This document shows positions 1-64,000 of a stretch of DNA of 64,000 bases, one piece after another (the stretch's first letter is position 1; each line of letters begins with the position of its first letter). Origin of the DNA: Cupriavidus taiwanensis LMG 19424. Lineage in GTDB: Bacteria; Pseudomonadota; Gammaproteobacteria; Burkholderiales; Burkholderiaceae. The DNA lies in the NCBI RefSeq assembly GCF_000069785.1, contig NC_010529.1, positions 310,001 to 374,000 of the forward strand, given 5' to 3'. The notes beneath the pieces were generated by a model. It had not been told where the DNA came from, searched no databases, and saw nothing but the letters and a program-made list of their open reading frames with translations. A program made the position numbers and the translations under genes.

Positions 1-427
1 GGCCGGAATATTCATCTTTGTCGTTTTGTCAGGGGGGCGTTAAGAAATTTTCAGATTACAAGACTACGCTGATCCGCAAAGAGAATCAGATGAAAATCCG
101 AGGCGAGTTATGAGCGCCATTTAAGCTCAGATCGACGCGGTTCGGTTGGAAGCACGCGACGTCTGATGTATAAATTTCGGAACTGAGGCGCGGCGAGTAC
201 AATATGAGGTAAGAGAGCCGGCTGCTTGATTTGATGTTAGCGTTAGGAGCAATGCCTACCAATGGGGAAAGGCGGGGACTTGGTTCAGTACTATCTGTTT
301 CTTGTGTCAGTAATTCCTGATGTACTCACGTCCGACGAGATGAACTTTTGATAAATGTTCCCTAGAAGACGACCCAGGGGTAGTGGAGAACACATTCGTC
401 TCGGGGTCTATGTGGGATAACAGGTTC
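1..427. other. No gene recognised downstream of nodB
   Basis: I see no supportable coding region here. On the minus strand, which continues from nodB, there is no sequence resembling the start of NodC. A minus-strand ATG near position 15 opens a frame towards the left edge, but too little is visible to name it. Confidence 0.6.
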
Positions 428-1138
428 TTAGGCAGTCCGTACTGGATTGATCTGTCCGCGTAGTTTGGGCAGTGAGCTGATCACAAAGTTACGTTCCTTC
501 AACGCCGAAATTAGCCGAGGAAGCGCCCTCACGGTTTGCTCTCGTGATGCTGTGTACGGGCGTGATGCCAATTCGTTCGGTGGACTGCCATCATGCAATA
601 GCACGATTGCCCCCGGCTCTACGGTCGCCAAGACCGTATCGACAATCAGATCAACTCCCGGGCGGGCCCAATCTTGAGGGTCTACCGACCAGTGAAGCGG
701 TGTAAGACCTGCATTCATTCCTTCGACGCATACTTCAGGAGTCCATATTCCATACGGTGCACGCAAGAAACGCACAGCTAGGCCAGGGGAGGCCTTGGTG
801 ATGATTACATTCGTATCGAGTATTTCGCGTCGCAACACATCGCGGTTGCATTGGGACAGATCGAGATGCGTCATCGTGTGGTTGGCAACTTCGTGTCCAT
901 CGGAGATCATTCGCCGAATTAGCTCCGGATGTTCCGCTGCGTATGCTCCGAGGACGAAGAACGTGCCGGGGACATGAAATTGGCGCAATATGTCCAAGAT
1001 CTTCGGTGTCCATGTCGGATTCGGCCCGTCATCGAATGTAAGAAAAACCTTACGTGGTTTGACTTTGGCATCACGTTCTCGAATTTTCCTCGGCCAAGAC
1101 AAACGTTCCGATGGTTCGCTGTGCACCTTTTCAGCCAT
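428..1138 (-). CDS. nodB: Chitooligosaccharide deacetylase NodB
   Basis: NodB removes the N-acetyl group from the non-reducing end of the chitin-oligosaccharide backbone of Nod factors, in the cytoplasm. The 236-residue product has the polysaccharide deacetylase (NodB homology) domain: the TFDDGPN metal/catalytic motif at about residues 35-41, the NHTMTH zinc-binding His motif at about 86-91, and later RAPYG and LHDG motifs. It is slightly longer than typical NodB, the extra residues lying before TFDDGP. It is transcribed away from nodD and preceded by a nod box on its own strand, so flavonoid-NodD control is expected. An AAGGT stretch precedes the ATG. nodC is not immediately downstream within the window. 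Confidence 0.95.
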   Translation of the reverse strand: MAEKVHSEPSERLSWPRKIRERDAKVKPRKVFLTFDDGPNPTWTPKILDILRQFHVPGTFFVLGAYAAEHPELIRRMISDGHEVANHTMTHLDLSQCNRDVLRREILDTNVIITKASPGLAVRFLRAPYGIWTPEVCVEGMNAGLTPLHWSVDPQDWARPGVDLIVDTVLATVEPGAIVLLHDGSPPNELASRPYTASREQTVRALPRLISALKERNFVISSLPKLRGQINPVRTA

Positions 1139-1257
1139 GATTCGTTACGTTACCTTTGTGGTTTGCACGCTATGCCTTCGGTCTCAAAGTGCGCCGTCCG
1201 CAATGGGACACGGAGATCTGCTAATCGTTAGTCGCCACAACTTTGCGTCAGCGGCGC

Positions 1258-1305
1258 AAATTTGTACAATCGATTGTTTCGATATCAATCATCGATGATG
1301 TGGAT
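1258..1305 (-). promoter_or_regulatory. nod box (NodD-binding promoter element) for nodB
   Basis: Read on the minus strand, the element begins ATCCACATCATCGATG and continues through ATCGAAACAATCGATTGTAC, following the nod box consensus (ATCCAY...GATG...ATCNAAACAATCRATTT) closely. It ends about 120 bp before the nodB start and its other end is only 8 bp before the nodD start codon, so NodD bound here could also affect its own gene. Confidence 0.93.
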
Positions 1306-1313
1306 GGCTCCAT

Positions 1314-2246
1314 ATGCGCTTCAAAGGCCTTGACCTGAACCTTCTCGTCGCACTTGACGCACTCATGACGCACCGGAATCTGACAGCCGCGGCGCATAGC
1401 ATCAACCTAAGTCAGCCCGCTATGAGCGCAGCTGTCGCGAGGCTGCGAGACTATTTCAGTGACAGTCTTTTTGTTATGCGTGGGCGGGAGTTCGTTCCGA
1501 CTGCTCGTGCGATGGAACTTGCCGGTCCCGTCCGTGAAGCACTATCGCACGTCCAGCTCTCGATCATTTCGCGTGACGTATTCCTGCCATCTAAGTCGAA
1601 ACGACGTTTCAGAATTTGTCTTTCGGACTTCATGACACTTGTCTACTTTAAGAAGGTCATGAAGCGCGTCGCATGCGAGGCGCCTTCCGTTAGCTTCGAG
1701 CTATTCTTTCCTGACGATGAACCTGGCGAATTGCTCAGACGAGGCGATGTTGATTTCCTGATACTACCGGAGTTGTTGTTGAGTGATACACATCCCAAGG
1801 CGCGTCTTTTTGAAGAGAAGCTTGTGTGCGTAGGTTGTCCGACAAATAAGCAGCTGTCCCGAAGACTCGCTTTGGAAAAGTACATCTCGATGGGGCATGT
1901 GACTGTAAGGTTCGGACGTTCACGCCGGCCCTCGATAGAGGAGTTTTTTCTCCTTGAGCTGGGATTCAAGAGACGGGAAGAGATTGTTGTACCAACCTTT
2001 GACCTGATCCCACCGATGCTGTCCCGTACCGATCGCATCGCAACACTGCCACTACGACTAGCTCAGTATTTTGGCGAAGTGGTTCCTTTGAGGATTGTCG
2101 ATGTACCGCTGCCACTTTCCTCGTTTACGGAGGCTATCCAATGGCCTGCGTTACATACCGGCGATCCAGCAAGCATTTGGATGCGCCAGGTGCTATTGGA
2201 AGAGGCAAAAAGTTTGGCTAGTGTTGACGCGAAGAAGTCTGACTGA
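1314..2246 (+). CDS. nodD: LysR-family nodulation regulator NodD
   Basis: NodD binds nod boxes and activates nod genes when a host flavonoid is present. The 310-residue product is the normal NodD length. The N-terminus carries the characteristic opening [17 protein letters not shown] and a LysR winged-helix ([23 protein letters not shown]) at about residues 23-45. The rest is the inducer-binding domain. The start lies next to the nod box, typical of nodD divergently arranged with its target. nifA follows on the same strand after about 460 bp. Which flavonoids it recognises cannot be read from the sequence. Confidence 0.96.
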
Positions 2247-2709
2247 TAATCGATGTCCGGGCAGTCACAAGAGGTGCCAATTGTATTCAATCTCGTAGGT
2301 ATTGAGATCCCTTCAATCCAGCAGGGCACAAGTTTCAGAACTACGATGCACCGGCAGATGAGGCTCTACCCATACTTCGCGCGCTTTCTACCCCTGTTGG
2401 TGTGCAACCCCTCATATGAGGCGTTAAGCATAAGACGACCTCGATGGTCGGAGCGACGTCAACGCAGGATTGTGTTAAAGGCGCCGTTTTTTCAGTTAGT
2501 ATCCTATGCGCGCACAGAGAGGCGTTGTTGTCCTCCGTGTCCCTCCGACATCGCCACTGCGATATTGTCCGTTTGTTGACATTGTAGATGTCCGCCCACT
2601 TGGCGGCATCGTTCGAACTTGCCATAGCGCGCAGCAAACTAATGTGTCGTTGTGACCTAGTCGTGTTTGCTGACGGCGTTTGACGAGCCATCCCGGGGAG
2701 TTTAAATCC
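2247..2709. other. nodD-nifA intergenic region
   Basis: No credible gene is seen. The open frames here lack codon-like composition and recognisable motifs. The region must hold the nifA promoter, but I find neither a convincing sigma-54 site nor a TGT-N10-ACA site. A TTGACA at 2576-2581 has no well-placed -10 partner. Confidence 0.5.
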
Positions 2710-4341
2710 ATGCCGCATTTCTATGCTAACGATTTCGATTTGGTGTACGAGGTAGTGCAGACACTAGTTTCGTCGCGGGATGCTGAGCAGACGTTGGACA
2801 GATCCTTACGGCATCTTTCGTCTGCGCTAGGATGGCGCTCCGCCTTCATAGCCGTCGCGGAGCCGGGTGGATATCTAGCTGGTTTTTGTTCCACGGGACT
2901 TTCGGAGGGCTGGCGCGAGCGCGTACGCTTTCTTCCCGATGAGGGAGTCGTGGGCCGCATTCATTCAAGTGATTCGCCTATCATTGTCCCTGAGATTCAC
3001 GACGAACATTTTCTCGCGGACCGCTTCGGAACTGCTAATGAATTGGACGGTGATCATATCGCTCTCCTGGGAACTCCTATCCGGCATGAGGGCCGTCCGC
3101 TCGGGGTGCTGGTCGCATTTTGTGAGAATCGAGACGGAACGCGCGCCTTTGCTAACGATCTTCAACTTATGAAAGTTGTTGCAGCGCCGATGGGGCAAGC
3201 GCTGCTGCTTAATCGCGAGGCGATGAACAAGGGCGGTTACAGGGAACAGGTATGTAGACGTCCACAGAAGGAGCATCATCCTTTGCGCAATATAGAGAAC
3301 GCGGTAGGCCATTCCCCATCGATGCAGAGGGTGTTTGCGCAAGTCCATCAAGTCGCCCCGGCGAGGGCGACAGTACTCTTGCGCGGTGAAAGCGGAACGG
3401 GAAAGGAATTGATCGCACGCGCAATCTATAGCTTGTCTCGGCGTAATGATCAGCCATTCGTTTCGGTGAACTGCGCGGCGCTTTCAGAGACTCTCCTGGA
3501 GAGCGAACTGTTTGGCCATGAGAAGGGAGCGTTCACGGGGGCGCAATCGCAACGGAAAGGTAGATTCGAACTAGCGCACGGCGGCACACTATTTCTCGAT
3601 GAAATTGGCGATATCTCACCGTCCTTCCAAGCGAAGCTGTTGCGGGTTCTGCAAGAAAGGGAGTTTGAGCGCGTAGGAGGGGCCACGCCTGTAAGGGTTG
3701 ATGTGAGGCTAATCGTTGCGACAAATCGCAACCTCGAACGGATGGTCAAAGAGGGTGAATTCCGAGCAGATTTGTATTATCGCATTAATGTGGTAAGCAT
3801 TCGTCTGCCACCCCTACGTGAGCGCCGCGAGGACATCCCGGCTTTGGCGCAATACTTTTTAGATCGATTCAACCGTGACAACGGCAGGTCGCTGCGCTTC
3901 ACAGAAGGAGCATTGAGCGTGCTTTCGGGTTGCTACTGGGCCGGTAACGTACGTGAGTTGGAGAACTGCGTTGAGAGGACCGCGACGATGGCACTCCACG
4001 ATTCCATTGATCGGCTCTCATTCCTGTGTGAGATGGATAAGTGTCTAACCCAAGGATTGCATGACATCGAGCGCGAAGACGCCGTACGTCCGGGCCGATC
4101 GGCAAACGCTGCAGCGAGCGAGGAGATCACTCCTACAGTCTCCGTAGATGCAGGTCACGAGAGCGCCAGATTTGCCCTGCCCAGCAGGAACGATAGACCT
4201 CAAGGCGAGAGAGAGCGACTCATTTGGGCCATGGAGCGCTGTGGCTGGGTGCAGGCAAAAGCGGCGCGGCTCTTGGGTATTACGCCACGGCAGATTGGCT
4301 ACGCGCTGCGTAAGAACGGGATCGAGCTTCGCCGTTTCTGA
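2710..4341 (+). CDS. nifA: Nif-specific sigma-54 activator NifA
   Basis: NifA activates RpoN-dependent nif and fix promoters. Counting from the ATG at 2710 (543 residues), there is an N-terminal GAF domain, an AAA+ domain with Walker A GESGTGKE at about residue 226 and the sigma-54 contact motif GAFTGA, and a Fis-type helix-turn-helix at the C-terminus ([21 protein letters not shown]). Cys440 and Cys445 form the CX4C interdomain linker typical of oxygen-sensitive rhizobial NifA. The ATG at 2710 has a GGGGAG ribosome site 9 bases upstream; a TTG at 2680 in frame has none. An IS3 element begins only about 25 bp after the stop. Confidence 0.97.
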
Positions 4342-4427
4342 TGGCAGAATATCGCTGCCTGCGGTGGTCTAATGTCCTTGGACAGGTCGATAGGAGGATA
4401 ATCCGTAATCGACGAGTGAAAAGATAG

Positions 4428-5440
<1,013 letters not shown>

Positions 5441-5721
5441 GGCCTGTCAGTTTTTTTGTGTGCAGGGCAGGTAAAGGCTCACCGTCGATGGAACGGTGAG
5501 CCAGCAATATCTTAACGATAAGGGTGGGTGAAGCGTTCCTCGTAGAGGATCGCAAACTGGTTCATGGCAGCCTTCCAGTCATGGGTTGAACTGCCCCACT
5601 TCACCGTGATGTTTCGCAGCGCCAGCCACAGCAGCTTGGTCGCCGCCTCGTCGCTGGGGAAGTGACCGCGCGTCTTGATGATCTTGCGCAGCTGCGCGTT
5701 GATGCTCTCGATCGCGTTGGT

Positions 5722-7248
5722 AACCGGCATGATAGGAACCGGTGCCCTTCCTCTCCTCACCGTGTAACTTGGTGTATGGTTCGACCATCCGGGACAGGGG
5801 CACCGGGGAGCACTTCGGGTGGGCAGGCCGTTCATATACGTTGAGCTGCGAGCTCGTGTTAGTAGTTGGCCGCCCCTGCGACCCGCCCGGTTGCGCTGCG
5901 AGCGCGAATCCGTAGTTGTCGTGCTGTCCCACCGGCTCCCATTTGCGATGTTTCCCATGGGAGACGCCAATGCGAGTGATAGGACTGGATGTATCGCGAT
6001 CGGTGGCCGAGATCGCCTATTTGGAGAATGGCCGGCTACGCGCCGGCGGGCGCGTCGGACTGCGACGCGACGAGCTGGAACACTTTGCTGCCAAGCTAAA
6101 GCCCGACGACCACGTGGTACTCGAGGCGACCGGCAACACGATCGCCATCGCGAACGTGCTGACAGGTCATGTCGGCAAAGTGATTGTCGCCAACCCGTTG
6201 CAAGTCCGCCTGATCGCAGAAGCGCGCGTCAAGACGGATAAGATCGATGCCGCGATCCTTGCGCAACTCTATGCGAGTGGCTTCCTGCCCGAGGTGTGGA
6301 TTCCAGACGAGGCCACGCAAGCGATGCGACGGCAGGTGTCGCGCCGCGCCCAGATCGTGCGGCAGCGGACGCGGCTCAAGAATGAGATTCACGCTGTCCT
6401 TGCCGCACATCTCATCGCACGGTGTCCTGCGACAGACCTGTTTGGCAAGAAAGGGCGGGCCTGGCTGAGCCTTCAGCCGCTACCCATGGACGAGCGCATC
6501 GGGATTGACCAGCGGTTGCATGAGCTCGACAGGCTGGCAGAGAATCTGCAGCAGGTTGAGCGCGTCCTGGCCCAATCCGCTATTCAGGACGACAGGCTGC
6601 GCAAGCTGCTGACCATCACCGGCATCAACACCACCGTTGCGATCGGGTTGATCTCGGCCATTGGCGATATCGCTCGCTTTCGTTCGCCGCAGAAACTGGT
6701 CAGCTACTTTGGCCTCAATCCTTCGGTCTACCAATCCGGCTTGCAGCCAGCAAAGCACGGACACATCAGCAAGCGCGGACGTTCCTATGCGCGTGCCATG
6801 CTGGTCGACGCTGCCTGGGCCGCAGCCCAAACGGCCGGCCCCGTCCGAGCCTTCTTCCTTCGTATCCGGGATCGTCGCGGTCAGCAGATCGCGGCTGTTG
6901 CCACGGCACGCAAGGTGGCGATCATCGTGTGGCACGTCCTCACGCGTAACGAAGCCTTCGCCTGGGATCGCCCGGCGCTGACTGCGCGCAAGACCCGTGA
7001 GCTGGAACTGCAGGCAGGCATGCCTGCGCGTCGCGGTAGCCGCAAGGGGTCTGCCGCCGCCTACAATCTGAAGTCCGTCCGGGATCTGGAGCGTGCGGCA
7101 GGCGAACAAGCTGAGCACGCTTACCAACGGCTGTTCTCGCGCTGGAAGCAAGCGCGACCGCAGGCAAGTGCGGTACGCGCTCCGTGGCCACCAATACGGA
7201 CGCCATAAACGAGCGAAAGCACACCACGCGCTTGTCAACTTCATCCGT
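5722..7248 (+). mobile_element. IS110-family insertion sequence, apparently intact
   Basis: Joining 5721 to 7249 restores the IS256 transposase reading (ATT TAC ACG ACC AAC on the minus strand), which fixes the limits of this insertion to within two or three bases. There is no clear target duplication, as usual for IS110. Confidence 0.82.
5970..7208 (+). CDS. IS110-family DEDD transposase
   Basis: The 412-residue protein has the N-terminal DEDD (RuvC-like) catalytic domain: Asp in GLDVSR, Glu in LEATGN, and the two Asp in KTDKIDA. The C-terminal IS116/IS110/IS902 domain follows (LLTITGINTTVAIGLISAIGDIARF, then SYFGLNP). The ATG at 5970 is preceded by GGGAGACG; an earlier in-frame start at 5916 lacks this and is not conserved. 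The gene appears complete and could be active. Confidence 0.92.
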   Translation: MRVIGLDVSRSVAEIAYLENGRLRAGGRVGLRRDELEHFAAKLKPDDHVVLEATGNTIAIANVLTGHVGKVIVANPLQVRLIAEARVKTDKIDAAILAQLYASGFLPEVWIPDEATQAMRRQVSRRAQIVRQRTRLKNEIHAVLAAHLIARCPATDLFGKKGRAWLSLQPLPMDERIGIDQRLHELDRLAENLQQVERVLAQSAIQDDRLRKLLTITGINTTVAIGLISAIGDIARFRSPQKLVSYFGLNPSVYQSGLQPAKHGHISKRGRSYARAMLVDAAWAAAQTAGPVRAFFLRIRDRRGQQIAAVATARKVAIIVWHVLTRNEAFAWDRPALTARKTRELELQAGMPARRGSRKGSAAAYNLKSVRDLERAAGEQAEHAYQRLFSRWKQARPQASAVRAPWPPIRTP

Positions 7249-8250
7249 CGTGTAAATGATCTTGCGGATCGCCGGCGGGAACGTAAAGAACGGGATCACC
7301 TGATCCCAGGCGCGACGCCAGGATGCGCCGATCGGTGCATACCGCCGACCCCATTCCCCGTTCTCGAAGGCCGCCAACTCGGCCAGCGCGGCCTCGACGG
7401 TGGGGGCCGTGTACACGGGCTTGAGCGCCGCCGCCACGGCGCGGCGCTCCTTCCAGTTGGCGTACTCCAGGCTGTTGCGGATCAGATGCACGATGCAGGT
7501 CTGCAGGGTGGTGTTCGGGAACACCGCGGCCAGGGCCTGTTCCATGCCCTTAAGGCCATCGGTCACCGCGATCAGGATGTCTTGGGTACCCCGGGTCTTC
7601 AGGTCGTTGAACACCTTCATCCAGAACTTGGCGCCTTCGGTGCTCTCGATCCACAGGCCCAGGATGTCGCGCGTGCCGTCGGGCAGCACGCCCAAGGCCA
7701 GGTAGACGGCCTTGTTGCGCACCACGCCGTCCTCGCGCATCTTGACGCGCAGCGCGTCGAAGAACACCACCGGGTACATCACCTCCAGCGGACGGGCCTG
7801 CCAGGCGGTCACCTCGTCCATGACCGCATCGGTCACCGAACTGATGAATTCGGGCGAGACCTCGGTGCCGTACTGTTCGGCCAGAAACGCCTGGATCTCG
7901 CGCAAGGTCATGCCGCGCGCATACATGGCGATGATCTTGTCGTCGAACCCGGTGAAGCGCCGCTCGTGCTTGGAATCAGGATCGGATCAAAGCTGCCGTC
8001 GCGATCGCGAGGGATGTCTAACCGCAGCGGCCCGTCGTCGGTCAGAACCGTCTTATTACTTGACCACTACAGCCTGGGTGCTTCCCTACACCTATGACAA
8101 AAGTTTGTGACAACTCAACGCATTGGTCTACCCTCGAGGAACTTCAAAGTGTCGGGATCGATTCCAACTCTGCGACAGGAGCGGCCATCCACGACAGTCG
8201 CGGGAGCGGGCGTGTAGGGCTGCATAACGGTAAATGCATGGCTGCGACGA

Positions 8251-8266
8251 TGGTACGCAACTTGCT
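8251..8266 (+). promoter_or_regulatory. Sigma-54 promoter of nifE
   Basis: TGGTAC-GCAAC-TTGCT matches the -24/-12 consensus TGGCAC-N5-TTGCW with one mismatch. Its position, 35 bp before the ATG at 8301, supports that ATG as the true nifE start. I find no TGT-N10-ACA NifA site between it and the IS256 remnant. Confidence 0.85.
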
Positions 8267-8300
8267 GATCTTCGCGAACCGCAGAGCGTATGGAGCCGTT

Positions 8301-9671
8301 ATGTCGCGAAAGGCGAGGGCTGCCGATCTTTTTGACCAACCGAATTGTGCGAAGAACCGGGCCAAGAGCGAGGAAGAGCGAAAGCTGGGCTGCTCAAGGC
8401 AGCTTTCACCGGGCGCGGCCGCTGGGGGCTGCGCTTTCGATGGGGCAAAAATTGCACTTCAGCCTGTAGCTGACGTGGCGCACCTCGTGCATGGACCAAT
8501 CGCATGCGAAGGCAACTCTTGGGACAACCGCCAGGCGGCCTCATCAGGGCCGACGCTCTATCGCACTGGCTTCACGACTGACATCAATGAGTTCGACGTG
8601 ATCTACGGGGGTGAACGACGTCTATTCCGTAGCGTCCGCGAGATCATTGAAAAGTACAATCCACCTGCGGTCTTTGTTTATCAAACGTGTGTTACTGCGT
8701 TAATCGGCGATGACATAGATGCAGTGTGCAAGCAGGCTTCAGTAGAATTCAGTAAGCCAGTTATACCGGTGCACGCGCCTGGGTTCGCTGGATCAAAGAA
8801 CCTCGGCAATAAGCTTGGCGGCGAGGCGCTTTTGAATTATGTGATAGGTACCCGTGAGCCGGCATATACAACGCCCACAGACATCAACGTAATCGGCGAG
8901 TACAACCTGTCAGGCGAGTTATGGCAGGTAAAGCCGCTCTTGGACGAACTTGGCATCCGTCTTTTGTCGTGTATAACTGGCGATGGCCGGTACAGCGATA
9001 TTGCGAGCGCGCATCGGGCCAGAGCAAACATGGTGGTCTGTTCGAAGTCCATGGTCCATGTGGCAACTAAGATGCAAGAGCGTTATGGGATTCCATACCT
9101 TGAGTGCTCATTCTACGGAATTGGCGACACAAGCAACGCTCTCCGCCAGATCGCGAGTCTGTTGGTGCAGCGAGGGGCATCTGGAAAGCTGTTAGACAGT
9201 ACAGAGCGCCTGATTCAAGCTCAGGAGGAGCGGGCATGGGAGCGGATTGCCACGTACCGTGCGCGTCTTGAAGGTAAACGGGCGCTGCTAATCACAGGTG
9301 GCGTGAAATCATGGTCAGTTGTGGCTGCGTTACAGGAGGCCGGCTTAGAAATCATTGGCACAAGCGTGAAGAAGAGTACCAAGGAAGACAAAGAAAGAAT
9401 CAAAGGGATCCTCGGACAGGACGCGCTCATGTTCGATAACATGACGGCGCGCGAGATGTACAAGCTATTGCACGATGCAAAGGCCGACATCATGCTGTCT
9501 GGTGGGCGCTCACAGTTTATCGCATTGAAGGCGCTTATGCCTTGGCTTGACGTAAATCAAGAACGTCATCATCCGTATGCCGGGTATGAAGGGATCGTGG
9601 AGTTGATCCGAGAGATAGAGCGTACTATTTACAACCCGGTGTGGCAACAGGTGCGAATCCCAGCGCCGTGA
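8301..9671 (+). CDS. nifE: Nitrogenase FeMo-cofactor scaffold subunit NifE
   Basis: NifE pairs with NifN to form the scaffold on which the NifB cofactor is matured to FeMo-co. The 456-residue product carries conserved NifE blocks: GCSRQLSPGAAAGGCAFDGA, HGPIACEGNSWDNR and QTCVTALIGDDI. The ATG at 8301 has GGAG five bases upstream and follows the sigma-54 site; a longer in-frame opening from 8094 would start before the promoter and is rejected. nifN follows after 132 bp. Here nifEN is separated from nifHDK by about 12 kb, unlike the contiguous nifHDKEN order in many diazotrophs. Confidence 0.96.
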   Translation: MSRKARAADLFDQPNCAKNRAKSEEERKLGCSRQLSPGAAAGGCAFDGAKIALQPVADVAHLVHGPIACEGNSWDNRQAASSGPTLYRTGFTTDINEFDVIYGGERRLFRSVREIIEKYNPPAVFVYQTCVTALIGDDIDAVCKQASVEFSKPVIPVHAPGFAGSKNLGNKLGGEALLNYVIGTREPAYTTPTDINVIGEYNLSGELWQVKPLLDELGIRLLSCITGDGRYSDIASAHRARANMVVCSKSMVHVATKMQERYGIPYLECSFYGIGDTSNALRQIASLLVQRGASGKLLDSTERLIQAQEERAWERIATYRARLEGKRALLITGGVKSWSVVAALQEAGLEIIGTSVKKSTKEDKERIKGILGQDALMFDNMTAREMYKLLHDAKADIMLSGGRSQFIALKALMPWLDVNQERHHPYAGYEGIVELIREIERTIYNPVWQQVRIPAP

Positions 9672-9736
9672 AATAACGGAGGTGAAGTCGACTGGTCAAA
9701 AGATTCGCGGCACAGCTAATGTACTCGGAATACTAA

Positions 9737-9778
9737 GCCGCCACAGAATCCAGGAAGTACATCTCTACGCGTGGCGGC
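9737..9778. other. nifE-nifN intergenic inverted repeat
   Basis: GCCGCCAC (9737-9744) and GTGGCGGC (9771-9778) are perfect 8-bp complements separated by 26 bp. There is no T-run, so a transcript-processing or stability hairpin is more likely than a terminator. Confidence 0.45.
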
Positions 9779-9803
9779 GGTCTAGGAAAGTGAGGAGACC
9801 ATT

Positions 9804-11111
9804 ATGGCTATCGTGATCCAATCTGAAAAAGCCTGCACGGTAAACCCGTTGAAGACTAGCCAGCCGCTCGGCGCTAGCTTTGCGGCTATGGGGCTTGAGG
9901 CCTGTATGCCCGTATTGCACGGCTCACAAGGTTGCACGTCGTTTGCCTTGGTTTTGCTGACGCGACATTTCAAGGAAGCAATCCCGCTGCAGACTACCGC
10001 AATGGATGAAATCTCTGCGGTTTTGGGCGGATACGATAATGTCGAGACGGCATTGCTTAACATCCGAAAGCGCGAGGCGCCGAGAATCATTGTGGTCTGT
10101 TCAACAGGTCTCACCGAGACCAATGGCGAGGATCTCGATGGTCATCTAAGAGCTATACGCAAAGGTAATCCAGAACTTTTCAATACAGAAATTGTGTATG
10201 TCTCGACGCCAGATTATGTTGGCGCTTTCGAGGACGGCTACAGCAAAGCTGTGGTGGAGATTGTCATGGAGCTGGTAGAGCCGCTGCCTGCTATTTATCG
10301 ACAAATTAGCGTGTTGCCGGGAAGCCATTTATCGCCGCGCGACGTTGAAGAACTACGCGTGATAGTCCAGTCATTTGGCCTAGACCCAATAATCCTCCCT
10401 GACATTTCCGGTTCGCTCGATGGCCACTTTGATTCAGAATGGCGTGGCGTAACGCGGGGCGGAACCACGCTCGAACAAATCCGCGCTGCTGGGGCATCTT
10501 CTTTCACAATTGGCATTGGAGAGCAGACTCGTGCTGGTGCGCGAGCGTTACAGGAAATATGTGGCACGCCATTTGAAATCTTCGAACGTCTCACGGGTCT
10601 AGAACCTAACGATCGATTATTGCGGCTTCTCGCGCAGTTGTCAGGGCGAGCCATTCCAGAGAAGTATCGTCGGCAGCGTGAACAACTTCTGGATGCAATG
10701 CTGGACAGTCACTTCTATACGGGGGGTATAAAGGTTGCGATTGGTGCAGATCCGGACATGCTCCTTTCGGTTGGGTCACTGCTGCACGAGCTAGGGGCAG
10801 AACTATCAGTCTGCGTCAGCACGACCCCATCTCCAGCGCATGCGCTTTTGCCCGCAAGCGAAGTAGTGCTGGGCGACTTGGAAGACATGGAACGTGCGGC
10901 TGGCAATTGCGACGTGCTAATCACTCACTCGCATGGCCGCCAAATGGCTGCGCGACTCGGTAAGCCGCTGATGCGCGTAGGCTTCCCCGTATTCGACCGC
11001 GTCGGAAATGCACATCGATGTCAGATAGGATATCGAGGCACGATGGACCTGATTTTCGAGATTGCAAATCTGATGCTCGAGCGAATCCAGTTCCGCGCAC
11101 CGAAGGATTAG
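9804..11111 (+). CDS. nifN: FeMo-cofactor scaffold subunit NifN
   Basis: The 435-residue protein is the NifK-like half of the NifEN scaffold. Typical features are the NPLKTSQPLGASFA opening, HGSQGCTSFALVLLTRHFKE (P-cluster-type Cys region) and CSTGLTETNGEDLDG. A GAGGAG ribosome site lies at 9790-9795. It sits between nifE and the nifX fusion and is expected to be on the NifA-dependent nifE transcript. Confidence 0.96.
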   Translation: MAIVIQSEKACTVNPLKTSQPLGASFAAMGLEACMPVLHGSQGCTSFALVLLTRHFKEAIPLQTTAMDEISAVLGGYDNVETALLNIRKREAPRIIVVCSTGLTETNGEDLDGHLRAIRKGNPELFNTEIVYVSTPDYVGAFEDGYSKAVVEIVMELVEPLPAIYRQISVLPGSHLSPRDVEELRVIVQSFGLDPIILPDISGSLDGHFDSEWRGVTRGGTTLEQIRAAGASSFTIGIGEQTRAGARALQEICGTPFEIFERLTGLEPNDRLLRLLAQLSGRAIPEKYRRQREQLLDAMLDSHFYTGGIKVAIGADPDMLLSVGSLLHELGAELSVCVSTTPSPAHALLPASEVVLGDLEDMERAAGNCDVLITHSHGRQMAARLGKPLMRVGFPVFDRVGNAHRCQIGYRGTMDLIFEIANLMLERIQFRAPKD

Positions 11112-11210
11112 CCCCTATCCACGATCAATACCCATCGCGCTCCGGAAACACCGGTGATCTGATCTCAAGGTTTCCTCCAGCCACTATGTGATCCTACAAG
11201 GAGACGGCAC

Positions 11211-11897
11211 ATGAAAATCGCCTTCGCTACGCAAGATAAGGAGCATGTTGACGCCCACTTTGGGTGGGCGAAACATATACTCGTCTATGACGTGACAGCC
11301 GCCGCGCACAGGTTCATCCAGGCTTTCGATTTCAGCGACACGCCACAGAAGCACGACAACGAAGAGAAACTGGGTCAAAGGCTTGAAGCAATCCATGACT
11401 GCGCGATATTGTACGTCGCCGCGATTGGAGGTGCCGGAGCCGCGCGGGTTGTTGCGCTGAAGATCCACCCTATCAAGGTGGCAAAGGCGGAGCCTATTGA
11501 AACGATCCTTAGAAAGCTGCAGGAGGTGTTGAAGGGGACGCCGCCTCCGTGGTTAAGGAAGGTGATCAAGAAGGATTCGGGCACGGCATACGATTTGGGC
11601 GCGGACGACGGGTTAGCGAATAATCGCGCCTACCTCAAAGAGAAGGACTATCCTCCGCCACAAATAACTGTTGGTGCTGAAACTGACAGCGAAGACAGGA
11701 TAGATGACCCTGAGGCAACAAAAGCTCGTTTGAAAAGATTGAACACGCTTGCGGTGCAAGCCAAGATGGATCTACACGATTTATCCGAAGAGTTGCCGGC
11801 CAGTTGGGAGAAAATTTTAGTGGTTGCCAGACGCTGCCACGAAATCCACGCCGCGTTGATGGAGGCGCGGAAAACCGCCGGCTTGGCTTATAAGTGA
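11211..11897 (+). CDS. nifX: NifX fused to a DUF683 (Rop-like) domain
   Basis: Residues 1 to about 125 are a NifX domain (opening MKIAFATQDKEHVDAHFGWA; later AKAEPIETILRKLQEVLKG), which binds and carries FeMo-co precursors. After a linker, residues about 165-228 match the small nif-associated DUF683/Rop-like family (RLNTLAVQAKMDLHDLSEELP). In many nif clusters these are separate genes with a DUF269 gene between them; no DUF269 gene is visible here. At 228 residues it is much longer than the usual NifX (about 130-160). AAGGAG precedes the start. The domain assignment is from pattern recognition, not a search. Confidence 0.88.
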   Translation: MKIAFATQDKEHVDAHFGWAKHILVYDVTAAAHRFIQAFDFSDTPQKHDNEEKLGQRLEAIHDCAILYVAAIGGAGAARVVALKIHPIKVAKAEPIETILRKLQEVLKGTPPPWLRKVIKKDSGTAYDLGADDGLANNRAYLKEKDYPPPQITVGAETDSEDRIDDPEATKARLKRLNTLAVQAKMDLHDLSEELPASWEKILVVARRCHEIHAALMEARKTAGLAYK

Positions 11898-11916
11898 ATA
11901 TCGCGAGAATGCAAAC

Positions 11917-12219
11917 GTGAATGACAACTTTACTGTAGTGCTACCAAGTGGCGCGATCTGGACACCGAGCTTCGTAAATTCTATCGATCATCATAATTGT
12001 ATCGGCTGTGGCCGATGTTTTCGTGTGTGTTCGCGCGGTGTCCTTCAATTGGTTGGAGTGAGCGAGGATGGCAGCCATATTTCCCTTGAGGGGGAGAACG
12101 AGAATGAGGAGGAGCTTGAGAAGAAGGTTATGACAATCTTGCATCGCGAGTATTGCATAGGTTGCACCGCTTGCGCGAAGATTTGTCCAAAAAAATGTTA
12201 TACGCACGCGCCTGCTTAG
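11917..12219 (+). CDS. fdxB: Nif-specific ferredoxin III (FdxB)
   Basis: This 100-residue protein has two ferredoxin cysteine clusters, CIGCGRCFRVC (about residues 26-36) and CIGCTACAKIC (about 79-89), each followed by a further Cys-Pro or Cys context, separated by an acidic segment rich in Glu. It is the usual ferredoxin downstream of nifX and probably donates electrons for cofactor assembly or nitrogenase. The reading frame starts with GTG at 11917; the overlapping ATG at 11921 is in another frame. Confidence 0.9.
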   Translation: MNDNFTVVLPSGAIWTPSFVNSIDHHNCIGCGRCFRVCSRGVLQLVGVSEDGSHISLEGENENEEELEKKVMTILHREYCIGCTACAKICPKKCYTHAPA

Positions 12220-12228
12220 GCCTTTGTT

Positions 12229-12804
12229 ATGACGAAGATGAATTTTCACAGTACCCTAATGCGTCACGCGGTAGATGACGACGACTGCACGGTGCTGACG
12301 CTAGCTGGCGCCATTTCGTCGACGTTAGAGGAAGGAAATGTACATGGCCTCCCCATAATAGGACTTGACGCCAATGAAACTAGGTGGCTGCTTGCACACT
12401 GGTTTCCAGGTGCCGAGTATGCCTTATCTTTGGAGCTAAATAGGGAGGCAAACGCGCCAGACCCGATGTACTATGACGAAGTCGAAGAACTCGTAGCCTT
12501 GCTTGAGGCACACGCAGATCCGAGTGCCGGTACACCCATCGAGGTGCGCTGTGTTTCTCATGCATTGGCTTGCGGGTGTTTGAAAGACAAACATCTCTGG
12601 CAAAACTTACGCCTTCCATCCCGGGCCGCGCTGTTAGAGGTTCTGAGGTACTGGTTTCCCATGCTTGCCGAAAAGAACGTCCATGGAATGAAGTGGAAAA
12701 AGTTCCTCTACAAACAGCTATGTGAGCGTGATGCGCTATACGTGTGCAGGGCTCCGAGTTGCAGTGTTTGCCCCAGTTTCGGAGACTGTTTTGGGCCTGA
12801 ATGA
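12229..12804 (+). CDS. nifQ: Molybdenum-processing protein NifQ
   Basis: NifQ carries a Mo-Fe-S cluster and delivers molybdenum to NifEN/NifH for FeMo-co synthesis. The 191-residue product ends with the signature C-X4-C-X2-C-X5-C (CRAPSCSVCPSFGDC), and has the family motif ACGCLKDKHLWQNLRLPSRAAL in the middle. It begins 9 bp after fdxB, so it should be in the nifENX-fdxB operon. An alternative start at 12238 is possible. Confidence 0.94.
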   Translation: MTKMNFHSTLMRHAVDDDDCTVLTLAGAISSTLEEGNVHGLPIIGLDANETRWLLAHWFPGAEYALSLELNREANAPDPMYYDEVEELVALLEAHADPSAGTPIEVRCVSHALACGCLKDKHLWQNLRLPSRAALLEVLRYWFPMLAEKNVHGMKWKKFLYKQLCERDALYVCRAPSCSVCPSFGDCFGPE

Positions 12805-12888
12805 CGAAAAAATAATCGCTTTTTACAAGTAGAGAACTGTCAGGGCCGGAACATATAAAAAGGATAAGGAGACTCATATCAGTTGGCG

Positions 12889-13374
12889 TTATCTCAATGG
12901 TGAACGAGCGAGAAAGGAATCAACGATATCTAAACCGATGCTGTTGTCGGGGTCCAGGCAGCGAAGTTTGTTCATCAGTTGGAGCGCCATGGCATGCTCG
13001 CCAAGCCGTATACTAAATAACGTCTGGGCTTTTAGGGTAAAGAGCCAGAAGCGAGCAGGGCCTGAAATAGTGAAGTCAGCGTCGCCAGGCCATACTGCCC
13101 GCCAATCAATGTTGATAGACGCCTGGCGCGCAGCAGCTACCAGGGCTTTGCCTGCGACTTCCCGCGCTTTTCGAAGCTTGCCGCAGCTTGCTTGTAACTT
13201 ATACAGCATATAGTACGGTGGTAAGCAGGTGGGGAAGGAAAGAACTGTCGTCCATAAAATTACTTCCGCATCGTCATTTCCCCCTTCCGGAATTGTATTA
13301 ATCAACTGCATGCCCGGGGGAGTGGCAGTGCTGCCAAAAAATTCGGCTAATTCGATATCGGTAATGAGGTTCAT
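12889..13374 (-). CDS. Uncharacterised protein after fixX, possibly TPR-like
   Basis: I do not recognise this 161-residue protein. It is soluble-looking, with helical stretches (LQASCGKLRKAREVAGKAL and LFTLKAQTLFSIRLGEHAMAL) that resemble tetratricopeptide-like repeats, and a closing RCLDPDNSIGLDIVDSFL segment. No cofactor motif is seen. The ATG at 13374 is chosen because GGAGAG lies just upstream; a TTG at 13389 does not have this. It follows fixX on the same strand after 239 bp, so it may be the last gene of the nifV-like/nifW/fixABCX transcript. It converges on nifQ. Confidence 0.72.
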   Translation of the reverse strand: MNLITDIELAEFFGSTATPPGMQLINTIPEGGNDDAEVILWTTVLSFPTCLPPYYMLYKLQASCGKLRKAREVAGKALVAAARQASINIDWRAVWPGDADFTISGPARFWLFTLKAQTLFSIRLGEHAMALQLMNKLRCLDPDNSIGLDIVDSFLARSPLR

Positions 13375-13612
13375 TCTTCTCTCCTGCAAGGTGGGGCGCC
13401 GGATGGTGTCTTTGCTTCCAGGCTGATGCGATGACCGCCGGAATGGTGAGTTGGGCGCACGTGCATCATAAAGAAGCAGTCCATACAGAAGGCCACTTGG
13501 ATTAACGTCTCAGACGGTATGCAGGATTCAGCTTAGGGAAGAAGTTCTGAGATTATTTGTAAATGTGGCGCAGCAGTATGGTCAATACTGCTCATTTCAT
13601 TGCGCTGTGGAC

Positions 13613-13912
13613 TCAGCCGAACTTGAACTGGATGCCATGTCCGCCTCGCGGGTATTCCCATTCGACGTTACTGTGGTCGGTGCAGAGAATGCGGCAACTG
13701 CCGCATTCGAGGCAGCCGTCGGTAATGAGCGTAACGGCACCGTTGGTCTCAATGCGATAGCAAGAGGCTGGGCAGATGTAGGTGCAGCTTTTGTCGGCAC
13801 AGTTATTGGCGCATACCTCCGCGTTCTTGACATGGATATGTGGCCTACCTACATCCACGCGATAGCGGTTTTGATATAGCTTTTCTTCGATGTTGACTAT
13901 TACTTTTCTCAT
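13613..13912 (-). CDS. fixX: Ferredoxin-like protein FixX
   Basis: FixX is the ferredoxin partner of the FixABC electron-bifurcating flavoprotein complex. The 99-residue product carries CTYICPASCY and CLECGSCRILC, typical of the ETF-QO-associated ferredoxin family. Its ATG overlaps the fixC stop by 4 bp (ATGA), indicating translational coupling. Confidence 0.95.
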   Translation of the reverse strand: MRKVIVNIEEKLYQNRYRVDVGRPHIHVKNAEVCANNCADKSCTYICPASCYRIETNGAVTLITDGCLECGSCRILCTDHSNVEWEYPRGGHGIQFKFG

Positions 13913-15219
13913 CGAAATGCCCTCCAGAGTTTGTACGCGTCGCCAAGAAGGCCGGGCAGAGTCCGGCTCTTTCGAAACTTTCCGATGATTTCATGTTTTT
14001 TCGTCGTCTTATCGATGCCGTCCACGGTAATCATCGTACGTGCTGCGAATGCGAGCAGGTCAGGATACGTCGTAAAGAACTGGGGGTTCTGTCGGAGGAT
14101 CTCTGGCATGTGGCGATATTTGTGTAAATCTTTTATCACGAAGCTCCTATCGAGCGCGCTCTTGTACGCAGAAAGTACCTCGGCGCGGTAGCCACGACCC
14201 ATGGCCTTTGCTCGAATTGCCGTTTCAGCAGCAAGGCGGCCTGTCGTCATTGCTAGGTTAGACCCCTCTCGATGCGCGGAATTGACGAAGCCTCCGGAAT
14301 CGCCCACTATCATCCATCCATTGCCATATACTTTTGGAATCGTATTGAAGCCACCTTCTGGAATCAGATGTGCACAGTACTCCTTCATTTCGCCTCCATC
14401 AATTAGCGGCGCTATCGAGGGGTGGTGCTTCATCTTTTCGAGCAACTCATAAGGGCTCATGCGGTGTACGGAATTCTTGAAGTCACTTAACATGCAACCA
14501 ACGCCGATGGTCAGGGATTCTCTATTTGTATAAAGAAAGCCCGTGCCCGTCATGCCATTGGTGATGCGGCCGACCATTTCAATAGCGACGCCTTCGTCCC
14601 CTGAAACGTTAAAGCGCTGGCGAATGGTTTCCTCGGGAAGAAAGAGAATCTCTTTGACAGCGAGCGCAACGTTATGCGCTTCAATTTCGCTGTGAAATTT
14701 TGCCTTTCGGGCGAGAGTTGAGTTGACGCCATCTGCGAGAATCACAATGTCTGCATACACGTCACCCTCCTCCCGGTCGCAGTGAACGCCGACAACTTGA
14801 TCTCCATCCATAATCAGTTGATTCACCGTCGTCTCGCAGATGAGAAATCCGCCGGCCTCTCGGACCTTTGATGAGAACCATTTATCGAATTGAGCGCGGA
14901 TAATGGTGTAACGGTTGTACGGTGGTTTGTTGTAGTCGTCGCTTCGTACGTGCGTGCCTACGAACGACGTATCGTCGAGCATCCACATGCGTTGCTCAAT
15001 GATGTGCCGCTCGAGCGGTGCGTCGTCGCGAAATTCTGGGATAATTTGTTCGAGGGCATTCGCATAGAGAATCGCTCCCTGAACGTTCTTACTGCCCGGA
15101 TACTCACCGCGCTCAACTTGGAGAACCTTTAGACCGGCCTTGGCCATCAAGTAGGCAGCGGCGTTTCCGGAAGGGCCTGCGCCAACGACAATTACGTCAA
15201 AACGCAAAGGTTCTGTCAT
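13909..15219 (-). CDS. fixC: Flavoprotein FixC (ETF:quinone oxidoreductase-like)
   Basis: FixC is the FAD protein of FixABCX that passes electrons between ETF (FixAB), quinone and FixX, supplying low-potential electrons to nitrogenase. The 436-residue protein has the N-terminal FAD dinucleotide motif [19 protein letters not shown] (about residues 11-29), the second FAD region [10 protein letters not shown] and a late [14 protein letters not shown] motif. It overlaps fixB upstream and fixX downstream by 4 bp each. Confidence 0.96.
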
Positions 15220-16343
15220 TTGACTACCCTCATATGTCTGGACTTATGCTGCGCCAAGTGATCCTCGCAAGCTTGAGTCAATGCAGGCAGTAGTTGCATG
15301 GCATCTCCTACGATACCGTAATGCGCGTAGTCGAAGATTGGTGCGTTTTCATCAGTGTTGATGGCCACGATCACGTCAGAACTTTCCATCCCGACGCGAT
15401 GCTGGATGGCACCGGAAATTCCTGCGGCGATGTAAAGTTTTGGTCGAACGGTTTTACCCGTTTGCCCTACTTGGCGCTCGGCTTCGACCCAGCCAGCTTG
15501 CACGCAGGGGCGAGTCGCACCCACTTCGCCGCCGAGGACACGCGCCAGATTGAAGACCAGCTTGAAGTTTTCAGGGTTCTTAAGGCCCTTTCCCCCACTT
15601 ACAATCACATCCGCATAAGGAAGGTTAATCTTATTGCTTTTTGAATCGGCAATAAAATTGAGCAACTTCGTCACGATGTCGGACTCGATCATACCTAGTT
15701 GCTCATGAATAATCTCTCCGCAACGGCCGGTCTGAACTGGCGGCATCGCCATTACGCGCGGACGGACCGTCGCCATCTGAGGTCGGCATGCAAGTGTCAT
15801 GATCGTACAAAGAAGTGAGCCACCGAAGGTTGGACGAGTGGCCGCAAGAGCGCGCGAGGTAGAGTCTATGCTCAAGCTAGTGCAATCGGCCGTCAGCCCC
15901 GTCGAAAGAGTCGTTGCCACAGAGCCGGCAAGATCTCGACCCATAGTGGTCGCCCCGAGAAGCAGGATCTCCGGACGATATTTGCTAACTAGATCGGTCA
16001 ATCCTTTCGTGAATGGTTCATTCCGATACCCCAGCAACACGGGATCGTGGATCACATACGCCTTATTTGCACCGAAACCAAATGCTTCAGTTGCAAACTG
16101 CTCAAGGGGCTCTTCAGGGCCGCCGAGCGCGACAATTGCTACCTCACTGCCCAGCTTGTCTGCGAGCTTATATGCCTCTCCTAGGAGCTCCCACGACACG
16201 CTATGAACCTGACCCTGATCGTGTTCAAGGAACACCCATACACCCTTGTAAGTTTTCAGGTGCTCAGGCAACTCAAGGTGGCGGTTGCTGCCCCTTCTAA
16301 CGGTGGTGTTCGGCATATTGTGTGAACTAACGGGGGAATTCAT
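15216..16343 (-). CDS. fixB: Electron-transfer flavoprotein alpha subunit FixB
   Basis: FixB is the alpha-ETF subunit that holds FAD with FixA. The 375-residue product has the ETF alpha C-terminal FAD domain ([19 protein letters not shown] and later [16 protein letters not shown], then [21 protein letters not shown]). It overlaps fixA and fixC by 4 bp each, as expected for a tightly coupled complex. Confidence 0.96.
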
Positions 16344-17188
16344 GAGAACCTCTTCATTAACAGGTCTGCCTCCAATGTTGGATGACGGGCCAGGATCTTT
16401 TGAACAAGTTTGTGGGAGACTTCGCGGAGGTTCGCGGCACCCACTTCCAGAATTTCGGCTTTCTCGTCCTTTTGCGCTGGGCCGAAGACTTTGCTGACTA
16501 CGGTGGGCGAGCCTTTGAGCCCAATCCTATTCAAGTCAGTGATGCCGGCTTGTTCTCGATTCCATTTGCGTATCGGAACCGCCGCCGCGTGTATCATCGC
16601 GGGGAGTGTTGCAAAACGTAATTCGTTCGTGTTCTCAAGCATCGTTATGAGACAAGGCAGCGTGGTCTGAAGCACTTGCACGCCTCCTTCCGCACGACGC
16701 TCGACGACGATTGAACGCTTATTTAAATCCGTTTCAACGATCCTTGATACATAGGTAAGCAGTTGGAAGCCGAGCCGTGTCGCAATACCAGGTCCGACTT
16801 GCGCAGTGTCGCCATCGATGGTCTGCTTACCGGTAAAGACCATATCCACTGTTTGTTGAGTCGTGATCTTTTGGATGGCAGCGGCAAGCGCGTAGGACGT
16901 CGCAAGCGTATCAGCTCCGGCGAAAGCGCGGTCGGTAATGAGTATGGCATCGTCAGCGCCGAAGCTGATGCACTTGCGTAGCGCGTCCTCGGCCTGGGGC
17001 GGCCCCATGCATAGCGCCGTGAGTCGTCCGCCGAAGCGGTCCTTCAGCCGTAACGCCTCCTCTAGTGAGAAGAGGTCGTATGGGTTGATGATAGCTGGAA
17101 CGCCTTGGCGCATTATTGTATTGGTCACCGGATGCACCCGAATCTGCGCTGAATCGGGGACTTGCTTGATACAGACAACAATATGCAT
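16340..17188 (-). CDS. fixA: Electron-transfer flavoprotein beta subunit FixA
   Basis: FixA is the beta-ETF subunit of FixABCX, where the bifurcating flavin and NADH bind. The 282-residue protein starts [20 protein letters not shown] and includes the ETF beta signatures [16 protein letters not shown] and [18 protein letters not shown]. It lies 15 bp downstream of nifW and overlaps fixB by 4 bp. Confidence 0.96.
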
Positions 17189-17203
17189 GGTTCCTTCTCC
17201 GCG

Positions 17204-17542
17204 TCAGACGGTGTCGCGCTTTCCCACCGAAGCGCGAAGGTTGTCAAGGCTAACGTACCTTCGTGCTTCTGCCTCCCCAAAACACCTGAAAACCTTCTGT
17301 TCCGCTGGCGTTGACGACACGAAATCGTTGTAGGCTTTGAGCAACAAGCTGCGATAAAACTCGAACAGCGCGGTGCCGTTGTCCAAGGGAGGCTCTTCTT
17401 GTTGCTCGATGTACTGGAGGAACCTTTTTAGGATATGTAGACGGCTAACGTTCAAAACTGTTTCGTCGAATGCGATGTCAAAATGCCGAAAAAAGTCCTC
17501 AGTCGAAGAGAGGTGTTGCTGCTGATGGAGGTGTCCTTGCAT
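17204..17542 (-). CDS. nifW: Nitrogenase-protective protein NifW
   Basis: NifW is a small cytoplasmic protein linked to protection or maturation of the MoFe protein. The 112-residue product shows the family pattern TEDFFRHFDIAFDETVLNVSRLHILKRFLQYI and EFYRSLLLKAYNDFV near the middle. It lies between the NifV-derived gene and fixA. I see no sigma-54 site directly upstream, so it is probably transcribed from the promoter at 18748-18763. Confidence 0.93.
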   Translation of the reverse strand: MQGHLHQQQHLSSTEDFFRHFDIAFDETVLNVSRLHILKRFLQYIEQQEEPPLDNGTALFEFYRSLLLKAYNDFVSSTPAEQKVFRCFGEAEARRYVSLDNLRASVGKRDTV

Positions 17543-17650
17543 ATCTTTGAAGTAGGTTAAAAATAGGGTGTGTGACGTAGATGCGGGCCGCGCTATTTCG
17601 ACGGGCCGACGTTTATTGTTAGCTAACGCTACATGGACAACCTATGGTCG

Positions 17651-18706
17651 CTAAGAATAGGAATCATTGGCTTTGCTTGATATCTCCGGCGCCTGCTCGC
17701 GTTGTCGCGATAACAACATTTTTGTAACTACTCGGTCCTGGAAAACGGCCTCAGAGTTACCCGAATCTTTGTAATCTGGGTGCGGATGCGTCTTAGCAGG
17801 CAATGCATCGTGCTTGTCGCATCGTCTCAGCCGGGAATCGAAATGGGATACGCGGGAGTGTGTATCCCAACGCCTAACTCGATGGGAGCACATATGCGTT
17901 CTTATTTTTTTCGACGGCACTGCCCAGTGAGACGAATCTTGGGCAAGAGAAGAGATCTGGACGAACGTATTACTATCGACACCTGTATCCTGCTCAATCA
18001 AATGCCGTGAACCCGTCACGACTTCCTTGAGCGCTGCCTTGCCCTTCGGGTGAACCATGCCATTTACCGCTGGGCTCACATGTGGGGCGCTGGAGTTGAG
18101 CGCAGCTAGTGTATGTGCGGTAGCGAGACCGACATCATGTTGCAAATAGATTTCTACATCGTGCAGCCTTGCAATGAGGTCGTAGGCCGAAAACTGGAGA
18201 ATTGCACCAACTTTGTTGGAGAATTGGATCCACTGTTCACCATACATCCTCGGGCGCAGCGCGACTTCCACAAGGAATGAAGGGTGCGGACGCGCAAGGT
18301 TTGCCATACGAATAGAGCTTCCTGTGTGGCATTCCTCTATCTTCCGGATAAGGTACGCGATCAGAGATAATGCCAAAATTCGCGACAGCCGCAGATGGTT
18401 AAAATAGCGATCGGAAACGGAGATGGACAAGTATACAAACTCAGCTTTGCAGCACAGGGCAGCGATTTGCTTGGTGTCTGTCGAGCAGCCGGAAATTGTT
18501 GTTGCCGGCTTGAGGTTTATGTCCCCAGTAGCATCGATAAGCGTTATCTCCTCATCACCCATTGCAAATATTGCTGTAAGCAGCTCCGGAATTTCTCCAT
18601 GCGCGAGTATGCCGGCAATCGCACAATTTTCTTCTATCCGATAAAGGCTCATTGCGGGCCGTTTTAGGCCGGACAATGTTCTCTCGATAATAATCGGTTT
18701 AAGCAT
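17651..18706 (-). CDS. nifV: NifV-derived protein lacking homocitrate synthase active-site motifs
   Basis: This 351-codon frame aligns almost without gaps to NifV for its first 250 residues: KPIII at the start, IFAMGDEEI at about residue 45, PSFLVEVA, AYDLIARL, GLATAHTLAAL, and AALKEVV...DTGVD. The catalytic motifs are altered: the DTTLRDGEQ block reads ERTLSGLKR, ADTVG reads SNKVG, the HxH metal motif region reads YLQHDVG, and THESGIH reads THMCSHR. The last 85 residues show little similarity. It is therefore unlikely to make homocitrate, yet it is uninterrupted and sits 42 bp from a consensus sigma-54 promoter, heading nifW-fixABCX. Either a recent relic or a repurposed protein is possible. 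Confidence 0.8.
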   Translation of the reverse strand: MLKPIIIERTLSGLKRPAMSLYRIEENCAIAGILAHGEIPELLTAIFAMGDEEITLIDATGDINLKPATTISGCSTDTKQIAALCCKAEFVYLSISVSDRYFNHLRLSRILALSLIAYLIRKIEECHTGSSIRMANLARPHPSFLVEVALRPRMYGEQWIQFSNKVGAILQFSAYDLIARLHDVEIYLQHDVGLATAHTLAALNSSAPHVSPAVNGMVHPKGKAALKEVVTGSRHLIEQDTGVDSNTFVQISSLAQDSSHWAVPSKKIRTHMCSHRVRRWDTHSRVSHFDSRLRRCDKHDALPAKTHPHPDYKDSGNSEAVFQDRVVTKMLLSRQREQAPEISSKANDSYS

Positions 18707-18747
18707 CGCGGTAGTTGCCTTTGCGCTTCATTGGTCCTACACGGTCG

Positions 18748-18763
18748 AGCAAGCGTTGTGCCA
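18748..18763 (-). promoter_or_regulatory. Sigma-54 promoter of the nifV-like/nifW/fixABCX operon
   Basis: On the minus strand the sequence is TGGCAC-AACGC-TTGCT, a perfect -24/-12 consensus. Transcription would begin about 30 bases before the 18706 start codon. The NifA site at 18859-18874 is about 96 bp upstream. Confidence 0.92.
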
Positions 18764-18858
18764 GCCGAGTTCAATAAGCTGGAGCGCTATCTTCAAGAGC
18801 GGCAGCGGCGACGCTGTCAGTAAACGTTGGGGGCTTCGCACATTTTTCGTGTCGCGAA

Positions 18859-18874
18859 TGTCTCTGTCCGGACA
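18859..18874. promoter_or_regulatory. NifA upstream activator sequence shared by two divergent promoters
   Basis: TGT-CTCTGTCCGG-ACA is an exact TGT-N10-ACA site. It is about 96 bp from the minus-strand promoter at 18748-18763 and about 174 bp from the nifB promoter at 19048-19063, both within the usual range for NifA acting by DNA looping. No other exact site was seen between the two genes. Confidence 0.82.
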
Positions 18875-19047
18875 AGCTGCTGGGTGCCGAGAAGAGGGAG
18901 CCGTATTAGGCCAATTTAGCTACCCTGTTTTCGCAGTGAGCTTCGAGCTGGCTTCAACCCACACGCAAGACGAATGCGCTGCTGTCGAACTTATAGAACG
19001 CCGGCAGATGCTGCGCCCTCATACCGGTCGAGATGCTCCTTGCGCGA

Positions 19048-19063
19048 TGGCACGGATTTCGCT
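19048..19063 (+). promoter_or_regulatory. Sigma-54 promoter of nifB
   Basis: TGGCAC-GGATT-TCGCT matches the -24/-12 consensus with one mismatch in the -12 element. It lies 44 bp before the nifB ATG at 19107 and so supports that start over longer in-frame openings. Confidence 0.87.
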
Positions 19064-19106
19064 TTTTGGCGGATGTACAACTACTCTCGATGTGAAGGAA
19101 AGAGTT

Positions 19107-20678
19107 ATGCGAAATAGGGCGTGCACGCGACCATCGGCTGCCTGTTTTGAAGGCGGGGAGAAAGTTGTGCCCCTAATGCCAACTAGCAGAACATCGGCCC
19201 TACGGGGCGAGGGTACTCCGTCTGTTGGAGCCAGCGTGTTGAAGTGCGAGTCGCCTGGAGAGGCCGAGGGGATGCGGCCGGGGGTGTGGGATAAGATAAA
19301 AGATCATCCGTGCTACTCAGAGGAAGCGCATCACCATTACGCGCGCATGCATGTAGCGGTTGCGCCCGCCTGCAACATTCAGTGCAACTACTGTAACCGC
19401 AAGTACGACTGTTCAAACGAGTCGCGACCTGGCGTTACGTCGAGAAAGCTGACGCCAGAGCAGGCAGTGAAGAAGGTGATGGTTGTCGCGAGTCGCATAC
19501 CGCAACTGACGGTGGTGGGTGTTGCTGGGCCCGGTGATTCGCTCGCGAGCCCAGGAACCACGTTTGAGACGTTCCGTTTGCTTAAGGAGCGAGTTCCCGA
19601 TGTCAAACTATGTCTCTCAACCAATGGCCTCGCGTTGCCTGACTTTGTGGATGACATCTGCCGATACAACATTGATCATGTGACAATAACCATCAACATG
19701 ATCGATCCGGTTGTCGGGGCAAGAATTTACCCGTGGATTTTTTGGAACCGTCGCCGGTTGACAGGGACGGACGCCGCGTGCGTGTTGCATGAGCGGCAGA
19801 TGCAAGGGCTCGAGATGCTAACAGAACGAGGCGTACTGACGAAAATTAATTCGGTGTTGATTCCGGGTATTAACGATAAACATTTGATTGAGGTAAATCG
19901 TGCTGTGAAACAGCGAGGTGCGTTCCTTCACAACATTATGCCGCTAATCTCCGACCCGTCGCACGGTACGTACTTCGGCCTGCACGGACCACGAGGACCT
20001 ACCTCCCGTGAATTGAGGACAGTACAGGAAGCTTGTTCGGGCGGTCTGAAATTGATGCGGCATTGCCGGCAGTGCCGAGCGGACGCGGTAGGACTCTTGG
20101 ATGAGGATCGCGGTGCCGAGTTTTCACTGGAGAGTATCGAGCAGATGGATATCGGCTATGACCGAAACATCCGCCAAGAGTACCAGTTCCGCACGGAGAC
20201 TGAGCTCATGGCGCAACGTGAGGCAAAGCGGGAAGTGCCAGCCTTAACCAAGGTCAGGAAAGCGACAGGAGCACTGAAGGTCAATATCGCCGTTGCAACG
20301 AAAGGCCGGGGTCGCGTGAATGGGCACTTTGGGAATATCTCTGAGCTAAAAATCTTCGAAGTTAGCGCCTCTGGCGCGCACTTTGTGGGTTACCGCCGGG
20401 TTGAATTGTATTGCCAAGGGGGGTACGGTGACGATGAACGACTAGTACGTATCATACGCGCGATCAACGATTGTCATGCCATTTTTGTGGCGAAAATTGG
20501 TATCTGTCCGCGTAAGGAACTCGCCGATGCGGGCATCGAGTCGGTGGAGCAGTACGCGGGGGAAATTGTTGAGGTCGCAGCACGATCTTGGTTCAATGAT
20601 TACTCAAGCCGTGTGGCTGGTGGCGGATCGCTGCGTAAACATTGCGACGAGACGCATGATCAGGCAAAGGATGTCTAA
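19107..20678 (+). CDS. nifB: FeMo-cofactor core synthase NifB
   Basis: NifB is the radical SAM enzyme that fuses two [4Fe-4S] clusters with a carbide into NifB-co. From the ATG at 19107 the protein has 523 residues. The SAM cluster motif is Cys89-Cys93-Cys96 (CNIQCNYC), preceded by HPCYSEEAHHHYARMH. A NifX-like domain occupies about residues 395-500 (VNIAVATKGRGRVNGHFGNI). The start has AAGGAAAG just upstream and follows the sigma-54 promoter; the frame is open further upstream from 18756, but that part is promoter DNA. Confidence 0.97.
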   Translation: MRNRACTRPSAACFEGGEKVVPLMPTSRTSALRGEGTPSVGASVLKCESPGEAEGMRPGVWDKIKDHPCYSEEAHHHYARMHVAVAPACNIQCNYCNRKYDCSNESRPGVTSRKLTPEQAVKKVMVVASRIPQLTVVGVAGPGDSLASPGTTFETFRLLKERVPDVKLCLSTNGLALPDFVDDICRYNIDHVTITINMIDPVVGARIYPWIFWNRRRLTGTDAACVLHERQMQGLEMLTERGVLTKINSVLIPGINDKHLIEVNRAVKQRGAFLHNIMPLISDPSHGTYFGLHGPRGPTSRELRTVQEACSGGLKLMRHCRQCRADAVGLLDEDRGAEFSLESIEQMDIGYDRNIRQEYQFRTETELMAQREAKREVPALTKVRKATGALKVNIAVATKGRGRVNGHFGNISELKIFEVSASGAHFVGYRRVELYCQGGYGDDERLVRIIRAINDCHAIFVAKIGICPRKELADAGIESVEQYAGEIVEVAARSWFNDYSSRVAGGGSLRKHCDETHDQAKDV

Positions 20679-20762
20679 AAGGCTCCAACGACCGTTTGAT
20701 GTGCAAAGGCCATGCAAGCGCGGAGGAGTAGTACCGTACTTTAAATTGTAAGGAGCGTATCT

Positions 20763-20954
20763 ATGGCCTTGAAGATTATTGCCTCAGCCTGCACCGGCTG
20801 CTCGGCGTGCGAGGCGCAGTGCCCAAATGCTGCCATTAGTGAGAAAGGTGACGTGTTGGCAATTGATCCTAAGAAGTGCACTATGTGCGAGGGACTCGAT
20901 TTTCCGCAGTGTCTGTCGGTGTGCCCCGTGGACGATTGCATAGTAACGGCTTAG
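20763..20954 (+). CDS. fdxN: 2[4Fe-4S] ferredoxin next to nifB (FdxN-like)
   Basis: This 63-residue protein has [12 protein letters not shown] and a second motif CTMC-(8)-CLSVCP with the insertion typical of nif-linked ferredoxins. It follows nifB by 84 bp with AAGGAG upstream and probably donates electrons to NifB or nitrogenase. Confidence 0.92.
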
Positions 20955-21161
20955 CCTGGCCATAGCGCTCTTCTTGAAGGCGTGTTTATCGATCTGGTTC
21001 ATTTCATGGCTCAAGCCTTACCGGTAGCGAAACTATGAATTGCCGGAAAATATGGAACTAGGATCCGTCGGCGTTACATCGTCGGTGGGGTGCGAACATG
21101 CTTCTATAGTGGAGGGCAAGTTTGTGGATGCTAATTTAGAGACTGATCTCGGGGAAAGGCG

Positions 21162-21569
21162 ATGTCGAGGCCAAAGCAGCTCTTATGTAACTCCGAGAGG
21201 GGTGACACCGTTGAAATAGCCTTTGAACCTAGGTTTGAGGTTGGCGAGCGCGTAATCGCACGGTCGATGGTTCGCAATGATGGTACGTTTTTTGGGAAAA
21301 GCATTGGCGAAGTTATCGTGAATAAAGGAGATATTGGCTACGTCACTAGAATCGACACCTTTCTGCAACGATTCTACATCTATGCTGTTCACTTCGTCGC
21401 GGATGATCGTCGCGTTGGCATGCGCGCAAGAGAACTCTGCACTCTGGACTACTTAAATGAAGGCGTATGCGCGCCTATACGTGACCACATCGCGGGTCCA
21501 CCGTCCATCACAGACGGGGGAATTTTTGACGGGGCCGTTCTAAATTCCAAGGGGGGAGTCGATCGCTAA
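21162..21569 (+). CDS. nifZ: Nitrogen fixation protein NifZ
   Basis: NifZ assists P-cluster formation in NifDK. The 135-residue product contains the family core PRFEVGERVIARSMVRNDGTFFGKSIGEVIVNKGDIGYV, seen here at about residues 23-62, and YAVHFVADDRRVGMRARELC. It follows the ferredoxin gene by about 200 bp. A GGGGAAAGGCG stretch precedes the ATG. Confidence 0.92.
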   Translation: MSRPKQLLCNSERGDTVEIAFEPRFEVGERVIARSMVRNDGTFFGKSIGEVIVNKGDIGYVTRIDTFLQRFYIYAVHFVADDRRVGMRARELCTLDYLNEGVCAPIRDHIAGPPSITDGGIFDGAVLNSKGGVDR

Positions 21570-21903
21570 AAGGTGCCGGCGTGCTGTTGTATGGAATCCA
21601 GACGAACCGGCGGTATTTTGCCGGCTAAGAGAAACTGCCTGTTGTCGCTGTTGTCGCGCAAGAGATCGATTCCCCGGCGAGATGTGGCGGAACCAGACCA
21701 AACGGGTAAGCTGTCCTTACAGGTCCTTTTGTACGTAATGAGTCGATTATGCTTGTCGGGGCAATGACAAAATGTGTGTGGTTTGTCTGGAGAATTTTTC
21801 AATACGCGAAGGTCAATGCATGGCGGTGAACCTGACAAATCCTTTGTAACGGAGTGTTTGCCATACACTGTGTTTCCAGTTTCTCCGTTTTTGGAGGCCA
21901 AAA
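21570..21903. other. nifZ-nifT intergenic region
   Basis: No gene is recognised in these 334 bp. A short imperfect hairpin (CCGGC...GCCGG near 21609-21626) follows nifZ but lacks a T-run. No sigma-54 site is evident. Confidence 0.5.
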
Positions 21904-22122
21904 ATGAAAATTATGATTCGAAAGGATATTACAGGTACACTTAAGGCATATCTGCCAAGAAAGGACCTTGAAGAGCCGATAGTTTCCATGACGAAGGATC
22001 AAATGTGGGGCGGCCTCGTTAAGCTTGGGAATGGTTGGCAGTTTCAGTTACCAGAGATGGCGCCAGATACTAGGCTTCCAGTGACTGTCGAAGCTAGAAG
22101 AGTTGATTCTGGAGGCAAATGA
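21904..22122 (+). CDS. nifT: NifT/FixU family protein
   Basis: The 72-residue product matches the NifT/FixU pattern: KIMIRKDITGTLKAYLPRKDLEEPIVS, then MWGGLVKLGNGWQFQLP and TRLPVTVEARRV at the end. Its role is not known; it is commonly found near nifB and nifZ. GGAGG lies upstream of the ATG. Confidence 0.92.
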   Translation: MKIMIRKDITGTLKAYLPRKDLEEPIVSMTKDQMWGGLVKLGNGWQFQLPEMAPDTRLPVTVEARRVDSGGK

Positions 22123-22123
22123 C

Positions 22124-22405
22124 ATGGCGCTCACTGGCGATCAGATCAATATTATAACGGAATTGATTCGCAAGGAATCATCACTTCCCGAAGTTGCGGC
22201 TAAGTGGCAAAGCTGCTATCCGGATGTTCGTGCAATCCGGGTGAGCGATCTCGAAATGCGGTACGAAAGACCGGTTATAGAATTGGCTGGGCGGCGCGTC
22301 TATTTTGGTGCATCCACGGGCGTCTGCATTTCTATAACATCGGAGCCAAGCCACGCGAATATGCTGATCCTCACGGAAAATTGGGCATCCAATGAAGATG
22401 GATAA
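22124..22405 (+). CDS. Small nif-cluster protein, possibly DUF6129-like
   Basis: This 93-residue protein starts at ATG 22124, with GGAGG at 22111-22115 inside the end of nifT and only one base between the nifT stop and this start, which implies coupling. The C-terminal part (RRVYFGASTGVCISITSEPSHANMLILTE) resembles a small conserved family found beside nifZ/nifT in nif clusters that I recall as DUF6129. The function is unknown and the family assignment is tentative. Confidence 0.6.
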   Translation: MALTGDQINIITELIRKESSLPEVAAKWQSCYPDVRAIRVSDLEMRYERPVIELAGRRVYFGASTGVCISITSEPSHANMLILTENWASNEDG

Positions 22406-23954
<1,549 letters not shown>

Positions 23955-23969
23955 TCAGGCTTGAACGAC

Positions 23970-23993
23970 AGCCGCCGTGCACGCACGGCGGCT
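23970..23993 (+). other. nifH-nifD intergenic stem-loop
   Basis: AGCCGCCGTGC (23970-23980) and GCACGGCGGCT (23983-23993) are perfect 11-bp complements with almost no loop. A strong hairpin just after nifH, without a T-run, is consistent with transcript stabilisation or partial attenuation that gives more NifH than NifDK. Confidence 0.75.
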
Positions 23994-24019
23994 ATTTGCG
24001 ACGAGCATGTTGATTACCT

Positions 24020-25492
24020 ATGGACTACGCGATGACCACGACGGTTGAGGAACGGAAGGCCGCTAACAAGGCCCTCATTGACGAAGTGCTACGGGCTTAC
24101 CCTGAAAAGATGGGAAAACGACGGGCCAAGCACCTAAGTTCATTCGAGGAAGGCAAGCCAGATTGCGGGGTGAAGTCGAATATCAAGTCGCTGCCTGGGG
24201 TCATGACGATTCGCGGGTGCGCGTATGCTGGATCAAAGGGCGTGGTATGGGGGCCGATCAAAGACATGATCCATATAAGCCATGGGCCCGTTGGCTGTGG
24301 CCAGTACTCATGGGGATCGCGTCGCAATTACTACGTTGGCACCACGGGCATCGATACGTTCGTTACTATGCAGTTCACCTCTGATTTCCAGGAGAAGGAC
24401 ATAGTGTTCGGAGGTGACAAGAAGCTTGACAAGATCATTGATGAGATACAGCAATTGTTTCCGCTCAACAAGGGGATTTCTATTCAGACAGAATGTCCGA
24501 TTGGTCTTATCGGCGACGACATTGAGGCTGTCTCAAAGAAGAAGAGTAAGGAGTATGGCGGGCACACCGTCGTACCTGTGCGCTGCGAGGGTTTCCGTGG
24601 TGTGTCGCAGTCACTCGGTCATCATTTGGCAAACGACGCGATCCGCGACTTTGTGTTCGATGCTCACTCCAATAAGCGTCTCGCGCTTGAATCGACACCC
24701 TATGACGTTGCTATCATAGGCGACTACAACATTGGGGGAGACGCGTGGTCAAGTCGAATTCTTCTTGAAGAGATGGGTTTGCGGGTCATCGCACAGTGGT
24801 CGGGTGACGGTACATTGGCGGAACTAGAGAACACCCCAAGGTCAAAGCTGAATTTGTTGCATTGTTACCGATCGATGAACTACATCAGTCGACACATGGA
24901 AGAAAAGTATGGCATCCCATGGGTAGAATATAATTTTTTTGGTCCCACAATGATTGAGAAAAGCTTGCGTGAAATTGCAGGTCGATTTGATGATGCGATT
25001 ATGGAAAATGCAGAAAAGGTGATCGCTAAATACCGCAAGGTATCTGATGCCGTCACTGCGAAATATAAGCCTCGGTTGCAAGGTAAAAAGGTGATGCTCT
25101 TTGTAGGTGGATTACGCCCGCGGCACGTTGTAGGGGCATACGAGGATCTAGGCATGGAGGTTATCGGAACGGGGTATGAGTTTGCACACAATGACGATTA
25201 CCAACGAACGACGCATTATCTAAAGGATGGCACACTCATCTATGATGATGTGACGGGGTACGAATTTGAAAGATTCGTAGACCGGGTGCGCCCCGACCTT
25301 GTCGGTTCTGGTATCAAAGAGAAGTACGTATTCCAGAAAATGGGTGTACCGTTCCGTCAAATGCATAGCTGGGATTACTCAGGCCCTTATCACGGCTACG
25401 ACGGATTTGCGATATTCGCCCGTGATATGGACATTGCCATCTCAAGTCCTGTATGGAACCTCGCGAAGACGCCGTGGAAAGATCGAACATGA
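24020..25492 (+). CDS. nifD: Nitrogenase MoFe protein alpha subunit NifD
   Basis: NifD holds FeMo-co. The 490-residue protein shows the P-cluster Cys regions [29 protein letters not shown] and [12 protein letters not shown]. The FeMo-co ligand Cys lies in [11 protein letters not shown] and the ligand His in [12 protein letters not shown]. The start is taken at 24020; the ATG at 24032 is an alternative and neither has a strong ribosome site. It follows nifH by 65 bp and precedes nifK by 68 bp. Confidence 0.98.
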
Positions 25493-25560
25493 GCACAGAG
25501 ATCGCAGCGGCGGGCGCGTCTAGCGAACGTTTATTTGGAACTTACGTACAGGAGTGAGTG

Positions 25561-27120
25561 ATGCCACAATCGACTGACAAAATTCTCGACCATGAACTAC
25601 TCTTCCGGGAGCCGGAATACAGGGCGCTCTTTCAGAATAAGAAGAAAGAGTTTGAATTTAAGGATCCCGAGGAAAAGATAAGGGATTTTTCCGAATGGAC
25701 TAAGACAGAAGACTATAAGAAAAAGAACTTCGCAAGAGAATCACTGACTGTGAATCCGGCCAAGGCGTGTCAGCCACTTGGAGCCGTGTTTGTAGCAAAC
25801 GGCTTTCACAAGACACTTCCATTCGTTCATGGTTCTCAAGGCTGCGTTGCATACTACCGTTCACATTTCTCAAGGCATTTCAAGGAGCCGACTTCGTGTG
25901 TGAGTTCCTCTATGACTGAGGATGCGGCGGTGTTCGGCGGCCTGAACAACATGATTGATGGGCTGGCTAACGCGTACAACCTTTACAAGCCCGAGATGAT
26001 TGCTGTATCCACAACATGCATGGCGGAGGTGATCGGGGACGACCTCGATGCATTCATCAAAAACAGCAAGCAGAAGGGCAGCGTCCCTGAAGATTACGAC
26101 GTGCCCTTCGCCCACACGCCAGCATTTGTCGGTAGTCACGTGACGGGTTATGACAATGCGCTACTGGGCATCCTGAAGCACTTTTGGGGCGGTAGGGCAG
26201 GAACGTCCAACCCGCTGGTACGAATGCCTGACGACAGTGTGAACTTCATCGGCGGCTTTGATGGCTTTGTCGTCGGAAACATGCGCGAAATCAGGAGAAT
26301 ATTTGATCTGTTCGGCGTAAAAGTGAACATTATCTGCGACCCGTCGGAAACCTGGAACACACCTACGGATGGCGTGTTCAGAATGTATCAAGGTGGGACA
26401 ACGAAAGAGGAGGTGGAACGCGCACTGAACGCTAAAGCAACATTCGTTTTCCAGGAGTTCTGCTGCGAACGAACAAGTAAGTTTATCGCTGAACAGGGTC
26501 AGGATGTCGTGGTTTTAAATGCGCCAGTTGGCGTTGGTGGCACTGACCATTTCCTTATGGAGATTTCACGGGTGACCGGTAAGCCGATACCAGCTGAACT
26601 GGAAAAGGAGCGAGGTCAACTCGTAGACGCTATGGCGGACAGTCAGGCAAGCCTCCATGGTAAGCGGTACGCATTGTATGGTGATCCGGACCAGATGCTG
26701 GGATACACCCAATTTCTCCTCGAGATTGGGGCTGAACCAAGCCACGTGTTATCGACAAACGGTAACGATGCTTGGGCTGAGAAAGTGCAGGCGTTGCTCG
26801 ATGCGTCGCCATATGGTGTAGGATGCAAAGTCTATCCGAAGCGTGACCTCTGGCACCTGCGCTCTTTGTTATTCACGGAGCCGGTGGACTATCTGATCGG
26901 CAACACATACGGAAAATACTTGGAGCGCGATGCCGGGACACCTCTCGTTCGGCTCGTGTTTCCAATTTTTGACCGTCACCACTATCATCGGTACCCTACT
27001 TGGGGATACGCTGGCGGTCTGCGCATTCTTATGGCGCTACTGGATGAATATTTTGAAGCCTTGGACGCTAGCACTATTGCTGTTTCGGAGACCGACTACA
27101 GCTATGACATTGTTCGGTGA
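25561..27120 (+). CDS. nifK: Nitrogenase MoFe protein beta subunit NifK
   Basis: The 519-residue beta subunit completes the MoFe protein. The P-cluster Cys ligands are in [30 protein letters not shown] and [13 protein letters not shown]. The ATG at 25561 is preferred over an in-frame GTG directly before it because GGAG lies at 25551-25554. It is the last gene of the nifHDK operon; a mosaic of IS66 and IS21 remnants begins a few hundred bases downstream. Confidence 0.98.
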
Positions 27121-27494
27121 ACGAACTGCGTAGCCTATCGAAGGTCTAATAGCCAAACGGCTCTTCGTTTTTGCGTGAGGATTTTGAATCGGATAAGCAA
27201 GAAACTCGTCTTTGGGGAAAGCGAATGAGTGATCGCTCGCTCCGAGCGGCTTTCTTCCTGCCGATAGCCATTGAGATGAGCTCTGTTGGGAGCGGGCGCG
27301 GTAGTCTCACGTGTGAAGGCGCTTGTTCAACGTACGTTCCTTAGCTGCTTGTCCGACAGGCTTTCCCTCAGTGCGGGCGTGGTTACGGTGGTGGACGTGT
27401 ATGCCTTTTGGAGGCGCGGGAATTTATGCGGGCGGCGCGGACCTGTCCGCATTCTTTATGTGCGGGAGGTTTTTTAATTCTGTTAGCCTCGACG
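27121..27494. other. Region between nifK and IS66 remnant
   Basis: No gene is recognised. A weak hairpin (AGCC-AAAC-GGCT) followed by a T-run near 27148-27174 could end nifHDK transcription. The left end of the IS66-type element probably lies near 27380, and a short imperfect hairpin (TCCGCA...TGCGG) at about 27447-27467 corresponds to the leader hairpin seen in the second IS66 copy. Confidence 0.4.
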
Positions 27495-27920
27495 AGATTG
27501 ACCTATTTCCGCTGCAGGCGGTGCGTGCCCGCTCCAATGGGAAGCGAGACTACGAGCCAGCGGGCAAGCGGCGTCTGATTGAGTTCTGTCTTCAATCGGG
27601 AGCATCGGTTTCAGGCACGGCTCTCAAGGCGGGCATCAACGCTAACCAGTTGCGCAAATGGATTCGGGATCCGAGATTCAGCGCAGGCGCAAGGTGCGTT
27701 GCCGGCATTCGTGCCGGTTGTCGAGGAGGTTCTAGATTCGCGGCCAATCAAGACACCCGCACAGGTTGTGGTGTCTGGCGATCCGCCACCGCGGCGAGCG
27801 CAACCGCTGGCGCTGTTGAGCGCAAAGCTGCCCAACGGTGTATCGCTCGAGCTGGAATGCAGCGAGCGAGACGTTGGGCTCGTAAAGGCAATGATCGAAG
27901 CCCTGAGTGGAGGCCATTGA
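27495..27920 (+). pseudogene. IS66 tnpA, frameshifted
   Basis: The first half reads NGKRDYEPAGKRRLIEFCLQ... to NANQLRKWIR. Homology then continues in the +1 frame from DSAQAQGALPAFVPVVEE to the end LVKAMIEALSGGH. A single-base indel near 27660-27670 therefore breaks the gene. The 147-residue copy at 47616-48059 shows the intact form. No normal start codon is visible. Confidence 0.8.
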
Positions 27921-28270
27921 TGTTCCGCCTCGACGCTGGGCTGCGGGTGTATCTGCATCGCGACGCAGTGGACTTCCGTAAGAACATCAACGGCCTGGCA
28001 CTGCCGGTCGAGCAGGCGCTCGGGCTGGATCCGTTTGCATCGGCTGTATTTGTGTTCCGTAACCAGCGGGCCGATCGTATCAAGATTCTCGGGTGGGATC
28101 GCAACGGCTTCTGGCTATTGTTGAAGCGATTGGAGGCGGACCGGTTTGCCTGGCCACGCGAGGCGACAGTGGCTATGCTGACGGTCGAACCGTTGCACTG
28201 GCTGCTCCAGGGAATCGACATCGAGGCGATGCGCCGGCACCCGCACCGAGAATACCATCGCGCTGCGTGA
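27920..28270 (+). CDS. IS66 Orf2 protein TnpB
   Basis: The 116-residue product is a complete IS66 TnpB: VYLHRDAVDFRKNINGLA and FVFRNQRADRIKILGWDRNGFWLLLKRLE are the family signatures. TnpB is needed for IS66 transposition, but its exact role is unclear. Its start overlaps the end of tnpA. Confidence 0.88.
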   Translation: MFRLDAGLRVYLHRDAVDFRKNINGLALPVEQALGLDPFASAVFVFRNQRADRIKILGWDRNGFWLLLKRLEADRFAWPREATVAMLTVEPLHWLLQGIDIEAMRRHPHREYHRAA

Positions 28271-28301
28271 ACGCTGCTTGGCGGCAGCGGTCTAACCCGC
28301 C

Positions 28302-31112
28302 ATGCCATCCACGCCCGTCACCGTTACCGCCGCCGAGCTGCAATTGTTGCGCGATGCCGAACGCGAACTCAAGGCAATACTCGCGGAACGCGAGGCAATC
28401 AAGGGCGAGCTGCGTGTGATGACGGTCCAGCGAGACCTGCTCTTGGAACAGCTCAAGGCGTTCCAGCGTAAGCTGTTCGCCGCCAAGAGCGAGGCGCGAG
28501 GTTCGGAGCAGAAGGACTTGTTCCTCAATGAAGCCGAAGCCTTGGCGGCGGCCGCGCAGCCAGCGCAGGAAGAAGAAGGTACGCCCGAGACCGAAGTGGC
28601 CGGACACAAACGCAAGAAGCGTGGCCGCAAGCCGCTCCATCCGGCGCTGCCCCGTGTCGAGGTTCGTCACGAACTACCCGAGTCGGAACGCGTCAGCCCC
28701 CTCGATGGCCAGACTCTGGTCGAGATTGGCGTCGAGGTCAGCGAACAGCTCGACATCGTGCCGCAGCAGGTCCGCGTGATCCAGCACCAGCGGGTCAAGT
28801 ACGCCTGCCCATGCTGCGACGGCGGCATCAAGACAACGCCGGCACCGGCGCGCATTATTCCCAAGGGACTCCTTACCGAATCGGCGCTGGCCTGGTGCAT
28901 CACCTCGAAGTATCAGGATGGCCTGCCGCTGTACCGCCAGGCAGCGCTGCTGCATCGCTTCGGCGGGGACCTCTCTCGCGGCACCCTGGCCGCAAGCATA
29001 GTGCGAGTAGGCCAAGCGGTGCAGCCAGTCGTCAACCTGCTGCGCGACCATCTGCTGGAAGCAGACGTCGTGTACGGTGACGAGACAACGGTACAGGTGC
29101 TCAAGGAGCCCGGCAGGCCTGCCCAGAGAAAGAGCTTCCTATGGGCGCAGATGAATGGCACGGGGCCGCCGGTACGGTTGTTTGCCTATAGCCCGACACG
29201 CGAGACAAAGCAGGCTACGGCTCTCTATGCCGGTATCAAGCCTGGGGCGGTGTTGATGACCGACGGCTATGCACCATACGACGACGTCTCAAACACCTAT
29301 CAGTTGGTGCATCTCGGATGCTGGGCACACGCGCGCCGCTACCTGGTCGAGGCGGAGCAAGCCTTGCCCAAGGACAAGCGCCCCGACCACCCGGTCACCG
29401 GATCCCTGCAGCGCATCGGCAAGCTGTTTGCCATCGAAAGCCACACGCTCAAGATGAAGCCGGAACAACGGCAGCAGGTTCGCGCCGAACAAAGCCAGCC
29501 GCTGCTGGCCGAGATCGAAACAATGCTGCTGCAACATCTGCATACCGTGCTGCCGCAAAGCCTGTTCGGCAAGGCGCTGCACTACCTGCATGGGCAGTGG
29601 CCAAAGCTCGTGCGCTACATCGAGAACGGAACCTGGCCGATCTCGAACAATCCCTGCGAGAACGCGATTAGGCCATTCGTGATCGGACGGAGAAACTTCC
29701 TCTTCTGCGACACCGTGGCCGGTGCCAACGCCAGCGCAAGTCTTTACTCGCTGGTGGAAACCTGCAAGGCCAACGACGTCGATTCGTATCAGTATCTCGT
29801 TGCCTTGTTCAAGGCGTTGCCACACGCACAGACAGCCGACGACTACGAGGCTCTGCTGCCCTGGAGGCTCAAGCCCTCAACCGTCTTCGGATACCGCCGG
29901 CGGCCGGAAGGGACGCCCTTAAAAGACCGCTTACAGAAGAAGGGTATCGTGGAATCGGGAGTCAAGTACGTAAAGAACAGCTTCGGGCCGCTGCGCGACT
30001 TCCGCGACCTCGCCGATGCCAACCGCCAGGTGCGCGCCTGGGTCATGGCCGAGGCCGGCACTCGCATCCACGGCACACCGGGATGGTCACGTTCAGTTCG
30101 AGCGGGCTTATTACTCGGCGCCGTTCCGTCTGGCCGGCAAGTCGTGTGGCTCAAGGCTACGGCGACGATGGTGCATCTGTATGAGGAATACATCCTGCTT
30201 GCTACTCACTTGCGACAGGGTGCGCTCGGCGCCCGCAGTCCCGTCACCGACCATCTGCCACCCGAGGCACAGGCTTGGCAATTGCACGATGTCCAGTGGT
30301 GCTTGCGCGAGGCCAAGCGCATCGGTCCGTCCTGTTCCGCTCTGGTGCGCGTGCTGTTCGGCGATCGAGTTCTGATCAAGTTGCGTGCTGTCCAAGGCCT
30401 GTTGCGGTTCGCACAGCAATGCAGCGACGAACGGCTGGAAGCCGCCTGCCGGCGGGCCAACCACTTCGGCACGCCCAACTACGGCGCGGTCAAGCAGATT
30501 CTGGCCAAGGGGGCTGGATCTCGAACCAGCGCCCACGGTCAGCACGCTGGCCACCACCTACGCCCAAGGCGGCCGCTTCTGCCGCGACACCCAGACGCTG
30601 CTTCTTCATTGAATCCCATGAATCCGATCCCCGAACTCTCCTCCGCCCTCAAGCAACTGCGCCTGTCTGGCGTTCTCGACACGCTGGAAGTACGCAATCG
30701 CGAAGCCGTCGAGCGTCAGTTGGCCCACACCGACTTCCTCGCCTTGCTTGTCCACTACGAACTGGCTCGCCGGGACCAGAAGAAACTCAGCCAACGCGTG
30801 CGCCGCGCCAGCTTCCGCGGGGAGAAGACCCTGGAGGGCTTCGACTTCGACCGCCTGCCAAACTTGAACCGGGCGACTGTCTATGACCTGGCCACCGGCC
30901 GCTACATTGAGGAGAAGGCCTGCATCTTGATCGCCGGACCGTGCGGTACCGGCAAGAGCCACTTGGCCCAGGCACTGGGGCATGCCGCCGTCCGCGCCAT
31001 TCTTGAGACCCCGTTCGAGCCCGATCCAGGCGACTCCGCCTGGCTCCATTACGCCGAAGATGCCCGGTTCCTTTATGCCGGCGATCGACAACGCCTGACC
31101 GCTGGCCCCTGA
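28302..31112 (+). pseudogene. Chimeric frame: IS66 TnpC + IS21 IstA fragment + IstB fragment
   Basis: The first ~530 codons are a nearly complete IS66 TnpC transposase (CPCCDGG zinc-type motif, VVYGDETTVQVL, LMTDGYAPYDD, NNPCENAIRPFVIGRRNFLF). The stop found in the second IS66 copy is absent, so the frame reads across the IS66 terminus at 29934 into IstA (YVKNSFGPLRDFRDLADANRQ). IstA is internally rearranged: HVQFERAYYSAPFRL is in another frame. From about 30618 the frame is IstB (Walker A GPCGTGKSH), losing homology after GHAAVRA near 31000. The 936-codon frame is an accident of fusion and not one functional protein. Confidence 0.82.
29935..31000 (+). mobile_element. IS21-family remnant 1 (istA 3' part and istB 5' part)
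   Basis: IstA- and IstB-like coding is present without either terminal repeat. The IS66 right end abuts its left side, and unassigned DNA follows on the right. It is inactive. Confidence 0.75.
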
Positions 31113-31692
31113 TCGAGGCAACCACAATATCTCAAGGTCAGCAGGGTTCGCGCGTACGGCTATCCTGACGAAGATAGTCCGTAAAAATATCAGTAAATGT
31201 TCGTTCCATGAAATAACTTCATGGCGTCTTGAAAACGGATCATTTTACCGACCTCGCACCGAGCAATTACAATAAAGACTTGGCTTGAAAAGAAAGCGGC
31301 TAGGGTCAAGCTAAGAAGTGTAGAAATTTTAGTGCATCCCGAGGGGGCATGGGATAAGGAAGTGTAGCGGTATCCAGCATCGCCGCAAATAAAGGAGGCC
31401 CTTTGCGCAAGCCTCGTTGATTATGCCTTGCCATATTCTTAGTCGTATGTTGAGTGATATTCTCCATTGAGCTTGAACTCATCCGGCATCAAGCGGACGA
31501 ATCAATTTCGTGTGGACACACGGCACACACAAGGCACTTCCGCGAACATAATGCTCATGAATTATCGAGGGGGAAGTTCAATCCAGCGGAGGAAAGATTA
31601 GTCCACTTTTCCGAGTCGTTATCGGGTATCCAGCGCTGAAATAGTGAAATATCTCCTATTTCACTATTATAAATGGTAAATCATTTGATGAA
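31113..31692. other. Upstream region of the aminotransferase/TPP locus
   Basis: No gene is recognised in about 580 bp of comparatively AT-rich DNA. It contains a GG-N10-GC sequence (CGGCAC-ACACA-AGGCA, 31522-31537) that could be a weak sigma-54 promoter, and a 12-bp perfect inverted repeat at 31640-31668. Confidence 0.5.
31640..31668. promoter_or_regulatory. 12-bp perfect inverted repeat, candidate operator
   Basis: AATAGTGAAATA and TATTTCACTATT are exact complements separated by TCTCC. It lies about 25-45 bp before the possible start codons of the aminotransferase gene. It has no T-run after it and is AT-rich, so a repressor or activator site is more likely than a terminator. The binding protein is unknown. 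Confidence 0.6.
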
Positions 31693-32727
31693 ATGATGGC
31701 GGACGAAGAAATAATGCAGATTACGAAACTCTCCTCAAACGAGAACCCATTTGGCCCATCACCCAAAGCAGTTGATGCCGCGAAACTAGCAATTGCCTCT
31801 GCGAATCGCTATCCAGAACGCACCGACAAAAAGCTCTGCGACGCCCTAGCTGCCTTTCATGGTAGAGGCCTTACAAGCGCGCAATTTTTCTCGGCAAACA
31901 GCGGTGTCGAAGTACTGTCTTTAGTGGAAGATGCGCTGATTAAGCCTGGTCAACGTGCCATCATATGTCCGCCGTGTTTTAGTGAATATTCAAAATCTCT
32001 TGCAAATAAGGGATGCGAGATAGACAGAGTACCGCTGATTGGATCGGATTTCCGCTTGGACGTCGATGCAATCCTACGCAGGATAAACAAGGATACCAGG
32101 TTGCTATATCTTTGTAATCCAAATAATCCGACCGGGACCTGGTTTGGGGAAAGTGTGTTGGGTACAGTGTTGGGAAAAATTCCGGATGATGTCACCGTAA
32201 TATATGATGAGGTGTATTATCAATTTGCTACAGAAGAAGGCCTTCCTGATGCTATACGGCATGTCCTCGACGATCAAAATGTCGTGATTGTTCATAGCTT
32301 TTCCAAGGCTTATGGTTTGGCTGGTATGCGCATCGGTTATGGGATCGCGCCGCAACGGATAGCTCAGAGTGTGAAGAAGCGGAAACGAAATTTTCACCTA
32401 AGCGCAGCAGGAATGGATGCTGCAATTGCCGCTTTGGGGGATAGGGTTCACTTGCAGCGCACCGTCGATAACAACCATGCCGAGCGGCTCAGGCTCGCGA
32501 CCGGGCTAAAAGCCCTGAATCTGGAGGTGACACCAAGCCAGGCAAACTTTCTCATGGTTCGCTGTCCCAAAGGCTTCAACGCTGAGGAACTGGCAGGGCT
32601 CTTGGTTGGGAACGGGGTCATGGTACGTCCCGCATTCGATCTGCCGCACTGCATAAGAATCACGGTCGGTGCACCAGGTGACAACACGAGATTACTCGCA
32701 TTATTGGATACGCTTCTGGAGGGCTGA
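31693..32727 (+). CDS. HisC-like PLP-dependent aminotransferase
   Basis: The product (344 residues, or 337 from the ATG at 31714) is a fold-type I aminotransferase close to histidinol-phosphate aminotransferase: LSSNENPFGPSP near the start, NPNNPTG, YDEVYYQF with the PLP-binding Asp, the Schiff-base Lys in SFSKAYGLAGMRIGYG, and a late R-I-T-V-G carboxylate-binding region. Neither start has a strong ribosome site. The TPP enzyme gene follows after 5 bp. No other his genes are nearby, so a dedicated secondary role is more likely than histidine synthesis. Confidence 0.85.
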   Translation: MMADEEIMQITKLSSNENPFGPSPKAVDAAKLAIASANRYPERTDKKLCDALAAFHGRGLTSAQFFSANSGVEVLSLVEDALIKPGQRAIICPPCFSEYSKSLANKGCEIDRVPLIGSDFRLDVDAILRRINKDTRLLYLCNPNNPTGTWFGESVLGTVLGKIPDDVTVIYDEVYYQFATEEGLPDAIRHVLDDQNVVIVHSFSKAYGLAGMRIGYGIAPQRIAQSVKKRKRNFHLSAAGMDAAIAALGDRVHLQRTVDNNHAERLRLATGLKALNLEVTPSQANFLMVRCPKGFNAEELAGLLVGNGVMVRPAFDLPHCIRITVGAPGDNTRLLALLDTLLEG

Positions 32728-32732
32728 AGACT

Positions 32733-34340
32733 ATGAGAGCTATGACGGGTGGTGAGGCAGCAGTTCTTTCTTTGCATAACCTCGGAATAAGGACGGTATT
32801 CGGTCTACCTGGCATGCAGAACGATTGGCTCTATAATGCATTTTTCGATCATCGAGAAAAATTCCGGATAATTCACACTCGACATGAGCAAGGTGCGGCA
32901 TATATGGGACTCGGTCATGCTCTGGTCAGCGATTTGCCCACGGTATTCAACGTTGTTCCGGGGCCAGGCCTTCTCAATTCAACCGCCGCGATCTCAACGG
33001 CGTACGCACTTAACGCAAAGCTGATGTGTTTGACCGGTCAGATAAACTCAGCGGCAATAGGAAGAGGTTGGGGTGAATTGCATGAAATTAATGATCAGCT
33101 CTCAATCTTGCGTTCCCTTAGCAAATGGGTAGCAACTGCTCACACCCCATCGGAGATTCCGATCTTGATCGGTGAAGCCTTTCACCAGATGCTTTCGGGT
33201 CGACCTCGACCAGTTGGGCTGGAGATTCCAATGGACGTGTTAGCCAGCACGGCTCCCGCCGATCCCCAACTCAAACTACGGACTCCCTATGAACCTCCTC
33301 TGGACGAGGAAGCTATCGAAGAGGTCGCCAAAGTGCTAGGTGCCTCTGTTGCTCCAATGATATTTGTCGGAAGCGGTGCGCAAGGCGCGAGCACATTGGT
33401 CCGGCAGTTAGCGGAGGTCTTACAGGCACCGGTCGTGGCATATCGTACCGGTATGGGGGTTGTGGATGCCCGTAGCTATCTCTCCCTGCACCTGCCTGCC
33501 GCGAAGGACCTTTGGGGAAAAACCGATGTTGTTCTGGCCATCGGTACCAACATGCGAATACCAGCAAAAAAATGGATTCGGACACATCGGCCGGATATTA
33601 TTCGCATTGACGTTGACCCGACCACACATCGTAGATTTTTTACGCCGAAGTGCGAAATTACGGCTCGGGCAGAGCAAGCCTTGCCACTCTTGCTGAGAAG
33701 GCTTGAAGAATACAATGCCGTTCGACGTCCACGAGAAACTGCATTGATGGAAGTCAAAGCCGCATGGGAAGCGCGTTCAGCGGTGCTCGAACCACAATTG
33801 AGCTATCTGAAGGTTATCCGTGAAGAAATAGGTGAACATGGAATATTTGTAGACGAATTAACCCAGGTTGGCTTTGCGAGTCGCATCGTTTATCCTGTAT
33901 ACAGTCCCCGCACTTACATATCTACCGGCTATCAGGGGACACTCGGATATGGCTTTCCGACTGCGCTCGGAGTGAAGGTTGCAAAGCCAAACGTACCCGT
34001 GGTTTCTATTACGGGGGACGGCGGGTTCATGTTTGCCGTTCAAGAGCTAGCCACTGCTGTACAGCATAAGATTTCTCTGATCGTTCTGCTTTTCAATAAC
34101 AACTGTTTTGGAAATGTCCGCCAGATGCAAGTCAACGACTACGGCGGTAGAATTATAGCAACTGATCTTCGAAATCCAGATTTCTGCCGTTTGTCGGAAA
34201 GCTTTGGTGCACAAGCGTTCCGAACGGACTCTCCCGAAGGACTGCGGTTCGCATTACGTCGGGCCATCTCAACGACGAGTGTACCGACGGTGATCGAAGT
34301 CAGCGTGGGGGATATGCCAAGTATTGACCAGTTCCGGTGA
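32733..34340 (+). CDS. TPP-dependent enzyme, acetolactate synthase-like
   Basis: The 535-residue protein has the three-domain layout of the TPP decarboxylase/synthase family. The catalytic Glu lies in RHEQGAAYMG (about residue 50), and the TPP/Mg motif is GDGGFMF...LLFNNNCFGN in the last third. It could carboligate or decarboxylate a 2-oxo acid; the substrate cannot be read from the sequence. It is 5 bp downstream of the aminotransferase gene with GGAGGG overlapping that gene's end, so the pair is very probably one operon. No ALS small subunit is present. Confidence 0.86.
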   Translation: MRAMTGGEAAVLSLHNLGIRTVFGLPGMQNDWLYNAFFDHREKFRIIHTRHEQGAAYMGLGHALVSDLPTVFNVVPGPGLLNSTAAISTAYALNAKLMCLTGQINSAAIGRGWGELHEINDQLSILRSLSKWVATAHTPSEIPILIGEAFHQMLSGRPRPVGLEIPMDVLASTAPADPQLKLRTPYEPPLDEEAIEEVAKVLGASVAPMIFVGSGAQGASTLVRQLAEVLQAPVVAYRTGMGVVDARSYLSLHLPAAKDLWGKTDVVLAIGTNMRIPAKKWIRTHRPDIIRIDVDPTTHRRFFTPKCEITARAEQALPLLLRRLEEYNAVRRPRETALMEVKAAWEARSAVLEPQLSYLKVIREEIGEHGIFVDELTQVGFASRIVYPVYSPRTYISTGYQGTLGYGFPTALGVKVAKPNVPVVSITGDGGFMFAVQELATAVQHKISLIVLLFNNNCFGNVRQMQVNDYGGRIIATDLRNPDFCRLSESFGAQAFRTDSPEGLRFALRRAISTTSVPTVIEVSVGDMPSIDQFR

Positions 34341-34896
34341 GGTGATTCTCCATTCTATGAAGTTTTCGATAAATCTAACCGCTTCGGGAGCCCGTATTGA
34401 GAACGGCGGGACACATATGAGTTTCCAAGTGTTTATGGGCTTGACCCCGTGCCTGACTAGAATCCCTCATATAACGGCTGAGTGATCATCGCCGCCATCG
34501 ATTTGTTTATTTTCACGCGCTTCCAAATCAAACGGGCACCTCAGTTGGCGACGCTCATGATGTCAACATGAGCCTGACATCACCTAGCGATTACAATTGT
34601 ATTGACCGTTCGCCTTGCTGAGTAAGTTCGATCATGGTATCGGATTTATCACGCTGGTTACCTCCTACCCTATGAGAGCATCAGGGCGACCTGTTGCGCG
34701 AAATCATCCTGGAATATGGAGTCGAAGGGCTGACCGCCCCTCGGCGGGCCGTGATCAGTGTGCCTGCCGAGGGCCAAGCGAAGCAACTTGGCTATGAGGT
34801 CTTCACGAGTTTCGATAAGGCCGCTCGTGGGAGCGTTCTAATGCGGCGAGGGCATCGCCGTACTCCGTGTTCAGACATCGCTTCCATTTCCATAGC
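34341..34896. other. Region between two convergent genes
   Basis: No gene is supported. A perfect inverted repeat TGATGTCA-N9-TGACATCA is at 34558-34582. A short stretch at about 34690-34830 reads REIILEYGVEGLTAPRRAVISVP on the plus strand, which looks like a fragment of something, but I cannot name it. Confidence 0.4.
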
Positions 34897-37260
34897 TTAA
34901 CTGAGAACTTGGACGCGTTGAGCTGCACATTCGAGTCGAATAACGCGTGCGTTCCGCCATTGCTCAAAGCGGCTGCCGGCGCCGATAACGGCGGGAACAC
35001 CAAGTTCACGCGCTCTGATTGACATATGTGAATTTTCGCCACCGTACTTCGTGATAAATCCCTTGACGCCGTGCGTGAATATCCAGTCAAAACCGGGGTC
35101 AGCATTTTCCATAAAAACGATGCTGTCCTTGAACGACGAACCATGTACATCCGTCACAAGCCCCTCAACTGTGAGCGCGGTGATGAAGCTCGGGCGGGAG
35201 TGGAAGACATGGAAGCCGAAGATGTCTTTTGGGGAGCACAAAAGATCAGGAAGGCGGAGATATCTGGTTGTTTCCCAGTGCTGTCGATTTCTCTCGACTG
35301 CAGACCGCAGAAAGGTCGAAGGATTGGAGCGAATCTCTAAAGAGAATGCAATGTCGGGCATCGTAAGGAACGACAGATCGTCTCTGCTAAGACCAAGATT
35401 TGCTCCAACGAGTGCGAGCATCTCCAAGGCGTCCGAAATTAGACGGCTAAAAGAATGTTTGACGCGTTCACGGCCCTGAATCGCCTTCATTGCAAAGGCT
35501 TCAAATATCGGCCAATCGAAAGCGTAGCCGGTTCGATCGAACTCGGAAGAAAGGGCCGATATCTGGGCAGGTGACAGAGCTAAGTCAATGGCGGATACTT
35601 CTGTCGTCTCCTCTTTGATGGTGCGATTCATCCAGTCGAAGTATTTACTAATAGGATCGTCGTATCGAGGAACGGTGATCTCGTATGTGCCAGGGCGAAT
35701 ATGGCCGTGCAAATTTAAAAATTCTGCAGGCTGTAGTGCAAAAAAATCGTTTACTAGTTGGGCTGCAACGGAGTCGGAGGCGCGCACGACGGCATCCAGG
35801 AACCCCGGGCGAAGCAATTTCTCAGACTCTAATGACTTGAGAATGTCCGTCGCTACGAAGGCCGCTCTCGCAATCTCAGAGAATAGCACTGTGCCATGCA
35901 CGTGCACTTTTTCGATCAGCGACAGGACATCAAGCAATCCGTGGTCCTCATTCCAATTTGTAAATTTTGCAGTGGATTCTAACGCTTCGATGCCGTGTCT
36001 AGCACGATCAAAGAGGTCATCGCCAGTGATAATGCGGTTCGTTAAAGCACGTAGCAGGTCTAGGTACGATGCCCATTCGTTCTCAGAAAGGCTTGGGAAT
36101 AGCTCGCGCCAATGACCGTCCCTCATTCTTGGTTTGAGGCAAGTTGGAACAACGCGAAATTCTATTTTGTCATGAAGCTCTGGCTTAAGAATTAAATTGC
36201 GTTGAGCATCGGTGATGATTTTTTTTGCTATGGAATTGGGCAATGCGGCCGGTAGAAAAGAGGCGACGCTTGCTGATACAGAAACATATGGTGTGCCGCC
36301 AATCATATGCATTAGGGGAACTGCGCGCAAATCTCGGTACCCGAAATTTGCCCGCGCGGAAGCCCACGCGGTATTAGTGAACAGGTGACGAAAGAGGGAG
36401 GCGGCCAATGGCCGTGGCTTAGTTCCTATCAACTCGGCGGGGTTCACATCCGGCATGACTCCAAGAACTTCCCCTACGAGTCCCTGGCGGTTATTGAAGC
36501 TGTTGACGTCCTCAATCGACGCTTCAACGCCATTCAGTGATTGGAGAAGCATGGCAAGGTGGCCTGCGCTGTATCCACATCTCCGCGGGGCTGTTATGGG
36601 CCGTACCTGGAAGATCACCACGGTTCCATTATTCGAGATCCCGAATTCGATATCTACCTCTTTAATGCCAACAATTTCGATCACTTCTTCTATTGCTGGC
36701 ACCAAACGCCGGAGAGGCTCCGGTGCATCGTGGCCCGGTACAAATATGTAAGTGCGGGTGCCGTTTCCACCAGAAGTCACAACTGTAGTATCGCCGCTCT
36801 CATCGTAGCTAACAATATAGTATGGAAGGCCAGATTCAGGGTCGCATGTCATGACAACGCCACTTACCGCGATATCTTTGGCCATCGGTTGGACGAACAC
36901 CTCGTCGGATGGCAATAGGGTGCCGTACGAAGAGAACACATCATCTATTGCTTGAATCAGTTGCTCATCGGTACGGACATTTAATACAGAAAGGTACTGG
37001 CCGGCTTTGGATTGCTCCAGACTATCCTCGGATGCTGCGCTAGATCTAACTGCTAGAGGATCCGATATTCCGAAAGAAATTTTTATTAATTTGACAATCT
37101 TTGTGGAACTTGTGCTCCATTGTGCATGCGTCACACGATGAAGCGGATAAACGTCGAATTTAGAGGCGGCTGCTCTGAGTGCGATTAATGTTTTCGCTTT
37201 TGTGTTTTTGAAGGGGGCGGCGTCTGGGAAAATCCTCATGGAGGAGTTTGATTTGTCCAA
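34897..37260 (-). CDS. Dikinase-type phosphotransferase with rifampin-phosphotransferase-like domain order
   Basis: The 787-residue protein begins with a PEP synthase/PPDK-type ATP-binding domain: VRSSAASEDS at residues 71-80, SGVVMTCDP, and DIEFG...IFQVRPIT near residue 220. A long middle region (about 230-690) follows. The swivelling phospho-histidine domain is at the extreme C-terminus: GGENSHMSIRARELGVPAVIG with His745. The PEP-binding TIM barrel of PEP synthase is absent. ATP-grasp, acceptor domain, His domain is the order of rifampin phosphotransferase, suggesting transfer of phosphate to a small molecule. The TTG at 37260 has GGAG 10 bases upstream; the ATG at 37239 has none. It converges on the TPP gene. 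Confidence 0.75.
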   Translation of the reverse strand: MDKSNSSMRIFPDAAPFKNTKAKTLIALRAAASKFDVYPLHRVTHAQWSTSSTKIVKLIKISFGISDPLAVRSSAASEDSLEQSKAGQYLSVLNVRTDEQLIQAIDDVFSSYGTLLPSDEVFVQPMAKDIAVSGVVMTCDPESGLPYYIVSYDESGDTTVVTSGGNGTRTYIFVPGHDAPEPLRRLVPAIEEVIEIVGIKEVDIEFGISNNGTVVIFQVRPITAPRRCGYSAGHLAMLLQSLNGVEASIEDVNSFNNRQGLVGEVLGVMPDVNPAELIGTKPRPLAASLFRHLFTNTAWASARANFGYRDLRAVPLMHMIGGTPYVSVSASVASFLPAALPNSIAKKIITDAQRNLILKPELHDKIEFRVVPTCLKPRMRDGHWRELFPSLSENEWASYLDLLRALTNRIITGDDLFDRARHGIEALESTAKFTNWNEDHGLLDVLSLIEKVHVHGTVLFSEIARAAFVATDILKSLESEKLLRPGFLDAVVRASDSVAAQLVNDFFALQPAEFLNLHGHIRPGTYEITVPRYDDPISKYFDWMNRTIKEETTEVSAIDLALSPAQISALSSEFDRTGYAFDWPIFEAFAMKAIQGRERVKHSFSRLISDALEMLALVGANLGLSRDDLSFLTMPDIAFSLEIRSNPSTFLRSAVERNRQHWETTRYLRLPDLLCSPKDIFGFHVFHSRPSFITALTVEGLVTDVHGSSFKDSIVFMENADPGFDWIFTHGVKGFITKYGGENSHMSIRARELGVPAVIGAGSRFEQWRNARVIRLECAAQRVQVLS

Positions 37261-37820
37261 GTTATTGATCTCCAGGCTAATAATATGTTCCGTATTTTTG
37301 GTGTGATTTGTGGTCCAAATGCAGCGAAATTATGTGGCATTAGGTAAATTTCCACATCGACGCGCCGCAAGTACATAGAGCAACATGCGTGCCAAACCTA
37401 AACACATAAATGCTCACAACTCAATGGATTGATTGAGAGCGGGGACTTCGAAGGAAATGACAAGCCGATCGTGGGCCGTTGAATGTCTATGAGGGGTGGC
37501 GTGGACCTTCAACGCGCCCGGCATGAGTGGACTATTCGGGCCTTCGGTACTGGCTGCGGGCTTTGGCTGGGTCTCGATAGGCTGTGCGCATTTTGATCGA
37601 GACAATTAGCAATGATCCGTTTGCTTATATAGTAAAGGCACTCTTTACTTTATTTATTGGTATGTCGCTATATGATCAATGGCGGCGACTATTGGTTGGA
37701 AAGACGACGATTTTGTCGTAAAGCAGACTTTTGCTGCTACATTGGTGACCGCGAAACCATGGCAACACCATTTCGACAAACATGCCAAGGTTGCCGTCCT
37801 GTTTAGGCATTTTGTTTGGT
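37261..37820. other. Intergenic region upstream of the phosphotransferase gene
   Basis: About 560 bp without a supportable gene. It must contain the promoter of the minus-strand phosphotransferase gene; I see no nod box, exact NifA site or clear sigma-54 site. Confidence 0.45.
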
Positions 37821-38750
37821 TCAACGAGGAATTCCGGGGAAGGCCCCGCGGATTTTGAGGAAGAAATACTCCTGGTCTGGGTAGCAGTAGACATGGCGCT
37901 TGATGACCTTAATCGTGTTGCTGATCCCCTCCGTGTTTAACGGCTGCCGGCAGCGGATGTACCTCCTGAGGGGCACTCTGATTCTGCGGGTTGCGCAGCA
38001 GCAGCCAGCGCGTGGACTTGAGCACCCGCCTGGTACTGTGATCGTGCCGCAGGCGATTGGCCTGGTCGACGCGAACCCGGCCAAGGGCCTCGCGCCCGTA
38101 CTTGGCCACGACGTTGGAACAGGTCATAGGCGCTTCCGAAGCCCAGCTCGTACGCGGTCGTCATGTCGATGGGCGACTGCCGCGACGCGCTTGGCCGCGT
38201 CCGGTTAGGAGTTGCTCGAGGAACGTTGATGCCGTCTCGCGCGAGTGGCCCTTTCCGATCCGGAGCACGTCCGATCGGATCGATGACCACTGTGGTGTAG
38301 CGATGTCGCTTGCGCAGGGTGAATCGTCCGTAGCCAGATAAGGGATTGGTCGACCACAGGCTCGCGCAGGCGTGCCTTGTCGATGGATTTGACGGTACGC
38401 CAGCCCAGTTCGTAGAAGGCGCCCACGGCCTGCACCGTGCAGCTGCGTAAGCAAATGGCCGCAGCTTGTGCCAGCCGGGCTGTGGGACGCGTTGATCGCG
38501 CCCGAGCTATTCCAGCCGTTCAAGCCGGGGGCCGCCGCACTGGCCGCACCACACCCCACGCCGCGGGAAGTGCGGCACAACGCGGTACTCGAACAGCGGC
38601 AGATCCCTGACTCGGCGAACTAACGTCTGTGAGTCTGATGACACCGCGCCGCGCACTCCTCGCAATGCATGACCTTGCTGACAGCATCGGATAGAGCGAC
38701 AGCGTGCGGCTCTCGCCCTCGGGCCAAGCCACACGTTGCGGCCTGCAACC
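37821..38750 (-). pseudogene. ISL3-family transposase, heavily decayed
   Basis: The C-terminal part reads NTIKVIKRHVYCYPDQEYFFLKI...FPG, a characteristic ISL3 (IS204/IS1001/IS1165) ending. Near the other end, DLPLFEYRVVPHFPRRGVWC in another frame fits the N-terminal zinc-binding region. Several frameshifts separate the two, so no product is made. The ends were not identified. Confidence 0.65.
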
Positions 38751-39491
38751 TGAAAAGCAACTCAATGCTGTGGTAGTGTGAAGCCGGCCGCGAGTTGTTG
38801 GCAACGAAGGGATCCGTCTCTGACGTGGGCATTCATATTGTGTCCAGATTGAATTCGGTTCGCCCGCGTTGTGGGCGGGCCGCGGCCGCAAGGATGTGCG
38901 TTGTGGCTACATGTATTCCGGCGATTCCTCATAGGTTCTAGTGATCCCGGCCTCTTGCGGTCGGGTCCGATCTTGCCCTGCGTCACGAATGGGAGGTGAT
39001 TGAGCAGGCCGGCCACTTGAAAGCCAATTCCAGCACAAAGGAAGCATACGGAAGTACCTACGAGGGATTGCGCGTTAATGAGAACCTTCTATACTCGGCG
39101 CTCGACAGCCCTAAAAGGTTGCGCTTTACCGTGCGCCATCAGATTGATGATCTATCAGAGAATCCCTACGCGCAATTCGGGTCTGACTGACGGACAGATT
39201 ATTATGGTGCGGCAGATAATTTGGAATGAGAGGTTCTGTGTATAGCGGGTCATTAAATTCACCGGGCTTGCACCGTTGTGCGTTCTCGTTGGGGGTACCA
39301 AGTCGCAGGCCTAAGAGCGGTGTGCTGGCGGGTGCTTATCGTGATCACCCCTTTGGTAAGGGACTGAGCGTGAGTGACGCAAAAGAAGTCCCGAGGTGTC
39401 GCAGAGTATTTCCGCGACGATATGTTCGGGCAAGCCTTGAAGGATGGGTAAGGGGTTGCCGCCAAAGCCAGTAACCGTCCAAAAGGCCGAC
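38751..39491. other. Unassigned region before the RND operon
   Basis: No gene is recognised. A 64-codon frame at 38996-39190 (plus) has fairly ordinary composition (VNENLLYSALDSPKRLRFTVR) but no known motif and may be a fragment. The promoter of the efflux operon should lie at the right end. Confidence 0.4.
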
Positions 39492-40598
39492 ATGAAACGA
39501 AAGAACCTCCTAGTCACTATTGGCTGCACTTTTTTAGTGCTGGGCATTGTGACCTACGTGCGCACCGCTAGAAGTTCGCATCGGATATTTGAACCTGAGG
39601 AGGCCAGCGGCGTCGAATTCCTGCAGACAGACTTGGTTCAAGTGGCGCGCCAGGACCTGCAGTTGTCGCTACCACTGTCGGGCAGCCTGCGCGCGCTGAA
39701 CCAGGCCTCGGTCAAGGCCAAGGTCTCCGGTGAGGTGAAGCAGGTGCTGGTGCGCGAGGGCGAACCGGTGCGCGCCGGCCAGGTCATCGTGCGCATCGAC
39801 CCGGCCGAATACGAGGCCCGGGCCGCGCAGGCGCGCGGGCAGATGCTGGCCGCGCGCGGCCAGTTCGAGAATTCGCGCCAGACCTGGGAACGCAACCGCG
39901 AACTGGTCGGCAAGGGCTTTATCTCGCAGACCGCCTTCGACAAGTACCAGTCCGACCTGGCGGTGACGCGCGCCAACCTCGACGCTGCCCAAGGCGGGCT
40001 GGCGGTGGCGCAGAAGGCGCTGGCCGACACCGTGGTCAAGGCGCCGCTCGACGGTATGGTGGCCGCGCGCGCGGTGCAGCCTGGCGAGAAGGTGTCGCCG
40101 GATACGCGCCTGGTCGATGTGGTCGACCTGCGCGTGCTGGAGCTGGAAGCGCCGATCCCGATGGCCGAGGTGGCGCGCGCCGCGGTGGGCCAGCCGGTGG
40201 CGCTGGAAGTGGAAGGCGCCGGCGGCTTTGCCGGCAAGCTGGTGCGCATCAACCCGGCGGTCAGCGAGGGCACGCGCAGCATCATGGTCTATGTGCGCGT
40301 CGACAATGCCGACCAGAAACTGCGCGCCGGCATGTTCGCGCGCGGCGCGCTGGTGCTGGGCCAGCGCGCCGCGGTGGTGGCGGTGCCGGTGTCGGCGGTG
40401 CGCACCGAGGGCGAGCGCGCCTTCGTCTATGCCATCGAGCGCGACACGCTGGCGGAACGCCCGGTGCAACTCGGCCTGCGCGACGAAGCCGGCGGCATGG
40501 TCGAAATCGTCGCCGGCCTCGACGCCGGCGCCGAGATCGTGCGCAACAACCTGGGCACGCTGCGCAGCGGCAGCCAGGTCAGGCTCGTCAAGACCTGA
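39492..40598 (+). CDS. RND efflux periplasmic adaptor (membrane fusion protein)
   Basis: The adaptor links an inner-membrane RND pump to an outer-membrane channel. The 368-residue protein has an N-terminal membrane anchor (LLVTIGCTFLVLGIVTYV), the lipoyl half-motifs (VKAKVSGEVKQVLVREGEPV and VKAPLDGMVAARAVQPGEKV) and a helical hairpin between them, then beta-barrel and membrane-proximal domains. The ATG at 39492 has AAGG upstream; an earlier ATG at 39444 would add 16 unlikely residues. The permease gene follows after 20 bp. The DNA is much more GC-rich than the nif region. Confidence 0.92.
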   Translation: MKRKNLLVTIGCTFLVLGIVTYVRTARSSHRIFEPEEASGVEFLQTDLVQVARQDLQLSLPLSGSLRALNQASVKAKVSGEVKQVLVREGEPVRAGQVIVRIDPAEYEARAAQARGQMLAARGQFENSRQTWERNRELVGKGFISQTAFDKYQSDLAVTRANLDAAQGGLAVAQKALADTVVKAPLDGMVAARAVQPGEKVSPDTRLVDVVDLRVLELEAPIPMAEVARAAVGQPVALEVEGAGGFAGKLVRINPAVSEGTRSIMVYVRVDNADQKLRAGMFARGALVLGQRAAVVAVPVSAVRTEGERAFVYAIERDTLAERPVQLGLRDEAGGMVEIVAGLDAGAEIVRNNLGTLRSGSQVRLVKT

Positions 40599-40618
40599 CA
40601 GCATAGAGGACGCGCCCC

Positions 40619-43600
40619 ATGTGGTTCACCCGCCTGTCGATCCGCAACCCGGTGCTGGCCACCATGATGATGATGGCCTTCATCGTGGTGGGGCTATTCT
40701 CGTACCAGCGGCTGCCGGTTGACCAGTTCCCGGACATCACCTTCCCGGTGGTGGTGGTGCAGACCGAATACCCAGGCGCCGCGCCGGAGTCGGTCGAGTC
40801 CGACGTCACGCGCAAGGTCGAGGAGATCGTCAATACCATCTCCGGCATCGACGAGATCTTTTCGCACTCCTACCAGGGCACTTCGGTCGTCGTGATCAAG
40901 TTCGACCTGAGCGTCGATGTCGGCCAGGCCGCGCAGGACGTGCGCGACAAGATCGCGCTGATCCGCCCGCAGTTCCGCGACGAGGTCAAGGAACCGCGCG
41001 TGCTGCGCTATGACCCGTCCGACGCGCCGATCTTCTACCTGTCGGTGTCCAACGCGCCGGGCGCCGGCCGCGGCCAGCGCGAGCTGACCACCATCGCCGA
41101 CCAGATCGTGCGCAAGCGGCTGGAAACCGTACGCGGCGTGGGCGCGATTAATCTCGTCGGCGGCACCAGGCGCGAGGTCGAGATCCGCATCCGTCCGGCG
41201 CAGCTGGAAGCGCTGGGCATCGGCGTCGACCAGGTGATGAACGCGATCCGCAACGAGAACCAGGAATTGCCCGCGGGCGAACTGCGTTCCGCGGCGACCG
41301 AGACCGTGGTGCAGATCAAGGGCCGCGTGCCCACGCCGGATGCGTTCCGGCAGATCATCGTCGCGCGCCGCGCCGGCCAGCCGGTGACGCTGGGCGAGAT
41401 CGCCGACGTGCGCGACGGCCAGGAAGAACAGGAAAGCCTGGCATTGCTCGACGGCAAGCGCGCGCTGTTCCTGTCGGTGGTGAAGGCGCAGGGCCAGAAC
41501 ACGGTCGATACCGTCGACGGCCTGGTGCGCATGACCGACGAGGTGCGCAAGCTGGTGCCCGCCGGCGTGCAGCTGAATGTGGTCAACGACACCGCGCGCG
41601 GCATCCGCAGCAGCGTGAAGGAAGTGCGCTCGACCTTGCTGGAAGGCGCCTTCCTGACCGTGGCGATCGTGTTCCTGTTTCTCGGCTCGTGGCGCAGCAC
41701 GGTGATTACCGGGCTGACGCTGCCGATCGCGCTGATCGGCACCTTCGGCGTGATGTACCTGTGCGGCTTCACCCTCAACGTGATCACGCTGATGGCGCTG
41801 TCGCTGTGCGTGGGCCTGCTGATCGACGATGCCATCGTGGTGCGCGAGAACATCGTGCGCCACAACCTGATGGGCAAGGACCACCGCAGCGCGGCGCTGG
41901 ACGGCACCAACGAGATCGGGCTGGCGGTGCTGGCCACCACCTTCTCGATCGTCGCGGTGTTCCTGCCGGTGGGCTTCATGGGCGGCATCATCGGGCGCTT
42001 CTTCCACCAGTTCGGCATCACCGTGGTGGCGGCGGTGCTAATCTCGATGTTCGTCTCGTTCACGCTGGACCCGATGCTGTCCTCGGTCTGGCATGACCCC
42101 GACCTGCACGGTACCGGCAACAAGGCCAGCTGGTACGGACGCACGGTGGGACGGCTGCTGGACTGGTTCTCGGCCAGGATGGACCGGCTCGGCGACGGCT
42201 ACGCCGGCATGCTGGGCTGGGCGCTGAAGCATCGCCTGGCGACCGCCGTCATCGCCGCCACGACCTTCTTCGGCAGCTTTGCGCTGGTGCCGCTGATCGG
42301 CACCGAGTTCGTGCCCAATGCCGACCTGGGCGAGACCCAGGTCGGCTTCACCACGCCGGTCGGCACCCCGCTCGACGTCACCGAAGCCAAGGTGCGGCAG
42401 GTCGAAGCCGCGCTGAAGGCCTTCCCCGAAGTGGCCTACACCTACGCCACCATCAACTCGGGCAACGCCTCGGGCCGCAACAACGCGCTGGTGTCGGTGC
42501 GCCTGACCGAGCGGCGCGCGCGCACCCTGACCACCGCGCAGCTCAACCCGCTGATCCGCCAGCGCCTGGCCGGCATTGCCGGCATCACGCTGACCATGGT
42601 CGGCATGCCCGACGGCGCCGGCGGGCAAAAGGCGATCCAGGTATCGATCCAGGGCGACGACCTCGACGAACTGCGACGCCTGTCGCGCGAAGCCAGCGCG
42701 CGCATGGCGGCGATTCCCGGCCTGACCGACCTGGATTCGAGCATGAAGGACGACCGCCCCACCATCGAAGTCCGCATCCGGCGCGAGCTGGCCTCGGACC
42801 TGGGCGTGGGCGTGGCGCAGATCGGCAATGCGCTGCGCCCGCTGCTGGCCGGCGATGCCATCAGCTCCTGGCGCGCGCCCGACGACGAGAATTACGACGT
42901 GCGCGTGCGCCTGCCGAAGGACGCGCGCACCGGCATGGCCGACCTCAGCGCGCTGATGATCGCCAGCAGCCACGCCAATGCCGATGACTCGCCGAAGATG
43001 GTGCCGCTGCGCCAGATCGCCGAGCTGGTGCCCACCACCGGCGCCAACCAGATCAGCCGGCGCGACCTGAACCGCGAGGTCGAGCTGACCGCCAACGTGG
43101 CCGGGCGCTCGGCTGGCGAAGTCGCGCGCGACGTCAAGGCCGCGCTGGATGGGGTCAACTGGCCGGCCGGCTACAAGTACCGCTTCGGCGGCTCGACCAA
43201 GTCGATGAACGAGTCGTTCGGCTACGCCGTGTCGGCGCTGGCGCTGGCGGTGATCTTCATCTACATGATCCTGGCCTCGCAGTTCGCCAGCTTCTTCCAG
43301 CCGATCGCCATCATGACCTCGCTGCCGCTGACGCTGGCCGGCGTGTTCGCGGCGCTGCTGCTGTTCGGCTCGACCCTGAACATGTTCTCGATCATCGGTT
43401 TCATCATGCTGATGGGGCTGGTGACCAAGAATGCGATCCTGCTGGTGGACTTCGCCAACCAGGCGCGCCACGGGGTCGACGGCCGCGAGCCGCTGTCGCG
43501 CGAGGCCGCGCTGGTCGAAGCCGCGCGCGTGCGGCTGCGCCCGATCCTGATGACGACGCTGGCGATGATCTTCGGCATGGTGCCGCTGGCCTTCAGCCTG

Positions 43601-43837
43601 GGCGAAGGCGCCGAGCAGCGCGCGCCGATGGGACAGACCGTGATCGGCGGCATCATCACCTCGTCGATCCTGACGCTGGTGGTGGTGCCGGTGATCTATA
43701 CGTACCTCGACGATTTCGGCGCGTGCTTGCGTCCATTTTGGCGAGACAGAACGCCGTCTTCAGTTGCCCATCAGGCTGGCGGTGATTTGCTCTCCACGAA
43801 AGGCGACCCCAAAAAAGCGAACGAGCCTGCAAGATGA
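40619..43837 (+). CDS. RND efflux pump inner-membrane permease (AcrB/HAE1 type)
   Basis: The 1072-residue proton-driven transporter has the usual RND layout: TM1 near residues 12-30, a large periplasmic loop, TM2-6 containing the proton-relay Asp pair in LCVGLLIDDAIVVRENI, a second loop and TM7-12 (LMGLVTKNAILLVDFANQAR). It resembles multidrug-type pumps more than heavy-metal pumps. The last ~40 residues after VIYTYLDDF are polar and poorly conserved. No outer-membrane factor gene or local regulator gene is visible, so a channel encoded elsewhere would be needed. Confidence 0.93.
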   Translation: MWFTRLSIRNPVLATMMMMAFIVVGLFSYQRLPVDQFPDITFPVVVVQTEYPGAAPESVESDVTRKVEEIVNTISGIDEIFSHSYQGTSVVVIKFDLSVDVGQAAQDVRDKIALIRPQFRDEVKEPRVLRYDPSDAPIFYLSVSNAPGAGRGQRELTTIADQIVRKRLETVRGVGAINLVGGTRREVEIRIRPAQLEALGIGVDQVMNAIRNENQELPAGELRSAATETVVQIKGRVPTPDAFRQIIVARRAGQPVTLGEIADVRDGQEEQESLALLDGKRALFLSVVKAQGQNTVDTVDGLVRMTDEVRKLVPAGVQLNVVNDTARGIRSSVKEVRSTLLEGAFLTVAIVFLFLGSWRSTVITGLTLPIALIGTFGVMYLCGFTLNVITLMALSLCVGLLIDDAIVVRENIVRHNLMGKDHRSAALDGTNEIGLAVLATTFSIVAVFLPVGFMGGIIGRFFHQFGITVVAAVLISMFVSFTLDPMLSSVWHDPDLHGTGNKASWYGRTVGRLLDWFSARMDRLGDGYAGMLGWALKHRLATAVIAATTFFGSFALVPLIGTEFVPNADLGETQVGFTTPVGTPLDVTEAKVRQVEAALKAFPEVAYTYATINSGNASGRNNALVSVRLTERRARTLTTAQLNPLIRQRLAGIAGITLTMVGMPDGAGGQKAIQVSIQGDDLDELRRLSREASARMAAIPGLTDLDSSMKDDRPTIEVRIRRELASDLGVGVAQIGNALRPLLAGDAISSWRAPDDENYDVRVRLPKDARTGMADLSALMIASSHANADDSPKMVPLRQIAELVPTTGANQISRRDLNREVELTANVAGRSAGEVARDVKAALDGVNWPAGYKYRFGGSTKSMNESFGYAVSALALAVIFIYMILASQFASFFQPIAIMTSLPLTLAGVFAALLLFGSTLNMFSIIGFIMLMGLVTKNAILLVDFANQARHGVDGREPLSREAALVEAARVRLRPILMTTLAMIFGMVPLAFSLGEGAEQRAPMGQTVIGGIITSSILTLVVVPVIYTYLDDFGACLRPFWRDRTPSSVAHQAGGDLLSTKGDPKKANEPAR

Positions 43838-44020
43838 ACTTTACGCGAGATAGCCATCCTCTTGTGGAGCGTAGTTGTCGTGGACTAACTCCGATTACGA
43901 GTCATCTTGGCAGAGGCCATCATCCACGAAAGGTAATGTGCAAAGAATGGCGCCCAACTTGGTGCCGGTGCCTTGGCAAACAGCGAGTTATAGGAAGCGA
44001 TGAAATTCGCCATGAACGCA

Positions 44021-45353
44021 TAGCAGGCCGCTGAAATACCTCCAGCGGACGTCAGCGCGACGACTGGCTGAAGCGTTGCTTTGAGGATCCCATCCAATCC
44101 CACATTCATGCGCGGCGCAGATACCTTCACGGAAAGCTTGTTCACTATGCGGAGGCTGGAGGATTTCGTGCCGCAGTCCCATCCGCTGCGCTCGATCCGG
44201 ACTATGGCCAACCAGGCGCTGGTGAAGATGGACCGGCTGTTCGCGCAGATGTACGAGGCCGATATCAAGGGTGGCCGCCCCAGTATCGCGCCGGAGAAGT
44301 TGCTGCGGGCCATGCTGCTGCAGGTGCTCTACAGCATTCGCTCTGAGCGCCAGCTCATGGAGCAGACGCAATACAACCTGCTGTTTCGCTGGTTCATCGG
44401 GCTGTCGATGGACGACTCAGTTTGGGTGCCCACGGTCTTCACCAAGAACCGCGAGCGACTGATCAAGCATGATGCGGTGATCCAGTTTTTCAACGAGGTG
44501 CTGGCCATCGCGCAGAAGAAGAACTGGCTGTCGGGTGAGCACTTCAGCGTGGACGGCACGCTGATACAGGCGTGGGCAGGCCACAAGAGCTTCGTGCGCA
44601 AGGATGGCGACGACCAAGACGATGACGCCGGCGGCAACTTCAAAGGTCGCAAGCGCAGCAACGAGACACACGAATCCAAGACCGATCCCGATGCCAAGCT
44701 CTACCGCAAGGGCAAGACATCCAGTGAGCTGCGCTACATGGGTCATACCCTGAGCGACAACCGCCATGGCCTGGTGGTTAGCGCCATGGTGACCAAGGCG
44801 GACGGACACGCCGAGCGGGAGGCCGCAAAGGTCATGCTTAACGATGCCAGGCAGGTGATTGAAGACCTGAATGTGGAAGTCACCGTGGGCGCGGACAAGG
44901 GCTATGACGCGCACGAGTTCATTGAGGCCTGCCTGGAAATGAAGGTGACGCCCCACGTGGCGCAGAACACATCGGGTCGTCGCTCGGCCGTTGCTGATGC
45001 CATTGCTTCCAGCGCCGGTTATGCCGTCTCGCAACAAAAGCGCAAGCTGATCGAACAGGGCTTCGGGTGGGTCAAGACCGTGGGGCGCATGCGTCAGGTG
45101 ATGGTGCGCGGTCTGAAGAAAGTCGATCAGATGTTTGTGCTGAGCATGGCCGCCTACCACCTCGTGCGCATGCGCTCGCTGGGACAAATCCGTCCGCAGT
45201 TGCAGTAATCGCGCTAATGAGGCCGGAATGGGCGCCAAAACGCGGAAAAAGCCGAGGCAGTGACGTCCGGCTTCCGGATTGTGAAAAACAGCGCTCCCCG
45301 CCTTGCGGGGAAAAACTCATCGCTAGCGCGATGAGTACTTCAGCAGCCTGCTA
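44021..45353 (+). mobile_element. IS5/IS1182-like element, copy 1 (complete)
   Basis: Terminal inverted repeats TAGCAGGCCGCTGAAATA (left) and, reversed, TAGCAGGCTGCTGAAGTA (right) bound the element. The 5-bp direct repeat ACGCA flanks it (44016-44020 and 45354-45358), consistent with a simple insertion. Confidence 0.8.
44108..45208 (+). CDS. IS5/IS1182-like DDE transposase, copy 1
   Basis: The 366-residue protein has the DUF772-type N-terminal domain (GRPSIAPEKLLRAMLLQVLY) and a DDE core: FSVDGTLIQAWA for the first Asp, VGADKGYDAHEF for the second, and the C-terminal RKLIEQGFGWVKTVGRMRQ with the Glu. The ATG at 44108 is chosen; the frame opens with TTG at 44081. Apparently intact and near-identical to the truncated copy at 60.1-61.3 kb. 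Confidence 0.9.
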   Translation: MRGADTFTESLFTMRRLEDFVPQSHPLRSIRTMANQALVKMDRLFAQMYEADIKGGRPSIAPEKLLRAMLLQVLYSIRSERQLMEQTQYNLLFRWFIGLSMDDSVWVPTVFTKNRERLIKHDAVIQFFNEVLAIAQKKNWLSGEHFSVDGTLIQAWAGHKSFVRKDGDDQDDDAGGNFKGRKRSNETHESKTDPDAKLYRKGKTSSELRYMGHTLSDNRHGLVVSAMVTKADGHAEREAAKVMLNDARQVIEDLNVEVTVGADKGYDAHEFIEACLEMKVTPHVAQNTSGRRSAVADAIASSAGYAVSQQKRKLIEQGFGWVKTVGRMRQVMVRGLKKVDQMFVLSMAAYHLVRMRSLGQIRPQLQ

Positions 45354-45449
45354 ACGCAATCCGCCATCGAGCCAATGGTACGGCCCGCCATGGCGAGCCG
45401 CCAGTGAACGAACGATCAGGATGCCACGTTTGAAGCCAACGATCCGTCC

Positions 45450-45612
45450 ATGGCCTTTCACGCGCGCACGCATCTCGACACGATGCTGGCACTGCGCACG
45501 GATTGCATAGCTGTCAATGTGCGGCAAATGATGTCTCGCCTGCTGCCGCAAGGCAATTGCTCGATTGAGGCGGTGGCCAGGCAACTGGGAGTTGATCGTC
45601 GTACGGTGCATC
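45450..45612 (+). pseudogene. AraC-family regulator, helix-turn-helix fragment
   Basis: The frame reads RQMMSRLLPQGNCSIEAVARQLGVDRRTVHRK, the first helix-turn-helix of an AraC-type DNA-binding domain. Homology ends where the IS66 terminus GTAAGCGG starts at 45613. The N-terminal domain is not found upstream. It is a leftover of a broken gene. Confidence 0.65.
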
Positions 45613-45659
45613 GTAAGCGGTCGACTAACAACGCCTCTTGCGGCCGGATACGAGGTCGG

Positions 45660-47234
45660 CTAAACAGCGGATGTCTTGAGATTCCAAGGCAGCAAGGCCT
45701 CGTAGTCGTCAGCGGTCTTCGCGAGCGGCAGCGCCTTGAACAAGGCGACGAGATAGCGGTACGTATCGACGCCATTGGCCTTGCAGGTCTCAATGATCGA
45801 GTACAGATTCGCGCTTGCGTTCGCGCCAGCCACGGTGTCACAGAAGAGCCAGTTCCGGCGCCCTACGGTGAACGGCCTGATCGAATTCTCAATCACATTG
45901 TTCGATATCGGCCAGGCGCCGTTCTCGACGTAACGGACGAGCTTGGGCCACTGGTTATGGAAGTAGTGTAGTGCCTCGCCGAACTTGCTTCGCGGCAACA
46001 CGGTGTGCAGGTGCTGCAACAGCATGGCTTCGATTTCGTCTAGCACAGGCCGACTCTGCTCGGCACGGATCTGCTGGCGCTGCTCTGGTTTCATCTCGCG
46101 AGTCCGAGCCTCGACAGCAAAGAGCTTGGCGATGAGCGCGATGAACTGCGTGATTGGATGTTCGCCACCGCGCTGCTCCTTGGGCAGAGCCTCCTCGGCC
46201 TCAATCATGTAACGACGGGCATGAGCCCAGCATCCAAGATGGATCCGTCGATTCGCGTGCGCGACCTTGTCGTATGAGTCGTACCCGTCGGTCATCAACA
46301 CCGTTCCTGGCTTGATGCCGGCATAGAGCTCCGCAGCATGTTTCGTTGACCGCGTTGGGCTGTAAGCAAACAGCCGTACCGGCGGGCCTGATCCATTCAT
46401 CTGCGCCCAGAGGTAACTTTTGGTCTGGGCAAGCTTGCCGGGCTTCTTGAGCACCTGGACGGTAGTTTCGTCGCCGTGCACAAGGTCATCGTCCAGCAGA
46501 TGGTCGCGCATCAGGTTGATGATGGGCTGCACGGCCTCGCCGACACGTACTACGCTGGCGGCCAATGTACTGCGCGAGAGGTCGCCGCCGAAGCGGTGCA
46601 GCAAGGCGGCCTGGCGGTACAGTGGCAGCGCGTCTTGGTACTTGGAGGTGATGCACCAGGCTAGCGCGGATTCAGTCAGCAAGCCCTTGGGGATGATGCG
46701 TGCGGGGGCGGGCGTCACCTTGATACTGCCGTCGCAGCACGGGCACGCGTACTTGACACGCTGGTGCTGGATCACTCGGACCTGCTGGGGGATGATGTCG
46801 AGTTGCTCGCTGATCTCCACGCCAATCTCAACCAGAGCTTGTCCATCATGCTGGCACACCCGCTCTGACTCCGGCAGTTCGTGGCGCATTGGCACGCGGG
46901 GAAGCGCCGGGTCCAACGGCTTGCGGCCGCGCTTCTTGCGCTTGTGACCGGCCACCTCAATCTCTGGCGTACCTTCTTCTTCCTGTGCCGGAAGTGTCGC
47001 CGCCGTTGGCGCCAGCGTCTCGGCTTCATTGAGGAACAGGTCCTTCTGCTGCGATCCCCGAACCTCGCTCGTGGCGCCGAACAGCTTGCGCTGGAAGGCC
47101 TTGAGCCTCTCGAGCAGCAGGTCACGCTCGACCGTCACCACGCGCAGTTTGCCTTTGAGCGCATCGCGCTCCTTGGCGGCATTGCGCAAGAGCTGGAGTT
47201 CCGCGGCGGTAATCGTGACAGGCGTTGACGACAT
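45660..47234 (-). CDS. IS66 transposase TnpC
   Basis: The 524-residue protein starts MSSTPVTITAAELQLL, has a coiled N-terminal part, a zinc-binding CPCCDGS motif, DDE-type core segments (DLVHGDETTVQVL, LMTDGYDSYDK) and the C-terminal NNVIENSIRPFTVGRRNWLF with the catalytic Glu. It ends with a proper stop after LLPWNLKTSAV, unlike copy 1. Upstream in-frame codons to 47405 belong to tnpB in another frame. Confidence 0.9.
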   Translation of the reverse strand: MSSTPVTITAAELQLLRNAAKERDALKGKLRVVTVERDLLLERLKAFQRKLFGATSEVRGSQQKDLFLNEAETLAPTAATLPAQEEEGTPEIEVAGHKRKKRGRKPLDPALPRVPMRHELPESERVCQHDGQALVEIGVEISEQLDIIPQQVRVIQHQRVKYACPCCDGSIKVTPAPARIIPKGLLTESALAWCITSKYQDALPLYRQAALLHRFGGDLSRSTLAASVVRVGEAVQPIINLMRDHLLDDDLVHGDETTVQVLKKPGKLAQTKSYLWAQMNGSGPPVRLFAYSPTRSTKHAAELYAGIKPGTVLMTDGYDSYDKVAHANRRIHLGCWAHARRYMIEAEEALPKEQRGGEHPITQFIALIAKLFAVEARTREMKPEQRQQIRAEQSRPVLDEIEAMLLQHLHTVLPRSKFGEALHYFHNQWPKLVRYVENGAWPISNNVIENSIRPFTVGRRNWLFCDTVAGANASANLYSIIETCKANGVDTYRYLVALFKALPLAKTADDYEALLPWNLKTSAV

Positions 47235-47265
47235 GGCGGATTTGACCGTCGATGTCATGCAGCGT

Positions 47266-47616
47266 TCACACGGCCCGTTGGTAATGTCGCGGCGGGTGCC
47301 GCTGGACGGCACTGATGTCGATGCCGTCCAGCAGCCAGTGAAGTTGCTCGACCGAGAGCGTCGCCACTGCCGCCCCACGCGGCCAAGCAAAACGGTCTGC
47401 CTCAAGTCGTTTCAAAAAGAGCCAATATCCGTTCCGGTCCCAGCCAAGCAGCTTGATCCTATCGGCTCGTCGATTGCGAAACACGTAGACCGCTTGTGCG
47501 AACGGATCGAGCCCCAGCGACTGCTCGACCAGCGCCGACAGACCATTGATACTCTTGCGGAAATCCACAGCTTCCCGGTGCAGGTAGACCTTCAGCCCTT
47601 CGTCGAAGCGGAACAT
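47266..47616 (-). CDS. IS66 Orf2 protein TnpB
   Basis: The 116-residue product has the same signatures as the copy at 27920-28270 (VYLHREAVDFRKSINGLS, FRNRRADRIKLLGWDRNGYWL). It overlaps the end of tnpA and appears intact. Confidence 0.9.
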   Translation of the reverse strand: MFRFDEGLKVYLHREAVDFRKSINGLSALVEQSLGLDPFAQAVYVFRNRRADRIKLLGWDRNGYWLFLKRLEADRFAWPRGAAVATLSVEQLHWLLDGIDISAVQRHPPRHYQRAV

Positions 47617-48059
47617 CAGCTCGCCCCCAACGCTTCGATCATCGCCTTTACGAGTTCACCGTCACGCTCACCGCATGCGAGCTCAATCGCTACGCCGTTT
47701 GGCAACTTCGCACTCAGCAGCGCGACTGATCGCGACGGCTGAGGTTGCGGTTCAACTGCCACGGCCGTCGTGCGACGCGGCGCAGTGACCACAGCTTCGA
47801 CTTCAGGGGATCGGATTCCCTGAACAACCGGCACGAACGCCGCCAGCGAACCGTGTTCCACTGCCCTCGATTCCCGATGCAGCCGAATCCATTTGCGCAG
47901 TTGATTGGCATTGACTTGAGCCTTGAGCGCCATGCCTGCCACCGATGCGCCAGGCCGAAGACACAGCTCAATCAAACGCCGCTTGGCCACCGGCTCGTAA
48001 TCGCGTTTCCCATTGCGCCGGACACGCACTACTCGCAGTGGAAAGCAGTCAACGATCAA
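47616..48059 (-). CDS. IS66 Orf1 protein TnpA
   Basis: The 147-residue protein has an N-terminal helix-turn-helix (KRRLIELCLRPGASVAGMALKAQVNANQLRKWIR) and the C-terminal LLSAKLPNGVAIELACGERD motif. The start is probably the TTG at 48059. It is the intact counterpart of the frameshifted copy at 27.5-27.9 kb. Confidence 0.85.
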   Translation of the reverse strand: MIVDCFPLRVVRVRRNGKRDYEPVAKRRLIELCLRPGASVAGMALKAQVNANQLRKWIRLHRESRAVEHGSLAAFVPVVQGIRSPEVEAVVTAPRRTTAVAVEPQPQPSRSVALLSAKLPNGVAIELACGERDGELVKAMIEALGAS

Positions 48060-48078
48060 TATCGTCAGTGATCATGGT

Positions 48079-48107
48079 TTGCGTCCGCAAAGTGTTTGCG
48101 GACGCAA
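48079..48107. repeat. 13-bp perfect hairpin in the IS66 copy 2 leader
   Basis: TTGCGTCCGCAAA and TTTGCGGACGCAA are perfect complements with a 3-base loop (GTG). It lies just upstream of tnpA inside the element, where it could limit read-through transcription or translation of tnpA. IS66 copy 1 has a decayed equivalent. Confidence 0.75.
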
Positions 48108-48161
48108 GCCTGCCAAGACTCACCCTACAAAACTAGGACGCCGTTTCTCGGTCGCTTACGT

Positions 48162-49635
48162 CATCCCCTTATACGGAAGTAGGACCGTCTCCGCGGCGAG
48201 GCTTGGAGCTTGAAGTCCCGGGAATTTCGAGGTAAGGGGGTTGTTAACTTCGCCAGACTCGCGTTTACTCTCGGATTTTCGCGCAGCAATGAGCAACGAG
48301 TCGGGGGCATGGGTGGACGAGGAATTCGAGAGTCTGGATCTTGGTGATCCGGGGCGGGATCGGCGCGCCAAGGAGCTGCTCAAGCGGTTTGCGGCTCTGC
48401 CGACGGCGAGCATCCCCGGCGCATGCGATGACTGGTCGCAAACCATCGCGGCATATCGGTTTCTCGGCAATGAGCAGATCGATTGGCGGGACGTAATGCA
48501 GCCGCATTGGGAGCGCACTGCAGCGAGGGCCGCGCAGTTTCCGGTGGTGCTGTGCATCGCTGATACAACCGAATTGAACTTTAATGGCCAGGAGATCGAC
48601 GGGCTGGGTCCGTTGACCTATGAAGCCCAGCGGGGCATGTTTTTGCATCCGACCTACGCGGTGACGCCTGACCGCGAGCCGCTGGGGGTGATCGATGCCT
48701 GGATGTGGGCTCGGGAGCCCAAGGACGCCGATGGCAACCGGGGCGGGATCAAGGAAAGCGTACGCTGGATTGAAGGATATGAACGGGTTGCGGAGCAAGC
48801 CGCGCTATTGCCGCAGACACGGCTGGTGTATGTGACAGACCGCGAGGGTGATATTGCCGAGTTGATGGCGCGCGCCCAGGAACTTGGCCAACCGGCCGAC
48901 TGGTTGATCCGCAGCCAACACAACCGCAACCTGGCCGAGGGCGGCAAGTTGTGGGATAGCGTCGACGCCAGCCCGGTACTCGGGGAAATCACCTTTATCT
49001 TGCCAGGGCGAGCAGGCCAGAAGGCGCGCGAGGTCAAACAGGAACTACGCGCCCAGCGTATGAAGCTGCCGGGTCTGGTCGGAGCGGAGTTCACCTGTGT
49101 GGCGGCAAGGGAGATCGAAGCGCCCGCAGGCGTCAAGCCAGTGGTTTGGCGATTGGTGACGAACCGAGAAGCGCAGGACGCTGATGCGGTCAACGAACTT
49201 GTTGAATGGTATCGGGCAAGGTGGGAGATCGAGATGTTCTTCCATGTCCTGAAGACCGGCTGCAAGGTCGAGGCGCTACAGCTATCGCACATGGATCGTG
49301 TGGAGCGGGCCTTGGCGTTGTATATGGTGGTGGCATGGCGCATTGCCCGCCTGATGCGGTTGGGCAGAACCTGTCCGGATCTGGATGCGTCGCTGTTCTT
49401 CGATGCCGACGAGATTCGGGGGGCATACGTGCTCTCCAAGAAAGCTCGCCCGAAGACACCGGTCACACTCAATCAGATGATTCGGTTGGTTGCTTCCCTG
49501 GGCGGGTTCCTTGGGCGGAAGAACGATGGCGAGCCCGGCGCCAAGACGATCTGGATCGGCATGCAGCGAACCATGGACGCCGCGCTCACTATTCAAACAC
49601 TGAGGGAAGAGTCATGACTTCCGTATAAGGAAATG
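48162..49635 (+). mobile_element. IS4-family (IS50-like) element, copy 1
   Basis: Terminal repeats are CATCCCCTTATACGGAAGT and, reversed, CATTTCCTTATACGGAAGT (19 bp). The 9-bp direct repeat CGCTTACGT flanks it (48153-48161 and 49636-49644), as expected for IS50-type transposition. The target straddles the end of IS66 copy 2 and an IS21 istA fragment. A second copy at 58678-60151 is near-identical. Confidence 0.9.
48289..49617 (+). CDS. IS4-family (IS50-like) transposase, copy 1
   Basis: The 442-residue protein shows the Tn5-transposase-type N-terminal domain (ASIPGACDDWSQTIAAYRFLGNE), first catalytic Asp in CIADTTELNF, second in YVTDREGDIAELM, and the YREK-type region YRARWEIEMFFHVLKTGCKVE with the Glu. 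The ATG at 48289 is preferred to the TTG at 48241. It appears intact. Confidence 0.9.
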   Translation: MSNESGAWVDEEFESLDLGDPGRDRRAKELLKRFAALPTASIPGACDDWSQTIAAYRFLGNEQIDWRDVMQPHWERTAARAAQFPVVLCIADTTELNFNGQEIDGLGPLTYEAQRGMFLHPTYAVTPDREPLGVIDAWMWAREPKDADGNRGGIKESVRWIEGYERVAEQAALLPQTRLVYVTDREGDIAELMARAQELGQPADWLIRSQHNRNLAEGGKLWDSVDASPVLGEITFILPGRAGQKAREVKQELRAQRMKLPGLVGAEFTCVAAREIEAPAGVKPVVWRLVTNREAQDADAVNELVEWYRARWEIEMFFHVLKTGCKVEALQLSHMDRVERALALYMVVAWRIARLMRLGRTCPDLDASLFFDADEIRGAYVLSKKARPKTPVTLNQMIRLVASLGGFLGRKNDGEPGAKTIWIGMQRTMDAALTIQTLREES

Positions 49636-49643
49636 CGCTTACG

Positions 49644-50291
49644 TTCAAGAAGCTGCCTGGCACGCGCCGGGAGTGGTTCGAGCGGTTGGACCGGCCAGTG
49701 TTGCGACCGCTGCCGCCGCGGCGCTACGAAGTTGCAACGTTCAAACAATGCCGCGTCAACGTCGACTACCACGTCGAGATCGACGGTCACTACTACAGCG
49801 TGCCGCATGCCCTGGTGCGAAAGGCGGTCGAGGCTCGCGTAACCCGCCACACCATCGAGATCCTGTACGGTGGCAAACGGGTGGCGCTGCACGCGCGCAA
49901 TACCCGCAAGGGCAGCCACAGCACGGTCAAGGAACACATGCCGGTGGCCCACCGCGCGCACCTCGAATGGACGCCCGGCCGGCTGCTCAACTGGGCAGCC
50001 TCGATTGGGCCCAACGTCGCCGTCATCGTCGAATACCAGCTCACCCACAAGAGCCATCCCGAGATGGGCTATCGCGCCTGCCTGGGTCTGCTGAGTCTGG
50101 CCAAGAAGTACAGCAAGGAGCGGCTCGAAGCCGCTTGCGCTCGCGCCGTCGCCATTGGCTCGCTCACGCGTAAGTCTGTGGTCTCCATCCTTGAAAACCA
50201 TCTGGACCGGCAAGCCACTCTGCCGGTATCGCAAACCGAGTGGCATTCCCCCATGCACGACAACGTGCGCGGACCCGACTACTACCATTAG
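49644..50291 (+). pseudogene. IS21 IstA, C-terminal part
   Basis: The frame reads FKKLPGTRREWFERLDRP then the typical IstA tail (YEVATFKQCRVNVDYHVEID, HYYSVPHALVRK) and ends GPDYYH. The helix-turn-helix and most of the integrase core are missing on the left. Confidence 0.82.
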
Positions 50292-50298
50292 GAAAACT

Positions 50299-50938
50299 AT
50301 GCTGATGCAACACACCGTCGGCCAGCTCAAGGCCCTCAAGCTCGACGGGATGGCGCGGGCCTTCGAGGAACAGTCTGCCCTGACCGCCAGTTCCAGCCTG
50401 CCGTTCGAAGAACGCTTCTCCATGCTGGTCGACCGGGAGATTGCTTGGCGCGACACCAGGCGCCTGGAGCGGCTGCTGCGCTCGGCCAAGCTCAAGCACA
50501 CCCAGGCATGCCTCGAGGATGTGGTCTATGACGGCAGTCGCGGCCTTGATCAGCGGCTGGTCGCTACCCTGGCCAGTTGCGACTGGATCCGCAACGCTCA
50601 GAGCCTCATCCTGACCGGGGCGACCGGTGCCGGCAAGTCCTGGTTGGCCTGTGCGTTTGCTCAGCAGGCCTGTCGACAGGGATTCTCTGCTCTCTATCTG
50701 CGGGTGCCTCGACTGTTCGAGGAACTGCAGATCGCCCACGGCGACGGGAGCTTTACGCGCCGCCTGGCGCAACTCGCACGCATCGATGTTCTGGTGCTGG
50801 ACGACTGGGGCCTACAGGAGCCTTCTGAAAGCGCTCGCGGCGATCTGCTGGAAGTTCTGGACGACCGCGTCGGTACCCGCTCGACCATCGTGACAAGCCA
50901 GCTCCCGATCGAGCATTGGCACCAGTGGTTGAATGATC
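50299..50938 (+). pseudogene. IS21 IstB helper ATPase, C-terminally truncated
   Basis: The ATP-binding helper of IS21 has its Walker [10 protein letters not shown] and Walker B VLVLDDWG. It ends at [10 protein letters not shown], where the IS66 copy 3 terminus GTAAGCGTGG begins; the C-terminal ~25 residues are gone. Confidence 0.85.
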
Positions 50939-51024
50939 GTAAGCGTGGCCCCAGCACCGTCTGTTCATGAAGAGCCATAGGCGGCAATCTGGTTCCCACC
51001 AGAATTTGGTGGGAACCAGAAGAA

Positions 51025-51387
51025 ATGGAAATCAAGGCGCGGGGTCGCCGGCGAGGCTCCAAGAACTACTCGAAGGAATTCCGCACGCAGGTCGTGGCGG
51101 AAACGCTGGACCCGGCAAGCTCACTGGCAGAAGTTGCGCGCTCGCATGGCCTGAACGCGAATCTCGTGTCGAAGTGGCGGCGGGATTATGAGCGAGCTGC
51201 GACGTCAGCATCCGAGCCTTCGGAATTATTCCTGCCCGTTCAGATAGCATCGCCGCCGAGGCCGGAGCCGATTGGATCGACCGGGCTCGTCATCGAATGT
51301 CGTGGCATGCGTGTGAGTTTCGAAGGCAAGCCCGAGCCTGATGTCCTGCAGCTCGTGCTGGCGAGCTTGCTGGGAGTGGGTTCGTGA
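51025..51387 (+). CDS. IS66 TnpA-like protein (element 3)
   Basis: The 120-residue protein has an IS3/IS66-type helix-turn-helix ([41 protein letters not shown] in its first half) and the late motif [17 protein letters not shown]. It overlaps tnpB by 4 bp. It appears intact. Confidence 0.85.
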
Positions 51388-51776
51388 TGCCGGGCCTTCC
51401 CGCTGGAACGCGGGTGTGGCTGGCTGCTGGTGTGACCGATATGCGCTCTGGCTTCAACAGCCTGGCCGCGAAGGTGCAGACCGTGCTAGAGCGGGACCCG
51501 TTCAGCGGCCACGTGTTTGTGTTCCGTGGCCGACGAGGCGATCTGGTCAAGGTGCTTTGGTGGAGCGGTGATGGCATGTGTCTGCTGATGAAACGGCTTG
51601 AACGCGGCCGCTTCGTCTGGCCTCGTGCGGATGGAGGTGTCGTCAGCCTGAGCCAGGCGCAGCTCTCAATGCTGCTGGAAGGCATCGACTGGCGACTAGA
51701 TAGCGTCAAGCAGGACGGCCGGTCCAGCGACAATCATTTTGGCCGGTTGGCCGGGATGATTGTCGGTGAGTGTTAG
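51384..51776 (+). pseudogene. IS66 TnpB (element 3), 3' end altered by IS21 insertion
   Basis: The protein is normal up to [15 protein letters not shown] ([21 protein letters not shown] and [15 protein letters not shown] are the family signatures). The remaining residues run into the IS21 terminal repeat region, so the last residues are not native. TnpB may still fold. Confidence 0.75.
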
Positions 51777-52609
51777 GTCATGGTTGTCGCTCCGTTATCG
51801 ATGTCGCGGTGATTGTCGTTGTCGCTGGATGATTGTCGTCGGCGAGCAGACTGCTTGTCGCTTGCGGTGCGCCGACGGTAGCTTTCGACGTTCATTTCAA
51901 AGATCGTCGAATGGTGGACGAGTCGGTCAATCGCGGCGATGGTCATGCCGGGGTCAGGGAACACGTTGTCCCAGCCTGAGAACGGCTGGTTGGCCGTGAT
52001 CAGCAGACTGCGCCGCTCATAGCGCTCGGCGATCAGTTCGAATAGGACACTGGTTTCGGCCTGGTCCTTGCGGGCGTACGACAGGTCGTCCAGGATGATC
52101 AGGTCAAAGCGGTCGAGCTTGGCCAGGGCTGCAGGTAACTGCAGGCTCTGCCTGGCTGCCTGCAGCTTCTGGACGATCTCGCTGGTACGCGTGAACAGTA
52201 CCCTGTACCCAGCGTCGATCAGGGCATGCCCGATGGCCGATCCGAGGTGGCTCTTCCCACCGCCCGGCGGGCCGAAGATCAACACATTGGCACCTTTCTC
52301 CAGCCAGGAATCACCGCTCGCCAGTGCCATCACGTGCGCCTTGGAGACCATGGGCACAGCACTGAAGTCGAAGGCAGCCAGCGTCTTGGTTGGATCCAGG
52401 CGGGATTCGGTTCGGTGTCGTTCGATACGCCGCTTGGCCCGTTCGGCCAGTTCGTGTTCGAGCAAGGCGCCAAGCAGCCGGGTTGCCTGCCAGCTTTCCT
52501 TGTCGGCGCGCTGTGCGAACTCTGGCCAGAGCCGGCCAATGGTGGGCAGGCGCAGTTCGTTGAGCATCAACGTCAGGCGGGCGGCATCAATTGGGAGCGG
52601 CGCGTTCAT
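51773..52609 (-). CDS. IS21 IstB helper ATPase (element 3)
   Basis: The product (278 residues from the ATG at 52609) has Walker [19 protein letters not shown], Walker [10 protein letters not shown] and sensor motif [12 protein letters not shown]. Its ATG overlaps the istA stop (ATGA), the classical istAB coupling. The tail after MNVESYRRR is Asp/Ser rich and runs into the IS end. Confidence 0.9.
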
Positions 52610-54105
52610 GCTGCGACCCCCTGGCCCAGCAGGGCGTCGTAGCAACTGGTCGCCGGCATCTGGACATGGATGACGGGGTGATCGGCTTGCCGCGGCGAGA
52701 ACTCCTCGCGCAGCGCTTCCAGATCCGGCAGATCACCATCGCCCAACATGGCTTCCAGGCGCACGGCCAGCACGGCTTCGATACCGTCCATGGCCGCCAG
52801 CTCAAGCAGGCCAACCATCGTCTTGCACGCGTCGCGTTGCGACAGCCGGGCATCAAGCTGCTCCCAGGTTCGCCGATAGGCCTCCCGAGGGAACAGATCG
52901 TCCCGGAACGCCAGGCCCTTGAAGGCCTGCGGCTTACGTTTGAGCCCCTCAATGAAGTGCCGATAGTCGATAGCGCGGCGGGTGCTGTGCGCGGCGTGGG
53001 AGCCCCGAGGAGTGCTGAACACCATGGCTCCGGACAGGTAGCAGTCCAGTCGGTCGCCGTACACACGCACCTTCAGACGGTGACCAATCAGGCGGGACGG
53101 CGCGCTGTAGAGGATGCCGCGCACGGTGAATGTGCTGCAACGGGTGACACGCGCTTCCTCTTCGGCAAAGTCCGTCGTGCGCCGGGGAGGCAGGTCCGTC
53201 AACTGCTCGCGCTCGAGACGGAACGCCGCTGCATGACGCCGGTTACGACGCATCACGACCTCGCGCAGGAGCGCCTCATAGGCGGCTCGATCCTCGAAGT
53301 CCCGGTGGCCGCGCAGCATCAGTGCCTGGTCGACAGCCTCCTTCAGATAGCGGTGGGATGATTCCACACTGCCGTTCTCGTGGCCCAGGCCGCGGTTGTT
53401 ACGGGTGCCGGTCATCCCATAGTGGTCCAGCAGGGCTTCGTAGCGCGTTGTGAAGTCCTCCTGCTCCTTCAGGTTCTTGAACGCCGCCGAGAGGCTGTCG
53501 GTGCGATGTTCTCGCGGGCAGCCGCCGGCCTGCCAGAGCGCGTTCTGCAAGCCCGAGGACAGCGCCTCGAAGCTCTCTCCGCCTTCAACCACTTGGGCGT
53601 ACTCCCAGCGCGAGAACGCGAACACGAAGTGATACAGGCGGTGAGGGAATGGAACGCCGGAGATGGTGATGCCCAGCGCCTGCATATCGGTGAAGTCCGA
53701 CAGTGCCCGGATCCCCGGCGCGTGTTCCTGTGGGAAGAAGACTTCTTTGGCCGGTCCAGACACAGCCCGCCACTTGCTGATGCGCCGTTCGAGCGTGCGG
53801 CGCATGCTGTCAGGGTATTGGTCGGGATGGTCGTCCTGGAGCTTGCGCAGAATGGTGATGGCTTGCAGGCGCGGCTCGCTAGCAAGCATCGGCACGACCT
53901 CGGTGTCCCAGACCTCGACGAATGGATCGGGCCGCGAGCGCCAGTAACGGCGGGGCTTCTGCGAAGGCAGTTGGCTATCACGTTCGATACGCCGGGCACT
54001 GCGCACACTGATGCCGGCCTTGGCAGCGGCAATCTCCTGGGTATGCTGTTTGCGTTTGGACATGTAGAGGCTAACCTGTTGGTCGGTAATACGGGTTCCA
54101 GACAT
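52606..54105 (-). CDS. IS21 IstA transposase (element 3)
   Basis: The 499-residue DDE recombinase has an N-terminal helix-turn-helix (HTQEIAAAKAGISVRSARRIER), an rve core (first Asp in ALSDFTDMQ, a second region with HRTDSLSAAF and the Glu in ENGSVESSHRYLKEAV), and the usual C-terminal domain. It appears complete, so this IS21 element is a candidate for activity. Confidence 0.9.
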   Translation of the reverse strand: MSGTRITDQQVSLYMSKRKQHTQEIAAAKAGISVRSARRIERDSQLPSQKPRRYWRSRPDPFVEVWDTEVVPMLASEPRLQAITILRKLQDDHPDQYPDSMRRTLERRISKWRAVSGPAKEVFFPQEHAPGIRALSDFTDMQALGITISGVPFPHRLYHFVFAFSRWEYAQVVEGGESFEALSSGLQNALWQAGGCPREHRTDSLSAAFKNLKEQEDFTTRYEALLDHYGMTGTRNNRGLGHENGSVESSHRYLKEAVDQALMLRGHRDFEDRAAYEALLREVVMRRNRRHAAAFRLEREQLTDLPPRRTTDFAEEEARVTRCSTFTVRGILYSAPSRLIGHRLKVRVYGDRLDCYLSGAMVFSTPRGSHAAHSTRRAIDYRHFIEGLKRKPQAFKGLAFRDDLFPREAYRRTWEQLDARLSQRDACKTMVGLLELAAMDGIEAVLAVRLEAMLGDGDLPDLEALREEFSPRQADHPVIHVQMPATSCYDALLGQGVAA

Positions 54106-54334
54106 GGACTGACCGCTTATTGATGCGATCAGCCATCGTAGAACCCGGCCAACTCGGCGCCGCCGGTGGCGGAAACTCTCCGGCGGCTACGCCGCCTCCG
54201 AGTTCCCGCCACCGGCCAAGATGTTTGTCGCTACGCCGGACAAAATGATTGTCGCCGCCCAGGCGACAGCCGGTGCGCACGGCGGAGCCGATCTCGGCGT
54301 TGTAAACCTGAGTGCCGGCGCGTAGACTGCTGGC

Positions 54335-55906
54335 ATGACGACGGCGAACGCGTACCCGGACGACATCGAAGCGCTCAAAGCCCTCTTGCTGGAGCGCGAT
54401 GCCCGCATCGGGCATCTGCAAGACGTGGTCGAATCGCAGAAGGCAGCGACGGCAACGGACAAGGCGGAGATCGAGCATCTCAAGTTGCTGATTGCAAAGC
54501 TGCGCCGCATGCAGTTCGGCCGTCGCTCGGAGAAGCTGGACCGCCAGATCGAACAGCTCGAACTTCGCCTAGAAGAACTCGAGGCCGACGAAGGTGCCGC
54601 ACCCATCGAGATCCACAGGACGCCGCGTACGGCACCGGAACAGGTACAACGTAAGCCGTTGCCAGAACACCTGCCGCGCGAGTTCCAGACTCATTGGCCC
54701 GAATCACGTGATACCTGCACGGCATGCGGTGCGCCGATGAAGCAGCTTGGCGAGGATGTCTCCGAACAGCTCGAATATGTGCCAGCGAGCTTCCGGGTCA
54801 TCCGGCATGTGCGACCCAAGCTGGCGTGTTCATGCTGCGATCACATCGCCCAGGCTGCTGCGCCGAGCCGCCCCATCGAGCGAGGCATGGCTGGCCCGGG
54901 ACTGCTGGCCCACGTGCTGGTCGCGAAGTTCGCGGATCACCTGCCGCTCTACCGACAGTCGGTGATCTATGCGCGTGAAGGCGTCGAGCTGGATCGCTCG
55001 TTGCTGGCGAAGTGGGTTGGTCACAGTGCGGCGCTGCTGCAACCACTCGTCGACACACTGCGTCGACACGTCATGGCGGCGACGAAGCTCCATGCCGACG
55101 ATACGCCAGTGCCGGTGCTCGCGCCAGGCAATGGCAAGACTAAAACTGGACGCTTGTGGGTGTATGTGCGTGACGACCGGACGTCGGGCGATGCTACTCC
55201 GCCGGCCGTCTGGTTTGCCTATACGCCGGACCGCAAGGGCATCCACCCGCAGCAGCATCTTGAATCGTTCAACGGGACGTTGCAGGCCGATGCCTACGGC
55301 GGCTACCAGGCGATCTACGAAACGGGACGGGTTGCCGAAGCAGCGTGCTGGGCCCATGCCCGGCGGCAGTTCTACGAATTGTATGCAGCTCGCCCCAATT
55401 CCTTGAATACCGAGGCCCTGGAACGCATCGGCGCGCTCTACAAGATCGAAGAGCAGATCCGGGGCAAACCACCCGATGTGCGCCAGGCGTATCGACAGGC
55501 GCAAGCGCGTCCACTACTCGATCAACTCCACGCGTGGCTGAGAGCCACGTTGGAGACGCTCTCGCGCAAATCTGACACGAGTCGAGCGATCCTGTACGCA
55601 CTGAACCGGTGGGAGGCGCTCACGCGCTATTGCGACGACGGACGACTGGAGATCGACAACCTGCCGGTCGAACGTGCGCTGCGCGGGGTGGCCATCGGAA
55701 GACGTAATTACCTGTTCGCGGGTGCTGACTCAGGTGGGGAACGCGCCGCTGCAATTTACAGCCTGATCGGCACGGCAAAACTCAACGGCGTCGATCCCGA
55801 GGCTTACCTACGCTTCGTGCTCGCACGCATCGCGGATCACCCGATCAACCGCGTCGACGAACTCATGCCGTGGGTCGTCACTGAGCAACTGGTTACGCCA
55901 GCGTAA
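54335..55906 (+). CDS. IS66 transposase TnpC (element 3)
   Basis: The 523-residue protein has an N-terminal coiled coil ([18 protein letters not shown]), the CTACGAPM and CSCCDHI zinc motifs, core segments [11 protein letters not shown] and [13 protein letters not shown], and the C-terminal [22 protein letters not shown] with the Glu. It is complete and belongs to the same element as the tnpA/tnpB genes at 51.0-51.8 kb. Confidence 0.9.
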
Positions 55907-55945
55907 CTGCTGCGGCCGTCAAGACGGTACTGGCTACTCGCTTAC

Positions 55946-56490
55946 CTACTAGCTGCGGCGGAAGCAAATGTTCTGCAATGACGGCTGGCAGGCGCTTCAT
56001 CACGGTGCCGCCCAGCGGCAGGCTTATGTCGAACTCTATAAGAAATGCACGTTCTAGTAGTGCCCAGCCTGTCGCGAATAATCGAATCCCTAACACGGTG
56101 CAATGCCAATAGAACTTGTTGCGACTCCGTTCGCTGTGTGACAAACCGCATAGAGGGTTGTGACGCCTCCTCGCAGATCGCCTCGGGGCATCGTTTATCT
56201 GCGATTCACATGTGTTGCTCCTACCAGCCAGCCTAGCGTCTGAGCCACATCGCTGCTCGGAGCCTCTACGCAACACCTCGCGATATTGCCCACTGTCGGA
56301 CTACATTGTCAGAGCACCTTCGCACGCCGCCGTTGCCAGCAACACGCGCGCTCCCAGCCTACCGCCGGTCGCACGGCGGGTCCGCTACCGTGGAATCAAG
56401 ACTCGTGGTTGGACAATGATGAAACGAATGCATTGCGCCCGATATACCGAGCCTCATGCTTCGCAAGCGCACCCAACCAGCTATTGTAAG
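55946..56490. other. Unassigned region
   Basis: About 545 bp after the IS66 end in which I see no gene, RNA or clear repeat. Confidence 0.4.
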
Positions 56491-56905
56491 TGGGGACTGT
56501 GTCCGGCTTTTCAGGGGGTCGCTCCATTCGTGGAGCCGCCTCAAGCATTCCCTTATTGACTGCAGGGCCAACGCCGGCCGCAGTCCCACAGCCAGAGGCT
56601 GGCACTGGCCGTCACCGATACGGCATACACGCTGACACTCCCGACGTGCCAACGTTTAGCGAAGCTGGACAGAAGGACTACGCTATAACCAAACTGATTT
56701 CCCTGGGCTGAGCCGAAGGGATCCTCGCCAAAGCTGATCGAAAGCTTCAGGCCGACCTGCAGAAGCGTGTGCAGAGCGCGGATTGGACGTAGCGAATCGG
56801 GGAAGCTTCCAATGCAGCTGGGGTCGCCTCCCGAACGGCGCGTACATAGCTTCAATGAGTTCTCTCAGAAGTTTGTTTTGACAGATTGCCTCCCCCAACT
56901 CCAAT
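56491..56905 (+). pseudogene. Bug/TctC-type periplasmic substrate receptor, decayed fragment
   Basis: Segments in changing plus-strand frames resemble the C-terminal half of a tripartite tricarboxylate (Bug/TctC) receptor: LALAVTDTAYT, PDVPTFSEAGQKDYAITK, then LQADLQKRVQSADW and FNEFSQKF. Stops and frameshifts interrupt it. These receptors are very numerous in Cupriavidus and Ralstonia, which supports the host assignment. Confidence 0.6.
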
Positions 56906-56916
56906 CGTGCCGCTGC

Positions 56917-58383
56917 TTATGGGCAATTGCCAATCACATAGTATCCGGCGGCTGTCTCAGCCAGAGTGTTGATATAGAAAAGATTATTTAATCCCATGCT
57001 TTGGTTCGAGCCATTCGCGTAAGCCCCCCCCCCGACATCGTGTGCCCGACCGGCTTGCACGTGCGCATAGTTTGTGCCGGTGGTCGCCGTACAAGAAAAA
57101 CTCGTCTTTGTTGTTGCCGAGATAGCAGCAGATTGCTGGCTTTCCCCTGCTGTGCCGTCGATCGCCGTCACAGTGTAGCTGTACGTAGTACCCGCTATCA
57201 AGTCCAAATCGGTGTAGCTCGTCGACGTGCTCGAGCCCACCTTCGTGCCATTGCGGTAAAGGTTGTAGCTGTTGGCGTTTGTTACGGCATTCCACGACAG
57301 CGATATTGTGTTGAGGGTCGTCCCGGCGACCGCCAGCCCAGTCGGCGACGAACCCGCCTGTCCAGACCCGCTTCCAGCACGCAAATTGTTCTTAACCCAG
57401 AAGTCCATCACGAAGTCAGGGTAGTTGATATGCGTGGCATCGACATAGTTGGTGTTGTTGCCGCCAGTTCCAGCGGGCCATGCGTGTGCCATGCCCGCGA
57501 CCGATATTTCGTGGGTGCGCACTTTGCCATTGCTATCGATATAAGGGGTGTTTGTGCCGCCCCCTGCTATCGATACCTTAGATCCCTGGGTGAAGCTGCC
57601 GCCGTAGAGCTGGCGGAAGGCCGAGGCTGCTATCGGGCCATATGCCGGCGCCACCGTGTAGTCCGAGGTTCCCCATACGGCGCCGGCAATCTGGCTGGTG
57701 AACTTACCCACGTTGGATCCGGCCCATTGCTTACATTTATTGCCTGCCGTCGTCGCGGTATAGCCACTAGGTACGAAGCCGATCTGGGCCGTCGTGGTTC
57801 CCGGCGTCGGACCGGCATTGATGCCAACGCCGGCAAAAATGTCCGGGGCGATGCAGCCCAGGACCATGCTCATGCCGCCTCCAGAGGATAGGCCCGCCAC
57901 GTATACCTGATTGGGATCGATCGCATACTGGGCATTGGCAACAAAGCGGTTGACTAGATCCAGCAGTACGCCCACGTGTCCAGCGGTTCGGCTTGGCGAC
58001 GCATTCGCATAGTCCCAGCAATGCTTGAAGTACACGTTGCCGCTTGCGTTAGGCGCAAGAATGACAGCACCGTATTGATCGCCAATCGATTTCCAGTTGA
58101 ACCCGGTCCCACTGGCATTATTGATCACGTCGCCGGAGGCAGTCTGCAAGCATCCGTGTAGCACTAGAACTAGAGCTCGCTTGCCATTGGGCGTGGAAGG
58201 CTGGCTCGCCGGCCAATAGAAATAGCCGGTCAGGTTTCCACCATTGACGGCATCCGATGCCCACGTCTGCTCGCTACTCCACGCTCCGGGACCCGCCGTC
58301 GCTGCATGCAGCGAAAACGCTCCCAGCATCGTCGCAAGAGTGACTAACCCGGTCGCGAAGTATCGCCAACGCTTTCTCAGCAT
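56917..58383 (-). CDS. Extracellular poly(3-hydroxybutyrate) depolymerase
   Basis: This secreted esterase would hydrolyse extracellular PHB. The 488-residue product has a signal peptide (MLRKRWRYFATGLVTLATML, then GAFSLHAATA), a catalytic esterase domain with the lipase box GLSSG and a His in AGMAHAWPAG, a fibronectin type III linker (PTGLAVAGTTLNTISLSWN), and a C-terminal substrate-binding domain (NYAHVQAGRAHDVGGGAY to YYVIGNCP). The start at 58383 follows GGGAGAC; the frame is open upstream to 58470, but that would mask the signal peptide. It stands alone between IS-rich segments. Confidence 0.9.
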   Translation of the reverse strand: MLRKRWRYFATGLVTLATMLGAFSLHAATAGPGAWSSEQTWASDAVNGGNLTGYFYWPASQPSTPNGKRALVLVLHGCLQTASGDVINNASGTGFNWKSIGDQYGAVILAPNASGNVYFKHCWDYANASPSRTAGHVGVLLDLVNRFVANAQYAIDPNQVYVAGLSSGGGMSMVLGCIAPDIFAGVGINAGPTPGTTTAQIGFVPSGYTATTAGNKCKQWAGSNVGKFTSQIAGAVWGTSDYTVAPAYGPIAASAFRQLYGGSFTQGSKVSIAGGGTNTPYIDSNGKVRTHEISVAGMAHAWPAGTGGNNTNYVDATHINYPDFVMDFWVKNNLRAGSGSGQAGSSPTGLAVAGTTLNTISLSWNAVTNANSYNLYRNGTKVGSSTSTSYTDLDLIAGTTYSYTVTAIDGTAGESQQSAAISATTKTSFSCTATTGTNYAHVQAGRAHDVGGGAYANGSNQSMGLNNLFYINTLAETAAGYYVIGNCP

Positions 58384-58677
58384 AGTGTCTCCCTTTTTTG
58401 ATTTCTTCGAGTCACAGCAATGCCCTGACCCAAGGGGTCTGCAACAAGCCGGTTCGCACTTTAAGGACAACTGCTTAATTTATGACAGGCTTTCGCTCCG
58501 CCTTTAACATGATACATGATTCATGTTTCATACTAGGAAGGGCATCGAGGCAAAGTCAACCACTCGTTTACACTTAGTTCAATGGTTCGCAGCCCCGACA
58601 GACCATGGACACCAGCGCGTGAATCGCACCCACCATTGAATCAGACGATATCCATGGCGGAGTAAGCAGGCTAGGGG

Positions 58678-60151
58678 CATCCCCTTATACGGAAGTAGGA
58701 CCGTCTCCGCGGCGAGGCTTGGAGCTTGAAGTCCCGGGAATTTCGAGGTAAGGGGGTTGTTAACTTCGCCAGACTCGCGTTTACTCTCGGATTTTCGCGC
58801 AGCAATGAGCAACGAGTCGGGGGCATGGGTGGACGAGGAATTCGAGAGTCTGGATCTTGGTGATCCGGGGCGGGATCGGCGCGCCAAGGAGCTGCTCAAG
58901 CGGTTTGCGGCTCTGCCGACGGCGAGCATCCCCGGCGCATGCGATGACTGGTCGCAAACCATCGCGGCATATCGGTTTCTCGGCAATGAGCAGATCGATT
59001 GGCGGGACGTAATGCAGCCGCATTGGGAGCGCACTGCAGCGAGGGCCGCGCAGTTTCCGGTGGTGCTGTGCATCGCTGATACAACCGAATTGAACTTTAA
59101 TGGCCAGGAGATCGACGGGCTGGGTCCGTTGACCTATGAAGCCCAGCGGGGCATGTTTTTGCATCCGACCTACGCGGTGACGCCTGACCGCGAGCCGCTG
59201 GGGGTGATCGATGCCTGGATGTGGGCTCGGGAGCCCAAGGACGCCGATGGCAACCGGGGCGGGATCAAGGAAAGCGTACGCTGGATTGAAGGATATGAAC
59301 GGGTTGCGGAGCAAGCCGCGCTATTGCCGCAGACACGGCTGGTGTATGTGACAGACCGCGAGGGTGATATTGCCGAGTTGATGGCGCGCGCCCAGGAACT
59401 TGGCCAACCGGCCGACTGGTTGATCCGCAGCCAACACAACCGCAACCTGGCCGAGGGCGGCAAGTTGTGGGATAGCGTCGACGCCAGCCCGGTACTCGGG
59501 GAAATCACCTTTATCTTGCCAGGGCGAGCAGGCCAGAAGGCGCGCGAGGTCAAACAGGAACTACGCGCCCAGCGTATGAAGCTGCCGGGTCTGGTCGGAG
59601 CGGAGTTCACCTGTGTGGCGGCAAGGGAGATCGAAGCGCCCGCAGGCGTCAAGCCAGTGGTTTGGCGATTGGTGACGAACCGAGAAGCGCAGGACGCTGA
59701 TGCGGTCAACGAACTTGTTGAATGGTATCGGGCAAGGTGGGAGATCGAGATGTTCTTCCATGTCCTGAAGACCGGCTGCAAGGTCGAGGCGCTACAGCTA
59801 TCGCACATGGATCGTGTGGAGCGGGCCTTGGCGTTGTATATGGTGGTGGCATGGCGCATTGCCCGCTTGATGCGGTTGGGCAGAACCTGTCCGGATCTGG
59901 ATGCGTCGCTGTTCTTCGATGCCGACGAGATTCGGGGGGCATACGTGCTCTCCAAGAAAGCTCGCCCGAAGACACCGGTCACACTCAATCAGATGATTCG
60001 GTTGGTTGCTTCCCTGGGCGGGTTCCTTGGGCGGAAGAACGATGGCGAGCCCGGCGCCAAGACGATCTGGATCGGCATGCAGCGAACCATGGACGCCGCG
60101 CTCACTATTCAAACACTGAGGGAAGAGTCATGACTTCCGTATAAGGAAATG
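58678..60151 (+). mobile_element. IS4-family (IS50-like) element, copy 2
   Basis: The same 19-bp ends as copy 1 bound 1474 bp of nearly identical DNA; I noticed one silent difference (CTG versus TTG near 59867). The right end lies in the second IS5-like transposase gene, but the left flank (GGCTAGGGG) does not repeat the right flank (GGTTGTAGG). The expected 9-bp duplication is therefore absent, pointing to recombination or an adjacent deletion. Confidence 0.9.
58805..60133 (+). CDS. IS4-family (IS50-like) transposase, copy 2
   Basis: The protein is identical to that of copy 1 (442 residues from the ATG at 58805), with the same catalytic segments (CIADTTELNF, YVTDREGDIAELM, YRARWEIEMFF). Two identical transposase genes imply recent transposition or duplication and possible current activity. 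Confidence 0.9.
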   Translation: MSNESGAWVDEEFESLDLGDPGRDRRAKELLKRFAALPTASIPGACDDWSQTIAAYRFLGNEQIDWRDVMQPHWERTAARAAQFPVVLCIADTTELNFNGQEIDGLGPLTYEAQRGMFLHPTYAVTPDREPLGVIDAWMWAREPKDADGNRGGIKESVRWIEGYERVAEQAALLPQTRLVYVTDREGDIAELMARAQELGQPADWLIRSQHNRNLAEGGKLWDSVDASPVLGEITFILPGRAGQKAREVKQELRAQRMKLPGLVGAEFTCVAAREIEAPAGVKPVVWRLVTNREAQDADAVNELVEWYRARWEIEMFFHVLKTGCKVEALQLSHMDRVERALALYMVVAWRIARLMRLGRTCPDLDASLFFDADEIRGAYVLSKKARPKTPVTLNQMIRLVASLGGFLGRKNDGEPGAKTIWIGMQRTMDAALTIQTLREES

Positions 60152-61205
60152 GGTTGTAGGCGGCCATGCTCAGCACAAACATCTGATCGACTTTCTTCAG
60201 ACCGCGCACTATCACCTGACGCATGCGCCCCACGGTCTTGACCCACCCGAAGCCCTGTTCGATCAGCTTGCGCTTTTGTTGCGAGACGGCATAACCGGCG
60301 CTGGAAGCAATGGCATCAGGAACGGCCGAGCGACGACCCGATGTGTTCTGCGCCACGTGGGGCGTCACCTTCATTTCCAGGCAGGCCTCAATGAACTCGT
60401 GCGCGTCATAGCCCTTGTCCGCGCCCACGGTGACTTCCACATTCAGGTCTTCAATCACCTGCCTGGCATCGTTAAGCATGACCTTTGCGGCCTCCCGCTC
60501 GGCGTGTCCGTCCGCCTTGGTCACCATGGCGCTAACCACCAGGCCATGGCGGTTGTCGCTCAGGGTATGACCCATGTAGCGCAGCTCACTGGATGTCTTG
60601 CCCTTGCGGTAGAGCTTGGCATCGGGATCGGTCTTGGATTCGTGTGTCTCGTTGCTGCGCTTGCGACCTTTGAAGTTGCCGCCGGCGTCATCGTCTTGGT
60701 CGTCGCCATCCTTGCGCACGAAGCTCTTGTGGCCTGCCCACGCCTGTATCAGCGTGCCGTCCACGCTGAAGTGCTCACCCGACAGCCAGTTCTTCTTCTG
60801 CGCGATGGCCAGCACCTCGTTGAAAAACTGGATCACCGCATCATGCTTGATCAGTCGCTCGCGGTTCTTGGTGAAGACCGTGGGCACCCAAACTGAGTCG
60901 TCCATCGACAGCCCGATGAACCAGCGAAACAGCAGGTTGTATTGCGTCTGCTCCATGAGCTGGCGCTCAGAGCGAATGCTGTAGAGCACCTGCAGCAGCA
61001 TGGCCCGCAGCAACTTCTCCGGCGCGATACTGGGGCGGCCACCCTTGATATCGGCCTCGTACATCTGCGCGAACAGCCGGTCCATCTTCACCAGCGCCTG
61101 GTTGGCCATAGTCCGGATCGAGCGCAGCGGATGGGACTGCGGCACGAAATCCTCCAGCCTCCGCATAGTGAACAAGCTTTCCGTGAAGGTATCTGCGCCG
61201 CGCAT
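60150..61205 (-). pseudogene. IS5/IS1182-like transposase, copy 2, C-terminally truncated
   Basis: Nearly identical to the gene at 44108-45208, with at least two substitutions (VPDAI for VADAI, RQVIVRG for RQVMVRG). It loses homology after LSMAAYN, where IS50-like copy 2 begins; about 15 native residues are replaced by read-through into the IS. Core catalytic residues remain, but the distal IS end is gone. Confidence 0.85.
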
Positions 61206-61292
61206 GAATGTGGGATTGGATGGGATCCTCAAAGCAACGCTTCAGCCAGTCGTCGCGCTGACGTCCGCTGGAGGTATTTCAGCGGCCTGTTA
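60152..61292 (-). mobile_element. IS5/IS1182-like element, copy 2, truncated
   Basis: One end is kept (AGCGGCCTGTTA at about 61281-61292, on the side of the transposase start). The other end, which would carry the last part of the gene and the distal repeat, is missing at the junction with IS50-like copy 2. Confidence 0.85.
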
Positions 61293-61299
61293 AGAGCTG

Positions 61300-61690
61300 G
61301 TGAAGGCGGGCGACGCCCCCAACTCAGGCCATTGGCGCCCATGGGCCAGTAAAGCTTTTCGGCAATCTTGTAGGCCAGTGCCACCACGACGTCCTTGAGG
61401 CGCCGCTGCAGCATGGGCAGTGCCCGTGCCTAAGGATATCTGGTGCGCGTGAGCATCGTTTGTCCTGCGTTGACCACCTGTCGTCGCAGAAGCGTTGCCG
61501 CGCGCTTGCTGATGTGCCCAAGCGATACATGACCGCCGTGCCGGTCTGTGCCGGAATAGCCGCAGGCTTGCGGCGAATGCCCTGCCTGTGCGAGTGGCTG
61601 GGCAGAGAATGGTGCGACCAAGGCAGTAGCGGTAATAGGGCCCAAGCCGGACATCTGGTCCACAATCTGCGCGGCCGGATCAGACCTTAG
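61300..61690 (-). pseudogene. IS110/IS1111-family transposase, C-terminal remnant
   Basis: On the minus strand, MSGLGPITATALVAPF and later LGHISKRAATLLRRQVVNAGQTML resemble the C-terminal IS116/IS110/IS902 domain, followed in another frame by LKDVVVALAYKIAEKLYW. Frameshifts break it. It is not related in detail to the intact IS110 element at 5.7-7.2 kb. Confidence 0.7.
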
Positions 61691-62378
61691 CCACTATGTA
61701 GGTCACGCGCAACCAGTAGGATCTTCTATTCATCGAATTCGCCAAGCGCACGGACTTGCCGCTCCAGCGCCGTGTCAGCAAGAGCGGTACGACGCGAGCG
61801 AACTACGGCCCAGCGCTCTTGGCCCGGAAGGACAGCGTACCGAAGTGCAAGCCTCACCCCAGCAGCCCCGGCATTTGGTTGCTCTGCCGGGTACGCGTAC
61901 TCTCCTCCACCTTGAGTGTTGGATCCAGTTCTCACTCTGGCACAGCGACGCCGCCGATCAAGCGAGAGCCCCTTTTGCCTTCGAGGCTTTGGCTTAGCGT
62001 TAGATGGGCGGTTCATTCCAACTCCCCTCATCCGCCCCGATTTTGAAGAAAACCTGCCGTGCACTATCGAAGCATGCGTCGCTTCGATATCATTTTTTTG
62101 CCTCACACGGAAAATGAATAGATGGAAGACAGACTAGCTAGCCGCAACGACTAATGTTCGTCATGATGATGAAAAAATTTCCCATCAGTTTGTCGCGATC
62201 GATTGGCCTAATAATTGGGTTACCCCCGGAGAACGGAACAGGCTTACAGCTAATATAGCGGCATGCTTAGTCGGAATATCTGGCTCATTTTGAATTGGTC
62301 TATGCCTAACCGCGCATTGGCCTTTGGTTGGTCGTGAAGCTAGGCGTGTCAGCAATGATTTCCTTATACATCTGTACG
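61691..62378. other. Unassigned region
   Basis: Open frames exist on both strands at about 61726-62106, but neither product is recognisable and composition does not favour coding. No gene is called. Confidence 0.4.
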
Positions 62379-63146
62379 TCACATCTCAAAATCCTCCTTC
62401 GCCAGCCATTGGCTAATGTATCCTCCCAGTGCCTTCAGAAGGGCATCAGAGCACATACCAGCGGAACCGGCTAATGCAGGGCAAAGCACGAGCTGCGTGC
62501 CTGTGTCGTCGTAGACATGAAGTATTCGGACCTGGTCCGCCGGCTTCAGAGTGTGCTCTTTATATGAAAGCCCGCGCATACCGAAGGCATGCACATAATC
62601 ATCTTCATGACGCTCGCCTAGACACACCACCACCTTCGGCTGCTCGCGCCGACGTAACGCCTCGATGAAGCGAAAGCGTCCTCCATCACGGCAAAGAGAC
62701 ATGTAAGCGACTTTCGAAGTGAGTTCAGGTTGCATGCTAAAGCGTCGCCTCCAGCTCTGGCCATCGTCTGTACGAATTGGGAGCGGAAATAGGCTGAGCA
62801 TGAATTCCCAGCCTTGCGGTCGGTACAGAAGATCTGAAAGATATTTCTTCCAGTCACCACCATCTTCGTCGCCAAACAGCACCATTTGACGAGCAGCTGA
62901 CATAATACGAGCGATCCGCTGATGTGTCTGCCACCGGACTATCGCCGTTGCATGCTGAGCTCGAAAGGCGGCGTCCCAAGCTGGACATTCAAGCTTCGGC
63001 ATCAGAGGCGAGACTAGCGATATGCAGCCCCTTCTCGGCGAATAATTGCAAAACCAAACTGCAGCGGACGGGTTTCCTCCTTCCATGCCGAGAAAAGACG
63101 CAAAATAGCTGCCTAATTGCTGGCGGGTAAAAGCGTTTGTGGTCAT
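62379..63146 (-). CDS. Uncharacterised 255-residue protein
   Basis: I do not recognise the family with confidence. The product is soluble, with no signal peptide or membrane segment. It has Trp/Arg-rich patches, a middle block YRPQGWEFMLSLFPLPIR and a block RFRFIEALRRREQPKVVVCLGERHEDD whose hydrophobic strand followed by LGE recalls uracil-DNA-glycosylase-like folds; this is only a resemblance. It stands alone between an IS remnant zone and the aldehyde dehydrogenase gene. Confidence 0.65.
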   Translation of the reverse strand: MTTNAFTRQQLGSYFASFLGMEGGNPSAAVWFCNYSPRRGCISLVSPLMPKLECPAWDAAFRAQHATAIVRWQTHQRIARIMSAARQMVLFGDEDGGDWKKYLSDLLYRPQGWEFMLSLFPLPIRTDDGQSWRRRFSMQPELTSKVAYMSLCRDGGRFRFIEALRRREQPKVVVCLGERHEDDYVHAFGMRGLSYKEHTLKPADQVRILHVYDDTGTQLVLCPALAGSAGMCSDALLKALGGYISQWLAKEDFEM

Positions 63147-63311
63147 GATTCAGCTTCGTGATGGCCCTGTTAGAGTTTACCATTAGCTTCAAAATGAAAA
63201 AATATCGCGTCACCTAAACGATCAACAAAAAAATCGATATTTTTGTTTTCTCCCTTTATCTTACCCTCATTCCCTATGTATAGGCCAATTTCCTACTGCG
63301 GGGCCAATTTG

Positions 63312-64000
63312 CTACTGCATATTTGCGCTGACTTTCTTAGCCGGCGTCCCTGCCTTAGTTGAAACCCAGACACTTTTGGTCTCGAGGAACTCGCGCACAG
63401 CTTCGATACCGTTCTCACGGCCAATACCGGATTGCTTCATGCCACCGAAAGGGAGGTTGAAGCTCATCGCGCGATAGGCGTTAATCCACACTGTGCCGAC
63501 CCTGAGCGCCTTTGAAACACGAAGCGCCTTGGAGATATCAGCTGTCCATACTCCGGCGGCGAGCCCATAAATAACATCATTGGCGATCCTCACTGCGTCC
63601 GCTTCGTCATCGAAGCCCATGACCGAGAGCACGGGGCCGAATACCTCTTCTTGCGCGATGCGCATGTCGCTCTTTACGTCGATAAAAACGGTGGGCTGTA
63701 CAAACTGCCCACCAGAGAGATCCCGCATAGCCTCACCTCCTATTACACAGCGAGCACCTTCTGACTTGGCGATGTCGATGTACCGCAAAACCTTTTTATA
63801 CTGCTCCGGTGTTGCTAGAGGACCGATGCTATTCTCCGGTGCGTTTGGATCACCGATTCGCGCCAATGCAACCATGCTGACAAGTTGATCGACGAAAAGG
63901 TCCTTGATACTATTCTGCACCAGCAAGCGGGACCCTGCCACACAAGCTTGACCGGTCGCTGCAAAGATCCCCGACACAACTCCACTTACTGCCTGTGCGA
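63312..64000 (-). CDS. Aldehyde dehydrogenase, C-terminal part (cut by window edge)
   Basis: NAD(P)-dependent aldehyde dehydrogenase family. The frame is open to the right edge, so the N-terminal part lies outside. Visible features are the catalytic Cys in ATGQACVAGSR, the EEVFGPVLSV motif with the coenzyme-binding Glu, and PFGGMKQSGIGRENG near the end. The protein ends KKVSANMQ. The substrate cannot be inferred. Confidence 0.9.
   Translation of the reverse strand, partial: AQAVSGVVSGIFAATGQACVAGSRLLVQNSIKDLFVDQLVSMVALARIGDPNAPENSIGPLATPEQYKKVLRYIDIAKSEGARCVIGGEAMRDLSGGQFVQPTVFIDVKSDMRIAQEEVFGPVLSVMGFDDEADAVRIANDVIYGLAAGVWTADISKALRVSKALRVGTVWINAYRAMSFNLPFGGMKQSGIGRENGIEAVREFLETKSVWVSTKAGTPAKKVSANMQ

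Follow-up and report, generated by a model that had tools for sequence, protein, structure and literature searches.

In Paraburkholderia phymatum, nifV heads the nifW-fixABCX operon and is reported to be dispensable in Mimosa pudica (PMC8073898). According to the mutant data given there, a forward nifV mutant retained 73.6% of wild-type nitrogenase activity in M. pudica, and a reverse mutant, whose downstream genes are not driven by the cassette, showed 6.9% activity, which indicates that P. phymatum can do without NifV with this host while the genes behind it are needed (PMC8073898). In strain STM815 (pBPHY02), nifV is divergent from nifB, stands first before nifW-fixABCX and has a -24/-12-type site ahead of it. 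A nifV-related gene of Cupriavidus taiwanensis LMG 19424 holds this same nifV-type position in front of nifW-fixABCX. The two products share approximately 40% identity over residues 1–267, but STM815 NifV possesses the motifs that the LMG 19424 protein lacks and reaches 508.8 bits with the NifV profile, above its cut-off.

Nitrogen fixation with M. pudica is documented for C. taiwanensis LMG 19424 and STM 6018 (PMC10011098), and activity of LMG 19424 is also described in PMC12802222. The translated NifV of strains AMP6 and UYPR2.512 is given as 77.89% and 48.13% identical to that of LMG 19424, respectively, in a syntenic cluster, and the part of the paper that lists these identities does not call the gene inactive (PMC10011098). 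In the open-licence literature, covered by titles and the beginnings of abstracts, we found no account of a dead nifV in Cupriavidus. Both plasmid records that match the LMG 19424 gene annotate it as homocitrate synthase, a label that would lead one to misread C. taiwanensis as a producer of the homocitrate that its nitrogenase cofactor requires.

The related genes of Cupriavidus sp. amp6 and C. taiwanensis STM 8555 carry the same annotation. They resemble the LMG 19424 gene in their open frames and shared lesions (77% and 72% identity, respectively), but each shows its own amino-acid drift, and the STM 8555 gene has a 1-nt deletion near its 3' end. Unitary bacterial pseudogenes provide a further parallel, being inactivated in place, with no intact second copy and an omega of about 1; unlike them, the LMG 19424 gene has kept its frame beyond what neutral drift would lead one to expect. 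What seems to be new here is a unitary pseudogene, by its amino acids, whose reading frame still appears to be under selection.

Results

We analysed a window of 64,000 nucleotides, the whole stretch of DNA to which all coordinates refer unless another sequence is named, which is contained in a 557,200-base replicon, presumably pRALTA of C. taiwanensis LMG 19424. A preliminary description of the window had reported a gene of 351 codons with no stop, and this is borne out on the minus strand, where the nifV-related frame is open from 18706 to 17651; the plus strand has several stops across 17651–18706. This gene, hereafter the relic, is followed on the same strand by nifW (17204..17542), fixA (16340..17188), fixB (15216..16343), fixC (13909..15219) and fixX (13613..13912). 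Divergent from it, on the plus strand, lies nifB (19272..20678, with the start as annotated in the identical stretch of plasmid NZ_CP016951). The 4.7 kb surrounding the relic are 100% identical to this C. taiwanensis plasmid, which comes from Mimosa nodules.

Three haplotypes, the window's allele (WIN) and those of genomes G039 and G056, make up what we call the open-frame clade, or the crown of the tree, and the relics of G043 and G038 form a sister clade. Ahead of the relic on the minus strand stand, in order, the TGT-N10-ACA site TGTCCGGACAGAGACA (18874–18859), which we take to be of the NifA upstream-activator type, the -24/-12 (sigma-54-type) promoter TGGCACAACGCTTGCT (18763–18748) and a 10-codon upstream ORF (18731–18699). 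The consensus sigma-54 promoter of the preliminary description is confirmed: TGGCACAACGCTTGCT has no mismatch, starts 57 nt before the ATG and is conserved among relics, being unchanged throughout the open-frame relics and in G038 and differing at one position in G043. By count alone such sites are unremarkable, as the window holds five with at most one mismatch against 3.3 expected. A scan for -24/-12-type sites only, with at most one mismatch, found no second one within the operon on the relic's strand. The TGTCCGGACAGAGACA site does not vary among the open-frame relics, G043 and G038, and genome G010 has a different TGT-N10-ACA site at a comparable position. The upstream ORF is present in WIN, G039 and G056; its 8-nt overlap with the relic's start would make translational coupling possible. 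In G043 and G038, the ATG that matches that of the upstream ORF shares the nifV frame. Besides TGGCACAACGCTTGCT, a single perfect -24/-12 site occurs in the window (37379–37394, minus strand), approximately 120 nt before an ORF of 787 amino acids (34897–37260, minus strand) with the Pfam domains PPDK_N and PEP-utilizers.

The proposed relation to NifV over some 250 residues, and with it the family placement, holds: the relic product matches the NifV profile TIGR02660 over residues 18–267 with E = 1.9e-30, although at 106.4 bits it stays below the cut-off of 462.9. It also matches PF00682 (50.9 bits, cut-off 29). When aligned with six intact NifV proteins, five from Paraburkholderia and one from Cupriavidus, the relic shows ERTLSGLKR for DTTLRDGEQ, SNKVG for ADTVG/ADTLG, YLQHD for HAHND/HAHDD and NGMVHPKGK for NGLGERAGN, the first three replacements being those already described (the third as the HxHxD region). 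The residues lost in this way are presumably the catalytic Arg and the metal-binding Asp and His. A further reported change, THESGIH to THMCSHR, turned out to be an unsafe comparison, as the last 84 residues, past residue 267, gave no reliable alignment to NifV and MAFFT pairs THESGIH with THSRVSH instead. A C-terminal frameshift was considered as the source of the odd tail and set aside, since the three crown haplotypes hold one frame to nt 1011; because the tail does not align reliably to NifV, an older frame change may remain in it.

A search of the relic's own genome for a second homocitrate synthase with the NifV model (E ≤ 0.001) gave eight matches, none of them above the cut-off, and the remaining seven, apart from the relic, bear the names 2-isopropylmalate synthase (two), HMG-CoA lyase (three), 4-hydroxy-2-oxovalerate aldolase (one) and pyruvate carboxylase (one). 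As in a unitary pseudogene, no intact second copy was thus found in this genome. With its motifs replaced and its score far below the NifV cut-off, the sequence supports the earlier claim that the gene is a nifV whose catalysis has been lost. The opposite reading, in which other residues serve an active homocitrate synthase or a related enzyme with a changed substrate, could draw on the alignable core of residues 18–267 and on how the two plasmid records annotate the gene, but neither RDGEQ nor HAH is retained, the last 84 residues cannot be aligned and the gene evolves as if neutral, so that this reading can hardly be credited.

Among 60 Cupriavidus genomes, ten had matches to the relic protein at E ≤ 0.001. 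The match in G014 was dropped as a nifV candidate, as it scores as a 2-isopropylmalate synthase (593 bits, cut-off 532). The degenerate allele, sought in related strains, recurs as identical DNA in L002, G023, G032 and G055, and in these, as in the window, the 351 codons are open, so that the disrupted frame of a typical unitary pseudogene is not found. The G039 and G056 relics are 77% and 73% identical to that of the window, the latter being identical to the STM 8555 relic, and those of G043 and G038 are 48–49% identical over part of their length and have an early 2-nt deletion in common. In G010, only a remnant of nifV lies between nifB and nifW (L040, 8345–9147). Here, the -24/-12 site, the TGT-N10-ACA site and the start are kept, a 37-codon ORF is followed by 205 untranslated nt before nifW (319 nt from the ATG to the nifW start), and LRQGG and, out of frame, IGIPATDEDG are what remains of the protein; this looks like a separate and more advanced loss. 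G004 has an intact NifV (521 bits).

Nine of the 60 genomes have a nifH match above the cut-off and G038 has the gene split in two, giving ten nifH-bearing genomes; the remaining 50 had weak matches only (best E 3.6e-8). Nine of the ten also carry nodA, the exception being G004, and G004 is the one genome of the ten with a match above the cut-off of the NifV model. In other words, none of the nine nodA-bearing Cupriavidus (the window's genome and eight others) has a NifV above the cut-off, in what is a small sample of nine genomes from one genus. Nor are these nine independent losses, because one and the same allele is found in four of them and the RDGEQ and HAH lesions are common to eight.

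Two of the lesions, RDGEQ to CGP.. and HAH to Y.Q, are common to the open-frame clade and the G043/G038 clade, the window's allele having changed further. Since both lineages carry them, the inactivation predates their split, and the loss of nifV, judged from these shared lesions, is old. The suggestion that the gene is a recent relic was therefore wrong.

Some nif and fix genes appear broken in the sister clade. In G038 (L026), nifH is spread over two frames with a TAG and nifB is in pieces, and in G043 (L025), nifW and fixC are each in two frames; either the nif cluster is decaying in these genomes or these are assembly errors.

In the window's clade, the relic now drifts freely in its amino-acid sequence. 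For the three crown pairs, NG86 omega is 0.91–1.05 (Ks 0.11–0.14), against 0.01–0.23 for seven neighbour genes in the same pairs (Ks 0.08–0.17). Maximum-likelihood (ML) estimates agree, with omega at 1.10–1.42 for the relic, not different from 1 (p 0.14–0.69), and at 0.12–0.24 for nifW, fixA, fixB and nifB (0.17–0.22 for nifW itself); the nifW-fix genes of the operon are thus under normal constraint. Variable sites in the relic are spread evenly over codon positions 1, 2 and 3 (62/60/53). In a tree model of 272 codons and 11 sequences, omega is 0.086 on the background branches of intact NifV, 0.15 on the branch to symbiotic Cupriavidus, 0.53 on the stems, 0.50 on the G043/G038 tips and 1.31 in the crown, the last value differing from the background (p = 8e-35) but not from 1 (p = 0.18). 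The crown has accordingly lost the amino-acid constraint, as is expected of a unitary pseudogene, with the stems as a caveat.

The preliminary description had raised the idea of a non-catalytic protein with a new role, and it is on the older branches that this idea finds some room. The joint stem omega of 0.53, on branches after the loss of the catalytic motifs, differs from 1 (p = 5e-4); taken separately, the two stems give 0.49 (p = 0.07) and 0.71 (p = 0.79). The G043/G038 tips also lie below 1 (p = 0.04), and pairwise ML omega is 0.68 for WIN–G038 (p = 0.014), 0.66 for G056–G038 (p = 0.009) and 0.54 for G043–G038 (p = 0.051). Fewer nonsynonymous changes occurred on the stem path than when placed at random (142 vs 155.8, P = 0.018), and replacements leaned towards the conservative on the branch to G039 (P = 0.027) and on the tip of G038 (P = 0.033). 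This residual constraint reflects either weak selection that outlasted the loss of the motifs or a long-branch bias in the estimate. Within the crown, a new role is unsupported: omega is about 1, the codon positions are flat, and conservative replacement, looked for as a sign of hidden function, is absent from the WIN and G056 branches, where replacements were no more conservative than random (P = 0.40 and 0.63). A C. taiwanensis protein allele, P0005, moreover lacks 119 internal residues in frame and has an altered tail beyond the counterpart of residue 315 of 351. At relic residues 82 and 201, two AAL-coding points bound the lost stretch, which is what a deletion between short repeats would leave. 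The plasmid and genome collections that we scanned contained DNA neither of this allele nor of P0002, and both are known as proteins only. A partner in cofactor or electron-transfer assembly, for example, under weak or partial constraint, would fit the kept frame and the older branches, but the crown omega and the P0005 allele speak against such a protein, and we consider it improbable.

The reading frame behaves differently from the amino acids. We redistributed the substitutions observed on the three crown branches (71, 39 and 64) at random along 1011 nt, each to a site with the same base, and 4.73 stops were expected where none is seen (P = 0.0075). Between the crown node and G043, the expectation was 5.0 stops and again none is found (P = 0.005); with half of the changes counted, the expectation falls to 2.8 (P = 0.054). 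Indels tell the same story: none with a length not divisible by three accompanies the 174 substitutions in nt 1–1011, where the sole crown indel is of 15 nt, compared with 13 per 112 substitutions in the flanks (Fisher p = 8e-6). Two other gap settings gave 14 per 121 and 14 per 119 in the flanks (p = 6e-6 and 5e-6). The flank control covers only about 660 bp and the frame tests were run after the open frame had already been seen, so that the evidence for frame conservation is strong but not final.

Changes of frame within the open-frame clade are confined to the region near the 3' end, namely the 1-nt deletion of G056, which lies past nt 1011, and the altered tail of P0005, inferred from its protein. 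The distance from the relic to nifW is 108 nt in the window, 141 nt in G039 and 113 nt in G056. In G043 and G038, the early 2-nt deletion gives the first ORF a new stop 8 nt behind the restart ATG of a second ORF, which ends 40 nt before nifW in G038 and beyond the nifW start in G043.

For the open-frame clade, we thus observe a frame conserved without amino-acid constraint. It had been suggested that the frame was kept open by chance, that is, that the gene is a plain unitary pseudogene with a frame still open by luck and a promoter kept for nifW-fixABCX. An omega of about 1 and flat codon positions are what such a gene would show, other lineages do have frame lesions (G043, G038, G010 and the 3' end of G056), and on each crown branch alone the absence of stops is unremarkable (P = 0.14, 0.30 and 0.18). 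The three branches taken together, and the lack of frameshift-size indels where the flanks have many, are nevertheless difficult to reconcile with luck; an open frame by chance is unlikely, and we leave this explanation a limited share of the probability. In this clade, neutral amino acids combined with a conserved frame make neither a new protein role nor chance likely.

Discussion

The reading that we favour, by a modest degree of confidence, is that of a dead nifV kept translatable as the leader of the nifW-fixABCX operon, with Mimosa supplying the homocitrate. A stricter form, for which we would give slightly less than an even chance, holds that the relic is selected solely for being translatable, its protein being irrelevant and stops and frameshifts being purged for the sake of nifW-fixABCX transcription. 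In this scenario, nifV would have been inactivated before the two symbiotic Cupriavidus lineages split, and its loss would have been tolerated as the Mimosa host presumably supplies homocitrate in the nodule. Selection on nifW-fixABCX would retain the promoter, and, with the relic as the first cistron of a nifV-nifW-fixABCX operon, would probably also purge stops and frameshifts, because ribosomes crossing the leader of about 1 kb may protect nifW and fixABCX from being silenced by Rho or other polarity. The relic product itself would need no activity.

From the forward and reverse nifV mutants of P. phymatum, we infer that selection on the enzyme was relaxed by homocitrate from the host, the downstream genes still being needed. 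The link to host homocitrate made in the preliminary description is supported by this published work, which concerns P. phymatum and not LMG 19424 (PMC8073898). The Mimosa symbionts P. phymatum, P. phenoliruptrix and P. sabiae have kept nifV on their symbiotic plasmids, which argues that a Mimosa host alone does not force the loss. Taken as a whole, the earlier interpretation thus stands as to lost catalysis and the host, and fails as to a recent relic; chance is unlikely, and a new role is unsupported in the window's clade, with the room left by the older branches.

Three observations run against a leader kept for translation. It does not account for the constraint on the older branches (omega 0.53), G043 and G038 have an early frameshift, and in G010 nifV is cut to its 37-codon ORF with untranslated sequence ahead of nifW; the 205 untranslated nt in G010 suggest that a short leader can do without translational cover.

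As read from their genes, C. taiwanensis and likewise the nine nodA-bearing Cupriavidus would lack a NifV route to homocitrate. Symbiotic Cupriavidus parallel the alpha-rhizobia without nifV, and present the stages of its loss, an open relic, a frameshifted one and one mostly deleted, beside an intact relative. If the leader reading is true, the relic is a natural instance of selection on a frame without selection on amino acids, in which one could test how strongly operon polarity alone preserves an ORF and how far an open frame implies a functional protein.

The reverse case occurs in P. sprentiae WSM5005 (L004, 6001–8030), where nifV is intact, nifW gave no match, and fixC and fixX are fragmented and in different frames; in this copy, the enzyme gene has evidently been kept while the fix genes decayed.
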